DNA from: an uncultured Flavobacteriaceae bacterium
GTDB taxonomy: Bacteria; Bacteroidota; Bacteroidia; Flavobacteriales; Flavobacteriaceae
Reading direction: 5' to 3'
DNA: 64,000 bases
NCBI GenBank assembly: GCA_938073895.1
Contig: CALJFB010000002.1
Location: 1 to 64,000 of the forward strand
Position 1 is the first letter of the stretch; each line of letters starts with the position of its first letter. The translations under genes were made by a program, and so were the position numbers. Shown one piece after another: positions 1-64,000 of the stretch. Below the pieces are notes generated by a model. That model saw only the letters and a program-made list of their open reading frames with translations. It was not told the origin of the DNA and did not search any database.

Positions 1-1
1 A

Positions 2-436
2 TTAGATTATATCAATGTTGCTGAAAGACCAAATATGGATTTCAGCGATAACGGAAAGGATATTGTAATGCCAATGGTTTCGGTATCTATCCCAATTTTC
101 AATAAGAAATATAAATCCCAAACCAAACAAAATGATTTGCAGCAGCAGGAAATTACTGCTCAAAAACAGGAACGTTTAAATGCATTGGAAACGCTTTTAG
201 ACAAAGCAAATAACGAACGCATTTCTGCAAGAATAAGTTATGCTACTCAAACAAAAAACTTAAAGCAAGCTAAAGATGCAAAAGACATTTTAATCAAAAG
301 CTACGAAACAGGAACGATAGATTTTAATGATGTTTTGGATATTCAAGAGTTGCAACTAAAGTTTCAAATCAATCAAATAGAGTCTATTAAGACCTACTAT
401 GTGCAAAGTACAATCATTAATTATTTAATTCAGTAA
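2..436 (+). CDS. TolC-like outer membrane efflux protein, C-terminal part (5' end outside window)
   Basis: Open frame runs from the window edge (LDYINVAERPNMDFSDNG...); coiled-coil helices and the 'IKSYETGTIDFNDVLDIQELQLKFQINQIESIKTYY' ending are typical of TolC/CusC; sits upstream of metal efflux genes. Confidence 0.8.
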   Translation, partial: LDYINVAERPNMDFSDNGKDIVMPMVSVSIPIFNKKYKSQTKQNDLQQQEITAQKQERLNALETLLDKANNERISARISYATQTKNLKQAKDAKDILIKSYETGTIDFNDVLDIQELQLKFQINQIESIKTYYVQSTIINYLIQ

Positions 437-439
437 ACT

Positions 440-1033
440 ATGAAAAATAATAGTAAACTAATTGGCACAGGAATGTTAACTGCTATAACTGCTTCTCTAT
501 GTTGTATTACCCCTGTTTTAGCTCTTATTGCAGGAACAAGTGGAATTGCTTCAGCATTTTCTTGGATAGAACCCTTTAGACCTTATCTAATTGGGTTAAC
601 AGTTTTTGTATTAGGATTTGCTTGGTATCAAAAACTAAAACCTCAAAAAGAAATTGACTGTGAATGTGAAACGGACGAAAAACCAAAATTCATACAATCA
701 AAGAGGTTTTTAGGAATTGTTACTGTATTTGCAATTGTAATGTTGGCTTTCCCATACTATTCAGGAATTTTTTACACAAATACAGAAAAACAAATAACCG
801 TAGTTTATAAATCAGACATTAAAACAACTGAATTTAAAATCGACGGAATGACCTGCGCCAGTTGCGAAGCACACGTAAACCACGAAGTTAATAAACTCAA
901 CGGTATTGTAAACTCAAAAGCATCCTACGAAAAAGGTAACGCTATCATTGAATTTGACAAAACCAAAACCAATGAATTAGAGATTGAGAAAGCAATTAAT
1001 TCTACAGGTTATAAAGTAACTGATAAAAAATAA
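440..1033 (+). CDS. merTP: MerT-like mercuric/metal transporter fused to a C-terminal HMA (MerP-like) domain
   Basis: N-terminal TM segment with 'SLCCITPVLALIAG' plus C-terminal 'IDGMTCASCEAHV' HMA motif. Confidence 0.85.
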   Translation: MKNNSKLIGTGMLTAITASLCCITPVLALIAGTSGIASAFSWIEPFRPYLIGLTVFVLGFAWYQKLKPQKEIDCECETDEKPKFIQSKRFLGIVTVFAIVMLAFPYYSGIFYTNTEKQITVVYKSDIKTTEFKIDGMTCASCEAHVNHEVNKLNGIVNSKASYEKGNAIIEFDKTKTNELEIEKAINSTGYKVTDKK

Positions 1034-1038
1034 AATTG

Positions 1039-1245
1039 ATGCAACCTATATTAAAATCAGAAATCACTTGTCCAAACTGCGGACATAAAAAAGTGGAAGA
1101 AATGCCAACAAATGCTTGTCAATTCTTTTATGAGTGTAAAAATTGCAAAACGGTTTTGAAACCAAAGGAAGGCGATTGTTGTGTTTATTGTTCTTATGGA
1201 ACTGTCCCTTGTCCGCCAATTCAGAATAATAAAAATTGTTGTTAA
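1039..1245 (+). CDS. Small Cys-rich GDCCVxC-motif protein
   Basis: 'GDCCVYCSYGTVPCPPIQ' motif and CPNCGHKK zinc-ribbon-like N-terminus; ATG at 1039 (track ORF begins at TTG 1036). Confidence 0.85.
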   Translation: MQPILKSEITCPNCGHKKVEEMPTNACQFFYECKNCKTVLKPKEGDCCVYCSYGTVPCPPIQNNKNCC

Positions 1246-1246
1246 A

Positions 1247-3748
1247 ATGAAACATACATATCATATACACGGAATGACTTGCAACGGTTGTCGCAGTCAC
1301 GTTGAAGAAACGCTCTCTAAAGTGGAAGGTGTTTTAAAAGCAACGGTCAATTTAGAAAAGGCTGAAGCTACCATCGAAATGGAATCGCATATTCCTATAG
1401 AAAAGTTTCAAGAAGCCTTAAAAAAGGATGGTGATAGATACAGTATTCATAAACAAGGTGAACAACATCAACATTCAAATGATAAAAAGAAAGAGCAATC
1501 CAAAGGAAAAGGCACAGGCACATTTTATTGTCCTATGCATTGCGAGGGCGATAAAACTTATGATGCACCAGGCGATTGTCCTGTTTGCGGAATGGATTTG
1601 GTGGAAGAACAAAATCTATCCACAACTTCAGCAGAACAATGGACGTGTCCTATGCATCCAGAAATTGTCAAAGACGAAGCAAGTTCGTGTCCTATTTGTG
1701 GGATGGATTTAGAGCCAATGGAAGCAGATAGTTCAGCAGAGGAAAAAACGTATAAGAAGCTATTAAAGAAATTTTGGATAGCATCTGTATTCACATTACC
1801 TATTTTCTTAATTGCTATGAGCGAAATGCTTAATAACAATCCATTGTATGATATAATGGAACAGAAAAATTGGAACTGGATTCAGTTTGTTTTATCCATT
1901 CCAGTTGTCTTTTACGCTACGTGGATGTTCTTTGAGCGTGCTTATAGAAGCATAAAAACGTGGAATCTCAATATGTTTACACTCATTGGAATCGGTGCAG
2001 GTGTGGCTTGGTTATTTAGTGTATTTGGGATGTTGTTTCCAGATGTATTTCCTGAACAATTTAAAACTGAATCAGGCGCAGTTCACGTCTATTTTGAAGC
2101 AGCAACAGTTATTCTAACGTTAGTGCTTTTAGGTCAATTGTTAGAAGCTCGTGCGCATAGTAAAACCAATTCGGCAGTAAAAGAGTTACTAAAGTTAGCA
2201 CCTAATAAAGCCATAAAAATAGTAGATGGTGAAGAAATTGAAGTCAGTATTGACGAGATAGAATTAAATGATATTCTAAAAGTGAAACCAGGAGATAAAA
2301 TTCCTGTGGATGGTGTGATAACTGAAGGCGAAACAACTATTGACGAATCTATGATTACAGGAGAACCTATTCCTGTAAACAAATCTCAAGAAGATAAAGT
2401 AAGTAGCGGAACCATTAATGGGAATCAATCCTTTTTGATGAAAGCAGAAAAGGTAGGAAGTGACACGCTTTTATCACAAATCATTCATATGGTGAATGAT
2501 GCCAGTAGAAGTCGCGCACCAATTCAAAATTTAGCAGATAAAGTTTCAGGTTATTTTGTGCCAGTTGTAGTTCTTATTTCTATTATCACTTTTATTATAT
2601 GGTCAATTTGGGGACCAGAACCAGTTTATGTGTATGCGTTTGTGAATGCAATTGCAGTACTAATCATTGCGTGTCCTTGTGCTTTAGGTTTAGCAACACC
2701 AATGTCTGTAATGGTTGGTGTGGGTAAAGGTGCTCAAAATGGTGTATTGATTAAAAATGCTGAAGCTCTCGAAAAAATGGATAAAGTAACAACGCTAATT
2801 GTAGACAAGACAGGAACAATTACCGAAGGAAAGCCAACAGTTGAAACCGTTGGTGCTTTTAATGATGCTTTAAGCGAAAAAGAAGTGTTACAATACATCG
2901 TTTCATTAAATACCAATAGCGAACATCCTTTGGCAGAAGCGACAGTTAAATATGGCAAAGAACACAACGCAGAAATTTTAAAGTCCGAAGATTTTAGTGC
3001 AGTCACAGGAAAAGGTGTTGAAGCGACCATAAAAGATAAAAAAGTAGCATTAGGTAATCCTAAAATGATGGAATATGCCAAAGCAGATATTATCTCTAAA
3101 ATGAAAGACGAAGCGAAATCTTACCAAAAACAAGGTAAAACAGTTTCTTATTTGTCAATAGATAAAACCGTAGTTGGATATGTAGTTATAGGCGATAAGA
3201 TAAAAGAAACAAGTGCTAAAGCGATTAAAGCACTTCAAGATAAAGGGATAGATGTAATAATGCTAACAGGTGATAATCACGATACAGCACAAGCAGTAGC
3301 ATCAGAATTAAATCTTGCAGATTTTAAAGCCAGTATGCTACCAGAAGACAAACTCAAAGAAGTAGAGAAACTGCAAGAAAAAGGAAAAGTGGTTGCAATG
3401 GCAGGTGATGGTATTAATGATGCACCAGCATTGGCAAAAAGTGATGTAGGGATTGCAATGGGAACAGGAACAGATGTAGCGATAGAAAGTGCAATGATAA
3501 CGTTAGTAAAAGGCGATTTACACGGTATTGTAAAAGCAAAAAATTTAAGTAATGCTGTAATGAAGAACATTAAGCAAAACCTATTTTTTGCACTTATCTA
3601 CAACACTTTAGGTGTACCTATTGCAGCAGGTGTGTTGTTTCCATTCTTCGGAATACTACTCTCGCCAATGATAGCTGCTTTAGCAATGAGTTTTAGCTCT
3701 GTTTCTGTTATTGGAAACGCATTACGATTAAGAAATATTAAAATATAA
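1247..3748 (+). CDS. copA: Heavy-metal translocating P1B-type ATPase with N-terminal HMA and two heavy-metal-binding (CPMHP...CPICGMDL) domains
   Basis: HMA 'GMTCNGC', CPC motif 'IACPCALGLATP', DKTGT, 'GDGINDAPAL'; ATG at 1247 follows the stop of the preceding gene (track ORF starts upstream at 1181). Confidence 0.93.
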   Translation: MKHTYHIHGMTCNGCRSHVEETLSKVEGVLKATVNLEKAEATIEMESHIPIEKFQEALKKDGDRYSIHKQGEQHQHSNDKKKEQSKGKGTGTFYCPMHCEGDKTYDAPGDCPVCGMDLVEEQNLSTTSAEQWTCPMHPEIVKDEASSCPICGMDLEPMEADSSAEEKTYKKLLKKFWIASVFTLPIFLIAMSEMLNNNPLYDIMEQKNWNWIQFVLSIPVVFYATWMFFERAYRSIKTWNLNMFTLIGIGAGVAWLFSVFGMLFPDVFPEQFKTESGAVHVYFEAATVILTLVLLGQLLEARAHSKTNSAVKELLKLAPNKAIKIVDGEEIEVSIDEIELNDILKVKPGDKIPVDGVITEGETTIDESMITGEPIPVNKSQEDKVSSGTINGNQSFLMKAEKVGSDTLLSQIIHMVNDASRSRAPIQNLADKVSGYFVPVVVLISIITFIIWSIWGPEPVYVYAFVNAIAVLIIACPCALGLATPMSVMVGVGKGAQNGVLIKNAEALEKMDKVTTLIVDKTGTITEGKPTVETVGAFNDALSEKEVLQYIVSLNTNSEHPLAEATVKYGKEHNAEILKSEDFSAVTGKGVEATIKDKKVALGNPKMMEYAKADIISKMKDEAKSYQKQGKTVSYLSIDKTVVGYVVIGDKIKETSAKAIKALQDKGIDVIMLTGDNHDTAQAVASELNLADFKASMLPEDKLKEVEKLQEKGKVVAMAGDGINDAPALAKSDVGIAMGTGTDVAIESAMITLVKGDLHGIVKAKNLSNAVMKNIKQNLFFALIYNTLGVPIAAGVLFPFFGILLSPMIAALAMSFSSVSVIGNALRLRNIKI

Positions 3749-3752
3749 CACT

Positions 3753-5525
3753 ATGAAAAAATATATAATTTACTTCGGAATATTGGTAGTTGGTTTGTTT
3801 TTAGGTTGGTTGCTTTTTGGTGGTTCATCAAAAAAAGATACAGAACATAATCACGATGTCATTTCAGAAACCAATCAAATGTGGACGTGTTCTATGCATC
3901 CACAAATTATGCAACCAGAATCAGGCGATTGTCCTATTTGTGGTATGGATTTAATTCCTGCTGAAAGTGTAAGTGATGGCCTGTTAGCAGATCAATTTAA
4001 GCTTACAGAAAATGCTATGGCATTAGCCAATATTCAAACATCTATTGTTGGTAAAGGCAATGTTGAAGGCAATACTATCAAATTATCTGGTAAGATTGCT
4101 GAAAACGAAGAAGCCAATGCAGTACAGGTAAGTTATTTCGCTGGAAGAATTGAACGTTTGAATGTGAGTTTTACAGGTGAAGAAGTTCGTAAAGGTCAAT
4201 TATTGGCAACCATTTATTCACCAGAACTCTATGCAGCACAACAAGAATTAATTACAGCAGCATCTTTAAAAGAATCACAACCTGCCTTATACAAAGCAGT
4301 CCGTAATAAACTGAAATTATGGAAGCTCTCTGAAAATCAAATCAATCAGATTGAAGAAACAGGAAAAGTGAAAGAAAACTTTCCTGTGTATGCAACCGTT
4401 TCGGGTACTGTTACAGAAAAATTGGTAGAGCAAGGCGATTACATTAAACAAGGACAACCCTTACTTAAAATTGCTAATCTAAACACGGTTTGGGGTAACT
4501 TTGATGTGTATGAAAATCAGATTGACCGCTTTAAAAAAGGACAAGAAGTGTTGATTACAACGAATGCCTATCCTAATAAAGAATTTAAAGGTAAAGTCGA
4601 TTTTATTGACCCAGTTTTAAATACAAAAACAAGAACTGTCACCTTGCGTGTAGTCTTAAATAATAAGGATGATGTGTTTAAGCCAGGAATGTTTGTAACA
4701 GCAAATATAGATGGGGTTACAAGTAACAATGACCAAGTACTAACGATTCCTGCATCTGCTGTTTTGTGGACAGGTGAACGTTCTGTGGTTTATCTTAAAA
4801 CAAATCCAGACCAACCTATTTTTGAAATGCGTGAAATTAAGTTAGGCAATCAAATTGGTAATGACTATGAAGTTTTAGAAGGCTTGTTTGTCGGAAATGA
4901 AATTGTGACCAATGGAACATTTACGGTTGATGCCGCAGCACAATTACAAGGTAAAAAGTCAATGATGAATAAGGAAGGTGGAAAAGTAATGACAGGTCAC
5001 GAAAGTCATTTAGATATGGAAGAAACCACATCTATCACTAATGAAAACAATTCCAATATTAATGATCGCATTAGCGTTTCAAAGGATTTTCAAAATCAAT
5101 TAAAAGTAATTTTTGATGATTATATCAAATTGAAAGACGCTTTAGTTAAAGATAATTCAAAGAATGTAGTAAAAGAATCAAAAATTCTATTAGATAATTT
5201 GACTAAAGTTGATATGAAACAACTAACAGATAAAGTAGCTCATAACCATTGGATGTCATTAGAAAAAGAAATAAAAGCATCTGGCACTTCAATTTCAAAA
5301 ACATCTAATATCAAAGTGCAAAGAAACCATTTCAAACATTTATCTGCACATTTAATAAAAGCGGTACAACAGTTTGGTGTCAATGAAAAAGTCTATGTAG
5401 AATTTTGTCCAATGGCTGATAACAATAATGGTGCGTATTGGTTGAGTAAAGAAGAAAAAGTAATCAATCCCTACTTTGGCGAAGCAATGCTAACCTGTGG
5501 TGAAGTAAAACAAGTAATAGAATAA
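3753..5525 (+). CDS. cusB: Efflux RND periplasmic adaptor (CusB-like) with N-terminal heavy-metal-binding domain and C-terminal DUF3347-like domain
   Basis: 'WTCSMHPQIMQPESGDCPICGMDLIP', MFP core 'GTVTEKLVEQGDYIKQGQPLLKIANL', C-terminal 'VYVEFCPMADNNNGAYWLSKEEKVINPYFGEAMLTCGEV'. Confidence 0.9.
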   Translation: MKKYIIYFGILVVGLFLGWLLFGGSSKKDTEHNHDVISETNQMWTCSMHPQIMQPESGDCPICGMDLIPAESVSDGLLADQFKLTENAMALANIQTSIVGKGNVEGNTIKLSGKIAENEEANAVQVSYFAGRIERLNVSFTGEEVRKGQLLATIYSPELYAAQQELITAASLKESQPALYKAVRNKLKLWKLSENQINQIEETGKVKENFPVYATVSGTVTEKLVEQGDYIKQGQPLLKIANLNTVWGNFDVYENQIDRFKKGQEVLITTNAYPNKEFKGKVDFIDPVLNTKTRTVTLRVVLNNKDDVFKPGMFVTANIDGVTSNNDQVLTIPASAVLWTGERSVVYLKTNPDQPIFEMREIKLGNQIGNDYEVLEGLFVGNEIVTNGTFTVDAAAQLQGKKSMMNKEGGKVMTGHESHLDMEETTSITNENNSNINDRISVSKDFQNQLKVIFDDYIKLKDALVKDNSKNVVKESKILLDNLTKVDMKQLTDKVAHNHWMSLEKEIKASGTSISKTSNIKVQRNHFKHLSAHLIKAVQQFGVNEKVYVEFCPMADNNNGAYWLSKEEKVINPYFGEAMLTCGEVKQVIE

Positions 5526-5558
5526 TAAATCAAGTAGTAACAATTAAATTTTAAAACA

Positions 5559-6038
5559 ATGAATTTTTCAAAGAAAAATCACGAACACAAAAACAAAAAT
5601 GTAATCGACGTGAGTAAAAAAGTAATTTTAAGTGTAGCTGTTATAGCAACTTTAGGTGTAACAAGCTGCAATAGCCAAACCAAAAAAGAAACTAAAACAA
5701 CAAAAACTGAAACGTCTAAAGATATGGCAATGACAGACCTGTCTTTTGGTGTAAGAGGAAATTGCGGAATGTGTAAAAACACTATCGAAAAAGCAGCTAA
5801 CGGTGTTGAAGGTGTTGCAAGTGCCAATTGGGATGTCGATAAAAAGAAGATTGATGTGTCTTTTGATGATACAAAAACCGATGCAATGGCAATTCATAAA
5901 GCAATTGCAGCTTCAGGTTACGACACTGAAAAAGTCGCAGGAAGTGAAGATGCTTACAAAAACCTGCCAGGTTGTTGTCAATACGACCACGAAATGAAAA
6001 TAGATCAGTCAGGTAAAATGAAATCTGACAACCATTAA
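5559..6038 (+). CDS. HMA-domain (heavy-metal-associated) lipoprotein/periplasmic protein
   Basis: Signal-like N-terminus with 'TSCNSQ' lipobox; HMA-like fold with 'RGNCGMCKNTIEKAANGVEGV'. Confidence 0.8.
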   Translation: MNFSKKNHEHKNKNVIDVSKKVILSVAVIATLGVTSCNSQTKKETKTTKTETSKDMAMTDLSFGVRGNCGMCKNTIEKAANGVEGVASANWDVDKKKIDVSFDDTKTDAMAIHKAIAASGYDTEKVAGSEDAYKNLPGCCQYDHEMKIDQSGKMKSDNH

Positions 6039-6048
6039 ACCAATATAT

Positions 6049-6077
6049 AAAGAGTCTTTTCTAAGGCTCTTTATTTT
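6049..6077 (+). terminator. Intrinsic terminator of the metal operon
   Basis: AAAGAGtc...ggCTCTTT stem followed by TATTTTTT, just after the last metal gene. Confidence 0.7.
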
Positions 6078-6110
6078 TTAAATAAAATTTGGTAATAATA
6101 TCAGCATCTG

Positions 6111-6770
6111 TGAACAGGTAATATGGTGTTCGTCAGGCATTCCATTTTGTTACCTAAAACATTTCTGCAAGCCAAATACAATCTAATAAGTCATTTCGAG
6201 CGGAGCCGAGAAATCACATATCAGTTAGTTGTTGTCTAATATATAACGGCTTGCATAAAACACCCAAAACACCACTGTGGTGACACATCCACGTTGGCGT
6301 TTTGGGTTTGCTTTAGTCCACACAATACATGCCTTCCTCACCCTTAGCTACTCTTGCACCCAAACCCAATATAGTTTGCACTAGCGTGCAGACAGTTTAC
6401 ATTGGGTGCAACCGCTACTTAATGCTTTGCGAGCCTGCTGGGTCGCATCGGGCTATAAGGGCGTCACAGTTTTTGACCCAGCCAATTTGCCGTATAAAAT
6501 CACCTTAGCAGGATGATTACATCCGGCAACGCACCGTAAGAGCTAAACCTTTATTCAGATTTCCCTATCGGTACACCTCATAAAGTATAGCCCTTACCTT
6601 TCCCACTGGTTCAAAAACTCCGCCACCCGCGTGTAACACGTAGCTGTGGCAGCCTACTACTAAAATGATATACTAATAATATAGTTTGGATTCAAAACGT
6701 ATCAGGCTATATTGCCACAACACCCTCGCTCATCTCGCAGGCGGCTCGCGCCTTTTTGATTACCTGTTCA
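6111..6770. other. ORF-free hairpin-rich segment bounded by a perfect 12-bp inverted repeat (TGAACAGGTAAT...ATTACCTGTTCA); putative non-autonomous mobile element or structured RNA
   Basis: Inverted repeat at 6111-6122 and 6759-6770; internal stems 6263-6270/6299-6306, 6355-6363/6402-6410, 6437-6444/6475-6482, 6624-6628/6648-6652; visibly more GC-rich than flanks; no ORF on either strand in the track. Confidence 0.5.
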
Positions 6771-6797
6771 AAAGAATCATTAGAATGCTTTCAGACA

Positions 6798-6906
6798 TTT
6801 TGAACCTTTCAAGAACTAACTGTAAATAATAATCAACGTCATTAGGATTTGACAGACAAGTATCAATACATATCAATTTTGAAACTTTTACGAACTAGCT
6901 GTAAAT
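6798..6906. repeat. Two imperfect 30-nt direct repeats (26/30 identical)
   Basis: TTTTGAACCTTTCAAGAACTAACTGTAAAT (6798-6827) and TTTTGAAACTTTTACGAACTAGCTGTAAAT (6877-6906). Confidence 0.7.
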
Positions 6907-6964
6907 CAAATGGAATTGCGTTTCGATATAATCGAAAAAGAGCATGGAATGAAGATTTAGCAGT

Positions 6965-7040
6965 GGTTTTGCCTTAGCAAAAAGTTCCTATAAAGACTCT
7001 TGATTTTTTGTTTCGTTTTGTATCAAGACAAAATGAAAAG
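6965..7040. repeat. Degenerate dispersed intergenic repeat, copy A (3' end part only)
   Basis: 'ctataaagactcttgattttttgtttcgttttgtatcaagacaaaatgaaaagaac' resembles the ends of copies B and C. Confidence 0.5.
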
Positions 7041-7072
7041 AACAAAAAAGTACAGAAGATAATTTACAACAT

Positions 7073-7143
7073 AAAAAAAGAAAAGAGCCTGCAAAGTTAG
7101 GCACTATCGTGCCAATATAAATTGCTTTCTCTTTTCTTTTTTT
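7073..7143 (-). terminator. Long nested stem-loop downstream of the minus-strand cassette, probable terminator
   Basis: Perfect 15-bp arms AAAAAAAGAAAAGAG (7073-7087) / CTCTTTTCTTTTTTT (7129-7143), internal GGCAC-TATC-GTGCC hairpin (7100-7113). Confidence 0.6.
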
Positions 7144-7174
7144 GCCGATTTTTTCGCTTCTCTTTTAAAAATAA

Positions 7175-7360
7175 TTAGTTGAAATACTGTTTCACTAGCC
7201 AACGAAGTAACATGGAGACTATAAAACTTACAACAGCGCCGATGGCAGCCATGATGATGGTATAGACTATAGCATTCCAACTTAAGTTTAAGAAAGCAGA
7301 AAAAAGCGTGCCGCCTAAAACGCCTGCTTTAGTATTTGGATCTATGATGATAATTGACAT
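7175..7360 (-). CDS. Small hydrophobic membrane protein (61 aa), holin-like size and topology
   Basis: Hydrophobic segment 'IVYTIIMAAIGAVVSFIVSMLLRWLVK'; 10-bp gap from the preceding gene of the same operon. Confidence 0.6.
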   Translation of the reverse strand: MSIIIIDPNTKAGVLGGTLFSAFLNLSWNAIVYTIIMAAIGAVVSFIVSMLLRWLVKQYFN

Positions 7361-7370
7361 AGATCAAGTC

Positions 7371-7583
7371 TTAGGGTGATTCGTCTGAAACTACAGCCTG
7401 ACTTACTGCTGTGGCGACAGTTCCAGCAACGGTCATATAGGTTGCAATACTAACGACTATAGCCGGCATACTGATTGGTGCGGCGATAATGGCACCTCCA
7501 GCAGTGGCTAGGGCGATACCGATATTTCGTAAGATTTTAAAAAACTTCGGAGTTGGTTTGTTATACCGTTCTACTAAATTCAT
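7371..7583 (-). CDS. Small membrane protein (70 aa)
   Basis: 'GIALATAGGAIIAAPISMPAIVVSIATYMTVAGTVATAVSQ' hydrophobic stretch; start overlaps the end of the DUF5675 gene. Confidence 0.65.
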   Translation of the reverse strand: MNLVERYNKPTPKFFKILRNIGIALATAGGAIIAAPISMPAIVVSIATYMTVAGTVATAVSQAVVSDESP

Positions 7584-7983
7584 AATGTTGTGTTGTTATG
7601 GTTAAAAAAATCTGTTCTTTACAGTCAATAGCTTGTTGCACTACTGACGTTAACTTCTGCATCGCAATTCTCGATTGTAAGCCTTTTCCTAAACCACCTA
7701 AATAGGTGACTGGAGCAATACAACCTTGTAGGTCTTTCAGTGCATCATTTGCGGGATGCAATAAAATGAGATGCCGATGAGGCACATCTTTAACTAAAAG
7801 ATGATGTTTGAAATGCGTCGAATACCGAGGAACGAGTTCATAGCGACCTTCTGGTATGCAGGAGGTATTTCGCTTGTTCTGTTTCCAGGGCAACTCTATC
7901 GTGTGACATAAAAAATTTGCAGAACAGAAGAGGGTACCGTTGGTACCGCCTTCAAAATAGGTTCTGTAAAGTGTCAATTCCAT
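7561..7983 (-). CDS. DUF5675 family protein
   Basis: Pattern 'CHTIELPWKQNKRNTSCIPEGRYELVPR...RHLILLHPANDALKDLQGCIAP' matches DUF5675 as I know it. Confidence 0.8.
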   Translation of the reverse strand: MELTLYRTYFEGGTNGTLFCSANFLCHTIELPWKQNKRNTSCIPEGRYELVPRYSTHFKHHLLVKDVPHRHLILLHPANDALKDLQGCIAPVTYLGGLGKGLQSRIAMQKLTSVVQQAIDCKEQIFLTITTQHYEFSRTV

Positions 7984-7985
7984 GA

Positions 7986-8741
7986 TTACGGAGTATCAAT
8001 TCCAACAATTGCTAAAGCGTTGTAATTTCCGTTTTTAAGGGAGTACATTTGCCCATTTACCTCTTGAAAGAATTCAATACCAATAACTTGAAAAATTGGT
8101 AGTGTAGAGTTCGCTGTTAAATTAGCCGTCAATGACAACGGCGCAACAGTGCTACTATCCCAAGGTAAAACTGAAGATACTTCACTATCAAAAACATACG
8201 TTTCTGCAGAAAAATCAACCTCAACACCACCGTTAGAAATCATGAAGTGCGTAGTTCCACTTGGCGCTACAATATCATTCACAGCAATAAACTCTGCGAT
8301 ATCCGCAACTACAGTTCCTGCAACACGATCAATTGTTCCGGCGTAAGCCGCAAACAATAAACCACCCAATTTTCCGTTTTTGTTGAACTCAAAATTTTCC
8401 AGTAATGATAAATCACCATCAGGAATAGTTCGTAATCCACGATCATTGGTAGTGTCTGCTTTAATAACAGTCAATACATTTTTAGTCAATCTGCTTGTGA
8501 CTCTATTGTCAGACGCTTTTTGCAACAGTGTACGTAAGGCCACTCGCAACAATTTACCACCTTTTCCTGCACGCCCAAATTCTGAACCGTTTTCACGAGT
8601 TCTTTGAAATGCAGGGTCATTTGCAATTCTAGAAGCTTCAACACCTCCTTTACCACGAGCCAAGTGCCCATCTTGCGATTTGTAAAAAGAAATATCTCCG
8701 ATAGTTCCTTTCAACTTAATAATTCCAATTTGCTTTGCCAT
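7986..8741 (-). CDS. Hypothetical protein (251 aa), apparently a Flavobacteriia-type conserved family
   Basis: ORF opening the cassette; N-terminal 'KGTIGDISFYKSQDGHLARGKGG....NDPAFQRTRENGSEFGRAGKGGKLLR', C-terminal beta-rich part. Confidence 0.7.
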   Translation of the reverse strand: MAKQIGIIKLKGTIGDISFYKSQDGHLARGKGGVEASRIANDPAFQRTRENGSEFGRAGKGGKLLRVALRTLLQKASDNRVTSRLTKNVLTVIKADTTNDRGLRTIPDGDLSLLENFEFNKNGKLGGLLFAAYAGTIDRVAGTVVADIAEFIAVNDIVAPSGTTHFMISNGGVEVDFSAETYVFDSEVSSVLPWDSSTVAPLSLTANLTANSTLPIFQVIGIEFFQEVNGQMYSLKNGNYNALAIVGIDTP

Positions 8742-8869
8742 AATTCTAATGATTTTTGATTCTCAATAAAGCTCCGTATCTTTAAGAAGTAATCCTATAA
8801 TCACTGGTCATCCATTCCGTTTTCTACTGTTTTTTCCGATTTTTCACAAACACCTGATGGTTAATTAGT

Positions 8870-8902
8870 GTATAGATAAAGTATAGATAGTGTATGAATA
8901 AA
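8870..8902. repeat. Three tandem 11-bp direct repeats overlapping the start of the 68-aa ORF
   Basis: GTATAGATAAA / GTATAGATAGT / GTATGAATAAA. Confidence 0.65.
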
Positions 8903-9100
8903 GTTAAAAGACATTGTATTTACCCAAAAGATATTATGTTTCTTACAGGAAGAAGTGAACGTTATGGACGTATGCTTTTAAAGAAAATTAAAAAGTACTT
9001 TGGGAAAGAGCAACATCAATTTATCACTCCAGATGAATTTGCAGAATATAGTGGCATTAAAGAAGAGGTAATTGATAAGTATCTTGAAAAAACGTCATAA
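8894..9100 (+). CDS. Small putative DNA-binding (HTH/excisionase-like) protein, 68 aa
   Basis: Basic N-terminus and helical pattern 'IYPKDIMFLTGRSERYGRMLLKKIKKYF...ITPDEFAEYSGIKEEVIDKYL'. Confidence 0.55.
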   Translation: MNKVKRHCIYPKDIMFLTGRSERYGRMLLKKIKKYFGKEQHQFITPDEFAEYSGIKEEVIDKYLEKTS

Positions 9101-9258
9101 ATTTTGAGTTAAATTATGTTGTATTAGATAATTAAATTGTTAACTTTATACAAGACTTAAAACAAATTAAACTATCAAACCACAAACAACTAGTCTACAT
9201 ATCGGTTAACAAAAAAATAAGTTATCGCAAAGTATTGATTTATATAGTGGCAAGACAA

Positions 9259-9283
9259 GGGGTTCGAATCCTGCCACCCCGAC
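9259..9283 (+). pseudogene. 3' tRNA fragment (T-loop plus 3' acceptor strand), probably tRNA-Pro; att-like remnant
   Basis: GGGGTTCGAATCCTGCCACCCCGAC: TTCGAAT T-loop, CCTGC T-stem 3' strand, CACCCCG acceptor 3' strand; no matching CGGGGTG 5' half within ~75 nt upstream. Confidence 0.75.
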
Positions 9284-9316
9284 AAAAAGCTTCAACATTT
9301 ATGTTGAAGCTTTTTT
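9284..9316 (+). terminator. Intrinsic terminator directly following the tRNA fragment
   Basis: AAAAAGCTTCAACAT-TTATG-TTGAAGCTTTTTT. Confidence 0.8.
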
Positions 9317-9655
9317 ATTTTTATATATTTAACACTTCTACATTCTTTATTATACCAATGCTAACTCTAATTAGTTTTTACTTATTTAAAATATAATTCA
9401 ATTCAGTTTATCATAATAAGGTTTCATGTAATTTGATAAAAAAGTAAATCGTATTAGTTTGTTAGAAAAATTGAATTCTTAGTTGCTGTTTTTTTAAGTA
9501 ATTAATCAACATGTCAAGCATTATTAATGTAATTAGTCAAAAAGAAACCAAATAAGATAATTATATGTTTGTTGTTTTGTAAAAAGAGTGCCAATTGGTC
9601 TTTTTTTAATGGTATAAGAAACCTTTATAGATGCATTATAACTTTTAATAAATAC

Positions 9656-9688
9656 TTTGTAAGTTTTTAGTTAAAAAACCTACTTTTG
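9656..9688 (+). promoter_or_regulatory. Bacteroidetes-type promoter of trxB
   Basis: TTTG (9656-9659), 21-nt spacer, TACTTTTG (9681-9688) matching the TTTG / TAnnTTTG consensus. Confidence 0.6.
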
Positions 9689-9708
9689 TATATATAAATA
9701 AGAGTACT

Positions 9709-10689
9709 ATGTCAGATACAATCGAAAAAGTAAAGTGCCTAATTATAGGTTCTGGTCCTGCTGGTTATACAGCAGCAATATATGCAGCAAGAGCTAATAT
9801 GAGTCCTGTTTTATATCAAGGAACTCAGCCAGGTGGACAATTAACAACTACAAACGAAGTAGAGAATTTCCCAGGTTATCCTGATGGTGTTACTGGTCCA
9901 GAAATGATGATACAGTTAGAAAATCAAGCAAAACGTTTTGATACAGACGTAAGAAATGGTTGGATTACTAAAGTTGATTTTTCTGGAGATATTCATAAAG
10001 TTTGGGTAAATGAAGAGAAAGAAATTCATGCAGACACTATTATTATTTCTACAGGAGCAAGTGCAAAATATTTAGGTTTAGAGTCTGAACAAAAATATTT
10101 AAAGCTTGGTGGCGGAGTTTCTGCCTGTGCAGTTTGCGATGGGTTTTTCTACAGAAATCAAGAAGTCGTTATTGTTGGAGCAGGAGATAGTGCTTGTGAA
10201 GAAGCACACTATTTATCTAAGTTATGTAAAAAAGTAACTATGTTAGTTCGTAAGGACGAGTTTAGAGCCTCAAAAATTATGGCTACTCGTGTTAAAAACA
10301 CAGAAAATATAGATATTTTATTTAATACAGAAACCGACGAAGTTTTAGGAGATGGACAAGTTGTAACAGGTGTTAGAGTTAAAAATAACCAAACTCAAGA
10401 TACGCACGAAATTCCAGTAACTGGATTTTTTGTAGCAATTGGACACAAGCCTAATACAGATATTTTTAAAGGTTTTATTAATTTAGATGAAACAGGTTAT
10501 ATAAAATATGAGCAACCTGGAACCTCTAAAACAAATGTGCCTGGTGTTTTTGTAAGTGGAGACGCAGCAGATCATGTTTATAGACAAGCTATTACAGCTG
10601 CAGGAACTGGTTGTATGGCAGCATTAGACGCAGAACGTTATCTAGCAGCTAAAGATGCTACTTTTGAGGTGTCTACACCAACTTACTAA
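9709..10689 (+). CDS. trxB: Thioredoxin-disulfide reductase
   Basis: GSGPAGYTAAIYAAR, redox motif 'CAVCDG', 'GDAADHVYRQAITAAGTGCMAALDAERYL'. Confidence 0.97.
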   Translation: MSDTIEKVKCLIIGSGPAGYTAAIYAARANMSPVLYQGTQPGGQLTTTNEVENFPGYPDGVTGPEMMIQLENQAKRFDTDVRNGWITKVDFSGDIHKVWVNEEKEIHADTIIISTGASAKYLGLESEQKYLKLGGGVSACAVCDGFFYRNQEVVIVGAGDSACEEAHYLSKLCKKVTMLVRKDEFRASKIMATRVKNTENIDILFNTETDEVLGDGQVVTGVRVKNNQTQDTHEIPVTGFFVAIGHKPNTDIFKGFINLDETGYIKYEQPGTSKTNVPGVFVSGDAADHVYRQAITAAGTGCMAALDAERYLAAKDATFEVSTPTY

Positions 10690-10704
10690 ACAGTTTATAG
10701 TATT

Positions 10705-10742
10705 AAAAAAGCCTCAAAAACATATGTTTTTGAGGCTTTTTT
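10705..10742. terminator. Terminator after trxB
   Basis: AAAAAAGCCTCAAAAACAT/ATGTTTTTGAGGCTTTTTT. Confidence 0.85.
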
Positions 10743-10776
10743 TTTGTTTATAATTATTAGTTAGTGGCATTAAACT

Positions 10777-10805
10777 AAAAAAGTCACTCTAATAGAGTGA
10801 CTTTT
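10777..10805 (-). terminator. Terminator after htpG
   Basis: AAAAGTCACTCT-aat-AGAGTGACTTTT. Confidence 0.75.
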
Positions 10806-10828
10806 AAAATAATAATTATGTAAAATAA

Positions 10829-12745
10829 TTACTTAATCATCTCGTAACTACGTTTAACAAAGTCACTTAATTCTTTTCCTTTAAGTAAACCTTGACTTAA
10901 GCGCGCTAAGTCTAAACTTTGTGTAATTAAACGGTTTTGAACGTCTTTATCTGTATTATTTAAAATGTCGCTAACTAACTCAGAATTTGTATTTACAATT
11001 AAGTTATACATTTCTGGCATATTGCCCATTCCAAACATTCCGCCACCGCCGCCAGAAGCTTGCATTTCTTTCATTCTACGCATAAATTCTGGTTGCGTAA
11101 CCATAAAAGGAGTCGCATCGCTATCCATAGCTTCTAGCTGAACCATAAATTTTTCTTGAGGAATTGCAGCTTTTAAAATCTCTTCTAAAGTTTTTGTTTG
11201 TGCTTCGTCTAACTTAGAAATTACAGTTTCGTCTTTTGCAATTATTTTATCAATATGATCTGCATCAACTCTTGCAAACGTAATGTTTTCTTTAGTAGAT
11301 TCTAATTTTTGCATTAAATGCGAAATAATTGGCGAATCTAATAACAATACTTGGTAGCCTTTAGCTTTTGCAGCCTCGATATATGTATGTTGTGTATCTT
11401 GATTACTTGCGTAAAGCACAACTGTTTTACCATCTTTATCGGTTTGTGTGTCTTTAATTTTAGCAATTAATTCTTCGTAAGTAAAATATGTATTGTCTAC
11501 TGTTGGGTATAATGTAAAAGATTCTGCTCTTCCAAAGAATTTCTCATCAGAAAGCATTCCGTATTCAATAACAATTTTAATATCGTTCCATTTAGCTTCA
11601 AAATCTTCACGATTAGCATTAAATAACGATTTTAATTTATCGGCTACTTTTTTAGAAATGTAGGACGAAATCTTTTTTACAGCGCCATCTGCCTGTAAGT
11701 AAGAACGCGATACGTTTAATGGAATATCTGGAGAATCTATTACACCACGAAGCATAGTTAAAAACTCTGGAACAATACCTTCTACATTATCTGTAACAAA
11801 TACTTGGTTTTGGTACAATTGAATTTTATCCTTTTGCATATTCATGTCGTTAGACATTTTAGGGAAGTATAAAATCCCGGTAAGATTGAACGGATAATCT
11901 ACATTTAAATGAATATTAAAAAGTGGTTCTTCAAATTGCGCAGGATATAATTCGCGGTAAAATGCTGTGTAATCGTCGCCTTCTAATTCGCTTGGTTGTT
12001 TTGTCCAAGCTGGATTAGGATTATTGATTATGTTATCTACAGTAATTTTACGTTGAGGTTCTTTAGTTTCCTTTCCGTCTTTATCTGTAAGTGTTGCAGG
12101 TTCGTGCTCTGGATCGTTAATTTCTTTAGTTCCAAATTTAATCGAAACTGGCATAAACTTGTTATACTTAGTTAAAAGCTCGCTTATTTTAGCGTCTTCT
12201 AAAAATTCTACAGAATCCTCAGCAATATGTAAAATAATTTCAGTTCCACGAGTCGTTTTGTCAGACTCAACTAAAGTAAATTCTGGAGAACCATCGCAAG
12301 TCCAATGTGCACCAACTGTGTTTTCTTTATGAGATTTTGTCAGAATTTCTACTTTTTCAGCTACCATAAAAGCAGAGTAAAATCCTAAACCAAAATGACC
12401 AATAATTCCAGAGTCTTTTGCCGAATCTTTATATTTATCTAAAAATTCTTCAGCACCAGAAAAAGCCACTTGGTTAATGTATTTTTCAACTTCATCAGCT
12501 GTCATACCTAAACCTTGATCTATAATATGAAGTTTTTTTCCAGCTTTATCTACTTTAATCTCAATAACTGGATTTCCATAATCGGCTTTACTTTCGCCAA
12601 TAGTGGTTAAATGTTTTAATTTTAAAGTTGCATCTGTACCATTACTAATTAATTCACGTAAAAATATTTCGTGATCAGAGTAAAGGAATTTTTTAATTAA
12701 TGGGAAAATGTTTTCTACTGAAACATTAATTTTTCCTTGTGCCAT
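10829..12745 (-). CDS. htpG: Molecular chaperone HtpG (Hsp90)
   Basis: 'LRELISNGTDATLKL', 'GHFGLGFYSAFMVAEKVEI', full-length Hsp90. Confidence 0.97.
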   Translation of the reverse strand: MAQGKINVSVENIFPLIKKFLYSDHEIFLRELISNGTDATLKLKHLTTIGESKADYGNPVIEIKVDKAGKKLHIIDQGLGMTADEVEKYINQVAFSGAEEFLDKYKDSAKDSGIIGHFGLGFYSAFMVAEKVEILTKSHKENTVGAHWTCDGSPEFTLVESDKTTRGTEIILHIAEDSVEFLEDAKISELLTKYNKFMPVSIKFGTKEINDPEHEPATLTDKDGKETKEPQRKITVDNIINNPNPAWTKQPSELEGDDYTAFYRELYPAQFEEPLFNIHLNVDYPFNLTGILYFPKMSNDMNMQKDKIQLYQNQVFVTDNVEGIVPEFLTMLRGVIDSPDIPLNVSRSYLQADGAVKKISSYISKKVADKLKSLFNANREDFEAKWNDIKIVIEYGMLSDEKFFGRAESFTLYPTVDNTYFTYEELIAKIKDTQTDKDGKTVVLYASNQDTQHTYIEAAKAKGYQVLLLDSPIISHLMQKLESTKENITFARVDADHIDKIIAKDETVISKLDEAQTKTLEEILKAAIPQEKFMVQLEAMDSDATPFMVTQPEFMRRMKEMQASGGGGGMFGMGNMPEMYNLIVNTNSELVSDILNNTDKDVQNRLITQSLDLARLSQGLLKGKELSDFVKRSYEMIK

Positions 12746-13068
12746 AATTTGTTTTATTTTATTCCTGCGGAAACAGGAATTTGTTTGTTATTAGAATTAA
12801 ATTTAGTTTTAAAACAAAGTAAAATTAAAATAAATATTACTTTAAGATATAGTAGTCAACAAAAATGCCAATCAAGATATTGTGACAAAGTGGCATTTTA
12901 TGGTTGTTTTACACTCGTATTTTATTAATCTATACAAAATGTTAATTAAAAAGTATTAAAATTATAATTTTTGTAATTTTGCTTTAAAAATAACATAACC
13001 ATAATTTCTGCTCTTGTGGAAGTTTAAAAACAATTTTCGTCTTTTCGAAAATGAAAAAAATATATTAG

Positions 13069-14079
13069 ATGTATAATTCAAAAATAATAGGCTTAGGTAA
13101 GTATGTGCCAGATAATGTGGTTACAAATGCAGATTTATCTACACTTATGGATACTAACGACGAATGGATTACCGAAAGAACCGGTATTAAAGAAAGACGT
13201 TGGGTAAAAGATGGAAGTGGAGATACAACTGCTACAATGGGAACAAAAGCTGCTAAGCAAGCAATAGAACGAGCAGGAATTGATAAAGACGATATTGATT
13301 TTATAATTTTTGCAACTTTAAGTCCAGATATGTATTTTCCTGGACCTGGAGTGCAAGTTCAGCACGCTTTAGATATTAAAACTGTTGGTGCTTTAGATGT
13401 TAGAAACCAATGTTCTGGTTTTGTATATGCTATTTCTGTTGCCGATAATTTTATAAAAACTGGAATGTATAAAAACATTTTGGTAATTGGTAGCGAATTG
13501 CATTCTCATGGATTAGATAAAACTACGCGTGGAAGAGGTGTTTCTGTAATTTTTGGAGATGGCGCAGGTGCAGCAGTTTTAACTCGCGAAGAAAATAACG
13601 ACAAAGGTATTTTATCTACGCATTTACATTCTCAAGGCGAACACGCTAAAGAATTAGTTCTAGAAGCGCCAGGAATGGGAACACGTTGGGTTACAGATAT
13701 TATTGCAGACAATAATCCAGAAGACGAAAGTTATTTTCCTTATATGAACGGTCAATTTGTATTTAAAAATGCAGTGGTTCGTTTTAGTGAGGTAATTATG
13801 GAAGGTTTAGCAAAAAACAATTTAGATAAAGATGCTATTGATATGTTAATTCCGCATCAAGCGAATTTACGTATAGCTCAATTTATTCAAAAGAAATTTG
13901 GTTTAAATAACGATCAGGTTTTTAATAATATCCAGAAATACGGAAACACAACTGCAGCTTCTATACCTATAGCTTTATGCGAAGCTTGGGAAGAAGGCAA
14001 AATTAAAGAAGGAGATAATGTAGTTTTAGCTGCGTTTGGATCTGGATTTACTTGGGGAAGTGTTGTTATTAAATGGTAA
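13069..14079 (+). CDS. fabH: 3-oxoacyl-ACP synthase III (KAS III)
   Basis: 'DEWITERTGIKERRW', active site 'NQCSGFVYA', 'PHQANLRI', 'GNTTAASIPIAL'. Confidence 0.93.
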   Translation: MYNSKIIGLGKYVPDNVVTNADLSTLMDTNDEWITERTGIKERRWVKDGSGDTTATMGTKAAKQAIERAGIDKDDIDFIIFATLSPDMYFPGPGVQVQHALDIKTVGALDVRNQCSGFVYAISVADNFIKTGMYKNILVIGSELHSHGLDKTTRGRGVSVIFGDGAGAAVLTREENNDKGILSTHLHSQGEHAKELVLEAPGMGTRWVTDIIADNNPEDESYFPYMNGQFVFKNAVVRFSEVIMEGLAKNNLDKDAIDMLIPHQANLRIAQFIQKKFGLNNDQVFNNIQKYGNTTAASIPIALCEAWEEGKIKEGDNVVLAAFGSGFTWGSVVIKW

Positions 14080-14165
14080 TTATTTCGTTTTTTAATTTCA
14101 TTTTTAGTTTAAGCAAGTTTTATTATTTTGGTTGTAGATAATAGTCAAAATAAATTTATACAAAA

Positions 14166-14197
14166 AAAACGCCAAATCTGTAAGGACTTGGCGTTTT
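14166..14197 (+). terminator. Intrinsic terminator
   Basis: AAAACGCCAA...TTGGCGTTTT. Confidence 0.7.
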
Positions 14198-14413
14198 CTA
14201 TCTATTAACACTTTATGTAATATAATATGTTGCAGTTGGTTTAGAAGACTAATTCAAACGTTCTGTAATAATTTTATTAGTTGCGTTATTATTAAGACGT
14301 TTAAAACTCAATTTTATTACGTTGATAATCAGCTTTTAACATGTGTTTAACGTTTTTACTTAATCTTTTCTTAAAAATGAATAGATTTAGACCTACTAAT
14401 ACCATTTTATAAT

Positions 14414-14776
14414 ATGAAAAAGAAGACTTTAGTTGTTGGAGCATCTACAAATCCAGAGCGTTATTCCAATAAGGCCATAAAATCGCTTAAAAATAATGCT
14501 GTAGAAACTATTGCTTTAGGATTAAGAAAAGGTGAAGTTGCTTCTGTAGCCATAGAAACAGAGAAATTACCTTTTAATAATGTGCATACAGTAACATTAT
14601 ATCTTAATTCTAAAAGGCAAGAAGATTATTATAATTACATAATTTCTTTAAATCCAAAACGTGTAATTTTTAATCCTGGAACAGAAAATATTGAGTTCTA
14701 CAAGCTTTTAGACGCAAATAATATAGAAACAGAAGTAGCTTGTACTTTAGTGTTATTAGCCACAAATCAATATTAA
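14414..14776 (+). CDS. CoA-binding protein (YccU-like)
   Basis: 'TLVVGASTNPERYSNKAIKSL' Rossmann start, 'FNPGTENIEFYKLLDANNIETEVACTLVLL'. Confidence 0.85.
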   Translation: MKKKTLVVGASTNPERYSNKAIKSLKNNAVETIALGLRKGEVASVAIETEKLPFNNVHTVTLYLNSKRQEDYYNYIISLNPKRVIFNPGTENIEFYKLLDANNIETEVACTLVLLATNQY

Positions 14777-14888
14777 CTTTTAGTTTAAAAGAATACTTAT
14801 TAGTTTATTTAGCGGTTATTTTAAGATTTATTTTTTAGTGTAGTCTTTCGTTTTTAATGACCTCTAAGTTTAAATTTCTACTAATTAA

Positions 14889-16349
14889 TTACAGTTTAAT
14901 TAACGAGTTCTTTTTTTTAATTAATAACAATCCAATAAAAGTAAAAAGCCCATTAATTATTAAGATTTCGAAACCAATTTTATAACCATTAAATAGAGTT
15001 TCGGAATTAGCATTTAAAAGGTAAGAACTTATTGGAGCTATAACTGCAATTACCCAAACCCATTTATCTTTAATTTGTGCTTTAGTAAAAATACCAAAAG
15101 CAAATAACCCTAATAATGGGCCATAAGTATATCCTGCAGCTTTAAATAATTCCCAAATAACAGAAACATCCGTAAAAATAGAATTAAATGCAATTATTAC
15201 AAGTGCTAGTAAAAGGCTAAAACCAATATGGGTTTGTTTTCTTATACGTTTTCTATTTTTTTCTTCTTTAGTTTCAATATCTAAAATATCAATACAAAAA
15301 GATGTTGTTAAAGATGCTAATGCAGAATCGGCACTACTGTAAGCAGCAGCAATTAGGCCTAATAAAAAGAATGCCGATGTTGCAATGCCAATTTCAGGAA
15401 GCATTGCTATGGCTGGAAATAAATCGTCTTTCTTGGCTGTAATTCCGTTTTGTAATGCATATTCTGTTAACAACAAACCTAAAACTAAAAATAGCAGATT
15501 AACAAAAACTAAAACAAAGCTAAAAGTTATCATGTTTTTTTGAGCTTCTTTAAGGTTTTTACAAGTTAGGTTTTTTTGCATCATATCTTGGTCTAAGCCA
15601 GTCATAGTAATAGAAATAAACATACCAGCTAAAAAGCTTTTTATAAAAAATTGCGGATTATTAGCATCATAAAAAAAGAAAATCTTACTCATAGAACTTT
15701 CCGAAACTGTAGTGTAAACATCAGAAAAACTATTTAACTCCATTGCATTTGCTAAAAAGAAAATAGTAACAACAACAGATATTAGCATAAATAAAGTCTG
15801 TAAGGTATCTGTAAAAATTATGGTTTTAATTCCGCCTTTAAAAGTGTACAACCAAATTAGTCCAATAGTTATTAAAACAGTTATGGTAAAAGGAATGTTT
15901 AAAGGATCAAAAACTAAAAGCTGAAGTACTTTAGCTACTAAAAATAATCTAAAAGCAGCACCAACAACTCTACTAATTAAAAATGCAATGGCGCCAGTTT
16001 TGTAACTTGTTATGCCAAAACGTTCTTTTAAATAAGTGTAAATAGAGGTTAAATTAAGTTTGTAGTAAATAGGTAATAGTACGTATGCAATAACTAAATA
16101 ACCAACAAAATAGCCTAGTACAATCTGAAAATAACCAAACTGTTTAGTTTCTACAGCTCCAGGAACAGATATAAAAGTTACACCAGAAAGCGATGCGCCA
16201 ATCATTCCAAAAGCAACTAAATACCAAGGCGCAGATTTATTTGCTTTAAAAAAAGCAGCATTAGAATCTTCCTTTCCTGTTAAGTAAGAAATTACAATTA
16301 ATACAATAAAGTATGCAGCAATTAGGCCTATAATTTGAGTTGGTGTCAT
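14889..16349 (-). CDS. Sodium:solute symporter family protein
   Basis: Multi-TM; '[15 protein letters not shown]', '[17 protein letters not shown]', '[19 protein letters not shown]'. Confidence 0.9.
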
Positions 16350-16559
16350 AAAAATTAAATCTTTCTAAGTGGAAAAGTACAAATAACTTCTAGTATATAA
16401 AGCATAAATTTATAATGTTCTTTTTTTAAGTTGAATTGTTTTGCAATGCATCAATTAATTATCCAATTAAAAGAATTAATTTAACAACGTTATAGTATTG
16501 CGGTAAGTAAAATGTGCATCTAATTTATAACATATTTTAAAGTTACTAAATAGCTTGCA

Positions 16560-16790
16560 AAGTTTGATTTTAGAATGGTTTTCTTAAAAAAAATAGGTTT
16601 AAGCCGACGCAATAAATCTATGAAAGCAAATTGCTGTAAGAATACTAAAGTATGAAGCTTATAAAAAATAACTTCCAAAAACAGGCCTATTATTTTTTGC
16701 GCTAATGCAAAAGTAATTTTTAGAAACAAATTATAAAGTCCTGTTTTTTTTTTGATGCTTTTTTTTTATCAAAGAAAAAAATAATATGCA
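16560..16790. repeat. Degenerate dispersed intergenic repeat, copy B
   Basis: 'aagccgacgcaataaatc...aataacttccaaaaacag...aatttttagaaacaaattataaagtcctg-ttttttttt' resembles the sequence at 20360-20570. Confidence 0.6.
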
Positions 16791-16877
16791 ATAAGTGTTT
16801 AAAACAAATTAATTAACTGTTAAATCTTAGCACTTATAAATTAGCGAAATTGGACACTAATTAGTAATTTTGCTTCC

Positions 16878-17495
16878 ATGGAATTTTCTTCAAAATTATT
16901 GCAAAATGCCGTTAACGAAGTTTCACAATTACCAGGAATTGGTAAGCGTACAGCTTTAAGATTGGTTTTACATTTGTTACGTCAGCCAAAAGAGCAAACG
17001 TCCGAATTAACATCTGCATTAAATGTCATGCGTAACGATTTAAAATTTTGTAATTCTTGTCATAATATAAGTGATCTTGAAGTCTGCGAAATTTGCTCAA
17101 GCCATAACAGAACGCGAGAAATTATTTGCGTTGTAGAAGATATTCGCGATGTCATGGCAATAGAAAGTACTAGTAGTTTTAAAGGATTATATCACGTTTT
17201 AGGTGGAAAAATATCGCCTATGGATGGCATTGGTCCACACGATTTAAATATTACTACTTTAGTTAATAAAGTTAAAAACGGAGAAGTAAAAGAATTAATT
17301 TTTGCTTTAAGTCCAACTATGGAAGGCGACACCACAAATTTTTATATTTTTAAACAAATTAAAGATTATACAGTAGAAACAAGTACCATAGCAAGAGGAA
17401 TATCTGTTGGAGACGAGTTAGAATATGCAGACGAAATAACCTTAGGTAGAAGTATTTTAAACAGAATTCCGTTCGAGAATTCACTAAAGTCATAA
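16878..17495 (+). CDS. recR: Recombination protein RecR
   Basis: '[12 protein letters not shown]', four-Cys zinc motif '[16 protein letters not shown]', '[11 protein letters not shown]'. Confidence 0.96.
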
Positions 17496-17505
17496 TTCAA
17501 GTTTT

Positions 17506-18603
17506 ATGGAGCTTTCCGTAGTTATTCTAAGTTACAATGTTCAGCATTTTTTGCAGTTATGTTTGCAAAGTGTAGAAGCTGCATTAACTACAATTAATGC
17601 AGAAATTATTGTAATAGATAACAACTCTAAAGATCAAAGTAAAGTAATGGTAGAAACCCATTTTCCAAATGTAAAGTGGATTCAAAACACAGAAAATGTA
17701 GGCTTTTCTAAAGCAAACAATCAAGCGGTACAACAAGCTAAAGGTAATTACCTATGTATCTTAAATCCAGATACAGTTGTAGCAGAAAATACATTTACAA
17801 AATTATTAGAGTTTGCAGAAACTAAAACAGATTTAGGAATTGTTGGTTGTCAATTAATAGATGGTAATGGAGAATTTTTACCAGAAAGCAAGCGTAATGT
17901 ACCAACACCAAAAGTAGCTCTAAAAAAGCTTTTAGGAAAATCGGACATGTATTATGCCAATCATTTAGAAAAGCATCAAATAGGAAAAGCATCTATTTTT
18001 GTGGGCGCTTTTATGTTACTTAAAAAAGAAGTGTATTTAAAAGTAAATGGATTCGATGAGCAGTATTTTATGTATGGCGAAGACATAGATTTGTCTTATA
18101 AAATTGAAAAATCAGGCCTTACAAATTATTACTATGGAAATACAACAGTTATTCATTTTAAAGGCGAAAGTACATTAAAAGATAACGTTTATGCAAAACG
18201 CTTTTTTGGAGCAATGCAAATTTTTTATAAATCGCATTTTAAAAGTAATGTATTTACTAATAGTATAGTTTGGTTTGCAATCCAGTTAGCTAAGCTAATA
18301 CAGAAACCACCAAAACAAAAAAGTATAGCAATTAATAATTATGTACTGGTATCTAATAAATTAGTTCCAAAACTTCAAATGGCATTAAAAAAATCTGTTT
18401 TATGCGTAAAAGAAGTTACAGTTTTTAAATCTAATACAGACTATGTGTTAGATCTTAATTACTTGAAATTCAGAGATGTAATTGATATTTTAAAAAAGTC
18501 AAAAGAAAAAAAAATAATTAGTTTTAAGATATTGCCAAAAAACACTAATTTCGTTTTAGGTAGTCAAACCTCAGAAAATAGAGGCGAAATATTTCACTTT
18601 TAA
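17506..18603 (+). CDS. Glycosyltransferase family 2
   Basis: 'VVILSYN', 'IVIDNNSKDQS', 'ILNPDTVV', 'GEDIDLSYKI'. Confidence 0.92.
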   Translation: MELSVVILSYNVQHFLQLCLQSVEAALTTINAEIIVIDNNSKDQSKVMVETHFPNVKWIQNTENVGFSKANNQAVQQAKGNYLCILNPDTVVAENTFTKLLEFAETKTDLGIVGCQLIDGNGEFLPESKRNVPTPKVALKKLLGKSDMYYANHLEKHQIGKASIFVGAFMLLKKEVYLKVNGFDEQYFMYGEDIDLSYKIEKSGLTNYYYGNTTVIHFKGESTLKDNVYAKRFFGAMQIFYKSHFKSNVFTNSIVWFAIQLAKLIQKPPKQKSIAINNYVLVSNKLVPKLQMALKKSVLCVKEVTVFKSNTDYVLDLNYLKFRDVIDILKKSKEKKIISFKILPKNTNFVLGSQTSENRGEIFHF

Positions 18604-18703
18604 AAAGAAATAAATGTAAATTAATATAGATGATGTAATTTAATCGCTATTTTTTTATTAATTTTACAAACTTTAATACCAAAACACAGTCTAAATTATT
18701 AAT

Positions 18704-20002
18704 ATGGCAAGATTTGAACTTAAGTTACCAAAAATGGGAGAAAGCGTTGCAGAAGCAACAATTACTTCGTGGTTAAAAGAAGTTGGAGATACAATTGAAG
18801 CAGATGAAGCAGTTCTAGAAATTGCAACAGATAAAGTGGATAGCGAAGTTCCAAGTGAAGTAGATGGTATTTTAGTAGAACGCTTATTCGAAGTAGATGA
18901 TGTTGTTCAAGTTGGAGACACCATTGCAATAATAGAAACTGAAGGTGCAGATGTAGCAGCAGCACCAGTTGTTAAAAATGCAGCATCGCAGCCAGAAGCC
19001 GTAAAAGTAGTCGAGCAAACTATAGAAACCGCTAAAGCAACTGTAGCAATAGAAAATTCTGAAGATCGTTTTTATTCGCCATTAGTAAAAAATATGGCCA
19101 AAGAAGAAGCTATTTCTCAAGCAGAATTAGACGCTATTTCTGGAACAGGAAAAGATGGACGTGTAACTAAAAACGACATGTTAAGTTATTTAAAAAACAG
19201 AACATCTCAACCAGTAGCAGCAGTAAATTCGCAAAAAACAGAAGCAAAAAAAGCAGCTGTTTCCAAACCAAAAGCGCCAATTGCAATAGCACAAGGCGAT
19301 GAGGTTATAGAAATGAGCCGTATGGGTAAATTAATTGCACATCATATGGTAGAATCTGTGCAAACCAGTGCACACGTTCAAAGTTTTATAGAAGTAGATG
19401 TTACAAATATTTGGAACTGGCGTAAAAAAGTAAAAGCAGCATTTGGAAAGCGAGAAGGCGAGAATTTAACCTTTACACCAATCTTTATGGAAGCTATTGC
19501 TAGAGCATTACGCGAGCATCCAATGATGAATATATCTTTAAATGGCGATACAATTGTCAAAAAGAAAAATATAAACCTTGGTATGGCAGCAGCTTTACCA
19601 GACGGAAATTTAATAGTTCCTGTAATTAAAAACGCAGATCAATTAAACCTAGTAGGTATAACTAAAGCCGTAAACGATTTAGCAAAACGTGCCAGAGAAA
19701 ACAAATTAAAACCAGACGATATTCAAGGTGGAACCTACACAGTTACAAACGTTGGAACCTTTGGAAGCATAATGGGAACACCAATTATTAACCAGCCACA
19801 AGTAGGAATTTTAGCATTAGGTGCCATACGTAAAGTGCCAGCAGTTATAGAAACTCCAGATGGCGATTTTATTGGAATTCGTTACAAAATGTTCCTATCG
19901 CATTCTTACGATCATAGAGTTGTAAATGGAGCTTTAGGTGGCCAATTTATAAAAACAATAAAAGACGATTTAGAATCTTGGGATATAAACAGAGAAATCT
20001 AA
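18704..20002 (+). CDS. 2-oxo acid dehydrogenase E2 component (dihydrolipoamide acyltransferase)
   Basis: Lipoyl domain 'EIATDKVDSEVPSE', E3-binding domain, catalytic 'SHSYDHRVVNGALGGQF'. Confidence 0.95.
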   Translation: MARFELKLPKMGESVAEATITSWLKEVGDTIEADEAVLEIATDKVDSEVPSEVDGILVERLFEVDDVVQVGDTIAIIETEGADVAAAPVVKNAASQPEAVKVVEQTIETAKATVAIENSEDRFYSPLVKNMAKEEAISQAELDAISGTGKDGRVTKNDMLSYLKNRTSQPVAAVNSQKTEAKKAAVSKPKAPIAIAQGDEVIEMSRMGKLIAHHMVESVQTSAHVQSFIEVDVTNIWNWRKKVKAAFGKREGENLTFTPIFMEAIARALREHPMMNISLNGDTIVKKKNINLGMAAALPDGNLIVPVIKNADQLNLVGITKAVNDLAKRARENKLKPDDIQGGTYTVTNVGTFGSIMGTPIINQPQVGILALGAIRKVPAVIETPDGDFIGIRYKMFLSHSYDHRVVNGALGGQFIKTIKDDLESWDINREI

Positions 20003-20027
20003 AATACCATTCTAAAACACTATAAAT

Positions 20028-20058
20028 AAAAGCTCAACTTAAGTTGGGCTTTTTTTTT
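20028..20058 (+). terminator. Terminator after E2 gene
   Basis: AGCTCAACTT/AAGTTGGGCT then T-tract. Confidence 0.85.
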
Positions 20059-20079
20059 GCTATTAATTTTAGGGCATTT

Positions 20080-20130
20080 CTTTTACTAGTTCTAAAAGAT
20101 TAAAAAAAAACCTTTTAGAACTAGTAAAAG
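20080..20130. repeat. Perfect 19-bp inverted repeat (hairpin, 13-nt loop)
   Basis: CTTTTACTAGTTCTAAAAG ... CTTTTAGAACTAGTAAAAG. Confidence 0.85.
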
Positions 20131-20359
20131 TCAGGCTTTCAGCTAAATCTTTTTTTTTAACTGAATTTAGTTCCATTTATTAAAATCCCAAGAGCCTTTT
20201 TAATATAATATGTCTTTTCTATAATCTGTAAAAAAAAAAGGATACCGCATCAATCCTTAATGCAAAAGTAACTGCTTCAAAAAAAAAGACAATAATTCAG
20301 CCTAATAGGAGCAGAACTTTTGGGAAAACCCACTAAGAATTATGGTAAGTTAGAACCTT

Positions 20360-20575
20360 AGACTGTTTTTGTAAAAACTAAATTAAGTAAAAGTCGATGC
20401 AATAAATTCATAACATTAAATCAATGTAAGAAAATAAAAACCTGAATTTTATCTAGAATAGCTTCCAAAATCAGAATCTATTATTCTTTGTGATTACATT
20501 AAATAAATTTTTAGAAACAGATTATAAAATCTTGATTTTTTGGTTCATTTATTCATCAAATAAAAAAGAAAACAT
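20360..20575. repeat. Degenerate dispersed intergenic repeat, copy C
   Basis: 'aagtcgatgcaataaattc...aatagcttccaaaatcag...aatttttagaaacagattataaaatcttgattttttggttc' resembles copy B. Confidence 0.6.
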
Positions 20576-20748
20576 TAAAAACACACTTAAAGTAATATAA
20601 TCTAGAGAATCAAAATGAAAAGAAATAATTTTAATATATAGCATACCAATAAAAAGTAGACTTATCTAGAAGAACAATTAGAATTCGTAAATCAAAAATT
20701 TATTATAGGCTAAGTATTTCATTATATTTACAGAAATTATAACCACTT

Positions 20749-21522
20749 ATGCAACTAAAGCTTACAAAACCAATGTGTTTCTTCGATTTAGAAACCACAG
20801 GAATTAGTATAACTAAAGACAGAATTGTAGAAATTTCAATTCTAAAAGTATTTCCAAATGGAAAAGAAGAACGCCATACGTGGAAAGTAAATCCAGAAAT
20901 GCCAATTCCACCAGAAACAACAGCAATACATGGCATAAGTAACGCAGATGTAAAAGATGCGCCAACGTTTAAGCAATTAGGAAAAGAAGTACATTCACTA
21001 ATAAAAGACTCAGATTTAGCAGGATTTAATTCAAATAGATTTGATATTCCTTTATTGGCAGAAGAAATGCTTAGAGTTGATATAGATTTCGACATGAAAT
21101 CTAGAGTAGCCGTAGATGTGCAAACTATTTTTCATAAAAAAGAGCAACGTACATTAAGTGCCGCATATAAATTTTATTGCAATCAAACACTAGAAAACGC
21201 TCATAGTGCCGAGGCAGATACATTTGCCACATACGAGATTTTAAAAGCGCAATTAGATAGATATCCAGATTTAGAAAACGATAGTAAATTTTTATCAGAA
21301 TTTAGTTCAAGAAAACAATTTGCAGATTTTGCAGGTTTTTTAGCCTATAACGACGATGGACAAGAATGTTTTAGTTTTGGAAAACATAAAGACAAATTAG
21401 TAACCGAGGTTTTAGAAAAAGAACCAGGTTATTTTGGTTGGATTCTTAATGCAGATTTTCCATTGTACACAAAGAAAGTTTTAACAGCAATTAAACTAAA
21501 GTCATTTAATAATAAGATATAA
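20749..21522 (+). CDS. 3'-5' exonuclease (DnaQ/DEDD family)
   Basis: 'CFFDLETTGISITKDRIVEI', 'AGFNSNRFDIPLL', 'HSAEADTFATYEIL'. Confidence 0.9.
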   Translation: MQLKLTKPMCFFDLETTGISITKDRIVEISILKVFPNGKEERHTWKVNPEMPIPPETTAIHGISNADVKDAPTFKQLGKEVHSLIKDSDLAGFNSNRFDIPLLAEEMLRVDIDFDMKSRVAVDVQTIFHKKEQRTLSAAYKFYCNQTLENAHSAEADTFATYEILKAQLDRYPDLENDSKFLSEFSSRKQFADFAGFLAYNDDGQECFSFGKHKDKLVTEVLEKEPGYFGWILNADFPLYTKKVLTAIKLKSFNNKI

Positions 21523-21571
21523 TGCCTTTTTTAGCCAAACACTAAAACCTAACAATTATTAATTAAACACT

Positions 21572-22183
21572 ATGAAATTAATCTGCATAGGTAGAAACTA
21601 CACAGAACATATAAAAGAGCTTAATAACGAAAAACCTACCAATCCAGTTATTTTTATTAAGCCAGACACCGCTATTCTGTTAAAAAAGCAGCCTTTTTTT
21701 ATTCCAGATTTTTCCAACGATGTACATCACGAAGTTGAGGTTTTGGTAAAGATTAACAAAGTAGGCAAGCACATAGATAAAAAGTTTGCACATAAGTATT
21801 ACAGCGATATTAGTGTTGGAATAGATTTTACAGCACGAGATGTGCAACAGCAATTAAAAGAAAAAGGATTGCCATGGGAAAAAGCAAAATCTTTTGATGG
21901 CGCAGCGGTAATTGGAAATTGGTTACCAAAGTCCGATTTTAAAGATGTGGATAATTTAAACTTTAGTTTAAAAAAGAACGATGTATTGGTTCAAAATGGA
22001 GAAACCAGCCATATGCTTTATAAAATAGATGAGATTATAGAATATGTGTCTAAATATTTTACTTTAAAAATTGGAGATATTATATTTACAGGAACGCCAG
22101 CAGGCGTTTCAAAAGTAGACCCTAACGACAAATTAGTAGGTTTTTTAGAAGACAAACAATTATTTTCAATTAATGTAAAGTAA
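21572..22183 (+). CDS. Fumarylacetoacetate hydrolase family protein
   Basis: 'CIGRNYTEHIKEL', 'HHEVEVLVKI', 'GDIIFTGTPAGVSKV'. Confidence 0.93.
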   Translation: MKLICIGRNYTEHIKELNNEKPTNPVIFIKPDTAILLKKQPFFIPDFSNDVHHEVEVLVKINKVGKHIDKKFAHKYYSDISVGIDFTARDVQQQLKEKGLPWEKAKSFDGAAVIGNWLPKSDFKDVDNLNFSLKKNDVLVQNGETSHMLYKIDEIIEYVSKYFTLKIGDIIFTGTPAGVSKVDPNDKLVGFLEDKQLFSINVK

Positions 22184-22525
22184 ATGGCAAGCAATTATAA
22201 TTTAGAAAAGGTAAATGCAATTGCAGATGGCGATCAAGATTTTATATTGGTTTTAGTACAAACACTATTAGACGAGTTGCCAGAAGATGCTAAGATGTTG
22301 CAGCAAGCAGTAACATCTAATAATTTTGAGCAAACCTACCAAATTGCTCATAAATTGAAACCAACTATAGCATTGTTTGGGATAAAACACTACAGTTCTT
22401 TAATAGAAATTCAAGATTGGGGAAAATTAACACAAAAAGATAAAGTCATTACATCTCAATTAGAGGTGTTTATTAATAGTGTAAATAAAGCTTTACAAGA
22501 AATCAAAACAAATTTTAATTTATAA
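22184..22525 (+). CDS. Stand-alone Hpt (histidine phosphotransfer) domain protein
   Basis: 'FEQTYQIAHKLKPTIALFGI' four-helix Hpt pattern. Confidence 0.8.
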   Translation: MASNYNLEKVNAIADGDQDFILVLVQTLLDELPEDAKMLQQAVTSNNFEQTYQIAHKLKPTIALFGIKHYSSLIEIQDWGKLTQKDKVITSQLEVFINSVNKALQEIKTNFNL

Positions 22526-23775
22526 TGAAAGCCGAAATAATAACTATTGGAGACGAAATTCTAATAGGCCAGATAGTCGATACTAATTCGGCATTTATAG
22601 GAAAAGAATTAAATAAAATTGGTGTTTCTGTTTACCAGATTACCTCAATTCAAGACGATAAAGACCATATATTAAAAGCATTTGCAGAGGCAGAAACTAA
22701 TGCAGATATTATAATTATTACAGGCGGATTAGGACCAACAAAAGATGATATTACAAAACATACTTTAGCAGAATATTTTAATGACACTTTAATTCAGAAT
22801 GATGCAGTTCTTGCTCATGTAGAAGATTTGTTTGCTAAATATATTAGTACACCAATTTCAGATTTAAACAGACAACAAGCCTTGGTTTTATCCAAGTCTG
22901 AGGTTTTACAAAACGATTTTGGAACAGCTCCAGGAATGTGGATAGAAAAAAACAATAAAGTTTTTATTTCTTTACCAGGCGTGCCTTTCGAGATGAAAGG
23001 TTTAATTAGTAAATATGTGCTTCCTAAAATTCAAGACAAGTTTAAAAGACCATTTATATTGCACAAAACATTATTAACAAATGGTTTGGGAGAAAGTGCT
23101 TTAGCGCTTCGTCTAGAAGATTGGGAAAATAATTTACCTAAAGAATTAAAATTAGCTTACTTACCTAGTTTAGGTAAAGTAAGATTAAGATTATCTATAA
23201 AAGGTTTTAATAAAAAAGGTATTGAAAAAATAGTAGAAGCAGAGGTTAAAAAAGTTTTGCCGCTAATAGAAGATGTCTTTTCAGGTTTTGAAGACACTAA
23301 TAATAGTATAGAGCAAATTGTGGCTCAAAAATTAATAGATCAGAATAAAACAATTGCATTTGCAGAAAGTTGTACCGGTGGGAAATTAACAGAAACCTTT
23401 ACAAAGCATCAGGGAACTTCTCAATACTTAAAAGGCAGTTTGGTATGTTATGCAACCCAATCTAAAGTAGATGTTTTAGGCGTTTCTCAAGAGGTTATTA
23501 ACGTAAATTCTGTTGTTAGCGAGCAAGTAGCAGTAGAAATGGCAGAGCAAATTAGGTTAAAGTTTAAGTCAGATATTGGTGTTTCTACAACAGGAAATGC
23601 TGGACCAGATAAAGGCGATTCTGATGTGGAAGTTGGAACAGTTTGTATAGCTATTTCAACAAAGCATGAAGTAAAAAGTTATACTTTTTACATGGGAAAT
23701 CATCGCGAAAAAGTAATAAATAAGTCTGTAAATAAGATTTTAGAGTTGCTTCAAAAAGAAATTTTAATAAATTAA
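22525..23775 (+). CDS. cinA: CinA family nicotinamide mononucleotide deamidase/competence-damage protein
   Basis: 'IITIGDEILIGQIVDTNS', 'TGGLGPTKDDITK', C-terminal 'AESCTGGKLTETFT'. Confidence 0.95.
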   Translation: MKAEIITIGDEILIGQIVDTNSAFIGKELNKIGVSVYQITSIQDDKDHILKAFAEAETNADIIIITGGLGPTKDDITKHTLAEYFNDTLIQNDAVLAHVEDLFAKYISTPISDLNRQQALVLSKSEVLQNDFGTAPGMWIEKNNKVFISLPGVPFEMKGLISKYVLPKIQDKFKRPFILHKTLLTNGLGESALALRLEDWENNLPKELKLAYLPSLGKVRLRLSIKGFNKKGIEKIVEAEVKKVLPLIEDVFSGFEDTNNSIEQIVAQKLIDQNKTIAFAESCTGGKLTETFTKHQGTSQYLKGSLVCYATQSKVDVLGVSQEVINVNSVVSEQVAVEMAEQIRLKFKSDIGVSTTGNAGPDKGDSDVEVGTVCIAISTKHEVKSYTFYMGNHREKVINKSVNKILELLQKEILIN

Positions 23776-23853
23776 TTTAATATTAGGTTGTTATAATATA
23801 ATTAATACATATATTTGCACCTCGAAATTAATCACATTTTAAAGTTATATATA

Positions 23854-24090
23854 ATGTCAAGAGTTTGTGAACTTACAGGAAAGAAGGCAATGGTTGGGAA
23901 CAACGTGTCTCACGCAATGAATAAAACGAAACGTAGATTTAATGTGAATTTAATCAAAAAACGTTTATTTCTTCCTGAAGAGGATAAGTGGATTACTTTA
24001 AAGCTTTCTACGTCTGCTTTAAAAACAATCAATAGAATAGGAATTACAGCAGCTATTAAAGAAGCTAAATCAAAAGGTTTCTTAAAATAA
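23854..24090 (+). CDS. rpmB: 50S ribosomal protein L28
   Basis: MSRVCELTGKKAMVGNNVSHAMNKTKRRF; ATG at 23854. Confidence 0.96.
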   Translation: MSRVCELTGKKAMVGNNVSHAMNKTKRRFNVNLIKKRLFLPEEDKWITLKLSTSALKTINRIGITAAIKEAKSKGFLK

Positions 24091-24116
24091 TAGTTTACAT
24101 TTAAAGCATATTAAAG

Positions 24117-24299
24117 ATGGCAAGAAAAGGTAACAGAGTACAGGTAATACTAGAATGTACAGAGCATAAGGAGTCAGGGAAACCAGGAACTTCTCGTTAT
24201 ATTACAACTAAAAACAAAAAGAATACGCCAGATAGAATGGAGATTAAGAAATTTAACTCTATCCTTAAACGTATGACAGTTCATAAAGAAATTAAGTAA
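24117..24299 (+). CDS. rpmG: 50S ribosomal protein L33
   Basis: [46 protein letters not shown]. Confidence 0.96.
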
Positions 24300-24342
24300 T
24301 TCGTTATTGCTTACGCAGTAATAACCAATAAAAATATTAGTA

Positions 24343-24495
24343 ATGGCAAAGAAAACCGTAGCATCTTTACAGACATCGTCTAAAAGATTATCAAAAGCAA
24401 TTAAAATGGTGAAATCTCCTAAAACAGGAGCTTACATGTTTGTTGAATCAATCATGGCACCAGAATTAGTAAAAGATTTCTTCGCGAAGAAATAA
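24343..24495 (+). CDS. DUF4295 family small protein (50 aa), absent from the ORF track
   Basis: Manual translation MAKKTVASLQTSSKRLSKAIKMVKSPKTGAYMFVESIMAPELVKDFFAKK*; conserved partner of L28/L33 in Bacteroidetes. Confidence 0.9.
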   Translation: MAKKTVASLQTSSKRLSKAIKMVKSPKTGAYMFVESIMAPELVKDFFAKK

Positions 24496-24526
24496 TTACC
24501 TAATTTAATACACATAAGTTCTAATT

Positions 24527-24556
24527 GCTGCTTTCTTTTTAAGGAAGCAGCTTTTT
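24527..24556 (+). terminator. Terminator after the ribosomal cluster
   Basis: GCTGCTTTC...GGAAGCAGC then TTTTTG. Confidence 0.7.
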
Positions 24557-24671
24557 GTCTTTATACATATCTAGGACTGACAATATTACCTTAACTTGTT
24601 TTTGGTCTAATACTTGCCTATTAAACATTAAGAATACACATCTATTACAGATGTTTTAAAGCGATTACATT

Positions 24672-25646
24672 ATGAGTTTTTTTAAGAAAATTTTTTCGTC
24701 AGAGAAGAAGGAAACTTTAGATAAAGGTTTAGAGAAAACAAAATCTTCTTTTTTTGGCAAATTAAGTAAAGCAGTAGCTGGAAAATCTAAAGTAGATGAC
24801 GAAGTTCTTGATAATCTTGAAGAAGTTTTAGTTTCTAGCGATGTTGGTGTAAATACAACTCTTAAGGTTATAGAACGTATTGAAGCTCGTGTATCTAAAG
24901 ATAAATACCTTGGAACAGATGAGTTAAATCAGATTCTAAGAGATGAAATTGCTGCACTTTTAAGCGAAACCAATTCTGGAGAAGCTACAGATTACAGTAT
25001 TCCAAAATTACCAAATCAACCAGATGGATCTAAAACACCTTACGTTTTAATGGTTGTTGGTGTTAATGGTGTTGGTAAAACAACCACTATTGGTAAATTA
25101 GCGTATCAATTAAAAAAGCAAGGGTTAAGTGTTGTTTTAGGAGCTGCAGATACCTTTAGAGCTGCTGCAATAGACCAATTACAAGTTTGGGCAGATCGTG
25201 TAGATGTGCCAATGGTACGACAAGATATGGGTTCTGATCCAGCAAGTGTTGCTTTTGATGCTTTACAATCTGGAGTAACTCAAAATGCAGATGTTATTAT
25301 TATTGATACCGCAGGAAGATTACATAATAAAGTTAATCTAATGAACGAATTAACTAAAGTGAAACGTGTAATGCAAAAAGTTATTGGAGATGCACCTCAC
25401 GATGTTTTATTAGTTTTAGATGGTTCTACTGGACAAAATGCTTTTGAACAAGCTAAGCAATTTACAGCAGCAACAGAAGTTACAAGTTTAGCAGTAACTA
25501 AATTAGATGGAACTGCAAAAGGTGGCGTTGTTATTGGAATAAGCGATCAATTTCAAATTCCTGTAAAATATATTGGAGTAGGAGAAGGCATAGAAGATCT
25601 ACAAGTGTTTAATAAACATGAGTTTGTAGATAGCTTTTTTAAATAA
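24672..25646 (+). CDS. ftsY: Signal recognition particle receptor FtsY
   Basis: 'GVNGVGKTTTIGKLA', 'AADTFRAAAIDQL', 'TKLDGTAKGGVV'. Confidence 0.97.
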   Translation: MSFFKKIFSSEKKETLDKGLEKTKSSFFGKLSKAVAGKSKVDDEVLDNLEEVLVSSDVGVNTTLKVIERIEARVSKDKYLGTDELNQILRDEIAALLSETNSGEATDYSIPKLPNQPDGSKTPYVLMVVGVNGVGKTTTIGKLAYQLKKQGLSVVLGAADTFRAAAIDQLQVWADRVDVPMVRQDMGSDPASVAFDALQSGVTQNADVIIIDTAGRLHNKVNLMNELTKVKRVMQKVIGDAPHDVLLVLDGSTGQNAFEQAKQFTAATEVTSLAVTKLDGTAKGGVVIGISDQFQIPVKYIGVGEGIEDLQVFNKHEFVDSFFK

Positions 25647-25763
25647 CAAATTCCTGCGAATGCAGTAATCTTATAAAGTAAGGTAGAATATTTTTATATT
25701 TTAACGATGACCTGTGCTGAAATAAGTCGACACAGAATCAATTTATTATGAACCGCAAGTTTA

Positions 25764-27500
25764 TTAGTTTTTTATAATTTTTTTTATAATGACTTTATTA
25801 TTGATTCCAACCATTCTTAATAAGTATATTCCGCTGGATAATTCTTCTAGATTTATTTTTTTTCCTAGTAACTTCTTGTTATAAATTAATTTGCCATTAA
25901 TAGAATAAATAAATATTTCTGCGTTTGTAAACGATTTACCTAAATTGTTAAATGAAATGATTTCTTTAAATGGATTAGGAAATAGTTTTATATCAAAATT
26001 TCCTATATATAATCTAATAGCTTCGTTATTAGTTAGATTGTCATTGTCATAAGCAATAGATTCAAGGATATAAAAACCATCATCAAAGTCGTAATTAGTC
26101 TCAAAAGGATAAGTATTATCTACAGCTATTAATTCTCCATTTATATAAAATTCTACAAATAATATGTTGCCATCGGTATCAAAAGCTTCGGTTTGAATTG
26201 ATGTATTTAAACCATTTTCTATAAAATCATTATCTGCTACAGAGGTAAAAGTAATGTTTGGTGTTTCGAGGTTTAGATTTGTAATTGTTACTGTATCACC
26301 ATTAGTAGGATTCCAGATGTTAACTCCATTAGGTACTAGGCAAGTTGTAATGTTGTTAATCTCACTTATTGTGTTTGGATCTTCTATAATTATTGTTTTT
26401 AGTTCTATTTTGGTGTTAGATACACAAAGCCATTTAAATTGATTAAATGAGCCAAAATCACGAGACCAGGTTTTGTTGTCGTTACTATTTCTAAGTGGTG
26501 CGCCCCAACAACCTTCACCAACATAAATAGTACCATTTATATCATCTCTTTCAAAACCTTCATCACAATTAATTCCAAATAAGCAGGGTTTTATAGGCCA
26601 AGTTGTTTTTACTGTATGAGAGTCGGATTCAAAAACTAGTTTAACTTTGTAATCATAAAATAATTTAGCCCAATTGTTATACTCATCATTCCCTTCAGAT
26701 TTATAGGTTACGTGAGGTTTCATAGGCTTATGGTATTGAGCAGATTTCCAAATAGAATTATCTTGTTCTAATGTGTTTTTAAGCCAAGCAGCTTGGCTTC
26801 CTCCAGCAGATATTTCAGAATTTAATGTGTAAATAGAATACAGGTTATTACCAAATGTAATTTTGTAATACGAATTAACATTAGGGATGTTAAATAATTT
26901 TGGTATACGGTTGTTATTAAATTCATGATTACCTCTTGCTGGTATTATTGGAAACATTCTGCCATCGGATGCAATAGTTAATTGCCAATCGTCAAACCAT
27001 TCTTGCCATTCAATGTCGCTGTCATCATTAGTCATATCTCCTCCAAAAAAGACAGCAGTTGGTTTAAGTTTAGAAACCATTGTATTTGCAAATTGCCTTG
27101 GTATTCTATTATTTCTGGAGTCTCCACCAGCAATAAACGACATAGTTTCGTTTGTGTTAGGAGCTGTTTTAAACCAGTATCTAGAACTTATTCCTTCAGA
27201 ATCTTTTATTAAAAAATAATAGTTTGTATTTGGTGTTAATCCATCAAGTTTAGTAAATGAATTAGTCATTCCTCTATCAATAACCTCTGTTTCTTTAGAT
27301 TTAAAAAAAGCATAATTAGACCAATTTATTCCGTAATCTATACTATCGTAATATATTTTAGTGTTAGATCCAGAAACTTGCTCCCAACCAATCATTATGG
27401 TTGTAGAAGGGTTGTCTGTAATTACAATTCTATATCTTCTTGTATTAGCATTAGCTAAAAAAAAACATAAAATAAAAAAGAATAAAAAGAATTTCTTCAT
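25764..27500 (-). CDS. Secreted metallophosphoesterase with fibronectin-like domain and T9SS type A sorting C-terminus
   Basis: 'AGGDSRNN', 'GGDMTND', 'ARGNHEFNN'; C-terminal 'LFPNPFKEIISFNN...SGIYLLRM...KKIIKN'. Confidence 0.88.
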   Translation of the reverse strand: MKKFFLFFFILCFFLANANTRRYRIVITDNPSTTIMIGWEQVSGSNTKIYYDSIDYGINWSNYAFFKSKETEVIDRGMTNSFTKLDGLTPNTNYYFLIKDSEGISSRYWFKTAPNTNETMSFIAGGDSRNNRIPRQFANTMVSKLKPTAVFFGGDMTNDDSDIEWQEWFDDWQLTIASDGRMFPIIPARGNHEFNNNRIPKLFNIPNVNSYYKITFGNNLYSIYTLNSEISAGGSQAAWLKNTLEQDNSIWKSAQYHKPMKPHVTYKSEGNDEYNNWAKLFYDYKVKLVFESDSHTVKTTWPIKPCLFGINCDEGFERDDINGTIYVGEGCWGAPLRNSNDNKTWSRDFGSFNQFKWLCVSNTKIELKTIIIEDPNTISEINNITTCLVPNGVNIWNPTNGDTVTITNLNLETPNITFTSVADNDFIENGLNTSIQTEAFDTDGNILFVEFYINGELIAVDNTYPFETNYDFDDGFYILESIAYDNDNLTNNEAIRLYIGNFDIKLFPNPFKEIISFNNLGKSFTNAEIFIYSINGKLIYNKKLLGKKINLEELSSGIYLLRMVGINNKVIIKKIIKN

Positions 27501-27543
27501 AGTTATTTTACCTAAATTCAGTCTTCAAAACTTTAAAATTATA

Positions 27544-28383
27544 ATGAAAAATTCTTTTGTAATAAAGCTATTCAAAATTACAACTTTTTTTGTTTTTACA
27601 GGAAGAGCTTATCAATTAATTTTTTGGGATGCACCTTATAGATCCTTGCTTTGGGATCAAAAATTAATATCTCCAATATTGGAATTCTTCAATTTTGATT
27701 GGCAAAGTTATGCCATTTCTTTAGAGAATGATTTTTATATCCAATGTCTTATACAGTTGAATGGTGTGTTTTTTTTAATTTGTGCTATACTTTGTGTAAT
27801 AGTAAAATCTTCTAGTTTAAAAATAATAAAAACAAGTCTAATTTTCGGTGGTTTCTTGTTAGTTTTCTTGGCTTTATTGGAAGCAAAAAGTAAATCTTAC
27901 ATATTTACAATGTTTTTTGAGCATACCATCCAGTTTTCGTTACCATTTATAATGCTTTATTATTTAAAATATAAACAGCTTTGTAAGTTAATTACACCTT
28001 TAAAAGTCATTATTGCATTGACTTTTTTATGTCATGGATTATATGCATTAGGAACATTGTTGCCTTTGCCTGCATCTTTTGTTACTATAACAATGACTAT
28101 TTTAGGTACTACAGAAGAAACATCTATACGATTATTGTTTATTGCAGCTATTTTAGATTTTAGTATTGTAATTGGTTTGTTTATAACTAAGATTGATAAA
28201 TATATCCTACTGTATGCATTCTTTTGGGGATTAGTAACCGCATTTGCAAGAACTTGGAGCGCGCTTATACATTCGTTTTCGTTGTTAACGTTTCATCAAA
28301 CTTTTTACGAAACAGTTTTTAGATTATCTCATGGTTTAGTGCCATTAATACTCTATTATATTCTTAAACATAAAAAGCAATAG
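27544..28383 (+). CDS. Hypothetical multi-TM membrane protein
   Basis: Hydrophobic ORF; ATG at 27544 is the likely start, since the track extension to 27361 overlaps the divergent gene. Confidence 0.7.
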   Translation: MKNSFVIKLFKITTFFVFTGRAYQLIFWDAPYRSLLWDQKLISPILEFFNFDWQSYAISLENDFYIQCLIQLNGVFFLICAILCVIVKSSSLKIIKTSLIFGGFLLVFLALLEAKSKSYIFTMFFEHTIQFSLPFIMLYYLKYKQLCKLITPLKVIIALTFLCHGLYALGTLLPLPASFVTITMTILGTTEETSIRLLFIAAILDFSIVIGLFITKIDKYILLYAFFWGLVTAFARTWSALIHSFSLLTFHQTFYETVFRLSHGLVPLILYYILKHKKQ

Positions 28384-28402
28384 AATATTGGCAATTAAAT
28401 TA

Positions 28403-29470
28403 TTAATAAATAATATTATTAATCTTTTCCCATAAATCATTATCAAAATTAGATATGCCAAAAGTATCTGCATCTGCAGCATTTCCCATTCTAACAATAA
28501 CTAAGTCTTTACTAGGAACTATATAGATTTTTTGGTCATTTTTGCCTAATGCACAAAACATATCTGTTGGTGCGTTTGGAATTAATTCGCCATTAAATTC
28601 TAGTTGACTTTGTGGTAAATGATAGTTTTGCTTTCCATTTAGCCACCATAAGTAGCCATAAGCATTATTTATAGAGTTAGATGTGTTTGTGGCTTCATTT
28701 ATAAAAGCTTCCGATATAATTTGTATGTTCTCCCATTTTCCTTTTTTAGACATTAAAAGACCAAAACGGGCCATACTTCTGGTATTACTCCAATAGACAT
28801 TTAAATTTCCTAAACCAATCCAAGAACCAGACATTCCAATTTTATTTTTTAATTTGGTTTCAAAATAATTATCCCAAGTTTGGTTTGTAGCTTCTGTAAC
28901 TACATCTTGTAATTTTACATAAACATTGTGGTAAGCCCAACGTGTGTTTACATCTGATACATATTGTAAGTTAGTTGGTGCGTTGTTATCTCCTAAAGAA
29001 TCGTCTAAACCAGAAGTCATATTTAACAGGTTTTTGCACGTAATTAAATTTTCTTGGTTTAAAGTGGCACTTGTCCAACCAGTTCCTAAATAGTCCGAGG
29101 CTTTGTTGTTTATGTTAATAAAACCATTGTCTTGTGCAATTCCTGTAATTGCAGAGGTTAACGTTTTACCAGCGCTTGCCCAATACCAAGCAGTTGTTTG
29201 CGTATGATTATTTAGGTAATATTCTACCACTATTTTTCCTTTATGTAGAATTATGAAGCTTTTAGAATTCTTTTCATCTAAAAAAGTATATAAATCACTT
29301 AAATTAGAGGTGTTCCAATTTATGCTTTCGGGCGATTTAGTTTCCCAATCGTTAGAAGAAATAGGCGGAAAGTAGGTTGCTTCTTCGGTTGTTGTAATGG
29401 GATTACTTTCGTCTTCAGAAGAACAATTAGTTAGAAATATGACTAAAAATATGACTAAAACATATTTCAT
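28403..29470 (-). CDS. Serine hydrolase (beta-lactamase/class C-like) lipoprotein
   Basis: Lipobox 'LTNCSS'; 'WASAGKTLTSAITG' SxxK-type motif; 'YHNVYVKL'. Confidence 0.88.
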   Translation of the reverse strand: MKYVLVIFLVIFLTNCSSEDESNPITTTEEATYFPPISSNDWETKSPESINWNTSNLSDLYTFLDEKNSKSFIILHKGKIVVEYYLNNHTQTTAWYWASAGKTLTSAITGIAQDNGFININNKASDYLGTGWTSATLNQENLITCKNLLNMTSGLDDSLGDNNAPTNLQYVSDVNTRWAYHNVYVKLQDVVTEATNQTWDNYFETKLKNKIGMSGSWIGLGNLNVYWSNTRSMARFGLLMSKKGKWENIQIISEAFINEATNTSNSINNAYGYLWWLNGKQNYHLPQSQLEFNGELIPNAPTDMFCALGKNDQKIYIVPSKDLVIVRMGNAADADTFGISNFDNDLWEKINNIIY

Positions 29471-29574
29471 AAGGCTAAAGCTTTTTAATTAAGATTAAGT
29501 AATAAAGATAAAGTTTAATTTTTAAAATTAACAATCGTAAATCATTACGTATCTTTGCAGTCCAAATTAAGTAT

Positions 29575-30879
29575 ATGAGAACTAAAACACTAAAGAAAAA
29601 TAAGATTAACGTAATTACATTAGGTTGCAGTAAAAACGTTTATGATAGTGAAGTGTTAATGGGACAACTAAAAGCTAATGGCAAAGAAGTTGTTCATGAA
29701 GAAGAAGGAAATATTGTGGTTATTAACACTTGTGGTTTTATTAATAATGCCAAAGAAGAAAGTGTAAATACCATTTTGGATTATATGCAAAAAAAGGAAG
29801 ATGGAGACGTAGATAAAGTCTTTGTTACCGGATGTTTAAGCGAAAGATACAAGCCGGATTTACAAAAGGAAATTCCTAATGTAGATCAATATTTTGGAAC
29901 AACAGAATTACCTGGATTATTAAAAGCGCTTGGTGCAGATTATAAACACGAATTAATAGGCGAACGTTTAACTACAACACCAAAAAATTACGCCTATTTA
30001 AAAATTGCCGAAGGTTGCGATAGACCTTGTAGTTTTTGCGCCATTCCAATAATGCGTGGAAAACATAAAAGTACACCAATAGAAAATCTAGTTATAGAAG
30101 CAGAGAAATTAGCAGCTAATGGTGTAAAAGAATTAATACTAATTGCACAAGATTTAACGTATTACGGTTTAGATATTTATAAAAAACGTAATCTAGCAGA
30201 ACTTTTAGAAAATTTAGTAAAAGTAGAAGGCATAGAATGGATAAGATTACATTATGCATTTCCTACAGGTTTTCCAATGGATGTTTTAGATCTTATGAAT
30301 AAAGAACCTAAAATATGTAACTATTTAGATATTCCATTACAGCATATTTCCGATAAGATTCTTAAAAGTATGCGTCGTGGAACAACACAAGCTAAAACCA
30401 CTAAACTATTACAAGATTTTAGAGCAGCTGTTCCAGGAATGACAATTAGAACAACGCTTATTGTTGGATATCCAGGAGAAACAGAAGAAGATTACCAAAC
30501 CCTAAAACAATGGGTTAAAGATATGCGTTTTGAACGTTTGGGCTGTTTTACTTATTCTCATGAAGAAAATACACATGCTTATAATTTAGAAGATGATGTA
30601 CCTCAAGACATAAAGCAGCAACGTGCTAACGAGATTATGGAAATTCAGTCTCAGATTTCTTGGGAATTAAATCAAGAAAAAATTGGTGAAGAATTTAAAG
30701 TTGTTATCGATAGAAAAGAAGGAAACTATTTTGTAGGTAGAACCGAATTTGATAGTCCAGATGTTGATAACGAAGTCTTAATTGATGCAACAGAAACCTA
30801 CCTTAAAACAGGCGATTATTATAACGTAAAGGTTACTGAAGCCGAAGATTTCGATTTATACGCAGAAGTTGTAAAGTAG
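29575..30879 (+). CDS. rimO: Ribosomal protein S12 methylthiotransferase RimO
   Basis: 'LGCSKNVYDSEVLMGQL', radical-SAM 'CDRPCSFCAIP', C-terminal TRAM. Confidence 0.96.
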   Translation: MRTKTLKKNKINVITLGCSKNVYDSEVLMGQLKANGKEVVHEEEGNIVVINTCGFINNAKEESVNTILDYMQKKEDGDVDKVFVTGCLSERYKPDLQKEIPNVDQYFGTTELPGLLKALGADYKHELIGERLTTTPKNYAYLKIAEGCDRPCSFCAIPIMRGKHKSTPIENLVIEAEKLAANGVKELILIAQDLTYYGLDIYKKRNLAELLENLVKVEGIEWIRLHYAFPTGFPMDVLDLMNKEPKICNYLDIPLQHISDKILKSMRRGTTQAKTTKLLQDFRAAVPGMTIRTTLIVGYPGETEEDYQTLKQWVKDMRFERLGCFTYSHEENTHAYNLEDDVPQDIKQQRANEIMEIQSQISWELNQEKIGEEFKVVIDRKEGNYFVGRTEFDSPDVDNEVLIDATETYLKTGDYYNVKVTEAEDFDLYAEVVK

Positions 30880-30901
30880 ACCAAAGTTTACATTAATATA
30901 T

Positions 30902-30940
30902 AAAAAAGGCCAAAATGAATTTCATTTTGGCCTTTTTTTT
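30902..30940 (+). terminator. Terminator after rimO
   Basis: AAAAAAGGCCAAAATGAA/TTTCATTTTGGCCTTTTTTTT. Confidence 0.85.
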
Positions 30941-31134
30941 GCTTTAAGTAATTAGATTTCAACAATTTAGAATATAAAAACAAGTTGTCTTAGGTAATTA
31001 AATATATAATAAAAGTAACGTTTTATCTGTATTTGTATTATCTAGTTTAAAGGTAGCGTTTAATTATTTTAACAAAAAATTAGAATATTAAATGTTAAAA
31101 TTCAATGTTTGGCAACTATATTTATATAAAAAAT

Positions 31135-31926
31135 ATGAAAAAAGGTATCCTATTATTAGCTGTATTCTGTGTTAGTTTTTTTGCTCTATCCCAAAATATA
31201 GAACGTGAAATTGTTAATGGTGAAATTATTATAGAAGGCAACGATATTGATGGTGTTACAATATTTAATTCTACATCTAAAATTGGAGCAATAACAAATT
31301 CTAAAGGCGAATTTAAAATTCCTGTAGCTTTAAACGATGTTTTAGAAGTTAGAGCTTTACAGTATCAAAATTTTGATGTTGTAATAAACAGTTCTATTGT
31401 AGAATCTAAAAATATCCGACTTTTTTTAATAGATGAAATCAATAAATTAGAAGAAGTTTTAATTACAAATAAAAAACTAACAGGAAATATTAAAAAAGAT
31501 ATTAAAAAAGTAAATAGATTTAAGCCCAAATTAAACACTATCTATTTTGGAATACAAAAGAAAAGTAGCAATGCTGCTAATACTAAAATAAGCGATATTG
31601 AAAACATTGCAGTTAGACCAGAATCTATGGTAAATGGCTTAAATGTTATAAATGTTGTAGATCAACTATTAATTCCTCTTTTTAGATCAGAAGTAAAAGA
31701 TAAAAAAGCTGTTGGAGTTCCAGATGTGCCAGTAAATTCTATAAAATATTATTTAGGTTCTAATTTTTTAAGTGAAAACTTTAATATTCCAGATTATAGA
31801 GTCGAAGAGTTTATTAGATATGTAGAAGATGAGACTTTTGATTATGATTTGTTAAACTATGGTCACGAAATGGAATTTTTAGAGGTTTTAAATAGAAAAA
31901 GCAAACAGTTTTTAAGTAAAAAATAA
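31135..31926 (+). CDS. Carboxypeptidase-like regulatory domain (CarboxypepD_reg-like) protein
   Basis: Signal peptide then 'GVTIFNSTSKIGAITNSKGEFKIPVALNDVLEVRALQYQ'; ATG at 31135. Confidence 0.8.
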   Translation: MKKGILLLAVFCVSFFALSQNIEREIVNGEIIIEGNDIDGVTIFNSTSKIGAITNSKGEFKIPVALNDVLEVRALQYQNFDVVINSSIVESKNIRLFLIDEINKLEEVLITNKKLTGNIKKDIKKVNRFKPKLNTIYFGIQKKSSNAANTKISDIENIAVRPESMVNGLNVINVVDQLLIPLFRSEVKDKKAVGVPDVPVNSIKYYLGSNFLSENFNIPDYRVEEFIRYVEDETFDYDLLNYGHEMEFLEVLNRKSKQFLSKK

Positions 31927-31972
31927 TATCTTAAACTAAATAACTTTTAATGTTAATTGGTTTATTAAACTA

Positions 31973-32001
31973 AAAACGTCAAAATATATATTTTGGCGTT
32001 T
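31973..32001. terminator. Intrinsic terminator
   Basis: AAACGTCAAAATAT/ATATTTTGGCGTTT. Confidence 0.65.
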
Positions 32002-32079
32002 CTAGTTTATAATTAGGTTTACAAACATTACTAAATTTAGTACAGACTAATCTTTGTGCAAAAGGTGTTTTAATATTTT

Positions 32080-32940
32080 TTAATTTTTCTTTTTAAAAAC
32101 CACAATGTCTTGATATTCTTTTTTGCTAAAGTCTCTTAATTTATCATTCCAAAAACCATCAATTATTTTTACAAGTTCAAGGTTTTCCTGGCTAAGCATT
32201 TTTAATAATTTATCTTTGTGTATTGCAATATTTCCAGATTTAACTTTACTATTCATTAGTCTAAATCCGTTGTGTTTAACAGGGAAATTAAATCCATTCC
32301 TATTGGCTATGTAATCTTCATTTTTATCATTATATAAAAAAAATGTAGAAAATGCCAGTCCATCATTTTTTAGAACTCTATTAATTTCTTTAAAATAATT
32401 CTGTATCTCTTCTATTTGCATATGTGTAAATACAGAAAAAGAAAATATTTTATCAAACGTGTTATCTTTATAAGGAAAAACAAAGCTTTCGGCTTTTAAG
32501 CTGGAATTATTATATAAATCATTAAAAAGCGGAACATAAGTAAAATAAAAATTAGTAAAATCTTTAGCTATTTTGGAGTTGCACCAATCTATTCCTTGTT
32601 TAACAACATCAAATCCGTTGTAAGTAGCGCTAGCATTTAAATAGTATGATAGTGCAATTGCCGTTCTGCCAATACCACTTCCAATATCTAAAACAGAGTC
32701 GTTTTTTTGTAAATTAATTTCGGTTTTTAGTAATTCTAATTGATGATTTCCTTGCTTAATATAATGGTTAGAATTTGCAGGAGTTCCAGTATATATGTAA
32801 CCTCTTGGTGGAACATATTTGTGTCTTTTTCCTGTTATTTTATCAGAAAAATCTAGAGGTAAAAAATAGAGCTTACGTATAAAAAAACGCTGCTTAGAAG
32901 ATAGTGAATACCATAAATTTCTAAAATGCTTTTTTTTCAT
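32080..32940 (-). CDS. Class I SAM-dependent methyltransferase
   Basis: 'SVLDIGSGIGRTAIAL', 'FDKIFSFSVFTHM'. Confidence 0.88.
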   Translation of the reverse strand: MKKKHFRNLWYSLSSKQRFFIRKLYFLPLDFSDKITGKRHKYVPPRGYIYTGTPANSNHYIKQGNHQLELLKTEINLQKNDSVLDIGSGIGRTAIALSYYLNASATYNGFDVVKQGIDWCNSKIAKDFTNFYFTYVPLFNDLYNNSSLKAESFVFPYKDNTFDKIFSFSVFTHMQIEEIQNYFKEINRVLKNDGLAFSTFFLYNDKNEDYIANRNGFNFPVKHNGFRLMNSKVKSGNIAIHKDKLLKMLSQENLELVKIIDGFWNDKLRDFSKKEYQDIVVFKKKN

Positions 32941-33032
32941 AAGTTTTGCTAATTGTTGGTTTTGTTATATGGTAGTACTAAAATACATTTATTTTATAGC
33001 TAAATAAGCTATGTGTAAAAAAACGTGTAGAT

Positions 33033-33827
33033 CTATTCTATTAGGTTAGATTTTAAAATATTTGTTAACTCGTCAATAGTATCAAAAGCTAAAAATTCTG
33101 CATTCTTAAAGCACGAAATTTGTCCAGTTTCTTCGCTTACAATTATAGCAATTGCATCTGTACGTTCTGTAACTCCAACAGCAGCTCTGTGACGTAAACC
33201 AAAACGTTGCGGAATAGTTTTTTCGTTATTTACAGGTAAAATTACACGGGTTGCTTTTACGGTATTTCCTTCAATAATAATTGCTCCATCGTGTAGTGGG
33301 CTATTTTTAAAAAAAATGCTTTCTATTATAGGTTGTGTTACGGTAATATTCATTTTATCGCCAGTTTCGGCTAAAAAGTCTAAGTTGTTATTTCTTTCTA
33401 AAACGATTAAAGCGCCAGTTTTAGATAAACTCATTTTTTTACAAGCCGAAATTATAACATCAATATCTGTTGTTAATTTAGTTTCTGTTTTTAGGAATCT
33501 TAATTGTTTTAAAAAGTTACGTTTATTACCAAAATTAGTAGAACCTAACATTAATAAGAACTTTCTAATTTCTTGCTGAAACACCACAATTAAAGCAAAC
33601 ATTCCAACACTAATAAAGCCACCAAGGATATTACTTAGTAGTTGCATTTGCAAAGCCTGAGTAATTTTCCAAATAATGTAAACCATTACAATTCCTATAA
33701 AAATATTTATGGCAACTGTTCCTTTTACTAATTTATAAACGTAGTAAAGTAGTGTGGCAACAAGTATAACGTCTATAAAATCTATAACCGATAAGTTAAG
33801 AATGGTGTCTAAAATGTCAAAATTCAT
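33033..33827 (-). CDS. cdaA: Diadenylate cyclase CdaA
   Basis: DAC motifs 'SPLHDGAIII' and 'RFGLRHRAAVGVTE'; three N-terminal TMs. Confidence 0.95.
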   Translation of the reverse strand: MNFDILDTILNLSVIDFIDVILVATLLYYVYKLVKGTVAINIFIGIVMVYIIWKITQALQMQLLSNILGGFISVGMFALIVVFQQEIRKFLLMLGSTNFGNKRNFLKQLRFLKTETKLTTDIDVIISACKKMSLSKTGALIVLERNNNLDFLAETGDKMNITVTQPIIESIFFKNSPLHDGAIIIEGNTVKATRVILPVNNEKTIPQRFGLRHRAAVGVTERTDAIAIIVSEETGQISCFKNAEFLAFDTIDELTNILKSNLIE

Positions 33828-33862
33828 AAAATGAGGTTGGGTTAAAAATCTAATATACTATT

Positions 33863-34690
33863 TTAAACGTTAAAAGTAGTGTTGTACAAGCTTATACATT
33901 CTAAAGCCTCTTTTACATCGTGTACACGTAAAATTTTAGCACCTTTTTGTAATGCTACCATATGTAGAGCAGTTGTTCCATTTAAGGCTTCTTTTGCAGT
34001 TATGTTTAGGGTTTTATAAATCATAGATTTTCTAGATATTCCTGCTAAAAGTGGTGTGTCTATAATTTGTAATAATTCTAATTTTTTTAGAAGTTTAAAA
34101 TTTTGTTCTGTTGTTTTAGCAAATCCAAAACCAGGATCTATAATAAGATCTATAATTCCTAATTTACGACAGGCACTAATTTGTTTAGAAAAATAAAGAA
34201 TTAAGTCGTTTGTAATATCGTTGTAATCGGTTAAATTTTGCATTGTTTCTGCATCACCACGCATATGCATCATAATATATGGGACATTTAAATTAGCTAT
34301 AGTTTGTAGCATTTTTTCATCTCTAAAGCCTCCAGAAATATCGTTTATTATTGCTGCACCAGCTAAAATAGTTTGTTTGGCAACTTCGCTTCTAAACGTA
34401 TCTACCGAAATTATAATATTTGGAAATGTTTTTACCAATAAATTAATAATAGGAATAATGCGTTGCAATTCTTCGTCTTGACTAACAAATGGCGAGTTTG
34501 GCCTTGAACTATAAGCGCCAACATCTATAAAAGTAGCGCCTTGATCTAGCATTTTTGTGACTTGTAAAATAATGTCAGCTTCATTTTTATAAAGCCCACC
34601 ATCAAAAAAAGAATCTGGAGTAACGTTTAAAATACCCATAACTTTGGGTGTTTTTAAATCTATAAGTTGTCCCTTACAATTTATGGTCAT
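33863..34690 (-). CDS. folP: Dihydropteroate synthase
   Basis: 'MGILNVTPDSFFDGG', 'DVGAYSSRP', 'DPGFGFAKT'. Confidence 0.96.
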   Translation of the reverse strand: MTINCKGQLIDLKTPKVMGILNVTPDSFFDGGLYKNEADIILQVTKMLDQGATFIDVGAYSSRPNSPFVSQDEELQRIIPIINLLVKTFPNIIISVDTFRSEVAKQTILAGAAIINDISGGFRDEKMLQTIANLNVPYIMMHMRGDAETMQNLTDYNDITNDLILYFSKQISACRKLGIIDLIIDPGFGFAKTTEQNFKLLKKLELLQIIDTPLLAGISRKSMIYKTLNITAKEALNGTTALHMVALQKGAKILRVHDVKEALECISLYNTTFNV

Positions 34691-34809
34691 ATTTTAAGTT
34701 TATTTAAATCGAATATTAGTCAAAATTAAGCCTTAATAATTAAAATAGAAACCTTTAACTTTGAACTTTAAACTATTTAAGCGAAATTTACACAAAATCA
34801 ATTTATTTT

Positions 34810-35346
34810 ATGCAAAATACCTCAAAACAATATAATGCTGTAATTAAAACCTGTCGCGATTTATTTATAAATAAAATGTCGGATTACGGATCTGCATGGC
34901 GTATTTTACGTTTACCAAGTTTAACAGATCAGATTTTTATAAAAGCCCAACGCATTAGAGGTTTACAGCAAAACGATGTTCAAAAGGTAGACGAAGGTCA
35001 AGAGCCAGAATTTATTGGCATTATTAACTATTGCATAATGGCATTAATACAAATTGATAAAGGTGTAGTTGAGCAACCAGATTTAGGATTAGATAATGCT
35101 ATTGCTTTATACGACCAAAAAGTTGCGTTAACTAAAAAGTTAATGGAAGATAAAAATCACGATTATGGCGAAGCTTGGCGAGATATGCGCGTTAGTAGTT
35201 TAACCGATTTAATTTTACAGAAATTATTACGTGTGAAACAAATTGAAGATAATGCAGGAAAAACTATTGTAAGCGAAGGCATTGATGCGAATTATCAGGA
35301 CATGATTAATTATGCCATTTTTGCTATGATTCATTTAAAATCGTAA
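34810..35346 (+). CDS. DUF1599 domain-containing protein
   Basis: Internal repeat 'MSDYGSAWRILRLPSLTDQI' / 'NHDYGEAWRDMRVSSLTDLI'. Confidence 0.85.
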   Translation: MQNTSKQYNAVIKTCRDLFINKMSDYGSAWRILRLPSLTDQIFIKAQRIRGLQQNDVQKVDEGQEPEFIGIINYCIMALIQIDKGVVEQPDLGLDNAIALYDQKVALTKKLMEDKNHDYGEAWRDMRVSSLTDLILQKLLRVKQIEDNAGKTIVSEGIDANYQDMINYAIFAMIHLKS

Positions 35347-35564
35347 ATTACAAGCATTCAAATAATTAGATGCCTAAACGTAATTATTTTTATATAAAAA
35401 ATAATTGAAAAGTTGGTTAAGAGCAATTTAAACCTCAGTTTTTATAAGAAACTAAATTACTTTAAACGTAAATTAAGATATAAAACAACGCATTAAGTGT
35501 ACTCAAAAACTTAAATTAGTTAAGATAATTATTAGCATTACAAAACAAATAAAACAGACAGCAT

Positions 35565-36872
35565 ATGAACATTTTAGTACAACTTTGTAGAATCTTAGTA
35601 GGAGGATTATTTATTTTTTCGGGAATGATAAAGCTTAACGATCCTTTAGGTTTTTCGTATAAATTACAAGAATATTTTAGTCCAGAAGTTTTAGACTTAC
35701 CCGTATTTATGCCTTACGCATTAGGAATATCTATTATAGTTGTCGTGTTAGAAGTTGTACTTGGTGTCTTTTTACTTATTGGCTATAAGCCTAAATTTAC
35801 AGTATATACCATTTTAGCAATGATTATCTTTTTTACATTCTTAACCTTTTATGCAGCTTATTTTGAAGTGGTAAAAGATTGCGGTTGTTTTGGAGATTTT
35901 TTACCAATGAAACCATGGGAAAGTTTTACCAAAGATGTGGTGCTATTAGTATTAATATTAGTTTTAGTAGCAGGATTAAAACATATTAAGCCATTTTTAA
36001 AAACTCTACCAACAACAGTAATTGCCTTGTTAGGATTTGTATTTAGTCTATGGTTTGGCTATCACGTATTAACACATTTACCAGTTTGGGACTTTAGAGC
36101 TTATAAAATAGGAGATAATCTTTCTGCTAACATGACATTGCCAGACAATGCCCAAAAAGAAGTATCGGAATATGTTTGGATCTTTAATGTTAATGGCGAA
36201 GATAAAGAGTTTAAAACTTCAGGAAATTATCCAACAGTTGAAGGTGGCAAATATGTAGGTTACGAAAAAACAGTTTTAGTTGAAGCAGACGAACCTAAGA
36301 TTTTAGATTTCTCTATAGAAAGTCAAGAAGAGAATTTAACGCAACACTTTTTAGAAGTAGATAATTTAGTAATTGTTGTAGCTTACAACCTAAACTATAC
36401 TAACGTTCAAGGAATGAAAAACATTAAAATAGCAACAGATAAAGCTATTGCAAATGGTTATCAAGTTATTGGATTAACAGCTTCTGGCCAAGATTTAAAA
36501 GCAAAAACAATAAAAGATTACGGCCTAAATTTTGAGTTTTATTTATGTGATGAAAAAGTAGGAAAAACTATAGTACGTTCTAATCCTGGAATTTTAACTT
36601 TAGCAAAAGGAACTGTTTTAGATAAAGAACATTATAATGATACAGCAGATTTAAAACTGCCTAAAGTTGGAGAACCTTATGTAAAACCAGTAGTTACACC
36701 AACAAAAGAAACCTTGTTTTTTATAAACGACTCTATAGCAACCAAATTAGAAGTTAATGCATTAGATCCAAACAATATTGAACAAATGAATGTTATAAAA
36801 GATTCGTTATTACTTAAAAATAAAGCCTACAAAAATGCCGAGTCTGTAATAGAAATCACCTTAAAAAAGTAA
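35565..36872 (+). CDS. BT_3928-type protein: DoxX/MauE-like membrane domain plus thioredoxin-like domain
   Basis: 'RILVGGLFIFSGMIKLNDPLGFSYKLQEYF', 'VVKDCGCFGDFLPMKPW'. Confidence 0.85.
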   Translation: MNILVQLCRILVGGLFIFSGMIKLNDPLGFSYKLQEYFSPEVLDLPVFMPYALGISIIVVVLEVVLGVFLLIGYKPKFTVYTILAMIIFFTFLTFYAAYFEVVKDCGCFGDFLPMKPWESFTKDVVLLVLILVLVAGLKHIKPFLKTLPTTVIALLGFVFSLWFGYHVLTHLPVWDFRAYKIGDNLSANMTLPDNAQKEVSEYVWIFNVNGEDKEFKTSGNYPTVEGGKYVGYEKTVLVEADEPKILDFSIESQEENLTQHFLEVDNLVIVVAYNLNYTNVQGMKNIKIATDKAIANGYQVIGLTASGQDLKAKTIKDYGLNFEFYLCDEKVGKTIVRSNPGILTLAKGTVLDKEHYNDTADLKLPKVGEPYVKPVVTPTKETLFFINDSIATKLEVNALDPNNIEQMNVIKDSLLLKNKAYKNAESVIEITLKK

Positions 36873-36875
36873 CCA

Positions 36876-37952
36876 CTGATTAATTATATTTTAAATAAAA
36901 CATTTTACGCAATACTAACTTTATTTGGAGTTATAACTGTCATATTTTTACTATTTAATGTACTTCCTGGAGATCCAGCACAAATGATGCTTGGTCAGAA
37001 TGAAGACAGCGAACAACTTAAAATAGTAAAACAAAAATATGGTTTCGATAAGTCGTTAACCACGCAGTATTTTTATTATATAAATGATTTGTCTCCGCTT
37101 TCATTTCATTCAAAAAAAGAAGACGATTACACCTTTTATAATTCAAAAAAATATTCGGGAATAGAAGTGTTCTCTCTAGCCAATACAAGTGTAGTGTTAA
37201 AGTTTCCATATTTAAGAGAATCTTTTACCAAACAAGGAAAAAAGGTTAGTCAGGTCTTAACCGAAACATTACCAAATACATTTGTTTTAGCGGTATCGGC
37301 AATTGGAATAGCATTGCTTTTAGGATTAATTCTTGGCGTGTTTTCTGCGTTATATAAGGATACATTTATAGATAAAACTATTCAGATTTTAAGCACATTA
37401 GGAATGAGTGTGCCTTCATTTTTTAGTTCTATTTTATTCGCTTGGCTTTTTGGATATGTTCTTCATGAATATACCAATTTAGAAATGACAGGTAGTTTAT
37501 TCGAATTAGACGATTACGGCGAAAACACTAACCTAAAACTTAAAAACTTAATACTTCCTGCAATTGTTTTAGGAATAAGACCATTGGCAGTAATTATTCA
37601 GTTAATGCGAAACTCGCTATTAGAAGTTTTAAATCAAGATTACATTAGAACAGCAAGAGCTAAAGGATTAAGTGAATTTCAAATTATAAAAAAACATGCG
37701 ATAAAAAACGCTTTAAATCCAGTAGTAACAGCAATTTCTGGTTGGTTTGCATCTCTGTTAGCAGGAGCTGTTTTTGTAGAATACATTTTTGGATGGAATG
37801 GCTTAGGAAAAGAAATAGTAAACGCCTTAAACACCTTGGATTTACCCGTAATTATGGGAAGTGTTTTAATAATAGCAACATTGTTTATAATAATAAATAT
37901 AATTGTAGATATTATTTATACATTATTAGATCCTAAGGTTAAATTAGAGTAG
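36876..37952 (+). CDS. ABC transporter permease (DppB/OppB-like), apparently with a non-AUG start
   Basis: 'NVLPGDPAQMMLGQNED', 'RTARAKGLSEFQIIKKHAIKNALNPV', 'VEYIFGWNGLGKEIV'; conserved first TM encoded upstream of the track start 36984, in frame back to CTG 36876 (L/M-INYILNKTFYAILTLFGVITVIFLLF). Confidence 0.85.
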   Translation: MINYILNKTFYAILTLFGVITVIFLLFNVLPGDPAQMMLGQNEDSEQLKIVKQKYGFDKSLTTQYFYYINDLSPLSFHSKKEDDYTFYNSKKYSGIEVFSLANTSVVLKFPYLRESFTKQGKKVSQVLTETLPNTFVLAVSAIGIALLLGLILGVFSALYKDTFIDKTIQILSTLGMSVPSFFSSILFAWLFGYVLHEYTNLEMTGSLFELDDYGENTNLKLKNLILPAIVLGIRPLAVIIQLMRNSLLEVLNQDYIRTARAKGLSEFQIIKKHAIKNALNPVVTAISGWFASLLAGAVFVEYIFGWNGLGKEIVNALNTLDLPVIMGSVLIIATLFIIINIIVDIIYTLLDPKVKLE

Positions 37953-38060
37953 TAGTTTAAGTTATTACCTAATAAATAGTAGCTCTAATTATTTTTGTAA
38001 ATAAATGTGGTACATAGCACAATTAAAACTCTATTAAAGAAAACATTAAAATAAAAATTC

Positions 38061-38561
38061 ATGAAAAAATATATTTACGGCCTATTATTAGTATTATTTA
38101 CTTTTTCAAGTTGCGAGCCAAAAGTAGAGCCAACAAAATTTTCAGTTGAAGCTTTAAATGATTTGTTTCTAACAACAAACGATACTAAAATTAAGTTCCA
38201 AGACATTCTAGATAACCATAAAGGAAAAACTATAATTATAGATATTTGGGCTTCTTGGTGTGGCGATTGTTTAAAAAGTTTACCAAAAGTAAAAAGCTTA
38301 CAAGCACAATATCCTAAAGCAGATTTCGTATTTTTGTCCCTAGATAAAAAGATGTCAACTTGGAAAAAAGCAATAGAAAAGTATAATATAAAAGGAGATC
38401 ATTATTATATGCAATCTGGTTGGAAAGGTGCTTTTGGTACATTTCTTAATTTAGATTGGATTCCACGATATTTAGTCGTTAATAAAAATCAAGAAATACT
38501 AATTTTTAAAGCTGTTACCGCAGATAATAAAAACATACAAACCGCATTAAGTTCACAATAA
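38061..38561 (+). CDS. TlpA-like thioredoxin family lipoprotein
   Basis: 'SSCEP' lipobox, 'IIDIWASWCGDCLKSLP'. Confidence 0.9.
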   Translation: MKKYIYGLLLVLFTFSSCEPKVEPTKFSVEALNDLFLTTNDTKIKFQDILDNHKGKTIIIDIWASWCGDCLKSLPKVKSLQAQYPKADFVFLSLDKKMSTWKKAIEKYNIKGDHYYMQSGWKGAFGTFLNLDWIPRYLVVNKNQEILIFKAVTADNKNIQTALSSQ

Positions 38562-38563
38562 TT

Positions 38564-39313
38564 ATGAGAAAAAATATTGTAGCAGGAAACTGGAAAATGA
38601 ATAACGATTTAGCTCAAACCCAAGACTTAATCACAGATTTAGAAAATAAAAAAAACACAGGAAATGCCGAAGTAATGATAGCTCCTGCATTTACAAATTT
38701 ATTTTCAGCTTTTAATGCTTTAAAAGACTCACCAATAGAAGTCGTAGCTCAAAATATGCACTTTGCATCAAATGGCGCATATACTGGAGAAGTTAGTGCA
38801 GCAATGTTAAAAAGTGTTGGTGTTAAAACGGTAATATTAGGACATAGCGAACGTCGTGCTTACTTTGGAGAAACAGATCAAGTTTTAGCACAAAAAGTAG
38901 ATGCTGCTTTAGCAGCAGATTTACGTGTTGTATTTTGCTTTGGAGAAGAATTAGCAGATAGAAAATCAGGAAACGAGGAAAGTGTAGTTTCATCTCAAAT
39001 TAAAAATGCATTATTTCATTTAGACGCATCAGCATTTAAAAATATTGTACTAGCATATGAGCCAGTTTGGGCAATTGGAACAGGAGAAACAGCAAGTCCA
39101 GAACAAGCACAAGATATGCATAAATTTATCCGTAGAACGTTAAACAGTACTTACGGAGATAATATTGCAGAAAGTATGTCTATTCTTTATGGTGGATCTG
39201 TAAAACCAGCCAATGCAAAAGAAATTTTTTCTAAGCCAGATGTAGATGGCGGATTAATTGGTGGAGCAGCTTTAAACGCAAACGACTTTTATGCCATAGT
39301 AAATGCATTTTAA
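38564..39313 (+). CDS. tpiA: Triose-phosphate isomerase
   Basis: 'AGNWKMNND', 'LGHSERRAYFGE', 'AYEPVWAIGTG', 'LYGGSVKP'. Confidence 0.97.
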   Translation: MRKNIVAGNWKMNNDLAQTQDLITDLENKKNTGNAEVMIAPAFTNLFSAFNALKDSPIEVVAQNMHFASNGAYTGEVSAAMLKSVGVKTVILGHSERRAYFGETDQVLAQKVDAALAADLRVVFCFGEELADRKSGNEESVVSSQIKNALFHLDASAFKNIVLAYEPVWAIGTGETASPEQAQDMHKFIRRTLNSTYGDNIAESMSILYGGSVKPANAKEIFSKPDVDGGLIGGAALNANDFYAIVNAF

Positions 39314-39525
39314 GTTAGTAATAAAACAACAATAGCGTCCTTTTTCCAATAAAAAAAAGTTGGGATAGCGCTACCAGAACTACTTTTTTTGTAGGTTGCT
39401 TTGTGTTTATAAGTAAGTAAAACAAAAAATAAGTATCACCAATTGCTTAATCACTATTGCAAGTTAGGTTTTAATAAAGTCTTGCAAAGTTATTAGTATT
39501 TTAAAACGTTATAATAAAAACAAAA

Positions 39526-40362
39526 ATGTCAAACATTATATATTTAGGCTATTATTTTGAAGTTACACCATTACAACCAGGAGTAGAGATTTTAATAGCA
39601 GAATTAGGTTATGCAGGATTTGAAAGTTTTGTAGAAACCGAAAATGGCGTAACAGCATACATTCAAAAAGAAGAGTTTTTTGATGCTATTTTAGATGATA
39701 TTCAAATTTTAAAATCAGATGAGTTTAAAATAACATACACATCGGACCAAATAGAGCAAACGAACTGGAATAAAGAATGGGAAAAAAACTTTAATCCAAT
39801 AGTTGTAGATAATAAATGTGCTGTAAGAGCACCATTCCACGATAAATTCGATACAGAATTCGATATTATTATAGAACCTAAAATGAGTTTTGGAACTGGT
39901 CATCATGAAACCACACATATGATGATTCAACATATTCTTAAAAACAATTTTAAAGATAAATCTGTTTTAGATATGGGATGCGGTACAGGAGTTCTTGCTA
40001 TACTTGCCGAAATGCGCGGAGCAACAAAATTAGAAGCCATAGATATAGATAATTGGTGTTACCTAAATAGTGTTGAAAATGTAGAGCGTAATAATTGTAA
40101 AAACATTCAAGTTTTTGAAGGCGAAGCATCACTTTTAAAAGACAAAAAATTTAACAGTATCATAGCAAATATTAATAGAAACATATTGCTTAACGATATT
40201 AAAATTTATGCGTCTTGTTTAACAGAAAACGGAAGCTTATTTCTAAGTGGTTTCTATAAAGAAGATATTCCTGTAATAGTAAGTGAATGTAAAAAATATG
40301 GTTTATCGGTTTTTGATGAGTTAGAGCGCAACAATTGGATTGCATTACATTTAAAAAATTAA
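39526..40362 (+). CDS. prmA: Ribosomal protein L11 methyltransferase
   Basis: 'MSFGTGHHETTHMM', 'VLDMGCGTGVLAI'. Confidence 0.95.
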   Translation: MSNIIYLGYYFEVTPLQPGVEILIAELGYAGFESFVETENGVTAYIQKEEFFDAILDDIQILKSDEFKITYTSDQIEQTNWNKEWEKNFNPIVVDNKCAVRAPFHDKFDTEFDIIIEPKMSFGTGHHETTHMMIQHILKNNFKDKSVLDMGCGTGVLAILAEMRGATKLEAIDIDNWCYLNSVENVERNNCKNIQVFEGEASLLKDKKFNSIIANINRNILLNDIKIYASCLTENGSLFLSGFYKEDIPVIVSECKKYGLSVFDELERNNWIALHLKN

Positions 40363-40384
40363 TATCTTAGTTAAAATAGTCATT

Positions 40385-40660
40385 ATGAGTGTTAAAGAAA
40401 AAGTTCAAATTCAAATTAAAATCAAGAAACAGACTGTTCATAACAATGAAATTGTGTTGTATAATGATGATGTAAATACGTTTGATCACGTAATTGATAC
40501 TTTAGTTGATGTTTGCGAGCATACCTCAGAGCAAGCAGAGCAATGTGCACTTTTAGTACATTACAAAGGAAAGTGTACTGTAAAAACGGGCCTTTTAAAA
40601 AATTTAAAACCTAAATGTTCTCAACTACTTTCAGCAGGTCTTAGTGCCGAAATAGTTTAA
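40385..40660 (+). CDS. clpS: ATP-dependent Clp protease adaptor ClpS
   Basis: 'IVLYNDDVNTFDHVIDTL...SEQAEQCALLVHYKGKCTVKTG'. Confidence 0.95.
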   Translation: MSVKEKVQIQIKIKKQTVHNNEIVLYNDDVNTFDHVIDTLVDVCEHTSEQAEQCALLVHYKGKCTVKTGLLKNLKPKCSQLLSAGLSAEIV

Positions 40661-40862
40661 AATAAATTTTAATTATCCACTAATAATATATTAGCAAATA
40701 TGCTTTGCTTAAACTTATTGCCGCCATCTTGGCGTTTATAAAAGTTAGTAAAGTAATATCAATAGTTTCAATTGTTTTACAATTCAATCAACAAAAGCCG
40801 TATTTATCTAGATATATTGCTATTCGTTATTTAGTTTAATTGTATTTAAAAACGCCTTTAAA

Positions 40863-41555
40863 TTATTTTTCTGATTTTATCTTAGTAATGTACTTATCTA
40901 AAGCCATACCATATTTAGACGCTTTAATTTCTTTAGTTAAAGAATTATTTATAGTATCTAATAAACTAATGTTAGCATCGTAAATTTCTGTAAGTGCTAA
41001 GTAAGGTGCTACTTCACTATCTTTATGGTTAACTGCAAAGTTAGTGGTAAAAAGATATTTGCTTTTTGTTGCATTACTTAATTTAGCTTCAGCTTTTTTA
41101 TAAGCAGTAGTATCGTTAGCATTAAAAGCGTCTACTTTTTCCTTTAGTAAATCTATGTTTCTGTCGTTAAACTTAGAAATAGTAGCAATATATTCTTCAA
41201 CTAAATCTTGTTGTTTAGAACCTTTAATTTTAGCCTTAAAAGCAAAATCTTTAAGCGTCGTGTTTATTTCTGTAATGCCTTTATTTCCAAAAAACGATAA
41301 GCGTTCATCTGCTTTAGTGGTTTTATCTAATTCAATAAAAAACATTTCAGGTGAATTAATGTCTGCATACATTTCGAATGTAGAAGTTCCATTTACATTT
41401 GTAGAATCTACAATTACAATAGTAGAATCGTTAGCTTTTTTTAAATAGATAGTTCCTTTTTGTAAGCCTTTAATTTGACCTTTAACGGTCATGTCTTTGG
41501 AGTCTTTTCCGCAAGACATTATTGTAATTAAACTAAGTAATAATAAATATCTCAT
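40863..41555 (-). CDS. DUF4369-type lipoprotein
   Basis: 'MSCGKDSKDMTVKGQIKGLQKGTIYLKKANDSTIVIVDS'. Confidence 0.8.
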   Translation of the reverse strand: MRYLLLLSLITIMSCGKDSKDMTVKGQIKGLQKGTIYLKKANDSTIVIVDSTNVNGTSTFEMYADINSPEMFFIELDKTTKADERLSFFGNKGITEINTTLKDFAFKAKIKGSKQQDLVEEYIATISKFNDRNIDLLKEKVDAFNANDTTAYKKAEAKLSNATKSKYLFTTNFAVNHKDSEVAPYLALTEIYDANISLLDTINNSLTKEIKASKYGMALDKYITKIKSEK

Positions 41556-41603
41556 TTTATTGTTTTTTAAGTTGGCAAATATGCTATTTAATTAATTAAA
41601 ATA

Positions 41604-42869
41604 CTAACCTGCAGAAACGATTCGCATTAATTCTGCACATAAAAGTGCGCCATAAGTTCCAACAACATAACCAAATACAGCTAATAAAGCACCAACAGTT
41701 GCTAAACTAGGATGAAAAGCGGCAGCAACAATAGGAGCAGAAGCAGCACCACCAACATTAGCTTGACTACCAACTGCTAAAAAGAAAAAAGGTGCTTTTA
41801 TTAGTTTTGCAACTACAATTAATAGTACTGCATGGATAGTCATCCAAACAATTCCTATAAGTATTAATCCTGGATTTTCTAAAATCCCGCTTAAATCTAC
41901 CTTCATTCCAATAGTTGCTACTAAAATGTAAATAAAAATACTACCTAATTTACTTGCGCCAGCACCTTCGTAGTTTTTTGCTTTTGTAAATGATAATGAA
42001 ACACCAATTATGGTTGCAATGGTAATTAGCCAAAAGAAGCTCGATCCAAAAGAAGATAAGGCACTTTTTGGATCTGCTACCAATTCAAAATTATTTTTTA
42101 GAAATGCAGGAATATATTCTGCACCAAAATGAGCTATTCCTACGGCACCAAAAGCAATAGCTAAAATAACTATAGAATCTGTAACTGTTGGATTTCTTGT
42201 AGTTTTTTCTGATAAGGTTTGAACCTTTTCTTGTAAAGCATTAATAGCAGAATTGTCTGCATTTAGCCATTTATCTATTTTTTCACGTTTTCCAATTCCT
42301 AATAATAAAATTGCCATCCAAATGTTAGCTACAAAAATATCTACCATTACCATTCCGCCATATTTTTCTGGGTTGAATTCGTAAATTTCTAACATTGCTG
42401 CTTGGTTTGCGCCTCCACCAATCCAACTACCAGCTAAAGTAGCTAATCCTCGCCAAACGGCATCAAAATCAGCTCCGCCAACCGTTTCTGGTGAAAATAT
42501 AGAAATTAATAAGATTGCAATAGGTCCACCAATTACAATTCCTATAGTTCCTGTAAAAAACATAATTAAGGCTTTAGGACCTAAATTAAAAATAGCTTTT
42601 AAATCTATACTTAAAGTCATTAATACTAAAGAAGCTGGTAATAAATAACGACTAGCAATAAAGTATGTTTTTGAGGTTTCTGGTGATATTATGCCAAACG
42701 AACTAAAGATAGCAGGTAAAAAATAGCACATTAATAATGCTGGAACGTATTTGTAAAACTTTGGAAAAAAGCCTGTTTTTTTATTTTCTGTATAAAAAAC
42801 AACTCCTAAGCAAAGCATTAGTATTCCAAAAACTATTGCATCGTTAGTAATAAATGGTTCTGATTGCAT
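41604..42869 (-). CDS. DUF819 family membrane protein
   Basis: 'GSWIGGGANQAAMLEIY', 'GSQANVGGAASAPIVAAAFHPSLATVGALLAV'. Confidence 0.88.
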   Translation of the reverse strand: MQSEPFITNDAIVFGILMLCLGVVFYTENKKTGFFPKFYKYVPALLMCYFLPAIFSSFGIISPETSKTYFIASRYLLPASLVLMTLSIDLKAIFNLGPKALIMFFTGTIGIVIGGPIAILLISIFSPETVGGADFDAVWRGLATLAGSWIGGGANQAAMLEIYEFNPEKYGGMVMVDIFVANIWMAILLLGIGKREKIDKWLNADNSAINALQEKVQTLSEKTTRNPTVTDSIVILAIAFGAVGIAHFGAEYIPAFLKNNFELVADPKSALSSFGSSFFWLITIATIIGVSLSFTKAKNYEGAGASKLGSIFIYILVATIGMKVDLSGILENPGLILIGIVWMTIHAVLLIVVAKLIKAPFFFLAVGSQANVGGAASAPIVAAAFHPSLATVGALLAVFGYVVGTYGALLCAELMRIVSAG

Positions 42870-43043
42870 AATATTTTTAATTTATTTGCAAAATAGGGAA
42901 TATTAACAAACTTATAAAACTATTAATTCATTTTTGGCACAGCATTTGATTAATATGCATTGTAATTAAGATAGCGACCATAATTAGGTGTGGTTACCTA
43001 AATATAAGAGTCTTTTTTACATATTTTTGGTTGGTTAGTTATG

Positions 43044-43071
43044 AAAACGCATTACGTAAGTAATGCGTTTT
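43044..43071 (-). terminator. Intrinsic terminator (downstream of the alpha/beta hydrolase gene)
   Basis: AAAACGCATTAC-gtaa-GTAATGCGTTTT. Confidence 0.75.
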
Positions 43072-43135
43072 CTATTATTAGAAAAGGTGTAAAAACTAAG
43101 AGTCAAACTATAATTGAGCTTTTAGTTATTAGTAA

Positions 43136-44071
43136 TTATTTTTGCTTTTTAATAAAGTCTACAATATCAAAAACTAAATTAGTAGTTAATTTTCTATTAG
43201 GTTCGTTGTAAGATTTTGAGTTTTCAAGATTATCTCCTTCAATAGTCACTAAAATGTGATTCATGTTTTTGTATATTTTTAGGCTAGAATTTTTAGAAGC
43301 TTCGTTTAAAAGTTTAGCATCATTTTCCGAAACCTGTAAATCCTTTGTTCCATTAATAATTAGGCAAGGCATGTTTAATTTTGCAATTTCTTCAATAGGA
43401 TTGTAAGACATCCAATTTGCAATAAAAGGTTGCACGCTTAAATTAAATAATGATCCTAATGCTGCAGGAAAATCTGAAGTGGTTTTGCCTTGTCGCAATA
43501 CCTTAAAAATACGTTCAGTATCGGCTTTAAATTGCGGCGCTGTTTTAGTGACTTGTTCTATAATTATTTGGTCAATTGGTTGTCCTGCACCAGCTAAAGA
43601 AATAAATCCATTTGCTTTGTCTTTAGCGGCTAATAAACCTACCAAGCTTCCTTGACTATGTCCAATTATATAAATTTTATTGTAGGCATTTGTGTTTTTA
43701 AAGTGCTCTAAAACAGAGCTGGCATCGGTTACAAAATCATCAAACATCATGTTTTTGTCTACATTACCTTTTCTAATTTGTTTTACAATACGTTTGTCGT
43801 ATCTAAAAGTAGCAATACCATTTTTAGATAAGCCAATAGCTAATTTTTTTAAGTTATTAGATTTTAAGAAATTTTGATTTCCATCTCTATCTGTTGGTCC
43901 AGAACCTGCAATTATAATTGCTAAATTTGGTTTTACTGTATTATTTGGCGTTAATAAAGTTCCGTTTATAAACGTATTTACTTCAATGTCTTTAGGTATA
44001 AATAAGCTATCTTGTTGTGCAAAACTTGTCTGGAAAAAGGTTAAAGATGCTAATAAGAATAAATATTTCAT
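43136..44071 (-). CDS. Alpha/beta hydrolase, secreted
   Basis: 'IIAGSGPTDRDGN', nucleophile elbow 'IIGHSQGSLVGL'. Confidence 0.9.
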   Translation of the reverse strand: MKYLFLLASLTFFQTSFAQQDSLFIPKDIEVNTFINGTLLTPNNTVKPNLAIIIAGSGPTDRDGNQNFLKSNNLKKLAIGLSKNGIATFRYDKRIVKQIRKGNVDKNMMFDDFVTDASSVLEHFKNTNAYNKIYIIGHSQGSLVGLLAAKDKANGFISLAGAGQPIDQIIIEQVTKTAPQFKADTERIFKVLRQGKTTSDFPAALGSLFNLSVQPFIANWMSYNPIEEIAKLNMPCLIINGTKDLQVSENDAKLLNEASKNSSLKIYKNMNHILVTIEGDNLENSKSYNEPNRKLTTNLVFDIVDFIKKQK

Positions 44072-44129
44072 AATAATCTGTTTTGTTGTTTAATGACAAT
44101 AAAAATGCCAAAGTATAACGTGAGCTCTT

Positions 44130-44726
44130 TTAATTTAGTATTCTAAAGGTAAGGTTTATTCTTGCACCAATTTCTTTTTTTGTTTTTGCTATTTGATGTA
44201 AGTAATTATGCTGCGTTTCGCCCTGCATAAGTAATATGCTTCCAGAGGTTAATTCTAATTTTTTCTTTAGTTCTTTTTCTGTTCTATGTTTTAAATTAAA
44301 AAAACGTGATGCTCCAAAGCTTACAGATGCTATTATTGGATTTTGGCCTAATTCTTTTTCGTTATCCGCATGCCAGCCATTGCTATCGTTTCCGTTTCTG
44401 TATAAATTGGCTAGGCAAGTGGTAAACTTATGTCCAGAATATGCTTCAACTTTTGTTTTAATTTTTAGTAAAATTTCCGAGAATTTATGTGGATGCATTG
44501 TAATATTAGAATAGGAATATGGCTTACTGTTTTCTGCAAAAAGTGCTGTTAATCTTGGCTGTTTATAAGTCTTACCAAAAACAGTAATGTTATCTTGTTG
44601 CCAAGGAATATGATTTAATAGTTGATTAAATAATAGCTGACTTTCTTCATCTGAAAAAAAATTATCCAGATAACTAATATCAGAATTAGGTAAATTAAGG
44701 TGAAGTGGTGTTGCTGCGAATAACAT
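44130..44726 (-). CDS. AlkB-like 2OG-Fe(II) dioxygenase
   Basis: 'NLYRNGNDSNGWHADNEKELG', 'ASVSFGASRFFNLKH', 'MQGETQHNYLHQI'. Confidence 0.92.
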   Translation of the reverse strand: MLFAATPLHLNLPNSDISYLDNFFSDEESQLLFNQLLNHIPWQQDNITVFGKTYKQPRLTALFAENSKPYSYSNITMHPHKFSEILLKIKTKVEAYSGHKFTTCLANLYRNGNDSNGWHADNEKELGQNPIIASVSFGASRFFNLKHRTEKELKKKLELTSGSILLMQGETQHNYLHQIAKTKKEIGARINLTFRILN

Positions 44727-44767
44727 ATTCAGTTTTATTTTCTAAATTAGCTCTAAACTTTTTATAA

Positions 44768-45433
44768 ATGAAAAAATTAACGCTTCTTTTTGCTTTTTTA
44801 ATTATGCAAACAACTTTTGCACAGTTGCCAAAAGGTTTTGTATATGCCAAAGAATTAATTCCAGATTTAGTTGAAGAATTACGCTATTGTACCAAAAATA
44901 ATTTTATTGGCGAAGCTGTAGATGGTTACGAAAATCCCGTAATTATTATGACGTTGCAAACTGCAATTGCTTTAAAAAAAGTACAAACCATTTTAAAAAA
45001 AAATGGATTAGGTCTTAAAATTTACGATGCTTATAGACCACAACAAGCTGTAAATCATTTTGTGCGTTGGGCAAAAGTAAAAAACGATACTTTAATGAAA
45101 CCGCAGTATTACCCAAATATACCGAAGCGTAAGTTAATTCCTGCTGGTTATATAGCTTCTAAATCTAGACATTCTAGCGGAAGTACTGTAGATTTAACAG
45201 TTATTGATTTAAAAACTGGAAAAGAATTAGATATGGGGTCTCCATACGATTTCTTTGGACAAAAATCTTGGGTTAAAGCGCCTCATTTAGAAAAGCAACA
45301 CAGAAAAAATAGAAACTTACTGCAAAAAGTAATGACTAAAAATGGCTTTAGAAATTATATGCAAGAATGGTGGCACTTTACGTTAAAAGGCGAACCATTT
45401 AAAAATCAATATTTTGATTTTTTAGTAAAGTAG
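44768..45433 (+). CDS. M15 family D-Ala-D-Ala dipeptidase (VanX-like)
   Basis: 'IYDAYRPQQAVNHFVRW', 'SRHSSGSTVDLTVID', 'EWWHFTL'. Confidence 0.92.
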   Translation: MKKLTLLFAFLIMQTTFAQLPKGFVYAKELIPDLVEELRYCTKNNFIGEAVDGYENPVIIMTLQTAIALKKVQTILKKNGLGLKIYDAYRPQQAVNHFVRWAKVKNDTLMKPQYYPNIPKRKLIPAGYIASKSRHSSGSTVDLTVIDLKTGKELDMGSPYDFFGQKSWVKAPHLEKQHRKNRNLLQKVMTKNGFRNYMQEWWHFTLKGEPFKNQYFDFLVK

Positions 45434-45756
45434 TATTAAGAGCATTTATTTTTACGTGTTATATACTTCTTAAGTTTTTATTCTAATAAAAAACACTAAA
45501 TTAAGCTATAGAATTAAGAAAGTACAAAGTTGTAAAATGTAATAAAATTAGTTCTTGTTGGTTTCTAAAATTCTCTATTTAAGTTTAATTGTTAATCTTT
45601 GCTAACTTAATATATAGTAACTTTTAGTACATATATTAAATAAAGGTAGTTTTAATATTCTATTTTTTAAACCTCATTTTTTGTTAAAATTTGTAGCTAA
45701 ATAAATAAGGAATTATCTCATAAGAATAATTTATAAAAAGCTAACTTATTATAGGT

Positions 45757-46662
45757 TTAAAGTTGTTTTTTTACAATTTGCTTTACTTCATATCTAATAA
45801 AAGTATCGCCTAAAATAACGTCTTCTATAAAACGTTTTATGTAGTGTTGCTCGAAATAAAAATAAGTATCACCATCTTTATGTTCGCCATTTTTAATGGT
45901 AAATAATTGGCAACTTCCGTTTAAGCGTTCTAAATGTTTGGTTATACTTTGGCTTCCAAAAAGCATTAACCAACCTGTAGAATTTGGTGGGCAATTTCTA
46001 TGAGATCCAGTTGCGTATGGCACTGTAGCATCTTTATCTCCGTGAAATAGAAATAACGGAATTTTATTCTCTTTTGTAATTAAATTTAAGTCCATAATTG
46101 CGCCTGCTCCAGCTATTATTCCTGCGTATTTAAAATCTGCAGGTAATAAATTTGGTTGGGTTAACATTTGGGTTCTATTCCAAAAAGCTGCGTGTAAAAT
46201 ACTTTCTGCTCCAGAACTTGTGCCTGCTAAAAATACTTGCCTTTTATTAAATTTAAGCGCATCGCTTTGCGTTAATAAAAAGTTGGTGGCTTGCCAGATT
46301 TGATTTGCAACAATTTGAATGGCTTTTATTTTTTCGCTTGTAATTCCGTTGCAACCATAATCTTTATCTTTCATATAAAGCGTATAATCTATGCTTGCTA
46401 CAACCATACCTTGCTCCGATAAATATTTACCTAAATTAGAGCCATCTTTTCTATTTCTATCTGCAAATCCGCCGCCGTGAACATAAATTATTAAAGGCGA
46501 TAAGAATTTATTTTTGTCGTCTTTTTCGGGTTTATAAAGATCTAATTTTAGTTGTGTAGAATCTGTATCTATATACTTTAGGGTTTCTTTTTTTTGTGAA
46601 AACAGATTTGAAAATGAAAGCATACAAAGTAGTATTAAAATAATGTTTTTTAAAGATAGCAT
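45757..46662 (-). CDS. Alpha/beta hydrolase (esterase/lipase-like)
   Basis: 'IYVHGGGFADRNR', 'AGTSSGAESIL', 'FHGDKDATVPY'. Confidence 0.88.
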   Translation of the reverse strand: MLSLKNIILILLCMLSFSNLFSQKKETLKYIDTDSTQLKLDLYKPEKDDKNKFLSPLIIYVHGGGFADRNRKDGSNLGKYLSEQGMVVASIDYTLYMKDKDYGCNGITSEKIKAIQIVANQIWQATNFLLTQSDALKFNKRQVFLAGTSSGAESILHAAFWNRTQMLTQPNLLPADFKYAGIIAGAGAIMDLNLITKENKIPLFLFHGDKDATVPYATGSHRNCPPNSTGWLMLFGSQSITKHLERLNGSCQLFTIKNGEHKDGDTYFYFEQHYIKRFIEDVILGDTFIRYEVKQIVKKQL

Positions 46663-46665
46663 ATA

Positions 46666-47901
46666 TTAAGAGGCTTTTAAATTTTTGATGCGTTGCAGTA
46701 ATGTAGGATGCGAATAATGCATAAATACATAAGCTTTATGTGGTGTTAAATTAATTAAACTATTTTTAGAAAGTTTTTTTAAAGACGAAATTAATGGTTC
46801 GGCTTTATAAGTGTTTTTGGCATAATTATCGGCTTGATACTCGAACTTACGCGAAAATAAATTCATGATTAAACCTGTAATTTCTGAAATTGGACTGTAT
46901 AAAATTCCAAAAGCTATTAATCCAATATGAAAACTTGTTTGGTTTACGCTTAATGCTTCAGATAGTAATGTGTTTCCTACTAAAAGCGATAAAATATATA
47001 AGGTAATTCCTGTTAATAAAATAGAGCTAACTAAGTTAAAGATAATATGTTTGCGTTTGTAATGTCCAACTTCGTGAGCAAGAACTGCTACAATTTCATC
47101 TTCGTTTAAATCGTTAATTAAAGTATCGTAAAGTGTAACACGTTTTTCGCTTCCAAATCCCGAAAAATAAGCGTTTGCTTTAGTGCTTCGTTTAGAACCA
47201 TCAATTACAGAAATATTATCTAATTTAAAACCTACTGTTTTTGCGTATTCTGAAATGGCAGTTCTTAAATTTCCTTTTTCTAAAGGTGTTTGCTTGTTAA
47301 ATAATGGGACAATTAATTTGCTGTAAAATAAATTCATAAACAACGTAAATACAGCCACTAATATCCAAGTGTACCACCAAAAATTAGTTGGATTACTGTT
47401 GTAAAACCAAGTTATAGCCGCTAAAATTCCGCCACCCAAAATAACAGTCATTACTAGACCTTTAAGTTTGTCTAAAACAAAGGTAGATTTTGTGGTTTTA
47501 TTAAATCCAAATTGTTCTTCAATAACAAAGGTTTTATAGTATGAAAATGGTGTGGTTAACAGATCGCTTCCAATCATTATAATTCCAAAGAAAATTAAGG
47601 TAATTAGAATAGGATTATCAGTAATGTTTCGCGCAAATTGATCTATAAAAGCAAATCCTTTAAAAAATAAAAATGCCAATGTAAGCGCTAATGAAAATAT
47701 AGATGTTAGTAAACCAAATTTAAAATTGGTGGCTTTATAGTTTTGAGATTTTTTGTAGTCGTTTATATTATAAACATCTTTTAATTCTTCTGGTAAGCTG
47801 TTTTTAAACTGTTTTGCGTTTAAAATATCTAAAGCAGTATCTAAAATAAAACTTAGAATTAGGATAGTTATTAATATTATAAATAAGGTTTGTGGATTCA
47901 A
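46666..47901 (-). CDS. M48 family metallopeptidase (Ste24-like)
   Basis: 'VLAHEVGHYKRKH', 'SRKFEYQADNYA'. Confidence 0.94.
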   Translation of the reverse strand: MNPQTLFIILITILILSFILDTALDILNAKQFKNSLPEELKDVYNINDYKKSQNYKATNFKFGLLTSIFSLALTLAFLFFKGFAFIDQFARNITDNPILITLIFFGIIMIGSDLLTTPFSYYKTFVIEEQFGFNKTTKSTFVLDKLKGLVMTVILGGGILAAITWFYNSNPTNFWWYTWILVAVFTLFMNLFYSKLIVPLFNKQTPLEKGNLRTAISEYAKTVGFKLDNISVIDGSKRSTKANAYFSGFGSEKRVTLYDTLINDLNEDEIVAVLAHEVGHYKRKHIIFNLVSSILLTGITLYILSLLVGNTLLSEALSVNQTSFHIGLIAFGILYSPISEITGLIMNLFSRKFEYQADNYAKNTYKAEPLISSLKKLSKNSLINLTPHKAYVFMHYSHPTLLQRIKNLKAS

Positions 47902-48126
47902 TGTGCTAATTTGTTTAATTGTTAATTTAAGGCTGATGTTAGATATCTCGTTATTCAGAATTTAGTTCACATTCATACTAAGAAATTTTAGGTCTTTACA
48001 TGAAGCTGAATTAAATTTTGCTAAACATGTTAAATACTAGGATAATTAAGAACAATATTTGTTCAAATAATCTTCAATTTTTAATAAGCTACAATCTACT
48101 AATTTATAATGACTATCTACTAAAAA

Positions 48127-48918
48127 CTATAAATCACGTTGTCTTACGGCTTCAAAAATCAAAATTCCAGCAGCAACAGATACATTCATAGAATCTATTT
48201 TTCCTGCCATAGGAATACTAATGTTCTGTTTGCTTGCATCTCGCCATTTTTGACTTAAACCAGTAGCTTCTGTTCCAACAACAATTGCACTTGGTTTAGT
48301 GTAATCTTGTGTTGTATACGTTTCAGATTCTTGCAAAATTGCACTATAAATATTTATGTTATTATCTTTTAGAAACGTAATAACATCTTCTGTAGTTCCT
48401 GTTGCAATTGCATTACTAAAAACGCAACCAACGCTTGAGCGCACAATATTAGGATTATATAAATCGGTTTTTGGATTAGCAATAATTACGGCATCTACAT
48501 TTGCAGCATCGGCTGTTCTAAGTAAAGCACCAATATTTCCAGGTTTTTCTGGAGCTTCGGCAATTAAAATTAAAGGGTTTTTTGTTTTAAATTCTAATTG
48601 ACTTAATGTATGTGTTTTTGTTTTTAAAACAGCTAAAATACCTTCGGTAGTATCTCTGTAAGCAATTCTAGCATGGACGTCTTTAGAGATTTCTATACAT
48701 TTATAATCTTCAACGTTAATATGTTTTAGTTCCGAAAAAGGAAATAAATCTTCGTAGAATAATACAGAAACGATTTCGTAACCAGAAGCTAATGCAATAT
48801 TTAATTCGCGAAGACCTTCAACAACAAATTCGCCACTTTTTTTACGTGTGCGCGACTTTTCCTTTAAAGTTACTATGTGTTTTATAAAGTCGTTTTGTAC
48901 GCTGGTTATTTCTTTCAT
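48127..48918 (-). CDS. TrmH family RNA methyltransferase
   Basis: 'EAPEKPGNIGALLRTADAANVDAVI', 'VGTEATGLS', 'IPMAGKIDSMNVSVAAGI'. Confidence 0.93.
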   Translation of the reverse strand: MKEITSVQNDFIKHIVTLKEKSRTRKKSGEFVVEGLRELNIALASGYEIVSVLFYEDLFPFSELKHINVEDYKCIEISKDVHARIAYRDTTEGILAVLKTKTHTLSQLEFKTKNPLILIAEAPEKPGNIGALLRTADAANVDAVIIANPKTDLYNPNIVRSSVGCVFSNAIATGTTEDVITFLKDNNINIYSAILQESETYTTQDYTKPSAIVVGTEATGLSQKWRDASKQNISIPMAGKIDSMNVSVAAGILIFEAVRQRDL

Positions 48919-49002
48919 ACAACAAAAATAATGTAAAAACTGTAATTAGAATTTATAACTTACGACTAAATTTTAACACTAATAAATTCAATAGATTTTA
49001 AT

Positions 49003-49791
49003 ATGAAAAAACTAATAGCATTAGTCTTAGCAATAAGTTTGTTTAATTGTAAAAATGAAACAAAACAAACAGCAAAAGTAATACAAGAAACAGTTAAAAA
49101 TTCTATGGCCAAAATCTCCAAAAAAATATATCCAGATAATGTTTCCAATGTTTTTAAAGCGCACGGAACTTTAGAAACGTGGAATAGTTTTAAGAGTTTG
49201 TCTTTTACAATTAATAAACCAAAAAACTACGAATTAACTATAACCGATTTAAAAAATAGATACAGTTATATTGAAACCAATACTTTTAAATTAGGTTACA
49301 ACGGAACAGATGTTTGGTTGCAAGAAAATAAAGGTTTTACATACGATGGAAATCCTAATTTTTATTATAATTTAATGTTCTATTTTTACGCAATGCCTTT
49401 TGTTTTAGGCGATAGTGGAATTACGTATCAAAACGTTGATGCTTTACAATATGAAGGAAAATCTTATCCAGGAATAAAAATTTCTTACGAAAATAATATT
49501 GGTGAATCTCCAGAAGATGAATACATTTTATATTACGATACTGATACTAATAAAATGATTTGGTTAGCTTATACAGTAACTTATTTTACAAAAGAGAAAA
49601 GTAAAGAATGGCATTTTATACGTTATACAGATTGGCAAAACGTTAATGGTTTATTATTACCAAAAACATTATCTTGGTATAAAGCCAATGGTTTTAAAAT
49701 AGGAGAGAAACGCAACGATTTAGAATTTATAGATATAAAATTATCTAAAGAAAAAATGGAATCGTCAATCTTTAAAAAGCCTTTAAAGTAG
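49003..49791 (+). CDS. DUF6503-like lipoprotein
   Basis: 'LFNCKNETKQ' lipobox; 'AHGTLETWNSFKSLSFTINKP'. Confidence 0.7.
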   Translation: MKKLIALVLAISLFNCKNETKQTAKVIQETVKNSMAKISKKIYPDNVSNVFKAHGTLETWNSFKSLSFTINKPKNYELTITDLKNRYSYIETNTFKLGYNGTDVWLQENKGFTYDGNPNFYYNLMFYFYAMPFVLGDSGITYQNVDALQYEGKSYPGIKISYENNIGESPEDEYILYYDTDTNKMIWLAYTVTYFTKEKSKEWHFIRYTDWQNVNGLLLPKTLSWYKANGFKIGEKRNDLEFIDIKLSKEKMESSIFKKPLK

Positions 49792-49803
49792 ATTAGAAAA
49801 CTA

Positions 49804-49854
49804 AATAAAACAGAAAAAGCGAACTCTTATGGAGTTCGCTTTTTCTGTTTTATT
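49804..49854. terminator. Bidirectional terminator with 23-bp perfect stem between convergent genes
   Basis: AATAAAACAGAAAAAGCGAACTC-ttatg-GAGTTCGCTTTTTCTGTTTTATT. Confidence 0.85.
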
Positions 49855-50010
49855 GTAACTTTTATTTATTGAAAAACAACAAGTTCTAAAGTTGAGCTGT
49901 TATAAACTTTATCCAAGAAATAATTAGATTCTGCCCAATAATTGCATGGATAGTGTAGAATAATAAAAGTAAAATAAAGGATTAACCAAATTAACAGTTA
50001 AACCAATAGC

Positions 50011-51297
50011 CTAATTTCCTAATTTCTTAGAGTAACGTTTATATAATTCTGTTTGATGTGTTTCTAGACTAAGATCTCTACCTTTAATAAATGCTTTTTC
50101 AAGTTTGTTAGTTCTCATATCTAAAGCATCGCCTTCACTTATAAAAAGCGTTGCATCTTTTCCAACTTCTAAAGAACCGACTTGATTGTCTATACCTAAA
50201 ATTTTAGCGGTATTTAATGTAATTAAACTTAAAGCAGTTTCTTTGTCTAAGCCATAAGCGGCGCAAGTTCCTGCTAAAAAAGGCAGATTTCTTGTGTTCA
50301 TACGTTCCATGTCTCCAGAGTTTTCTAAACCAACTAAAACACCAGACTTAACTAGCTTATTGGCTAATTTGTAAGGTAAGTCGTAATCGTTATCTGTGTT
50401 GTTAGGTAATGCGTGCGTTCTTTGTAAAAGTACAGGTACATTGTTTTCTTTTAAAAAACTGCTAACTAAATTAGCTTCGTATCCACCAACAATTACAATG
50501 TTATTTACATTGTTTTCTTTTGCAAAATTAACAGCATCTACAATTCCTTTTTCGTTATCTACATGAATAAATAAGGTTCTTTTTGCTGTTGTTAGCTCTA
50601 ATAACGCGTCAAAAGGTTTGTTATTTGTAGTGTTTTTAGCATTGTAAGCTTTAGCGTTACTAAAATAGCTTTTTAGTTCTTGCACTTGCTTTTTATAATT
50701 CTTGTTTATTTTTAAGGTAGACGCTTCACCAAGCCACCAACGTCCGCGAGAATACGTACTTGGCCAGTTTAAATGAATTCCATCGTTTTCCTTAATAATA
50801 GCATCTTCCCAGTTCCAAGCATCTAATTGTACAATAGATGATGTTCCCGAAATACGTCCACCACGAGGCGTAATTTGAGCCATTAAAACGCCATTTGGTC
50901 GCATAGATTCTACAACTTTACTTTCTGTGTTGTAAGCAATAATACTTCTAATATGTGGATTCATAGCGCCAACTTCGTCGTAATCGTTTGTAGCTCTAAC
51001 CGCATCAATTTCTGCTAAGCCTAAAGTACTATTAGGCGCAATAAATCCTGGGTAAACATGTTTTCCTTTAGCGTCTATAATTTTTCCTAGTCGCGCAATT
51101 CGTAGCATTGCGCTACCAACAAAAACAAGTTTTCCTTCTGAAAACATTATAAGAGAATTTTCTATAACTTGCCCGTTTCCTAAATGTGCAGTTGCACCTT
51201 CAATAGAAATTGGTTCGCTTTGTTTGGCTGCTGGTGTTTGTTGTGCTTTTGTTATAAATGTAATTAATAACAAAGCTATTATAGTTATGTTTTTCAT
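50011..51297 (-). CDS. Amidohydrolase-like protein
   Basis: 'GKIIDAKGKHVYPGFIAPNSTLGL', 'LNTAKILGIDNQVGSLEVGKDATLFISEGD'. Confidence 0.88.
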   Translation of the reverse strand: MKNITIIALLLITFITKAQQTPAAKQSEPISIEGATAHLGNGQVIENSLIMFSEGKLVFVGSAMLRIARLGKIIDAKGKHVYPGFIAPNSTLGLAEIDAVRATNDYDEVGAMNPHIRSIIAYNTESKVVESMRPNGVLMAQITPRGGRISGTSSIVQLDAWNWEDAIIKENDGIHLNWPSTYSRGRWWLGEASTLKINKNYKKQVQELKSYFSNAKAYNAKNTTNNKPFDALLELTTAKRTLFIHVDNEKGIVDAVNFAKENNVNNIVIVGGYEANLVSSFLKENNVPVLLQRTHALPNNTDNDYDLPYKLANKLVKSGVLVGLENSGDMERMNTRNLPFLAGTCAAYGLDKETALSLITLNTAKILGIDNQVGSLEVGKDATLFISEGDALDMRTNKLEKAFIKGRDLSLETHQTELYKRYSKKLGN

Positions 51298-51340
51298 ATG
51301 TGAAATTTTAAATTGAGTAATAAATTGAATATTTAAAAAG

Positions 51341-54334
51341 TTAATTGTGATCTATAGAATCGCAATGCAATAATTCTTTATTCTTTTTCTCAATAGGTTT
51401 TGTTTTTAAGCCTTTATGTTTAGCTTCAAGCATTAGGTTAGTTAACTCGTTTTTCTCTTTTTTAATAGCTTCTCGCATTAGTTTATCTTTTTCAATATCA
51501 AAATAAACAGCACCTTCAATTAGTGTTTTTTCGGCTTTAGAATAAATGGACATTGGATGGCCAGACCATAAAACTACATCGGCATCTTTTCCAACTTTTA
51601 AACTACCTACACGTTTATCTAAGTGTAATAATTTTGCAGGATTAAGTGTTACAAACTTCCAAGCATCTTCTTCGCTTACGTTACCATATTTTACACTTTT
51701 TGCAGCTTCTTGGTTAAGGCGTCTTGCCATTTCGGCATCGTCGCTATTAATAGCAACTGTAACACCAGCATTGTGCATAATAGCTGCATTGTAAGGAATA
51801 GCATCGTTTACTTCATATTTATAAGCCCACCAATCGCTAAATGTAGAACCACCAACATTGTGTTCTACCATTTTGTCGGCAACTTTATAACCTTCAAGAA
51901 TGTGTGTAAATGTGTTTATGTTAAAGTTAAATTGATCAGCAACTTTCATTAACATATTAATTTCGCTTTGCACGTAAGAATGACAGCTAATAAAACGTTC
52001 TTTATTTAAGATTTCTGCTAAAGTTTCTAACTCCACATCTTTTCTGTAGGGTTTTCCGCTTTTTTGTAAAGCATCATATTCTTTAGCTCGCTGAAAATAA
52101 TTAATATAAACCTGTTCTGCGCCCATTCTGGTTTGCGGAAAACGTGTGGTGTTATAATCGCCCCAATTACTTTGCTTAATGTTTTCACCTAGAGCAAATT
52201 TTATAAATTTAGGACTGTCTTTGTAAATTAATTGGTCTGCGGTTTGTCCCCATTTTAGTTTAATAATAGCAGATCTTCCGCCAATAGGATTTGCAGATCC
52301 GTGTAAAATTTGAATGCTTGTAACGCCACCAGCAAGATTTCTGTAAATATTAATGTCTTCGGCATCTACAACATCTTCAATAGTTACTTCTGCAGTGCTA
52401 TTATGTCCAGATTCGTTAACGCTAATTGTAGCAATATGAGAATGTTCGTCTATAATTCCAGCAGTAACGTGTTTTCCTGTGGCATCTATTACTGTTGCAC
52501 CATTTTCGGATAAATTTTTTCCAACTTTAGCAATTTTTCCGTTTTTAATTAAAACATCTGTTTTTTCTAGAATACCATCTTTTTCGTTAGTCCAAACTGT
52601 TGCGTTTTTAAACAAAATAGTTTCTTGTTGTGGGACACTATTTAATCCGTAAGCCATATTTGGATAGGTTATCGGAAATAATTTTGGTGCAGCTTCATCA
52701 GCCACTTTTTTAGCTTCATCTTTAGTAGTAGCTTCTAATTCTTTTTTATTAGCTGTAAAGGTAGAAGTCGTGCCATCTGGAAAATAAACTTTACCAGAAA
52801 ACGTTGTTTTTGATTTTATATGAGATGTGAAACGGATAAATTCTTTTTTAGTTGAATCTTTTGTTGGTATCATTAATTGCATCCAATCGTTATTGAAACT
52901 TATAGTAGCATCAAAATTATCTGTATTGTTTGCAAATGAAGCTTTTAGTTTTTCAATTTTACCTTTAATATTTAGGGTTAACGAATCGTTTTTTAATAAA
53001 AAATGATTTGAGCTAATAGAGTATTCGCCTCTTAAGTCTTTTGTGTCTATAGCGTTTATATCGTGTCTTTGACCTGTAATCCAGTTTTGATATAATGTTG
53101 TTTTCTTATCAAAAATATCGCCAGAAGTAATTAAAAAGTTAGCGTAAGCACCAGTTTTAAGTTGACCTAATTCTTTAGATTTTCCAATAATAGAAGCTGG
53201 AATTGTAGTTAAAGCTTCTAATGCTTTTGTTTTGTTTAAACCGTAAGAAATAGCTTTTAGTAATTGCGTATTAAAGGTTTCAACCTTTTTTAAATTATGA
53301 GTAGTTAAAGCAAATGTAATATTATTGTCTGCTAATATTTTAGGATTACTAGGCGCTTGGTTCCATTCGCGTAGGTCTTCTAAATCTACATCTCTTGCTA
53401 ATAATGGATCTTCCATATCAAATGCATCTGGAAAATTTATAGGTACAATTAATTTTGCATTGGTGTTTTTAATTTGATTTACCAATTCGTATTCAAATCC
53501 GCCAGCAACAAAAACATATTGCGTATTAAACTGATCACCAATTTTATCTATACGAAGAATGTTGTTTTTATCTGAAGCATCAAAAAACTGAACTTCATTT
53601 TTATTATCTAAAAACGCTTGTAATGCGCGGTCTTTTACAGACATATTTCCAGTAGCATACCAATTAGCATCGTAATTAAACTGGCGTAATAAGGCAAAAG
53701 TTCCCATTATAGATGTTGGGTAAGATTGCTTTGTAGTTTTACTTCTTGACGTGCTGTAAAACATTCCAGAATTATCGTCTAATAAACGTTTAGAATTGTC
53801 TGCCTTATTAGTTAAAGCTACTAAAAGTCCAGAGCCTTGCATAATTCCGTCGTCTACGTGCGTATTAACTACACCAAATCCTGCTTTTTGAAGTGTTTTG
53901 GCTTTAGAGTTATCAAATTTAAAATGATTAATAGCTTTAACATCTGGTCGCATATGGTCGTTCCAATAATAACCTTTTCGCTTTGCATTGTATTGTGGCG
54001 AGTAATTACCATTAGAATTAAAAGGTGTTATACTTGTCCCAAAATCCGAATAGATATCTATAAATGATGGATAAATGCTTTTGCCTTTTAAATCTACAAT
54101 AACACTATTTTTAGGAGTAGTTACGTTAGCTCCAGAAGCTATAACTTTATCGTCTTTAATAACCAAAGTTCCGTTTTCTACAACTTGCGTTGGTGTAATG
54201 TATATTTTAGCGTTGGTAAAAACTGTATAATTTTTGGTATTTGTTTTTACGCCATCGTTTTTCGGAATGTAATCTTGAGAGAATCCAAGCGTTGTAAAGC
54301 TTAAAAGTCCGCAGAATAGAAGTTTTTTTATCAT
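51341..54334 (-). CDS. Large amidohydrolase with two amidohydrolase-like modules
   Basis: Second module 'IDATGKHVTAGIIDEHSHIA...NPAKLLHLDKRVGSLKVGKDADVVLWSGHPM'; first module degenerate. Confidence 0.9.
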   Translation of the reverse strand: MIKKLLFCGLLSFTTLGFSQDYIPKNDGVKTNTKNYTVFTNAKIYITPTQVVENGTLVIKDDKVIASGANVTTPKNSVIVDLKGKSIYPSFIDIYSDFGTSITPFNSNGNYSPQYNAKRKGYYWNDHMRPDVKAINHFKFDNSKAKTLQKAGFGVVNTHVDDGIMQGSGLLVALTNKADNSKRLLDDNSGMFYSTSRSKTTKQSYPTSIMGTFALLRQFNYDANWYATGNMSVKDRALQAFLDNKNEVQFFDASDKNNILRIDKIGDQFNTQYVFVAGGFEYELVNQIKNTNAKLIVPINFPDAFDMEDPLLARDVDLEDLREWNQAPSNPKILADNNITFALTTHNLKKVETFNTQLLKAISYGLNKTKALEALTTIPASIIGKSKELGQLKTGAYANFLITSGDIFDKKTTLYQNWITGQRHDINAIDTKDLRGEYSISSNHFLLKNDSLTLNIKGKIEKLKASFANNTDNFDATISFNNDWMQLMIPTKDSTKKEFIRFTSHIKSKTTFSGKVYFPDGTTSTFTANKKELEATTKDEAKKVADEAAPKLFPITYPNMAYGLNSVPQQETILFKNATVWTNEKDGILEKTDVLIKNGKIAKVGKNLSENGATVIDATGKHVTAGIIDEHSHIATISVNESGHNSTAEVTIEDVVDAEDINIYRNLAGGVTSIQILHGSANPIGGRSAIIKLKWGQTADQLIYKDSPKFIKFALGENIKQSNWGDYNTTRFPQTRMGAEQVYINYFQRAKEYDALQKSGKPYRKDVELETLAEILNKERFISCHSYVQSEINMLMKVADQFNFNINTFTHILEGYKVADKMVEHNVGGSTFSDWWAYKYEVNDAIPYNAAIMHNAGVTVAINSDDAEMARRLNQEAAKSVKYGNVSEEDAWKFVTLNPAKLLHLDKRVGSLKVGKDADVVLWSGHPMSIYSKAEKTLIEGAVYFDIEKDKLMREAIKKEKNELTNLMLEAKHKGLKTKPIEKKNKELLHCDSIDHN

Positions 54335-54492
54335 AAAATTATGGTTCTTATTGGTAGATAGTATGTATTGGTTTTTATTAGAATTACAGAATACAACTTA
54401 TAAAGTGTTGTATTATAGATATAATAAATTTATTTAGAAATTGTGTTTTGTAAACCAAAACAATTCATCTAAAAAATTTTTTTAAATATACT

Positions 54493-55560
54493 TTATATTT
54501 TCTGTTCTATAAAATAATTAACATATAGTGCGACTACATAGCTATAACTTTCTATACCTTTAGATTGATTATTAGCTTTTAGAAATGTATTGTACGTTTT
54601 TTTAAAAACGGGTTCTGATATGTTTTTATGTTTATCCCAAAAGGTGCTTACTTCTTTATAATTAGCATAAATTCCTGGATTTATAGTTTTTGCAACTTCT
54701 ACATATAAATCCGGATTACGTTTATAGATTTCTGCCAAACAATGTCTTAAAGCAAACGTGTAACCCGAATAATTAAAATAGGCGTTTGGATGGTTTATAG
54801 AGGCAAGATAACCAATAAAATTAGCTTCGTTTTCTGCTGCATAACCTAATTGATGTGCAACTTCGTGCGCACAAGTGGTTGGATATTTATAAATAGGAAT
54901 TAAGCTATTTGGTTGCGCTTCGTTTGTAAATGGATTTAAGTAACCGCTAAAACCCATTAGTGTTAATGGATAGCTAAATAATGAATTTTTTATGCTACTA
55001 ACACTATAATCTAACTGCGGATAGGTTTCTTTTAAAACATTATATCCTAAATGCGTATTATTAATTACAAAAGCTTTATCAAACGGAAAATCCACTTTTA
55101 ATGTATCGTTTTTTGATAATTTAGAATGAAGTGTATTCGATTCTGAAATTAATATTTTAGTAACCTTAACTAACTGTTCTGTAGTGTAATCTGCCTTTAG
55201 ATTTAAGTTTTCGTGAAGCGGTTTTCTGTAGTAATTAAAAGCCCAAAGTACGTTAAAAGCTAAATAAAATATACTAATAGCAGCAAAAATATCTAAAAAC
55301 CAATGTAAAGTGTCCTTGTAAATTCGTTTTATATTTTTAATAAACCAATAAATGGCGCATAAGCTAGTTACGGTATAAAAAACGTCTCCAAAAGAAAAAG
55401 GAATCCAGCCCAAACTAAAGTGTAATAATTTAGAGATAATTGGATATATTCCATTACTGTAATAGGTTTCTACAGTTTCTGGGAAATAAGAAATTAGCTT
55501 TATAATTAGTAATGTAGGAATTATAAGTAAAGCTAAAACAAGCGATTTTCTTTTTGGCAT
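54493..55560 (-). CDS. DUF3810 domain-containing membrane-bound metalloprotease-like protein
   Basis: 'TTCAHEVAHQLGYAAENEANFIGYLA' zinc-protease-like motif; N-terminal TMs. Confidence 0.85.
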   Translation of the reverse strand: MPKRKSLVLALLIIPTLLIIKLISYFPETVETYYSNGIYPIISKLLHFSLGWIPFSFGDVFYTVTSLCAIYWFIKNIKRIYKDTLHWFLDIFAAISIFYLAFNVLWAFNYYRKPLHENLNLKADYTTEQLVKVTKILISESNTLHSKLSKNDTLKVDFPFDKAFVINNTHLGYNVLKETYPQLDYSVSSIKNSLFSYPLTLMGFSGYLNPFTNEAQPNSLIPIYKYPTTCAHEVAHQLGYAAENEANFIGYLASINHPNAYFNYSGYTFALRHCLAEIYKRNPDLYVEVAKTINPGIYANYKEVSTFWDKHKNISEPVFKKTYNTFLKANNQSKGIESYSYVVALYVNYFIEQKI

Positions 55561-55634
55561 ATTTCAAAAATAAGAAATGTTTGCAACAATCGTTTTCTAT
55601 TAATTACCTTTGTTTGAAATTTAAATAGAAAAAA

Positions 55635-57098
55635 ATGAGTCAAGAAGTTAGAGCTTTAGAGCCAAAAGCACTTTGGAATAAATTTGCAGATTTAAATGCT
55701 GTGCCAAGACCTTCAAAAAAAGAAGAACGCGTTATTCAATTTATGAAAGACTTTGGTGCAAATTTAGGATTAGAGGTTATTGAAGATGAGGTTGGAAATG
55801 TAATTATTAAAAAACCGGCAACTTCTGGAATGGAAAATCGTAAAACCATTGTAATGCAATCGCATTTAGATATGGTTCATCAAAAAAATAACGACACAGA
55901 TTTCGATTTTGATACGCAAGGTATTGAAATGAAAATAGAAGGCGATTGGGTAAAAGCTAACGGAACAACTTTAGGTGCAGACAATGGTTTAGGTGTTGCA
56001 ACTATTATGGCAATTCTAGAAAGTACAGCTATTGTGCATCCTGCAATAGAAGCTTTATTTACTATAGATGAAGAAACTGGAATGACAGGTGCAATGGGCT
56101 TAAAAGGCGGTTTACTTACAGGTGAAATTCTTTTAAACTTAGATACAGAAGAAGATGACGAGATTGGTGTTGGTTGCGCTGGTGGCGTAGATGTTACTGC
56201 AACAAGAACTTACAAGCAAGAAGAAACACCAGAATTTAAAAAAGGATATACAATAACGGTTAAAGGATTACAAGGTGGACATTCTGGAATGGAAATTATT
56301 ACAGGTCTAGGAAACGCTAACAAAATTATGAACCGTTTATTATTTGATGGTTTTGAAAATTTTGGTTTACGTATTTCTGAAATAAATGGTGGAAGCTTAC
56401 GTAATGCTATCCCAAGAGAAAGTACTGCAATAGTTGCTATAGATGCGGTTCATGAAGCTGCTTTTTTAAGCGAAATGAATGCTTTAGCTGAAACCATTAA
56501 AATTGAAAATAAAACTTTAGAACCAGATTTTACTGTTGTAATAGAAGCCTCCGAAACACCAGAATTTATTATGGATCTAGGTATTCAAGAAGGTATTACA
56601 AGAGCACTATATTCAGCATTAAATGGTGTGTATAGAATGAGCGCAGATATTCCTGGTTTAGTAGAAACATCTAATAACATTGCAAGAGTAATTATAAAAG
56701 ATGGCGCTATTAAAATTGGATGTTTAACACGTAGTTCTGTAGAAAGTGCAAAATTAGATTTAGCAAATGTGTTAAGAGCAACTTTTGAATTAACAGGTTG
56801 CGAGGTTGAACTTTCTGGAGATTATCCAGGTTGGACACCAAATATGGATTCGTCTATATTAAAAGTGTTGTCTTCTTTATACGAAAAATTAAATGGCGAA
56901 AAAGCACACGTTGCTGCTTGTCATGCAGGTTTAGAATGCGGTATTTTAGGACAAAATTATCCAGATATGGAAATGATTAGTTTTGGGCCAACCATAAAAG
57001 GAGCTCATTCTCCAGACGAACGCGCAAGTATTTCTTCAGCTAAAAAATATTGGAACTTTGTTTTAGAGATTTTAAAAGAAATTCCTGTTAAAGGATAA
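55635..57098 (+). CDS. pepD: Aminoacyl-histidine dipeptidase
   Basis: 'QSHLDMVHQKN', 'TTLGADNGLGVA', 'DEETGMTGAMGL'. Confidence 0.95.
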   Translation: MSQEVRALEPKALWNKFADLNAVPRPSKKEERVIQFMKDFGANLGLEVIEDEVGNVIIKKPATSGMENRKTIVMQSHLDMVHQKNNDTDFDFDTQGIEMKIEGDWVKANGTTLGADNGLGVATIMAILESTAIVHPAIEALFTIDEETGMTGAMGLKGGLLTGEILLNLDTEEDDEIGVGCAGGVDVTATRTYKQEETPEFKKGYTITVKGLQGGHSGMEIITGLGNANKIMNRLLFDGFENFGLRISEINGGSLRNAIPRESTAIVAIDAVHEAAFLSEMNALAETIKIENKTLEPDFTVVIEASETPEFIMDLGIQEGITRALYSALNGVYRMSADIPGLVETSNNIARVIIKDGAIKIGCLTRSSVESAKLDLANVLRATFELTGCEVELSGDYPGWTPNMDSSILKVLSSLYEKLNGEKAHVAACHAGLECGILGQNYPDMEMISFGPTIKGAHSPDERASISSAKKYWNFVLEILKEIPVKG

Positions 57099-57180
57099 TG
57101 TAATATTTAGTTAATTTTAAAGTTCATTAATTTAGTTATACATTAAATTAATTGTAATTAATATAAATTGGTAACAAATA

Positions 57181-57214
57181 AAAAAGGCCTCACTAAACAT
57201 AGTGAGGCCTTTTT
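57181..57214. terminator. Bidirectional terminator
   Basis: AAAAAGGCCTCACTA-aaca-TAGTGAGGCCTTTTT. Confidence 0.85.
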
Positions 57215-57232
57215 ATAAAAACGTATGTTGTT

Positions 57233-58750
57233 TTAAAGACTAAATCCTAAACTCAAAGTAATATTTGAGATTTTACGATCTAGTGCAGCAGCATCTGTTA
57301 AACCAATATTATATAAAGATTGATTTCTGTCTTGTTGTGCAGTATCGTAGGTTAAATCTAATTTTGTATTCCCAAAATTATAGCCTAAGCCTAAAGAGTA
57401 GCCAGATAAATCACCAATAGTAGTTTTGTTTTTATAAGGACTTTCTTCAAATCTATATCCAGCTCTTAAACTTACTTGGTTAATTTTATATTCGCCTCCA
57501 ATTTTATATGTATTAGCAGCCGTTAACTGATCTTTAATGGTGTTATTTTGCTCAGAGAAATAAGCGTCAGATTTTGGTTTAAATTTAGTGTTTCCGTAGT
57601 TTTTTCTTCCATAATCAAAACTAATTAATCCCGATTTTCCAAAAATGTAAGCTAAACTTCCTGTAAAACTACTAGGTGTTTGTAATCTATATCTTGGGAA
57701 AATATTTACAATTCTTGGATCTACAATTTGTAGTAAATTAGATCCAGATTCTTCTCTAAGTGTTTCTAAAGATTGTGTTGTTTGGTCTTCTATAGTATAC
57801 CAAGTAGGCGAGCTGTATGTTAAACCTAGTCTAACTTCTTTACTAAGCTTAATTATAGAACCTAGTTGAAAAGAAAAGCCATTTCCAATAGTAGTTAAAT
57901 CATTTTGAAAAGCCACTTGTTTTATAGTACCACCATTATTGTTTTCTTCGAATAAAAATGTAGAACGCTCGTAATTTAAAAAGTGAGAATTTAAGTTTAA
58001 CCCAAAGTAAAATTTGTCCGTGTATTGCGTCGCAAAATTAAAGGCTAGTTTACCATTATAGCCAGTAGAAGCATAGCTGTATTCTTGTTTATAATTCCCT
58101 GCAGCTATGTTTGATGTATATAATGTATTATCATCGTCTGCAGTGTTAGGCTCTAAGATGTAAGAATCATACCCTAAATAAGCTTGCTGGTATTGACTTC
58201 CGTAAGCAGATCCAATTGCAGAGTAAGCATCTGATGTGCTTTCTCCAGGAAATGCCGAAATTTGATCTAAACGTAAACCTTGCGCATTTTGTAAAAAGTA
58301 GTTACCAATTGAATTATTTGTGTTATTACCATAAGCTTTCCAATTGTTATTAAAATCTCCTGTTCTATCATAAGCTAGACCTAATGTAAATTTTTTGAAT
58401 TTTGAAGCTTCATTGTTATGTTTAAAAACAAATGCTGCGCCACCTTGCGATAAGTCTATATTACTATCTTTATTAGTGTTTTGTGTACCAAAAAAAGAGG
58501 TTTCGTTTTTCTTTCCATTAAGACCTAAAGTAAAAGAGGCATGACTAGAGTTAAAAATTGCAGATCCTGCAGGGTTAATACTAACTGCACTCATGTCTCC
58601 GCCAAGTGCTCCAAAAGCACCGCTTAAAGCTCTAAAACGTGCTGAACCTTGAATGTCTGAATCTCCATAACGTAATGCATCAGTTATGTTTTGAGCATAT
58701 ATGGTTGAAGCTAAAAATAAACTTCCAATTGTGAATAATATTTTTTTCAT
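57233..58750 (-). CDS. OmpP1/FadL-like outer membrane protein
   Basis: 'ITDALRYGDSDIQGSARFRALSGAFGALGGDMSAVSINPAGSAIF'; C-terminal aromatic beta-strand. Confidence 0.88.
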   Translation of the reverse strand: MKKILFTIGSLFLASTIYAQNITDALRYGDSDIQGSARFRALSGAFGALGGDMSAVSINPAGSAIFNSSHASFTLGLNGKKNETSFFGTQNTNKDSNIDLSQGGAAFVFKHNNEASKFKKFTLGLAYDRTGDFNNNWKAYGNNTNNSIGNYFLQNAQGLRLDQISAFPGESTSDAYSAIGSAYGSQYQQAYLGYDSYILEPNTADDDNTLYTSNIAAGNYKQEYSYASTGYNGKLAFNFATQYTDKFYFGLNLNSHFLNYERSTFLFEENNNGGTIKQVAFQNDLTTIGNGFSFQLGSIIKLSKEVRLGLTYSSPTWYTIEDQTTQSLETLREESGSNLLQIVDPRIVNIFPRYRLQTPSSFTGSLAYIFGKSGLISFDYGRKNYGNTKFKPKSDAYFSEQNNTIKDQLTAANTYKIGGEYKINQVSLRAGYRFEESPYKNKTTIGDLSGYSLGLGYNFGNTKLDLTYDTAQQDRNQSLYNIGLTDAAALDRKISNITLSLGFSL

Positions 58751-58775
58751 AACAATTATTTGAGGTTAACTAGAC

Positions 58776-59711
58776 TTATCTAGGTCTTCTTGAACTTGAG
58801 CTACTTCGAGTTGAAGAACCTCTAAAGCTACCACTAGATCTTGGACTTGAGTAAGATCTTGGTGTGCTTGTTCTAGGTGTACTAGTTCTAGGAGTGCTTG
58901 TTCTAGGTCTAGTTGTATTCGTTCTGGGTCTAGTAGTGTTTGTTCTAGGTCTTGTTGTATTTGTTCTTGGTCTAGTTGTACTAGTTCTAGGACGTGTTGT
59001 ATTTGTTCTTGGTCTAGTTGTATTAGTTCTAGGACGTGTTGATATACTAGTTCTTGGTCTTGTTAACGAGTTGTTTCTAGCGCCTAAATAGCTGTTACCT
59101 AATCTTGCATTGTTTCTGTAACCATTAGAGTAAGCGTAACTACGTCCGTAGTAGCCGTATCCATAACCAAATCCGTTATAAGGATTTCCGTAGAAACCAC
59201 CACCATAAAATCCGTTATTCCAACCCCAATTATTCCATCCAAACCCATAATTCCAACCAAAACCTTGGTTCCAGCCCCAGTTGTTCCATCCAAACCCATA
59301 ATTCCAACCAAAACCTTGGTTCCAACCCCAATTATTCCAACCATTGTTCCAGTTATTATTCCAGCCGTTCTCGTAATAATTTACAGTTATATTTGTGTTA
59401 TCTTCTCCCCAACTTCCATTTTGGTTATTAGTGTTTGTATTGTTTTCGTAATTTTCTACATCTGTAAACGTTTCATCGGTTTCAGGATATAATTCAACTT
59501 CATTAGATTTTTCTCTAAAATAGTTGCTGTAATAGTTAGAATTATCTTCTTCAATATTTTCAATTATAACAGTTTTTTGTGGTTCTTCTCCATAAATACC
59601 ATCGTTATCTTGACCAACGTATTGATAAGATCCACAAGACGTCATACTTAAAAGCACTGCTAAGCCTAGTAAATACCATGTTTTTGTTGTAAAGTGATTA
59701 ATATATTTCAT
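58776..59711 (-). CDS. Low-complexity lipoprotein with W/N/G-rich 17-aa repeats and TRPRTNT 7-aa repeats
   Basis: Probable start MKYINHF at 59711; lipobox 'LSMTSCGS'; repeats 'GFGWNYGFGWNNWGWNQ' and 'TRPRTNT'. Confidence 0.85.
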   Translation of the reverse strand: MKYINHFTTKTWYLLGLAVLLSMTSCGSYQYVGQDNDGIYGEEPQKTVIIENIEEDNSNYYSNYFREKSNEVELYPETDETFTDVENYENNTNTNNQNGSWGEDNTNITVNYYENGWNNNWNNGWNNWGWNQGFGWNYGFGWNNWGWNQGFGWNYGFGWNNWGWNNGFYGGGFYGNPYNGFGYGYGYYGRSYAYSNGYRNNARLGNSYLGARNNSLTRPRTSISTRPRTNTTRPRTNTTRPRTSTTRPRTNTTRPRTNTTRPRTNTTRPRTSTPRTSTPRTSTPRSYSSPRSSGSFRGSSTRSSSSSRRPR

Positions 59712-59814
59712 AACGCAATAGTTTTTTATTGTTGAACATAACAAAAATAGTTAGTTTTGTCCAAAGATTTCTAACATTTAACAATATCACAATATTTGTG
59801 CCAAAACACTGTGT

Positions 59815-61293
59815 ATGAGCAAAAAACTGACAAGTAGAGCAGAAGATTATTCGAAATGGTATAATGAATTAGTAGTAAAAGCTGATTTAGCCGAAAATTC
59901 AGCGGTTCGAGGTTGTATGGTTATTAAGCCTTATGGTTATGCTATCTGGGAAAAGATGCAAGCAGAATTAGATAGAATGTTTAAAGAAACAGGTCATCAA
60001 AATGCGTATTTTCCATTATTCGTCCCAAAAAGTTTATTTGAGGCAGAAGAAAAAAATGCAGAAGGCTTTGCTAAAGAATGTGCTGTTGTAACACATTATA
60101 GATTACAAAACGATCCTGATAACCCAGGAAAATTGCGTGTAGATCCAAAGGCAAAGTTAGAAGAAGAGCTTGTAGTTAGACCTACCAGTGAAGCAATTAT
60201 TTGGAGCACCTATAAAGGATGGATTCAATCATATAGAGATTTACCATTATTAATAAACCAATGGGCTAATGTGGTGCGTTGGGAAATGCGTACACGTTTG
60301 TTTTTAAGAACAGCAGAGTTTCTATGGCAAGAAGGCCATACAGCACATGCTACTAAAGCAGAAGCAATTACGGAAGCAGAATTAATGAACGATGTTTACT
60401 CTACTTTTGTTCAAAATTTTATGGCAATTCCTGTAGTTAAAGGCCGTAAAACCGAAAGCGAGCGTTTTGCTGGTGCAGATGAAACCTATTGTATTGAAGC
60501 ATTAATGCAAGACGGAAAAGCGTTACAAGCTGGGACATCTCATTTTTTAGGTCAGAATTTTGCAAAAGCATTCGATGTGAAATTTGCTAACAAAGAAGGT
60601 AAGAAAGATTATGTTTGGGCAACTTCTTGGGGTGTTTCTACGCGATTAATGGGTGCTTTAATAATGACGCACAGTGATGATCAAGGCTTGGTATTGCCTC
60701 CAAATTTAGCGCCAAACCAAGTTGTAATTATACCAATATATAAAACAGATGAGCAGTTAGAAGCCATAACAGAAGTTGTTAATGGTGTTATGAAAGATTT
60801 GCGAGCTGTTGGTGTTACCGTTAAATTTGATAACAGAGATACCTTTAGACCAGGAGCAAAGTTCGCACAGCATGAATTACAAGGTGTGCCATTACGTTTA
60901 GCTATTGGGACAAGAGATTTAGAAAACGGCACTGTAGAATTAGCACGTAGAGATACATTAACTAAAGAAGTCACAGATTTAGCGACTATTACAGAAAAAG
61001 TAAAAAGCCTATTAACTCAAATTCAAGACGATTTGTATAATAAAGCTTTATTATATAGAGATACTCACATTACAGAAGTGAATTCTTTTGAAGAATTTAA
61101 AGAAGTTTTAGAAACTAAAGGAGGATTTGTTTCAGCACATTGGGATGGAACTACAGAAACCGAAGATAAAATTAAGGAATTAACAAAAGCAACAACACGT
61201 TGTATTCCAGATAGTTTTGAGCCAGAAGAAGGTGTTTGTGTTTTCACAGGAAAGCCTTCTAAAACTAGAGTTTTGTTTGCAAAAGCTTATTAG
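59815..61293 (+). CDS. proS: Prolyl-tRNA synthetase (archaeal/eukaryotic-type length)
   Basis: '[43 protein letters not shown]', '[13 protein letters not shown]'. Confidence 0.96.
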
Positions 61294-61412
61294 TTTAAAA
61301 AAAAATATATTTTTTTTAAAAGGTGTTGTGAAAGTAAAAATAAGTTGTATATTTGCACCCGCATTCAGGTATTGTTATCTAAATGAAGTTCAAATAAATT
61401 TTGAAATAAAGT

Positions 61413-61443
61413 TTTGCAAGTTTAAAAATTAGATTTATATTTG
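61413..61443 (+). promoter_or_regulatory. Promoter of tRNA-Glu
   Basis: TTTG (61413-61416), 19-nt spacer, TATATTTG (61436-61443). Confidence 0.65.
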
Positions 61444-61461
61444 CAAACTCAATAACAAAAT

Positions 61462-61533
61462 GGCCCGTTCGTCTATCGGCTAGGACGCATGGTTTTCATC
61501 CATGTAAGAGGGGTTCGATTCCCCTACGGGCTA
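61462..61533 (+). tRNA. tRNA-Glu (anticodon TTC)
   Basis: GGCCCGT...ACGGGCT acceptor, CATGG-TTTTCAT-CCATG anticodon arm, AGGGG-TTCGATT-CCCCT T-arm. Confidence 0.95.
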
Positions 61534-61558
61534 CAATTTTTTAAATAAAAAGATACAA

Positions 61559-61810
61559 ATGGCAAATCATAAGTCAGCATTAAAAAGAATAAGAAGCAAC
61601 GAAGCTAAGCGTCTTAGAAACAAGTACCAACATAAAACAACTCGTAACGCAATAAAGCGTTTAAGAGAGTTAACAGATAAAAACGAGGCACAAACTTTAT
61701 TTCCTTCTGTTGTTTCTATGTTAGATAAATTAGCAAAGAAAAATATTATACACGCTAATAAAGCGTCTAATTTAAAATCAAGTTTATCTAAGCACGTTGC
61801 TGCTTTATAA
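61559..61810 (+). CDS. rpsT: 30S ribosomal protein S20
   Basis: MANHKSALKRIRSNEAKRLRNKYQHKTTRNAIKRL. Confidence 0.97.
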   Translation: MANHKSALKRIRSNEAKRLRNKYQHKTTRNAIKRLRELTDKNEAQTLFPSVVSMLDKLAKKNIIHANKASNLKSSLSKHVAAL

Positions 61811-61832
61811 TAAATAAGATTTAAAATATATT

Positions 61833-61867
61833 TAAAAACCCTTTCAATTATTTGAAAGGGTTTTTTT
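61833..61867 (+). terminator. Terminator after rpsT
   Basis: AAAAACCCTTTCAA-ttat-TTGAAAGGGTTTTT. Confidence 0.85.
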
Positions 61868-61980
61868 TATGAATTTATTACAATTTTCATGAAAGATTTA
61901 TTTTAAAAAGTGAGTTATTTGGATTCTAAAAAATTAAATTTGCAATAGCATATATTAATAACCTACATAATTAGACTAAT

Positions 61981-62355
61981 TTGGAAAATAGTAAAGCCAT
62001 TAAATTAATAGATAAGATTTTAGTAAATCTTGACGAGACAGGAATTAATACAGATTCTTTAATTACCGATATTAAAGAATTAAGATCTTATGCTTTAGAG
62101 CAGCAAGTTCCTTTAGTTGTAAAAGTTCTAAGATTAACCTTTGAGCATATTGAGGCTACAGAAAGCTTCATGATTTCGATACCTAATGATGATGCTATTG
62201 AGGATGAAGAAGATGTTGAGGTAGATGAAACTGAAACAGCCGAACTTAATCCAGTTGAAAGTTTAAAGTATGTTATAGCATTAACAAGAAACTTAAATAA
62301 TAAATCGAACTTAGCAGATTTAAAAGAATACAGAGACCTTTTAAACGCTTATTAA
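61981..62355 (+). CDS. Hypothetical acidic protein (124 aa), TTG start
   Basis: ORF between two strong terminators; first in-frame start is TTG. Confidence 0.65.
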   Translation: MENSKAIKLIDKILVNLDETGINTDSLITDIKELRSYALEQQVPLVVKVLRLTFEHIEATESFMISIPNDDAIEDEEDVEVDETETAELNPVESLKYVIALTRNLNNKSNLADLKEYRDLLNAY

Positions 62356-62374
62356 GTTTTAATTCGTTTTTAGA

Positions 62375-62412
62375 AAAAAAGCCTTACGTATAATTATACG
62401 TAAGGCTTTTTT
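62375..62412 (+). terminator. Terminator (perfect palindrome)
   Basis: AAAAAAGCCTTACGTATAA/TTATACGTAAGGCTTTTTT. Confidence 0.85.
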
Positions 62413-62687
62413 ATTTTAAGACGTTGCTATATGCTTTATTTTTCATCAATATTATAATTAAACCATTTTAAGACAAACTACAATATTTTCATCTTTTAAA
62501 AGACATAACAAAACAAATAGTAGGGTTAACCAGTAACAGTTTACATTATTTTTTATTGAAGTGAAATTAAAAAGAATAACTATTTTATGTGTAAAAATTT
62601 TTAGGTCAATAATTAGATGTACAAAAAAAGTGAAGCTTAGAATATAGAGGCTCCACTTTTAAGTTTTAATTGTATTCTAATTGTAAA

Positions 62688-64000
62688 TTAAGCATTTATT
62701 TCAGCTAAGCATTTTATAATAGTTTCTGCTTGAATATTTTCATACCATTTTATCAAGTCATATACAGGCTGACCCAAATCCTTTTCAAATAATGTGTGAT
62801 TTGAGGTTTCTTTATACTCACGTTTTGCATCATCTGTACCTAAGTTAGAAGCAAATATTCCTGCTGCACTTACGGGCAAAAAGTCTTCGTAAATCATTGG
62901 TTCAATAGATAAGTAGCCATCTTCTAATAATTTGCTTACGTCTGTAAAATTATAAATTTTATCTTTAGCTAAACGTTCTATTTTTGGAGTTGTAAAGTAA
63001 TGGAAATACGCTAATTCTTGATTGTATAATTCGTTATAGCTATCTGGGAAAACTTTAAAGTTTTCTGCTAATAATTGGTTGTATTCTTCTGCATTTTCAG
63101 CAGTTGGAGATCCACCAATGGCTTTACGTGTTTTGTTTAATAACTCGTGATACAAATCTTGCCCTTTTTGAGTTAATGCAGCGCCACGTTGTTCTATTTC
63201 TCCAAAACGTGCTTTATGTTTTCCTGTTTTTTTACTTCCAGAATCGTTTTTAAAAGTCACGTTTTCTGTTAATGCTTGAAAACTTGTTTGGCGTAATAAA
63301 ATAGGACATTTTCTTGCTGGTGGACCTTCAATATTATCTTTTGGTGGAATATTGCGAGCTTCCATACTTGCTTGCACCTGATCTATATCTAAAGTTCTTG
63401 GCGTTAAATGGTTAATGTGTGGTCCTTTAAATGCAACTACATCTGCAATTAGTCTGTGTTGATTAAGTAATTCTTCGTATGTTTCGTAATCTACAGTAGC
63501 TGTATCGTGCCATTGAAATGTTTTTAAGGCTTCTTGTACAAATAACTCTGCATCTTCTTTGTTTAATCCACCATTTTTTTCAGATTTATCGATTAATTCT
63601 AAAGTCTTTTCCGAAAATATTTGACGGTTTTCTAAAATAGTATCAATTTTATCTCTAAGTTGTTCATCATCAATTAAATCTAAACGTAATAAAGAGGTAA
63701 AAACTCTAAATGGCGCCTGATTAAGAGTTGCATTTTCTATAGCTCTAAATGCAGTAGAGTGAACAGGAACTCCTGCAGTTGCTAAATCATAATAACCAAC
63801 TGGAAACATTCCCATAACTTTAAATAAGCGTCTCATAGTAAAAAGCTCGTAAGGTTTCCCTAAACGAATTGCTCCGTGACGTTCCATATTTAGGCGCGTA
63901 ATTTCTCCGGTCTTTTCTAAGCGTTCTTTAATGTTGTTATTTTTTGAAAGAACATCGTTATTAATATCGTTAACCAATTCAAGAAGTTCGTCGTAAAGCG
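62688..64000 (-). CDS. DUF1338/VOC-type (2-oxoadipate dioxygenase/decarboxylase-like) protein, 5' end outside window
   Basis: 'HGAIRLGKPYELFTMRRLFKVMGMFPVGYYDLA', 'VPVHSTAFR', 'HINHLTPRTLDID'; frame remains open to the window edge (...LYDELLELVNDIN). Confidence 0.85.
   Translation of the reverse strand, partial: LYDELLELVNDINNDVLSKNNNIKERLEKTGEITRLNMERHGAIRLGKPYELFTMRRLFKVMGMFPVGYYDLATAGVPVHSTAFRAIENATLNQAPFRVFTSLLRLDLIDDEQLRDKIDTILENRQIFSEKTLELIDKSEKNGGLNKEDAELFVQEALKTFQWHDTATVDYETYEELLNQHRLIADVVAFKGPHINHLTPRTLDIDQVQASMEARNIPPKDNIEGPPARKCPILLRQTSFQALTENVTFKNDSGSKKTGKHKARFGEIEQRGAALTQKGQDLYHELLNKTRKAIGGSPTAENAEEYNQLLAENFKVFPDSYNELYNQELAYFHYFTTPKIERLAKDKIYNFTDVSKLLEDGYLSIEPMIYEDFLPVSAAGIFASNLGTDDAKREYKETSNHTLFEKDLGQPVYDLIKWYENIQAETIIKCLAEINA

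What the first reader, a model, noticed from the sequence alone, without database searches (positions are those of the whole stretch)
9247..9316. tRNA 3' fragment with intact terminator: probable right attachment site of a genomic island
Seen: GGGGTTCGAATCCTGCCACCCCGAC is the T-loop plus 3' acceptor of a tRNA (CACCCCG would pair with CGGGGTG, a tRNA-Pro-like acceptor), but no 5' tRNA half lies upstream. A clean terminator (AAAAAGCTTCAACAT...) follows directly. GTGGCA (9247-9252) and TGCCAC (9272-9277) also form an inverted repeat around it. Established: tyrosine-recombinase elements integrate in tRNA 3' ends and leave a 3' fragment at the distal end. Inference: the element lies to the left (metal operon, structured DNA, unknown cassette) and chromosome resumes at about 9320 with trxB.
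Basis: partly seen in the sequence, partly recalled or inferred. Interest (0 to 1): 0.72.

Follow-up and report, generated by a model that had tools for sequence, protein, structure and literature searches.

The report
Right end of a tRNA-Pro genomic island
The scrap of tRNA gene is the right-hand scar of a mobile DNA island that inserted into a proline-tRNA gene next to trxB, and it belongs to a widespread, apparently undescribed family of islands in Flavobacteriaceae that all carry the same small set of unknown genes at this end.

Summary
Window 9261-9284 is identical over 24 nt to the 3' end of tRNA-Pro(TGG), has no 5' half, and is followed by a clean terminator. In relatives without the element, an intact tRNA-Pro(TGG) plus terminator stands upstream of trxB. 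In G016, Meridianimaribacter flavus (G030) and another relative (L057) the same scar lies there, preceded by the same genes as in the window. Two complete relatives at the same tRNA (G030, 16.7 kb; G182, 22.1 kb) show the full plan: intact tRNA-Pro, tyrosine integrase, cargo, right-end module, tRNA scar. The window's own left end is not assembled: the window starts at base 1 of its contig, and the udk gene that should flank the intact tRNA sits at the very start of contig C52, about 19 nt short of the expected tRNA. The genes beside the scar (68-aa helical protein, 251-aa protein with no family, DUF5675, small membrane proteins) form a conserved module. In 55 of 75 loci a tRNA 3' end of 13 nt or more lies beyond the 68-aa gene (control 0 of 690), from Pro, Ser, Arg, Tyr or Asp tRNAs. 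The module's function is unknown. The island also carries a conserved ~650-nt structured RNA candidate.

The parts
9261..9284 (+). attR core: 3' end of tRNA-Pro(TGG) left by integration
   Evidence: 24/24 identity to own intact tRNA-Pro on C61; intact tRNA at this place in empty relatives
9284..9316 (+). tRNA transcription terminator, chromosomal side of attR
   Evidence: same-genus G001 has a near-identical hairpin after its intact tRNA-Pro, AAAAAGCTTCAGCATATCGCTGGAGCTTTTTT
9247..9277 (.). inverted repeat GTGGCA...TGCCAC, putative integrase core-binding half-sites
   Evidence: sequence; GTGGC kept at the same spacing in most tRNA-Pro elements; weak statistical support across all targets
9198..9211 (+). 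putative integrase arm-type site CATATCGGTTAACA
   Evidence: motif present in this interval in 32 of 56 relatives, nearly always 60-72 nt before the core (random stretches 77 of 1120), and repeated in attL beside the integrase in G030 and G182
8894..9100 (+). 68-aa four-helix protein beside attR; candidate excisionase or repressor
   Evidence: found in 77 of 80 related loci; AlphaFold pLDDT 91; sub-threshold PHROG 575 Cox-like match, E 0.056
7986..8741 (-). 251-aa protein, hallmark of the right-end module, no known family
   Evidence: no Pfam, PHROG, NCBIfam or PADLOC match; in 91 of 399 Flavobacteriaceae genomes
7561..7983 (-). DUF5675 protein, module member
   Evidence: PF18925 E 5e-32; same gene cluster in 75 of 82 analysed loci
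7371..7583 (-). 70-aa small membrane-like protein, module member
   Evidence: same gene cluster in 66 of 82 analysed loci
7175..7360 (-). 61-aa small membrane-like protein, module member
   Evidence: read directly from the sequence; resembles the 66-aa family
6105..6785 (-). conserved ~650-nt structured noncoding RNA candidate inside the element
1..6038 (+). metal-resistance cargo (outer-membrane efflux protein end, MerT/HMA, P-type ATPase, CusB-type fusion protein, HMA protein), cut by the contig start
   Evidence: similar metal genes in the cargo of related elements, in L091 in the same order next to the RNA
9709..10689 (+). trxB, first chromosomal gene right of the element

Best explanation
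The fragment is attR, the distal attachment site of a genomic island that a tyrosine integrase inserted into the 3' end of a tRNA-Pro(TGG) gene between udk and trxB. Integration splits the tRNA gene. The element carries a copy of the tRNA 3' end that rebuilds an intact tRNA at its left end, beside the integrase, and the displaced original 3' end with its terminator stays at the right end, in front of trxB. The integrase would bind core half-sites (GTGGCA/TGCCAC) and arm sites (ATATCGGTTAACA). The 68-aa protein encoded beside attR is the likely directionality factor or repressor. Shown: scar, empty and occupied sites in relatives, complete relatives with intact tRNA and integrase, shared arm motif, conserved right-end module. 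Inferred: the integrase of this very copy, the roles of the arm and core motifs, the role of the 68-aa protein, and present-day mobility.
For: Identity to the tRNA-Pro 3' end, no 5' half. Empty sites with intact tRNA-Pro and terminator upstream of trxB. Occupied sites with the same genes and scar in G016 and G030. Complete elements of 16,681 and 22,072 bp with intact tRNA-Pro and a 414/419-aa integrase carrying Arm-DNA-bind_5, Phage_int_SAM_5 and Phage_integrase domains. A tRNA 3' suffix of 13 nt or more beyond the 68-aa gene in 55/75 loci against 0/690 controls. Arm motif in both ends. G+C 0.34-0.38 inside, 0.30 outside. Own udk contig stops about 19 nt before the expected tRNA.
Against: No intact tRNA linked to this locus, no integrase of the arm-binding type and no RteC were found in the own draft genome. 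The assembly is 92.7% complete in 65 contigs, so the left end may be unassembled or lost; a decayed island cannot be excluded.
Confidence: 0.94

Rival explanations
1. The fragment marks an old, degraded insertion: the element has lost its integrase and only the right end with cargo remains.
For: No matching integrase or RteC in the draft genome. The 251-aa protein of the window sits on a long branch.
Against: The core, arm motif and module genes are intact and open. The missing part coincides with two contig ends, which an unassembled tRNA repeat explains.
Confidence: 0.2
2. The fragment is a tRNA pseudogene from a local duplication, or a chance T-arm-like sequence, unrelated to mobile DNA.
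For: Short fragments can arise by decay (general knowledge).
Against: The same kind of scar recurs with the same neighbouring genes at different tRNA genes, and the intact tRNA is there in empty relatives.
Confidence: 0.01
3. The element is a prophage or phage satellite, and the right-end module (DUF5675, small membrane proteins, 251-aa protein) is a lysis or particle module.
For: DUF5675 matches PHROG 1501, a phage family of unknown function; small membrane proteins stand beside it; complete relatives carry a small AAA ATPase resembling helicase loaders.
Against: The 251-aa protein has no match in 50,697 phage records or IMG/VR, no significant viral fold match, and no capsid or terminase gene was recognised among the proteins scanned.
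Confidence: 0.15

Closest known systems
tRNA-targeted genomic islands of the Islander type (PMC4383910)
   Same: Tyrosine integrase beside a regenerated tRNA; displaced 3' fragment marks the other end.
   Different: This family has a conserved gene module at the fragment end, shared by elements that use different tRNA genes.
Riemerella anatipestifer 10K genomic island (PMC6764341)
   Same: Flavobacterial island at a tRNA-Arg with an IntN1-like tyrosine integrase; excision and integration shown by experiment.
   Different: The paper describes a 53-bp repeat downstream of the tRNA and gives its genes as mostly hypothetical proteins. I did not test whether it carries the right-end module.
Riemerella anatipestifer 50K genomic island (PMC9745183)
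   Same: Flanked by 19-bp repeats TCCCTCTCTCTCCGCAAAA downstream of a tRNA, similar to the Ser-tRNA scars seen here.
   Different: Prophage-like (RAP44); no such module is described in the passages I read.
CTnDOT-type conjugative transposons
   Same: RteC gene and an arm-binding tyrosine integrase in the complete relatives.
   Different: No conjugation genes were recognised in the two complete relatives; small size (17-22 kb).

Membership tests
tRNA-targeted genomic island | Displaced tRNA 3' fragment at one end | tested here: met
tRNA-targeted genomic island | Intact tRNA regenerated at the other end | tested here: inconclusive
   Met in G030 and G182; in the own genome the assembly breaks there
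tRNA-targeted genomic island | Tyrosine integrase next to the intact tRNA | tested here: inconclusive
   Met in G030 and G182; none linked to this locus in the own draft
tRNA-targeted genomic island | Unoccupied site in relatives | tested here: met
   G006, G025, G009, G010, and G001 with extra genes before trxB
tRNA-targeted genomic island | Foreign composition and variable cargo | tested here: met
   G+C and cargo differences
Integrative conjugative element (CTnDOT type) | Relaxase and conjugation genes | tested here: inconclusive
   None recognised in the ORFs read in two complete relatives; only part of them scanned with Pfam
Prophage | Structural and packaging genes, relatives in phage collections | tested here: not met
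Phage satellite | Induction and packaging by a helper phage | not testable with these tools
   needs experiment

The most novel reading that the evidence does not exclude
The window shows one member of an undescribed class of Flavobacteriaceae islands. The class is defined by a conserved module at the attR end (68-aa helical protein, 251-aa protein, DUF5675, two small membrane proteins), often with a ~650-nt structured RNA nearby. The module is kept while cargo, integrase and tRNA target change, so it probably performs a transfer or excision function of a kind not yet known.
Probability: 0.4. Interest if true: 0.75.

Novelty: new variant of a known kind. Interest (0 to 1): 0.5.

Why it matters
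The integration mechanism is textbook. The family is not: the 251-aa hallmark gene occurs in about 23% of the Flavobacteriaceae genomes sampled and matched no curated family, and in most inspected copies it sits beside a tRNA scar. It gives a simple genomic tag for finding the right ends of islands that spread metal-resistance, restriction-modification and Wadjet-like genes in these bacteria, and it makes a concrete question testable: what does a module kept at the attachment site through several tRNA-target switches do?

Tried and rejected
Intact tRNA and integrase in the own genome: only the C61 Ser-Pro-Arg array copy, which is followed by tRNA-Arg and not an island, and three other integrases without link to this locus. 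RteC in own genome: none. Phage origin: no phage or IMG/VR relatives of the 251-aa protein; one plasmid relative. Fold search of the 251-aa model (pLDDT 73): only generic beta-sandwich matches. Fold search of the 68-aa model: nothing significant. Homology of the 251-aa protein to DUF6266: not supported. Pairing between left half-site and target tRNA over all elements: weak, 16/44 against 269/1394 for mismatched targets. Rfam on the noncoding region: nothing convincing. Literature: no paper found that describes the module; subscription journals are mostly not covered.

Full report
Observation. Bases 9261-9284 (GGTTCGAATCCTGCCACCCCGACA) equal the 3' end of the tRNA-Pro(TGG) gene on contig C61 of the same genome plus the bases just after it. 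There is no tRNA 5' half; ARAGORN finds nothing at the site. A strong hairpin with a T-run follows at once (9284-9316, z -6.6). The inverted repeat GTGGCA/TGCCAC is at the stated places.

The site in relatives. I took the region upstream of trxB from relatives. In G006, G025, G009 and G010 an intact tRNA-Pro(TGG), followed directly by a terminator, stands upstream of trxB; in G006, G025 and same-genus G001 udk lies on the other side of the tRNA. In G001 the intact tRNA lies beside udk, 7.4 kb upstream of trxB, and its terminator (AAAAAGCTTCAGCATATCGCTGGAGC...) is clearly homologous to the one at 9284 in the window (AAAAAGCTTCAACATTTATGTTGAAGC...). This ties the fragment to that tRNA gene. In G016, on a short contig, the region upstream of trxB holds a related but shorter scar, ATCCTGCCACCCCGAC plus terminator, preceded by the same 68-aa gene and the start of the same 251-aa gene as in the window. 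L057 shows the same.

Complete elements. Meridianimaribacter flavus CGMCC 1.10957 (G030, L078/L092) has a complete element of 16,681 bp at this place: intact tRNA-Pro; 414-aa integrase with Arm-DNA-bind_5, Phage_int_SAM_5 and Phage_integrase domains; RibD_C-domain and UvrA-like ABC proteins; RteC; an HTH_17 protein; a small AAA ATPase; a four-gene cluster with an MksE match and a weak JetD match (Wadjet-like); two small membrane proteins; DUF5675; the 251-aa protein; the 68-aa protein; the tRNA scar; terminator; lipoprotein; trxB. G182, a single-contig genome, has a 22,072-bp element with the same order of core genes and other cargo, including aldo/keto-reductase-like genes and an Eco57I-type methyltransferase. 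Both lie beside the PQQ-type sugar dehydrogenase gene that also neighbours the empty site in G006 and G025.

The own left end. The window is C2:1-64000, so nothing lies to its left in this assembly. The own udk gene is at C52:115-717, at the start of that contig. C52 begins 17 nt before the conserved AAGAGGTGC motif, which in G001 lies 36 nt from the tRNA; the contig therefore stops about 19 nt short of the expected tRNA. A tRNA-Pro sequence present twice in the genome is a natural place for a short-read assembly to break. No integrase linked to this locus and no RteC was found in the draft, so the integrase of this copy is not shown.

The family. The 251-aa gene next to the scar is in 91 of 399 Flavobacteriaceae genomes, up to six copies in one, and a scan of GTDB genomes gave at least 531 encoding loci. 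Of the 80 best, 77 have the 68-aa gene beside it. Looking 700 bp beyond that gene, 55 of 75 loci hold an exact tRNA 3' suffix of 13 nt or more, against 0 of 690 control stretches; targets are Pro-TGG, Ser-TGA, Ser-GGA, Arg-ACG, Arg-TCG, Arg-TCT, Tyr-GTA and Asp-GTC. The rest may use tRNAs missing from my 44-sequence list. Over the 80 loci plus the two complete elements, DUF5675 is in the same gene cluster for 75, the 77-aa family for 66 and the 66-aa family for 54. On a tree of the 251-aa protein the tRNA target changes 13 times, against 29.2 for shuffled labels and a minimum of 7: the module is inherited with the target, but the target has switched several times.

Arms. The motif (A/T)TCGGTT(C/A)AC and close variants lie 60-72 nt before the core in nearly all elements that have it (32 of 56 have it in the interval; random 77 of 1120), and it is repeated beside the integrase in both complete elements, in G182 twice direct and once inverted. 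The window has it at 9198-9211. Arm-type binding is inferred from the position and from the integrase's arm domain.

Cargo. G+C is 0.34-0.38 left of the scar and 0.30 to its right. Related metal genes occur in other elements of the family, in L091 in the same order relative to the RNA.

Role of the module. It is conserved and at the attachment end, but its work is unknown. The 68-aa protein folds confidently into four helices without a clear relative; the only hint is a sub-threshold Cox-like excisionase match. The 251-aa protein has a beta-sandwich C-terminal half and a poorly predicted N-terminal part. I suggest excisionase or repressor for the first (moderate), and transfer or surface functions for the rest (weak).

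Structured RNA. Bases 6105-6785 are noncoding and conserved in about 20 other related loci. The alignment folds far better than column shuffles (z -14.0 on the minus strand, -10.9 on the plus strand; covariation term 11.0 against a shuffled mean near 0), and 37 of 89 pairs predicted on the plus strand show compensatory changes. Rfam has no convincing match. It is in 35 of 399 genomes; many places lie 1.5-7 kb downstream of a 251-aa gene (compare), others beside DUF6266, DUF6943 or HTH_17 genes.

Verdict. The event is a known kind; the family with its fixed right-end module looks undescribed as far as I could search, which is why I call it a new variant and not more.

Noticed in passing
window 6105-6785 (minus strand likely): A ~650-nt conserved structured noncoding RNA candidate with a closing stem CAGGTAAT/ATTACCTG, strong covariation and no convincing Rfam match, found in 35 of 399 Flavobacteriaceae genomes, often in such islands.
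   Followed up: partly
L130:8449-9102: DUF6266 gene next to the same RNA and an HTH_17 gene, just outside the 251-aa element; DUF6266 may be the counterpart of the 251-aa gene in a second class of such islands.
   Followed up: partly
L078:4669-10839: Four-gene cluster with MksE and weak JetD matches, Wadjet-like, carried as cargo and missed by PADLOC.
   Followed up: no
L149 and L161 (same contig JAUXPH010000034.1, Lutibacter MAG); L159 (Lutibacter MAG): Two right-end modules close together on one contig, suggesting tandem insertion of such islands.
   Followed up: no
G000:C15:47-1177: A 376-aa tyrosine recombinase with an unusual N-terminus at a contig end, not linked to this island.
   Followed up: no
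NZ_CP129969.1 (Marivirga sp. BKB1-2, 25-kb plasmid): The only plasmid hit of the 251-aa protein, 46% identical over its full length.
   Followed up: no
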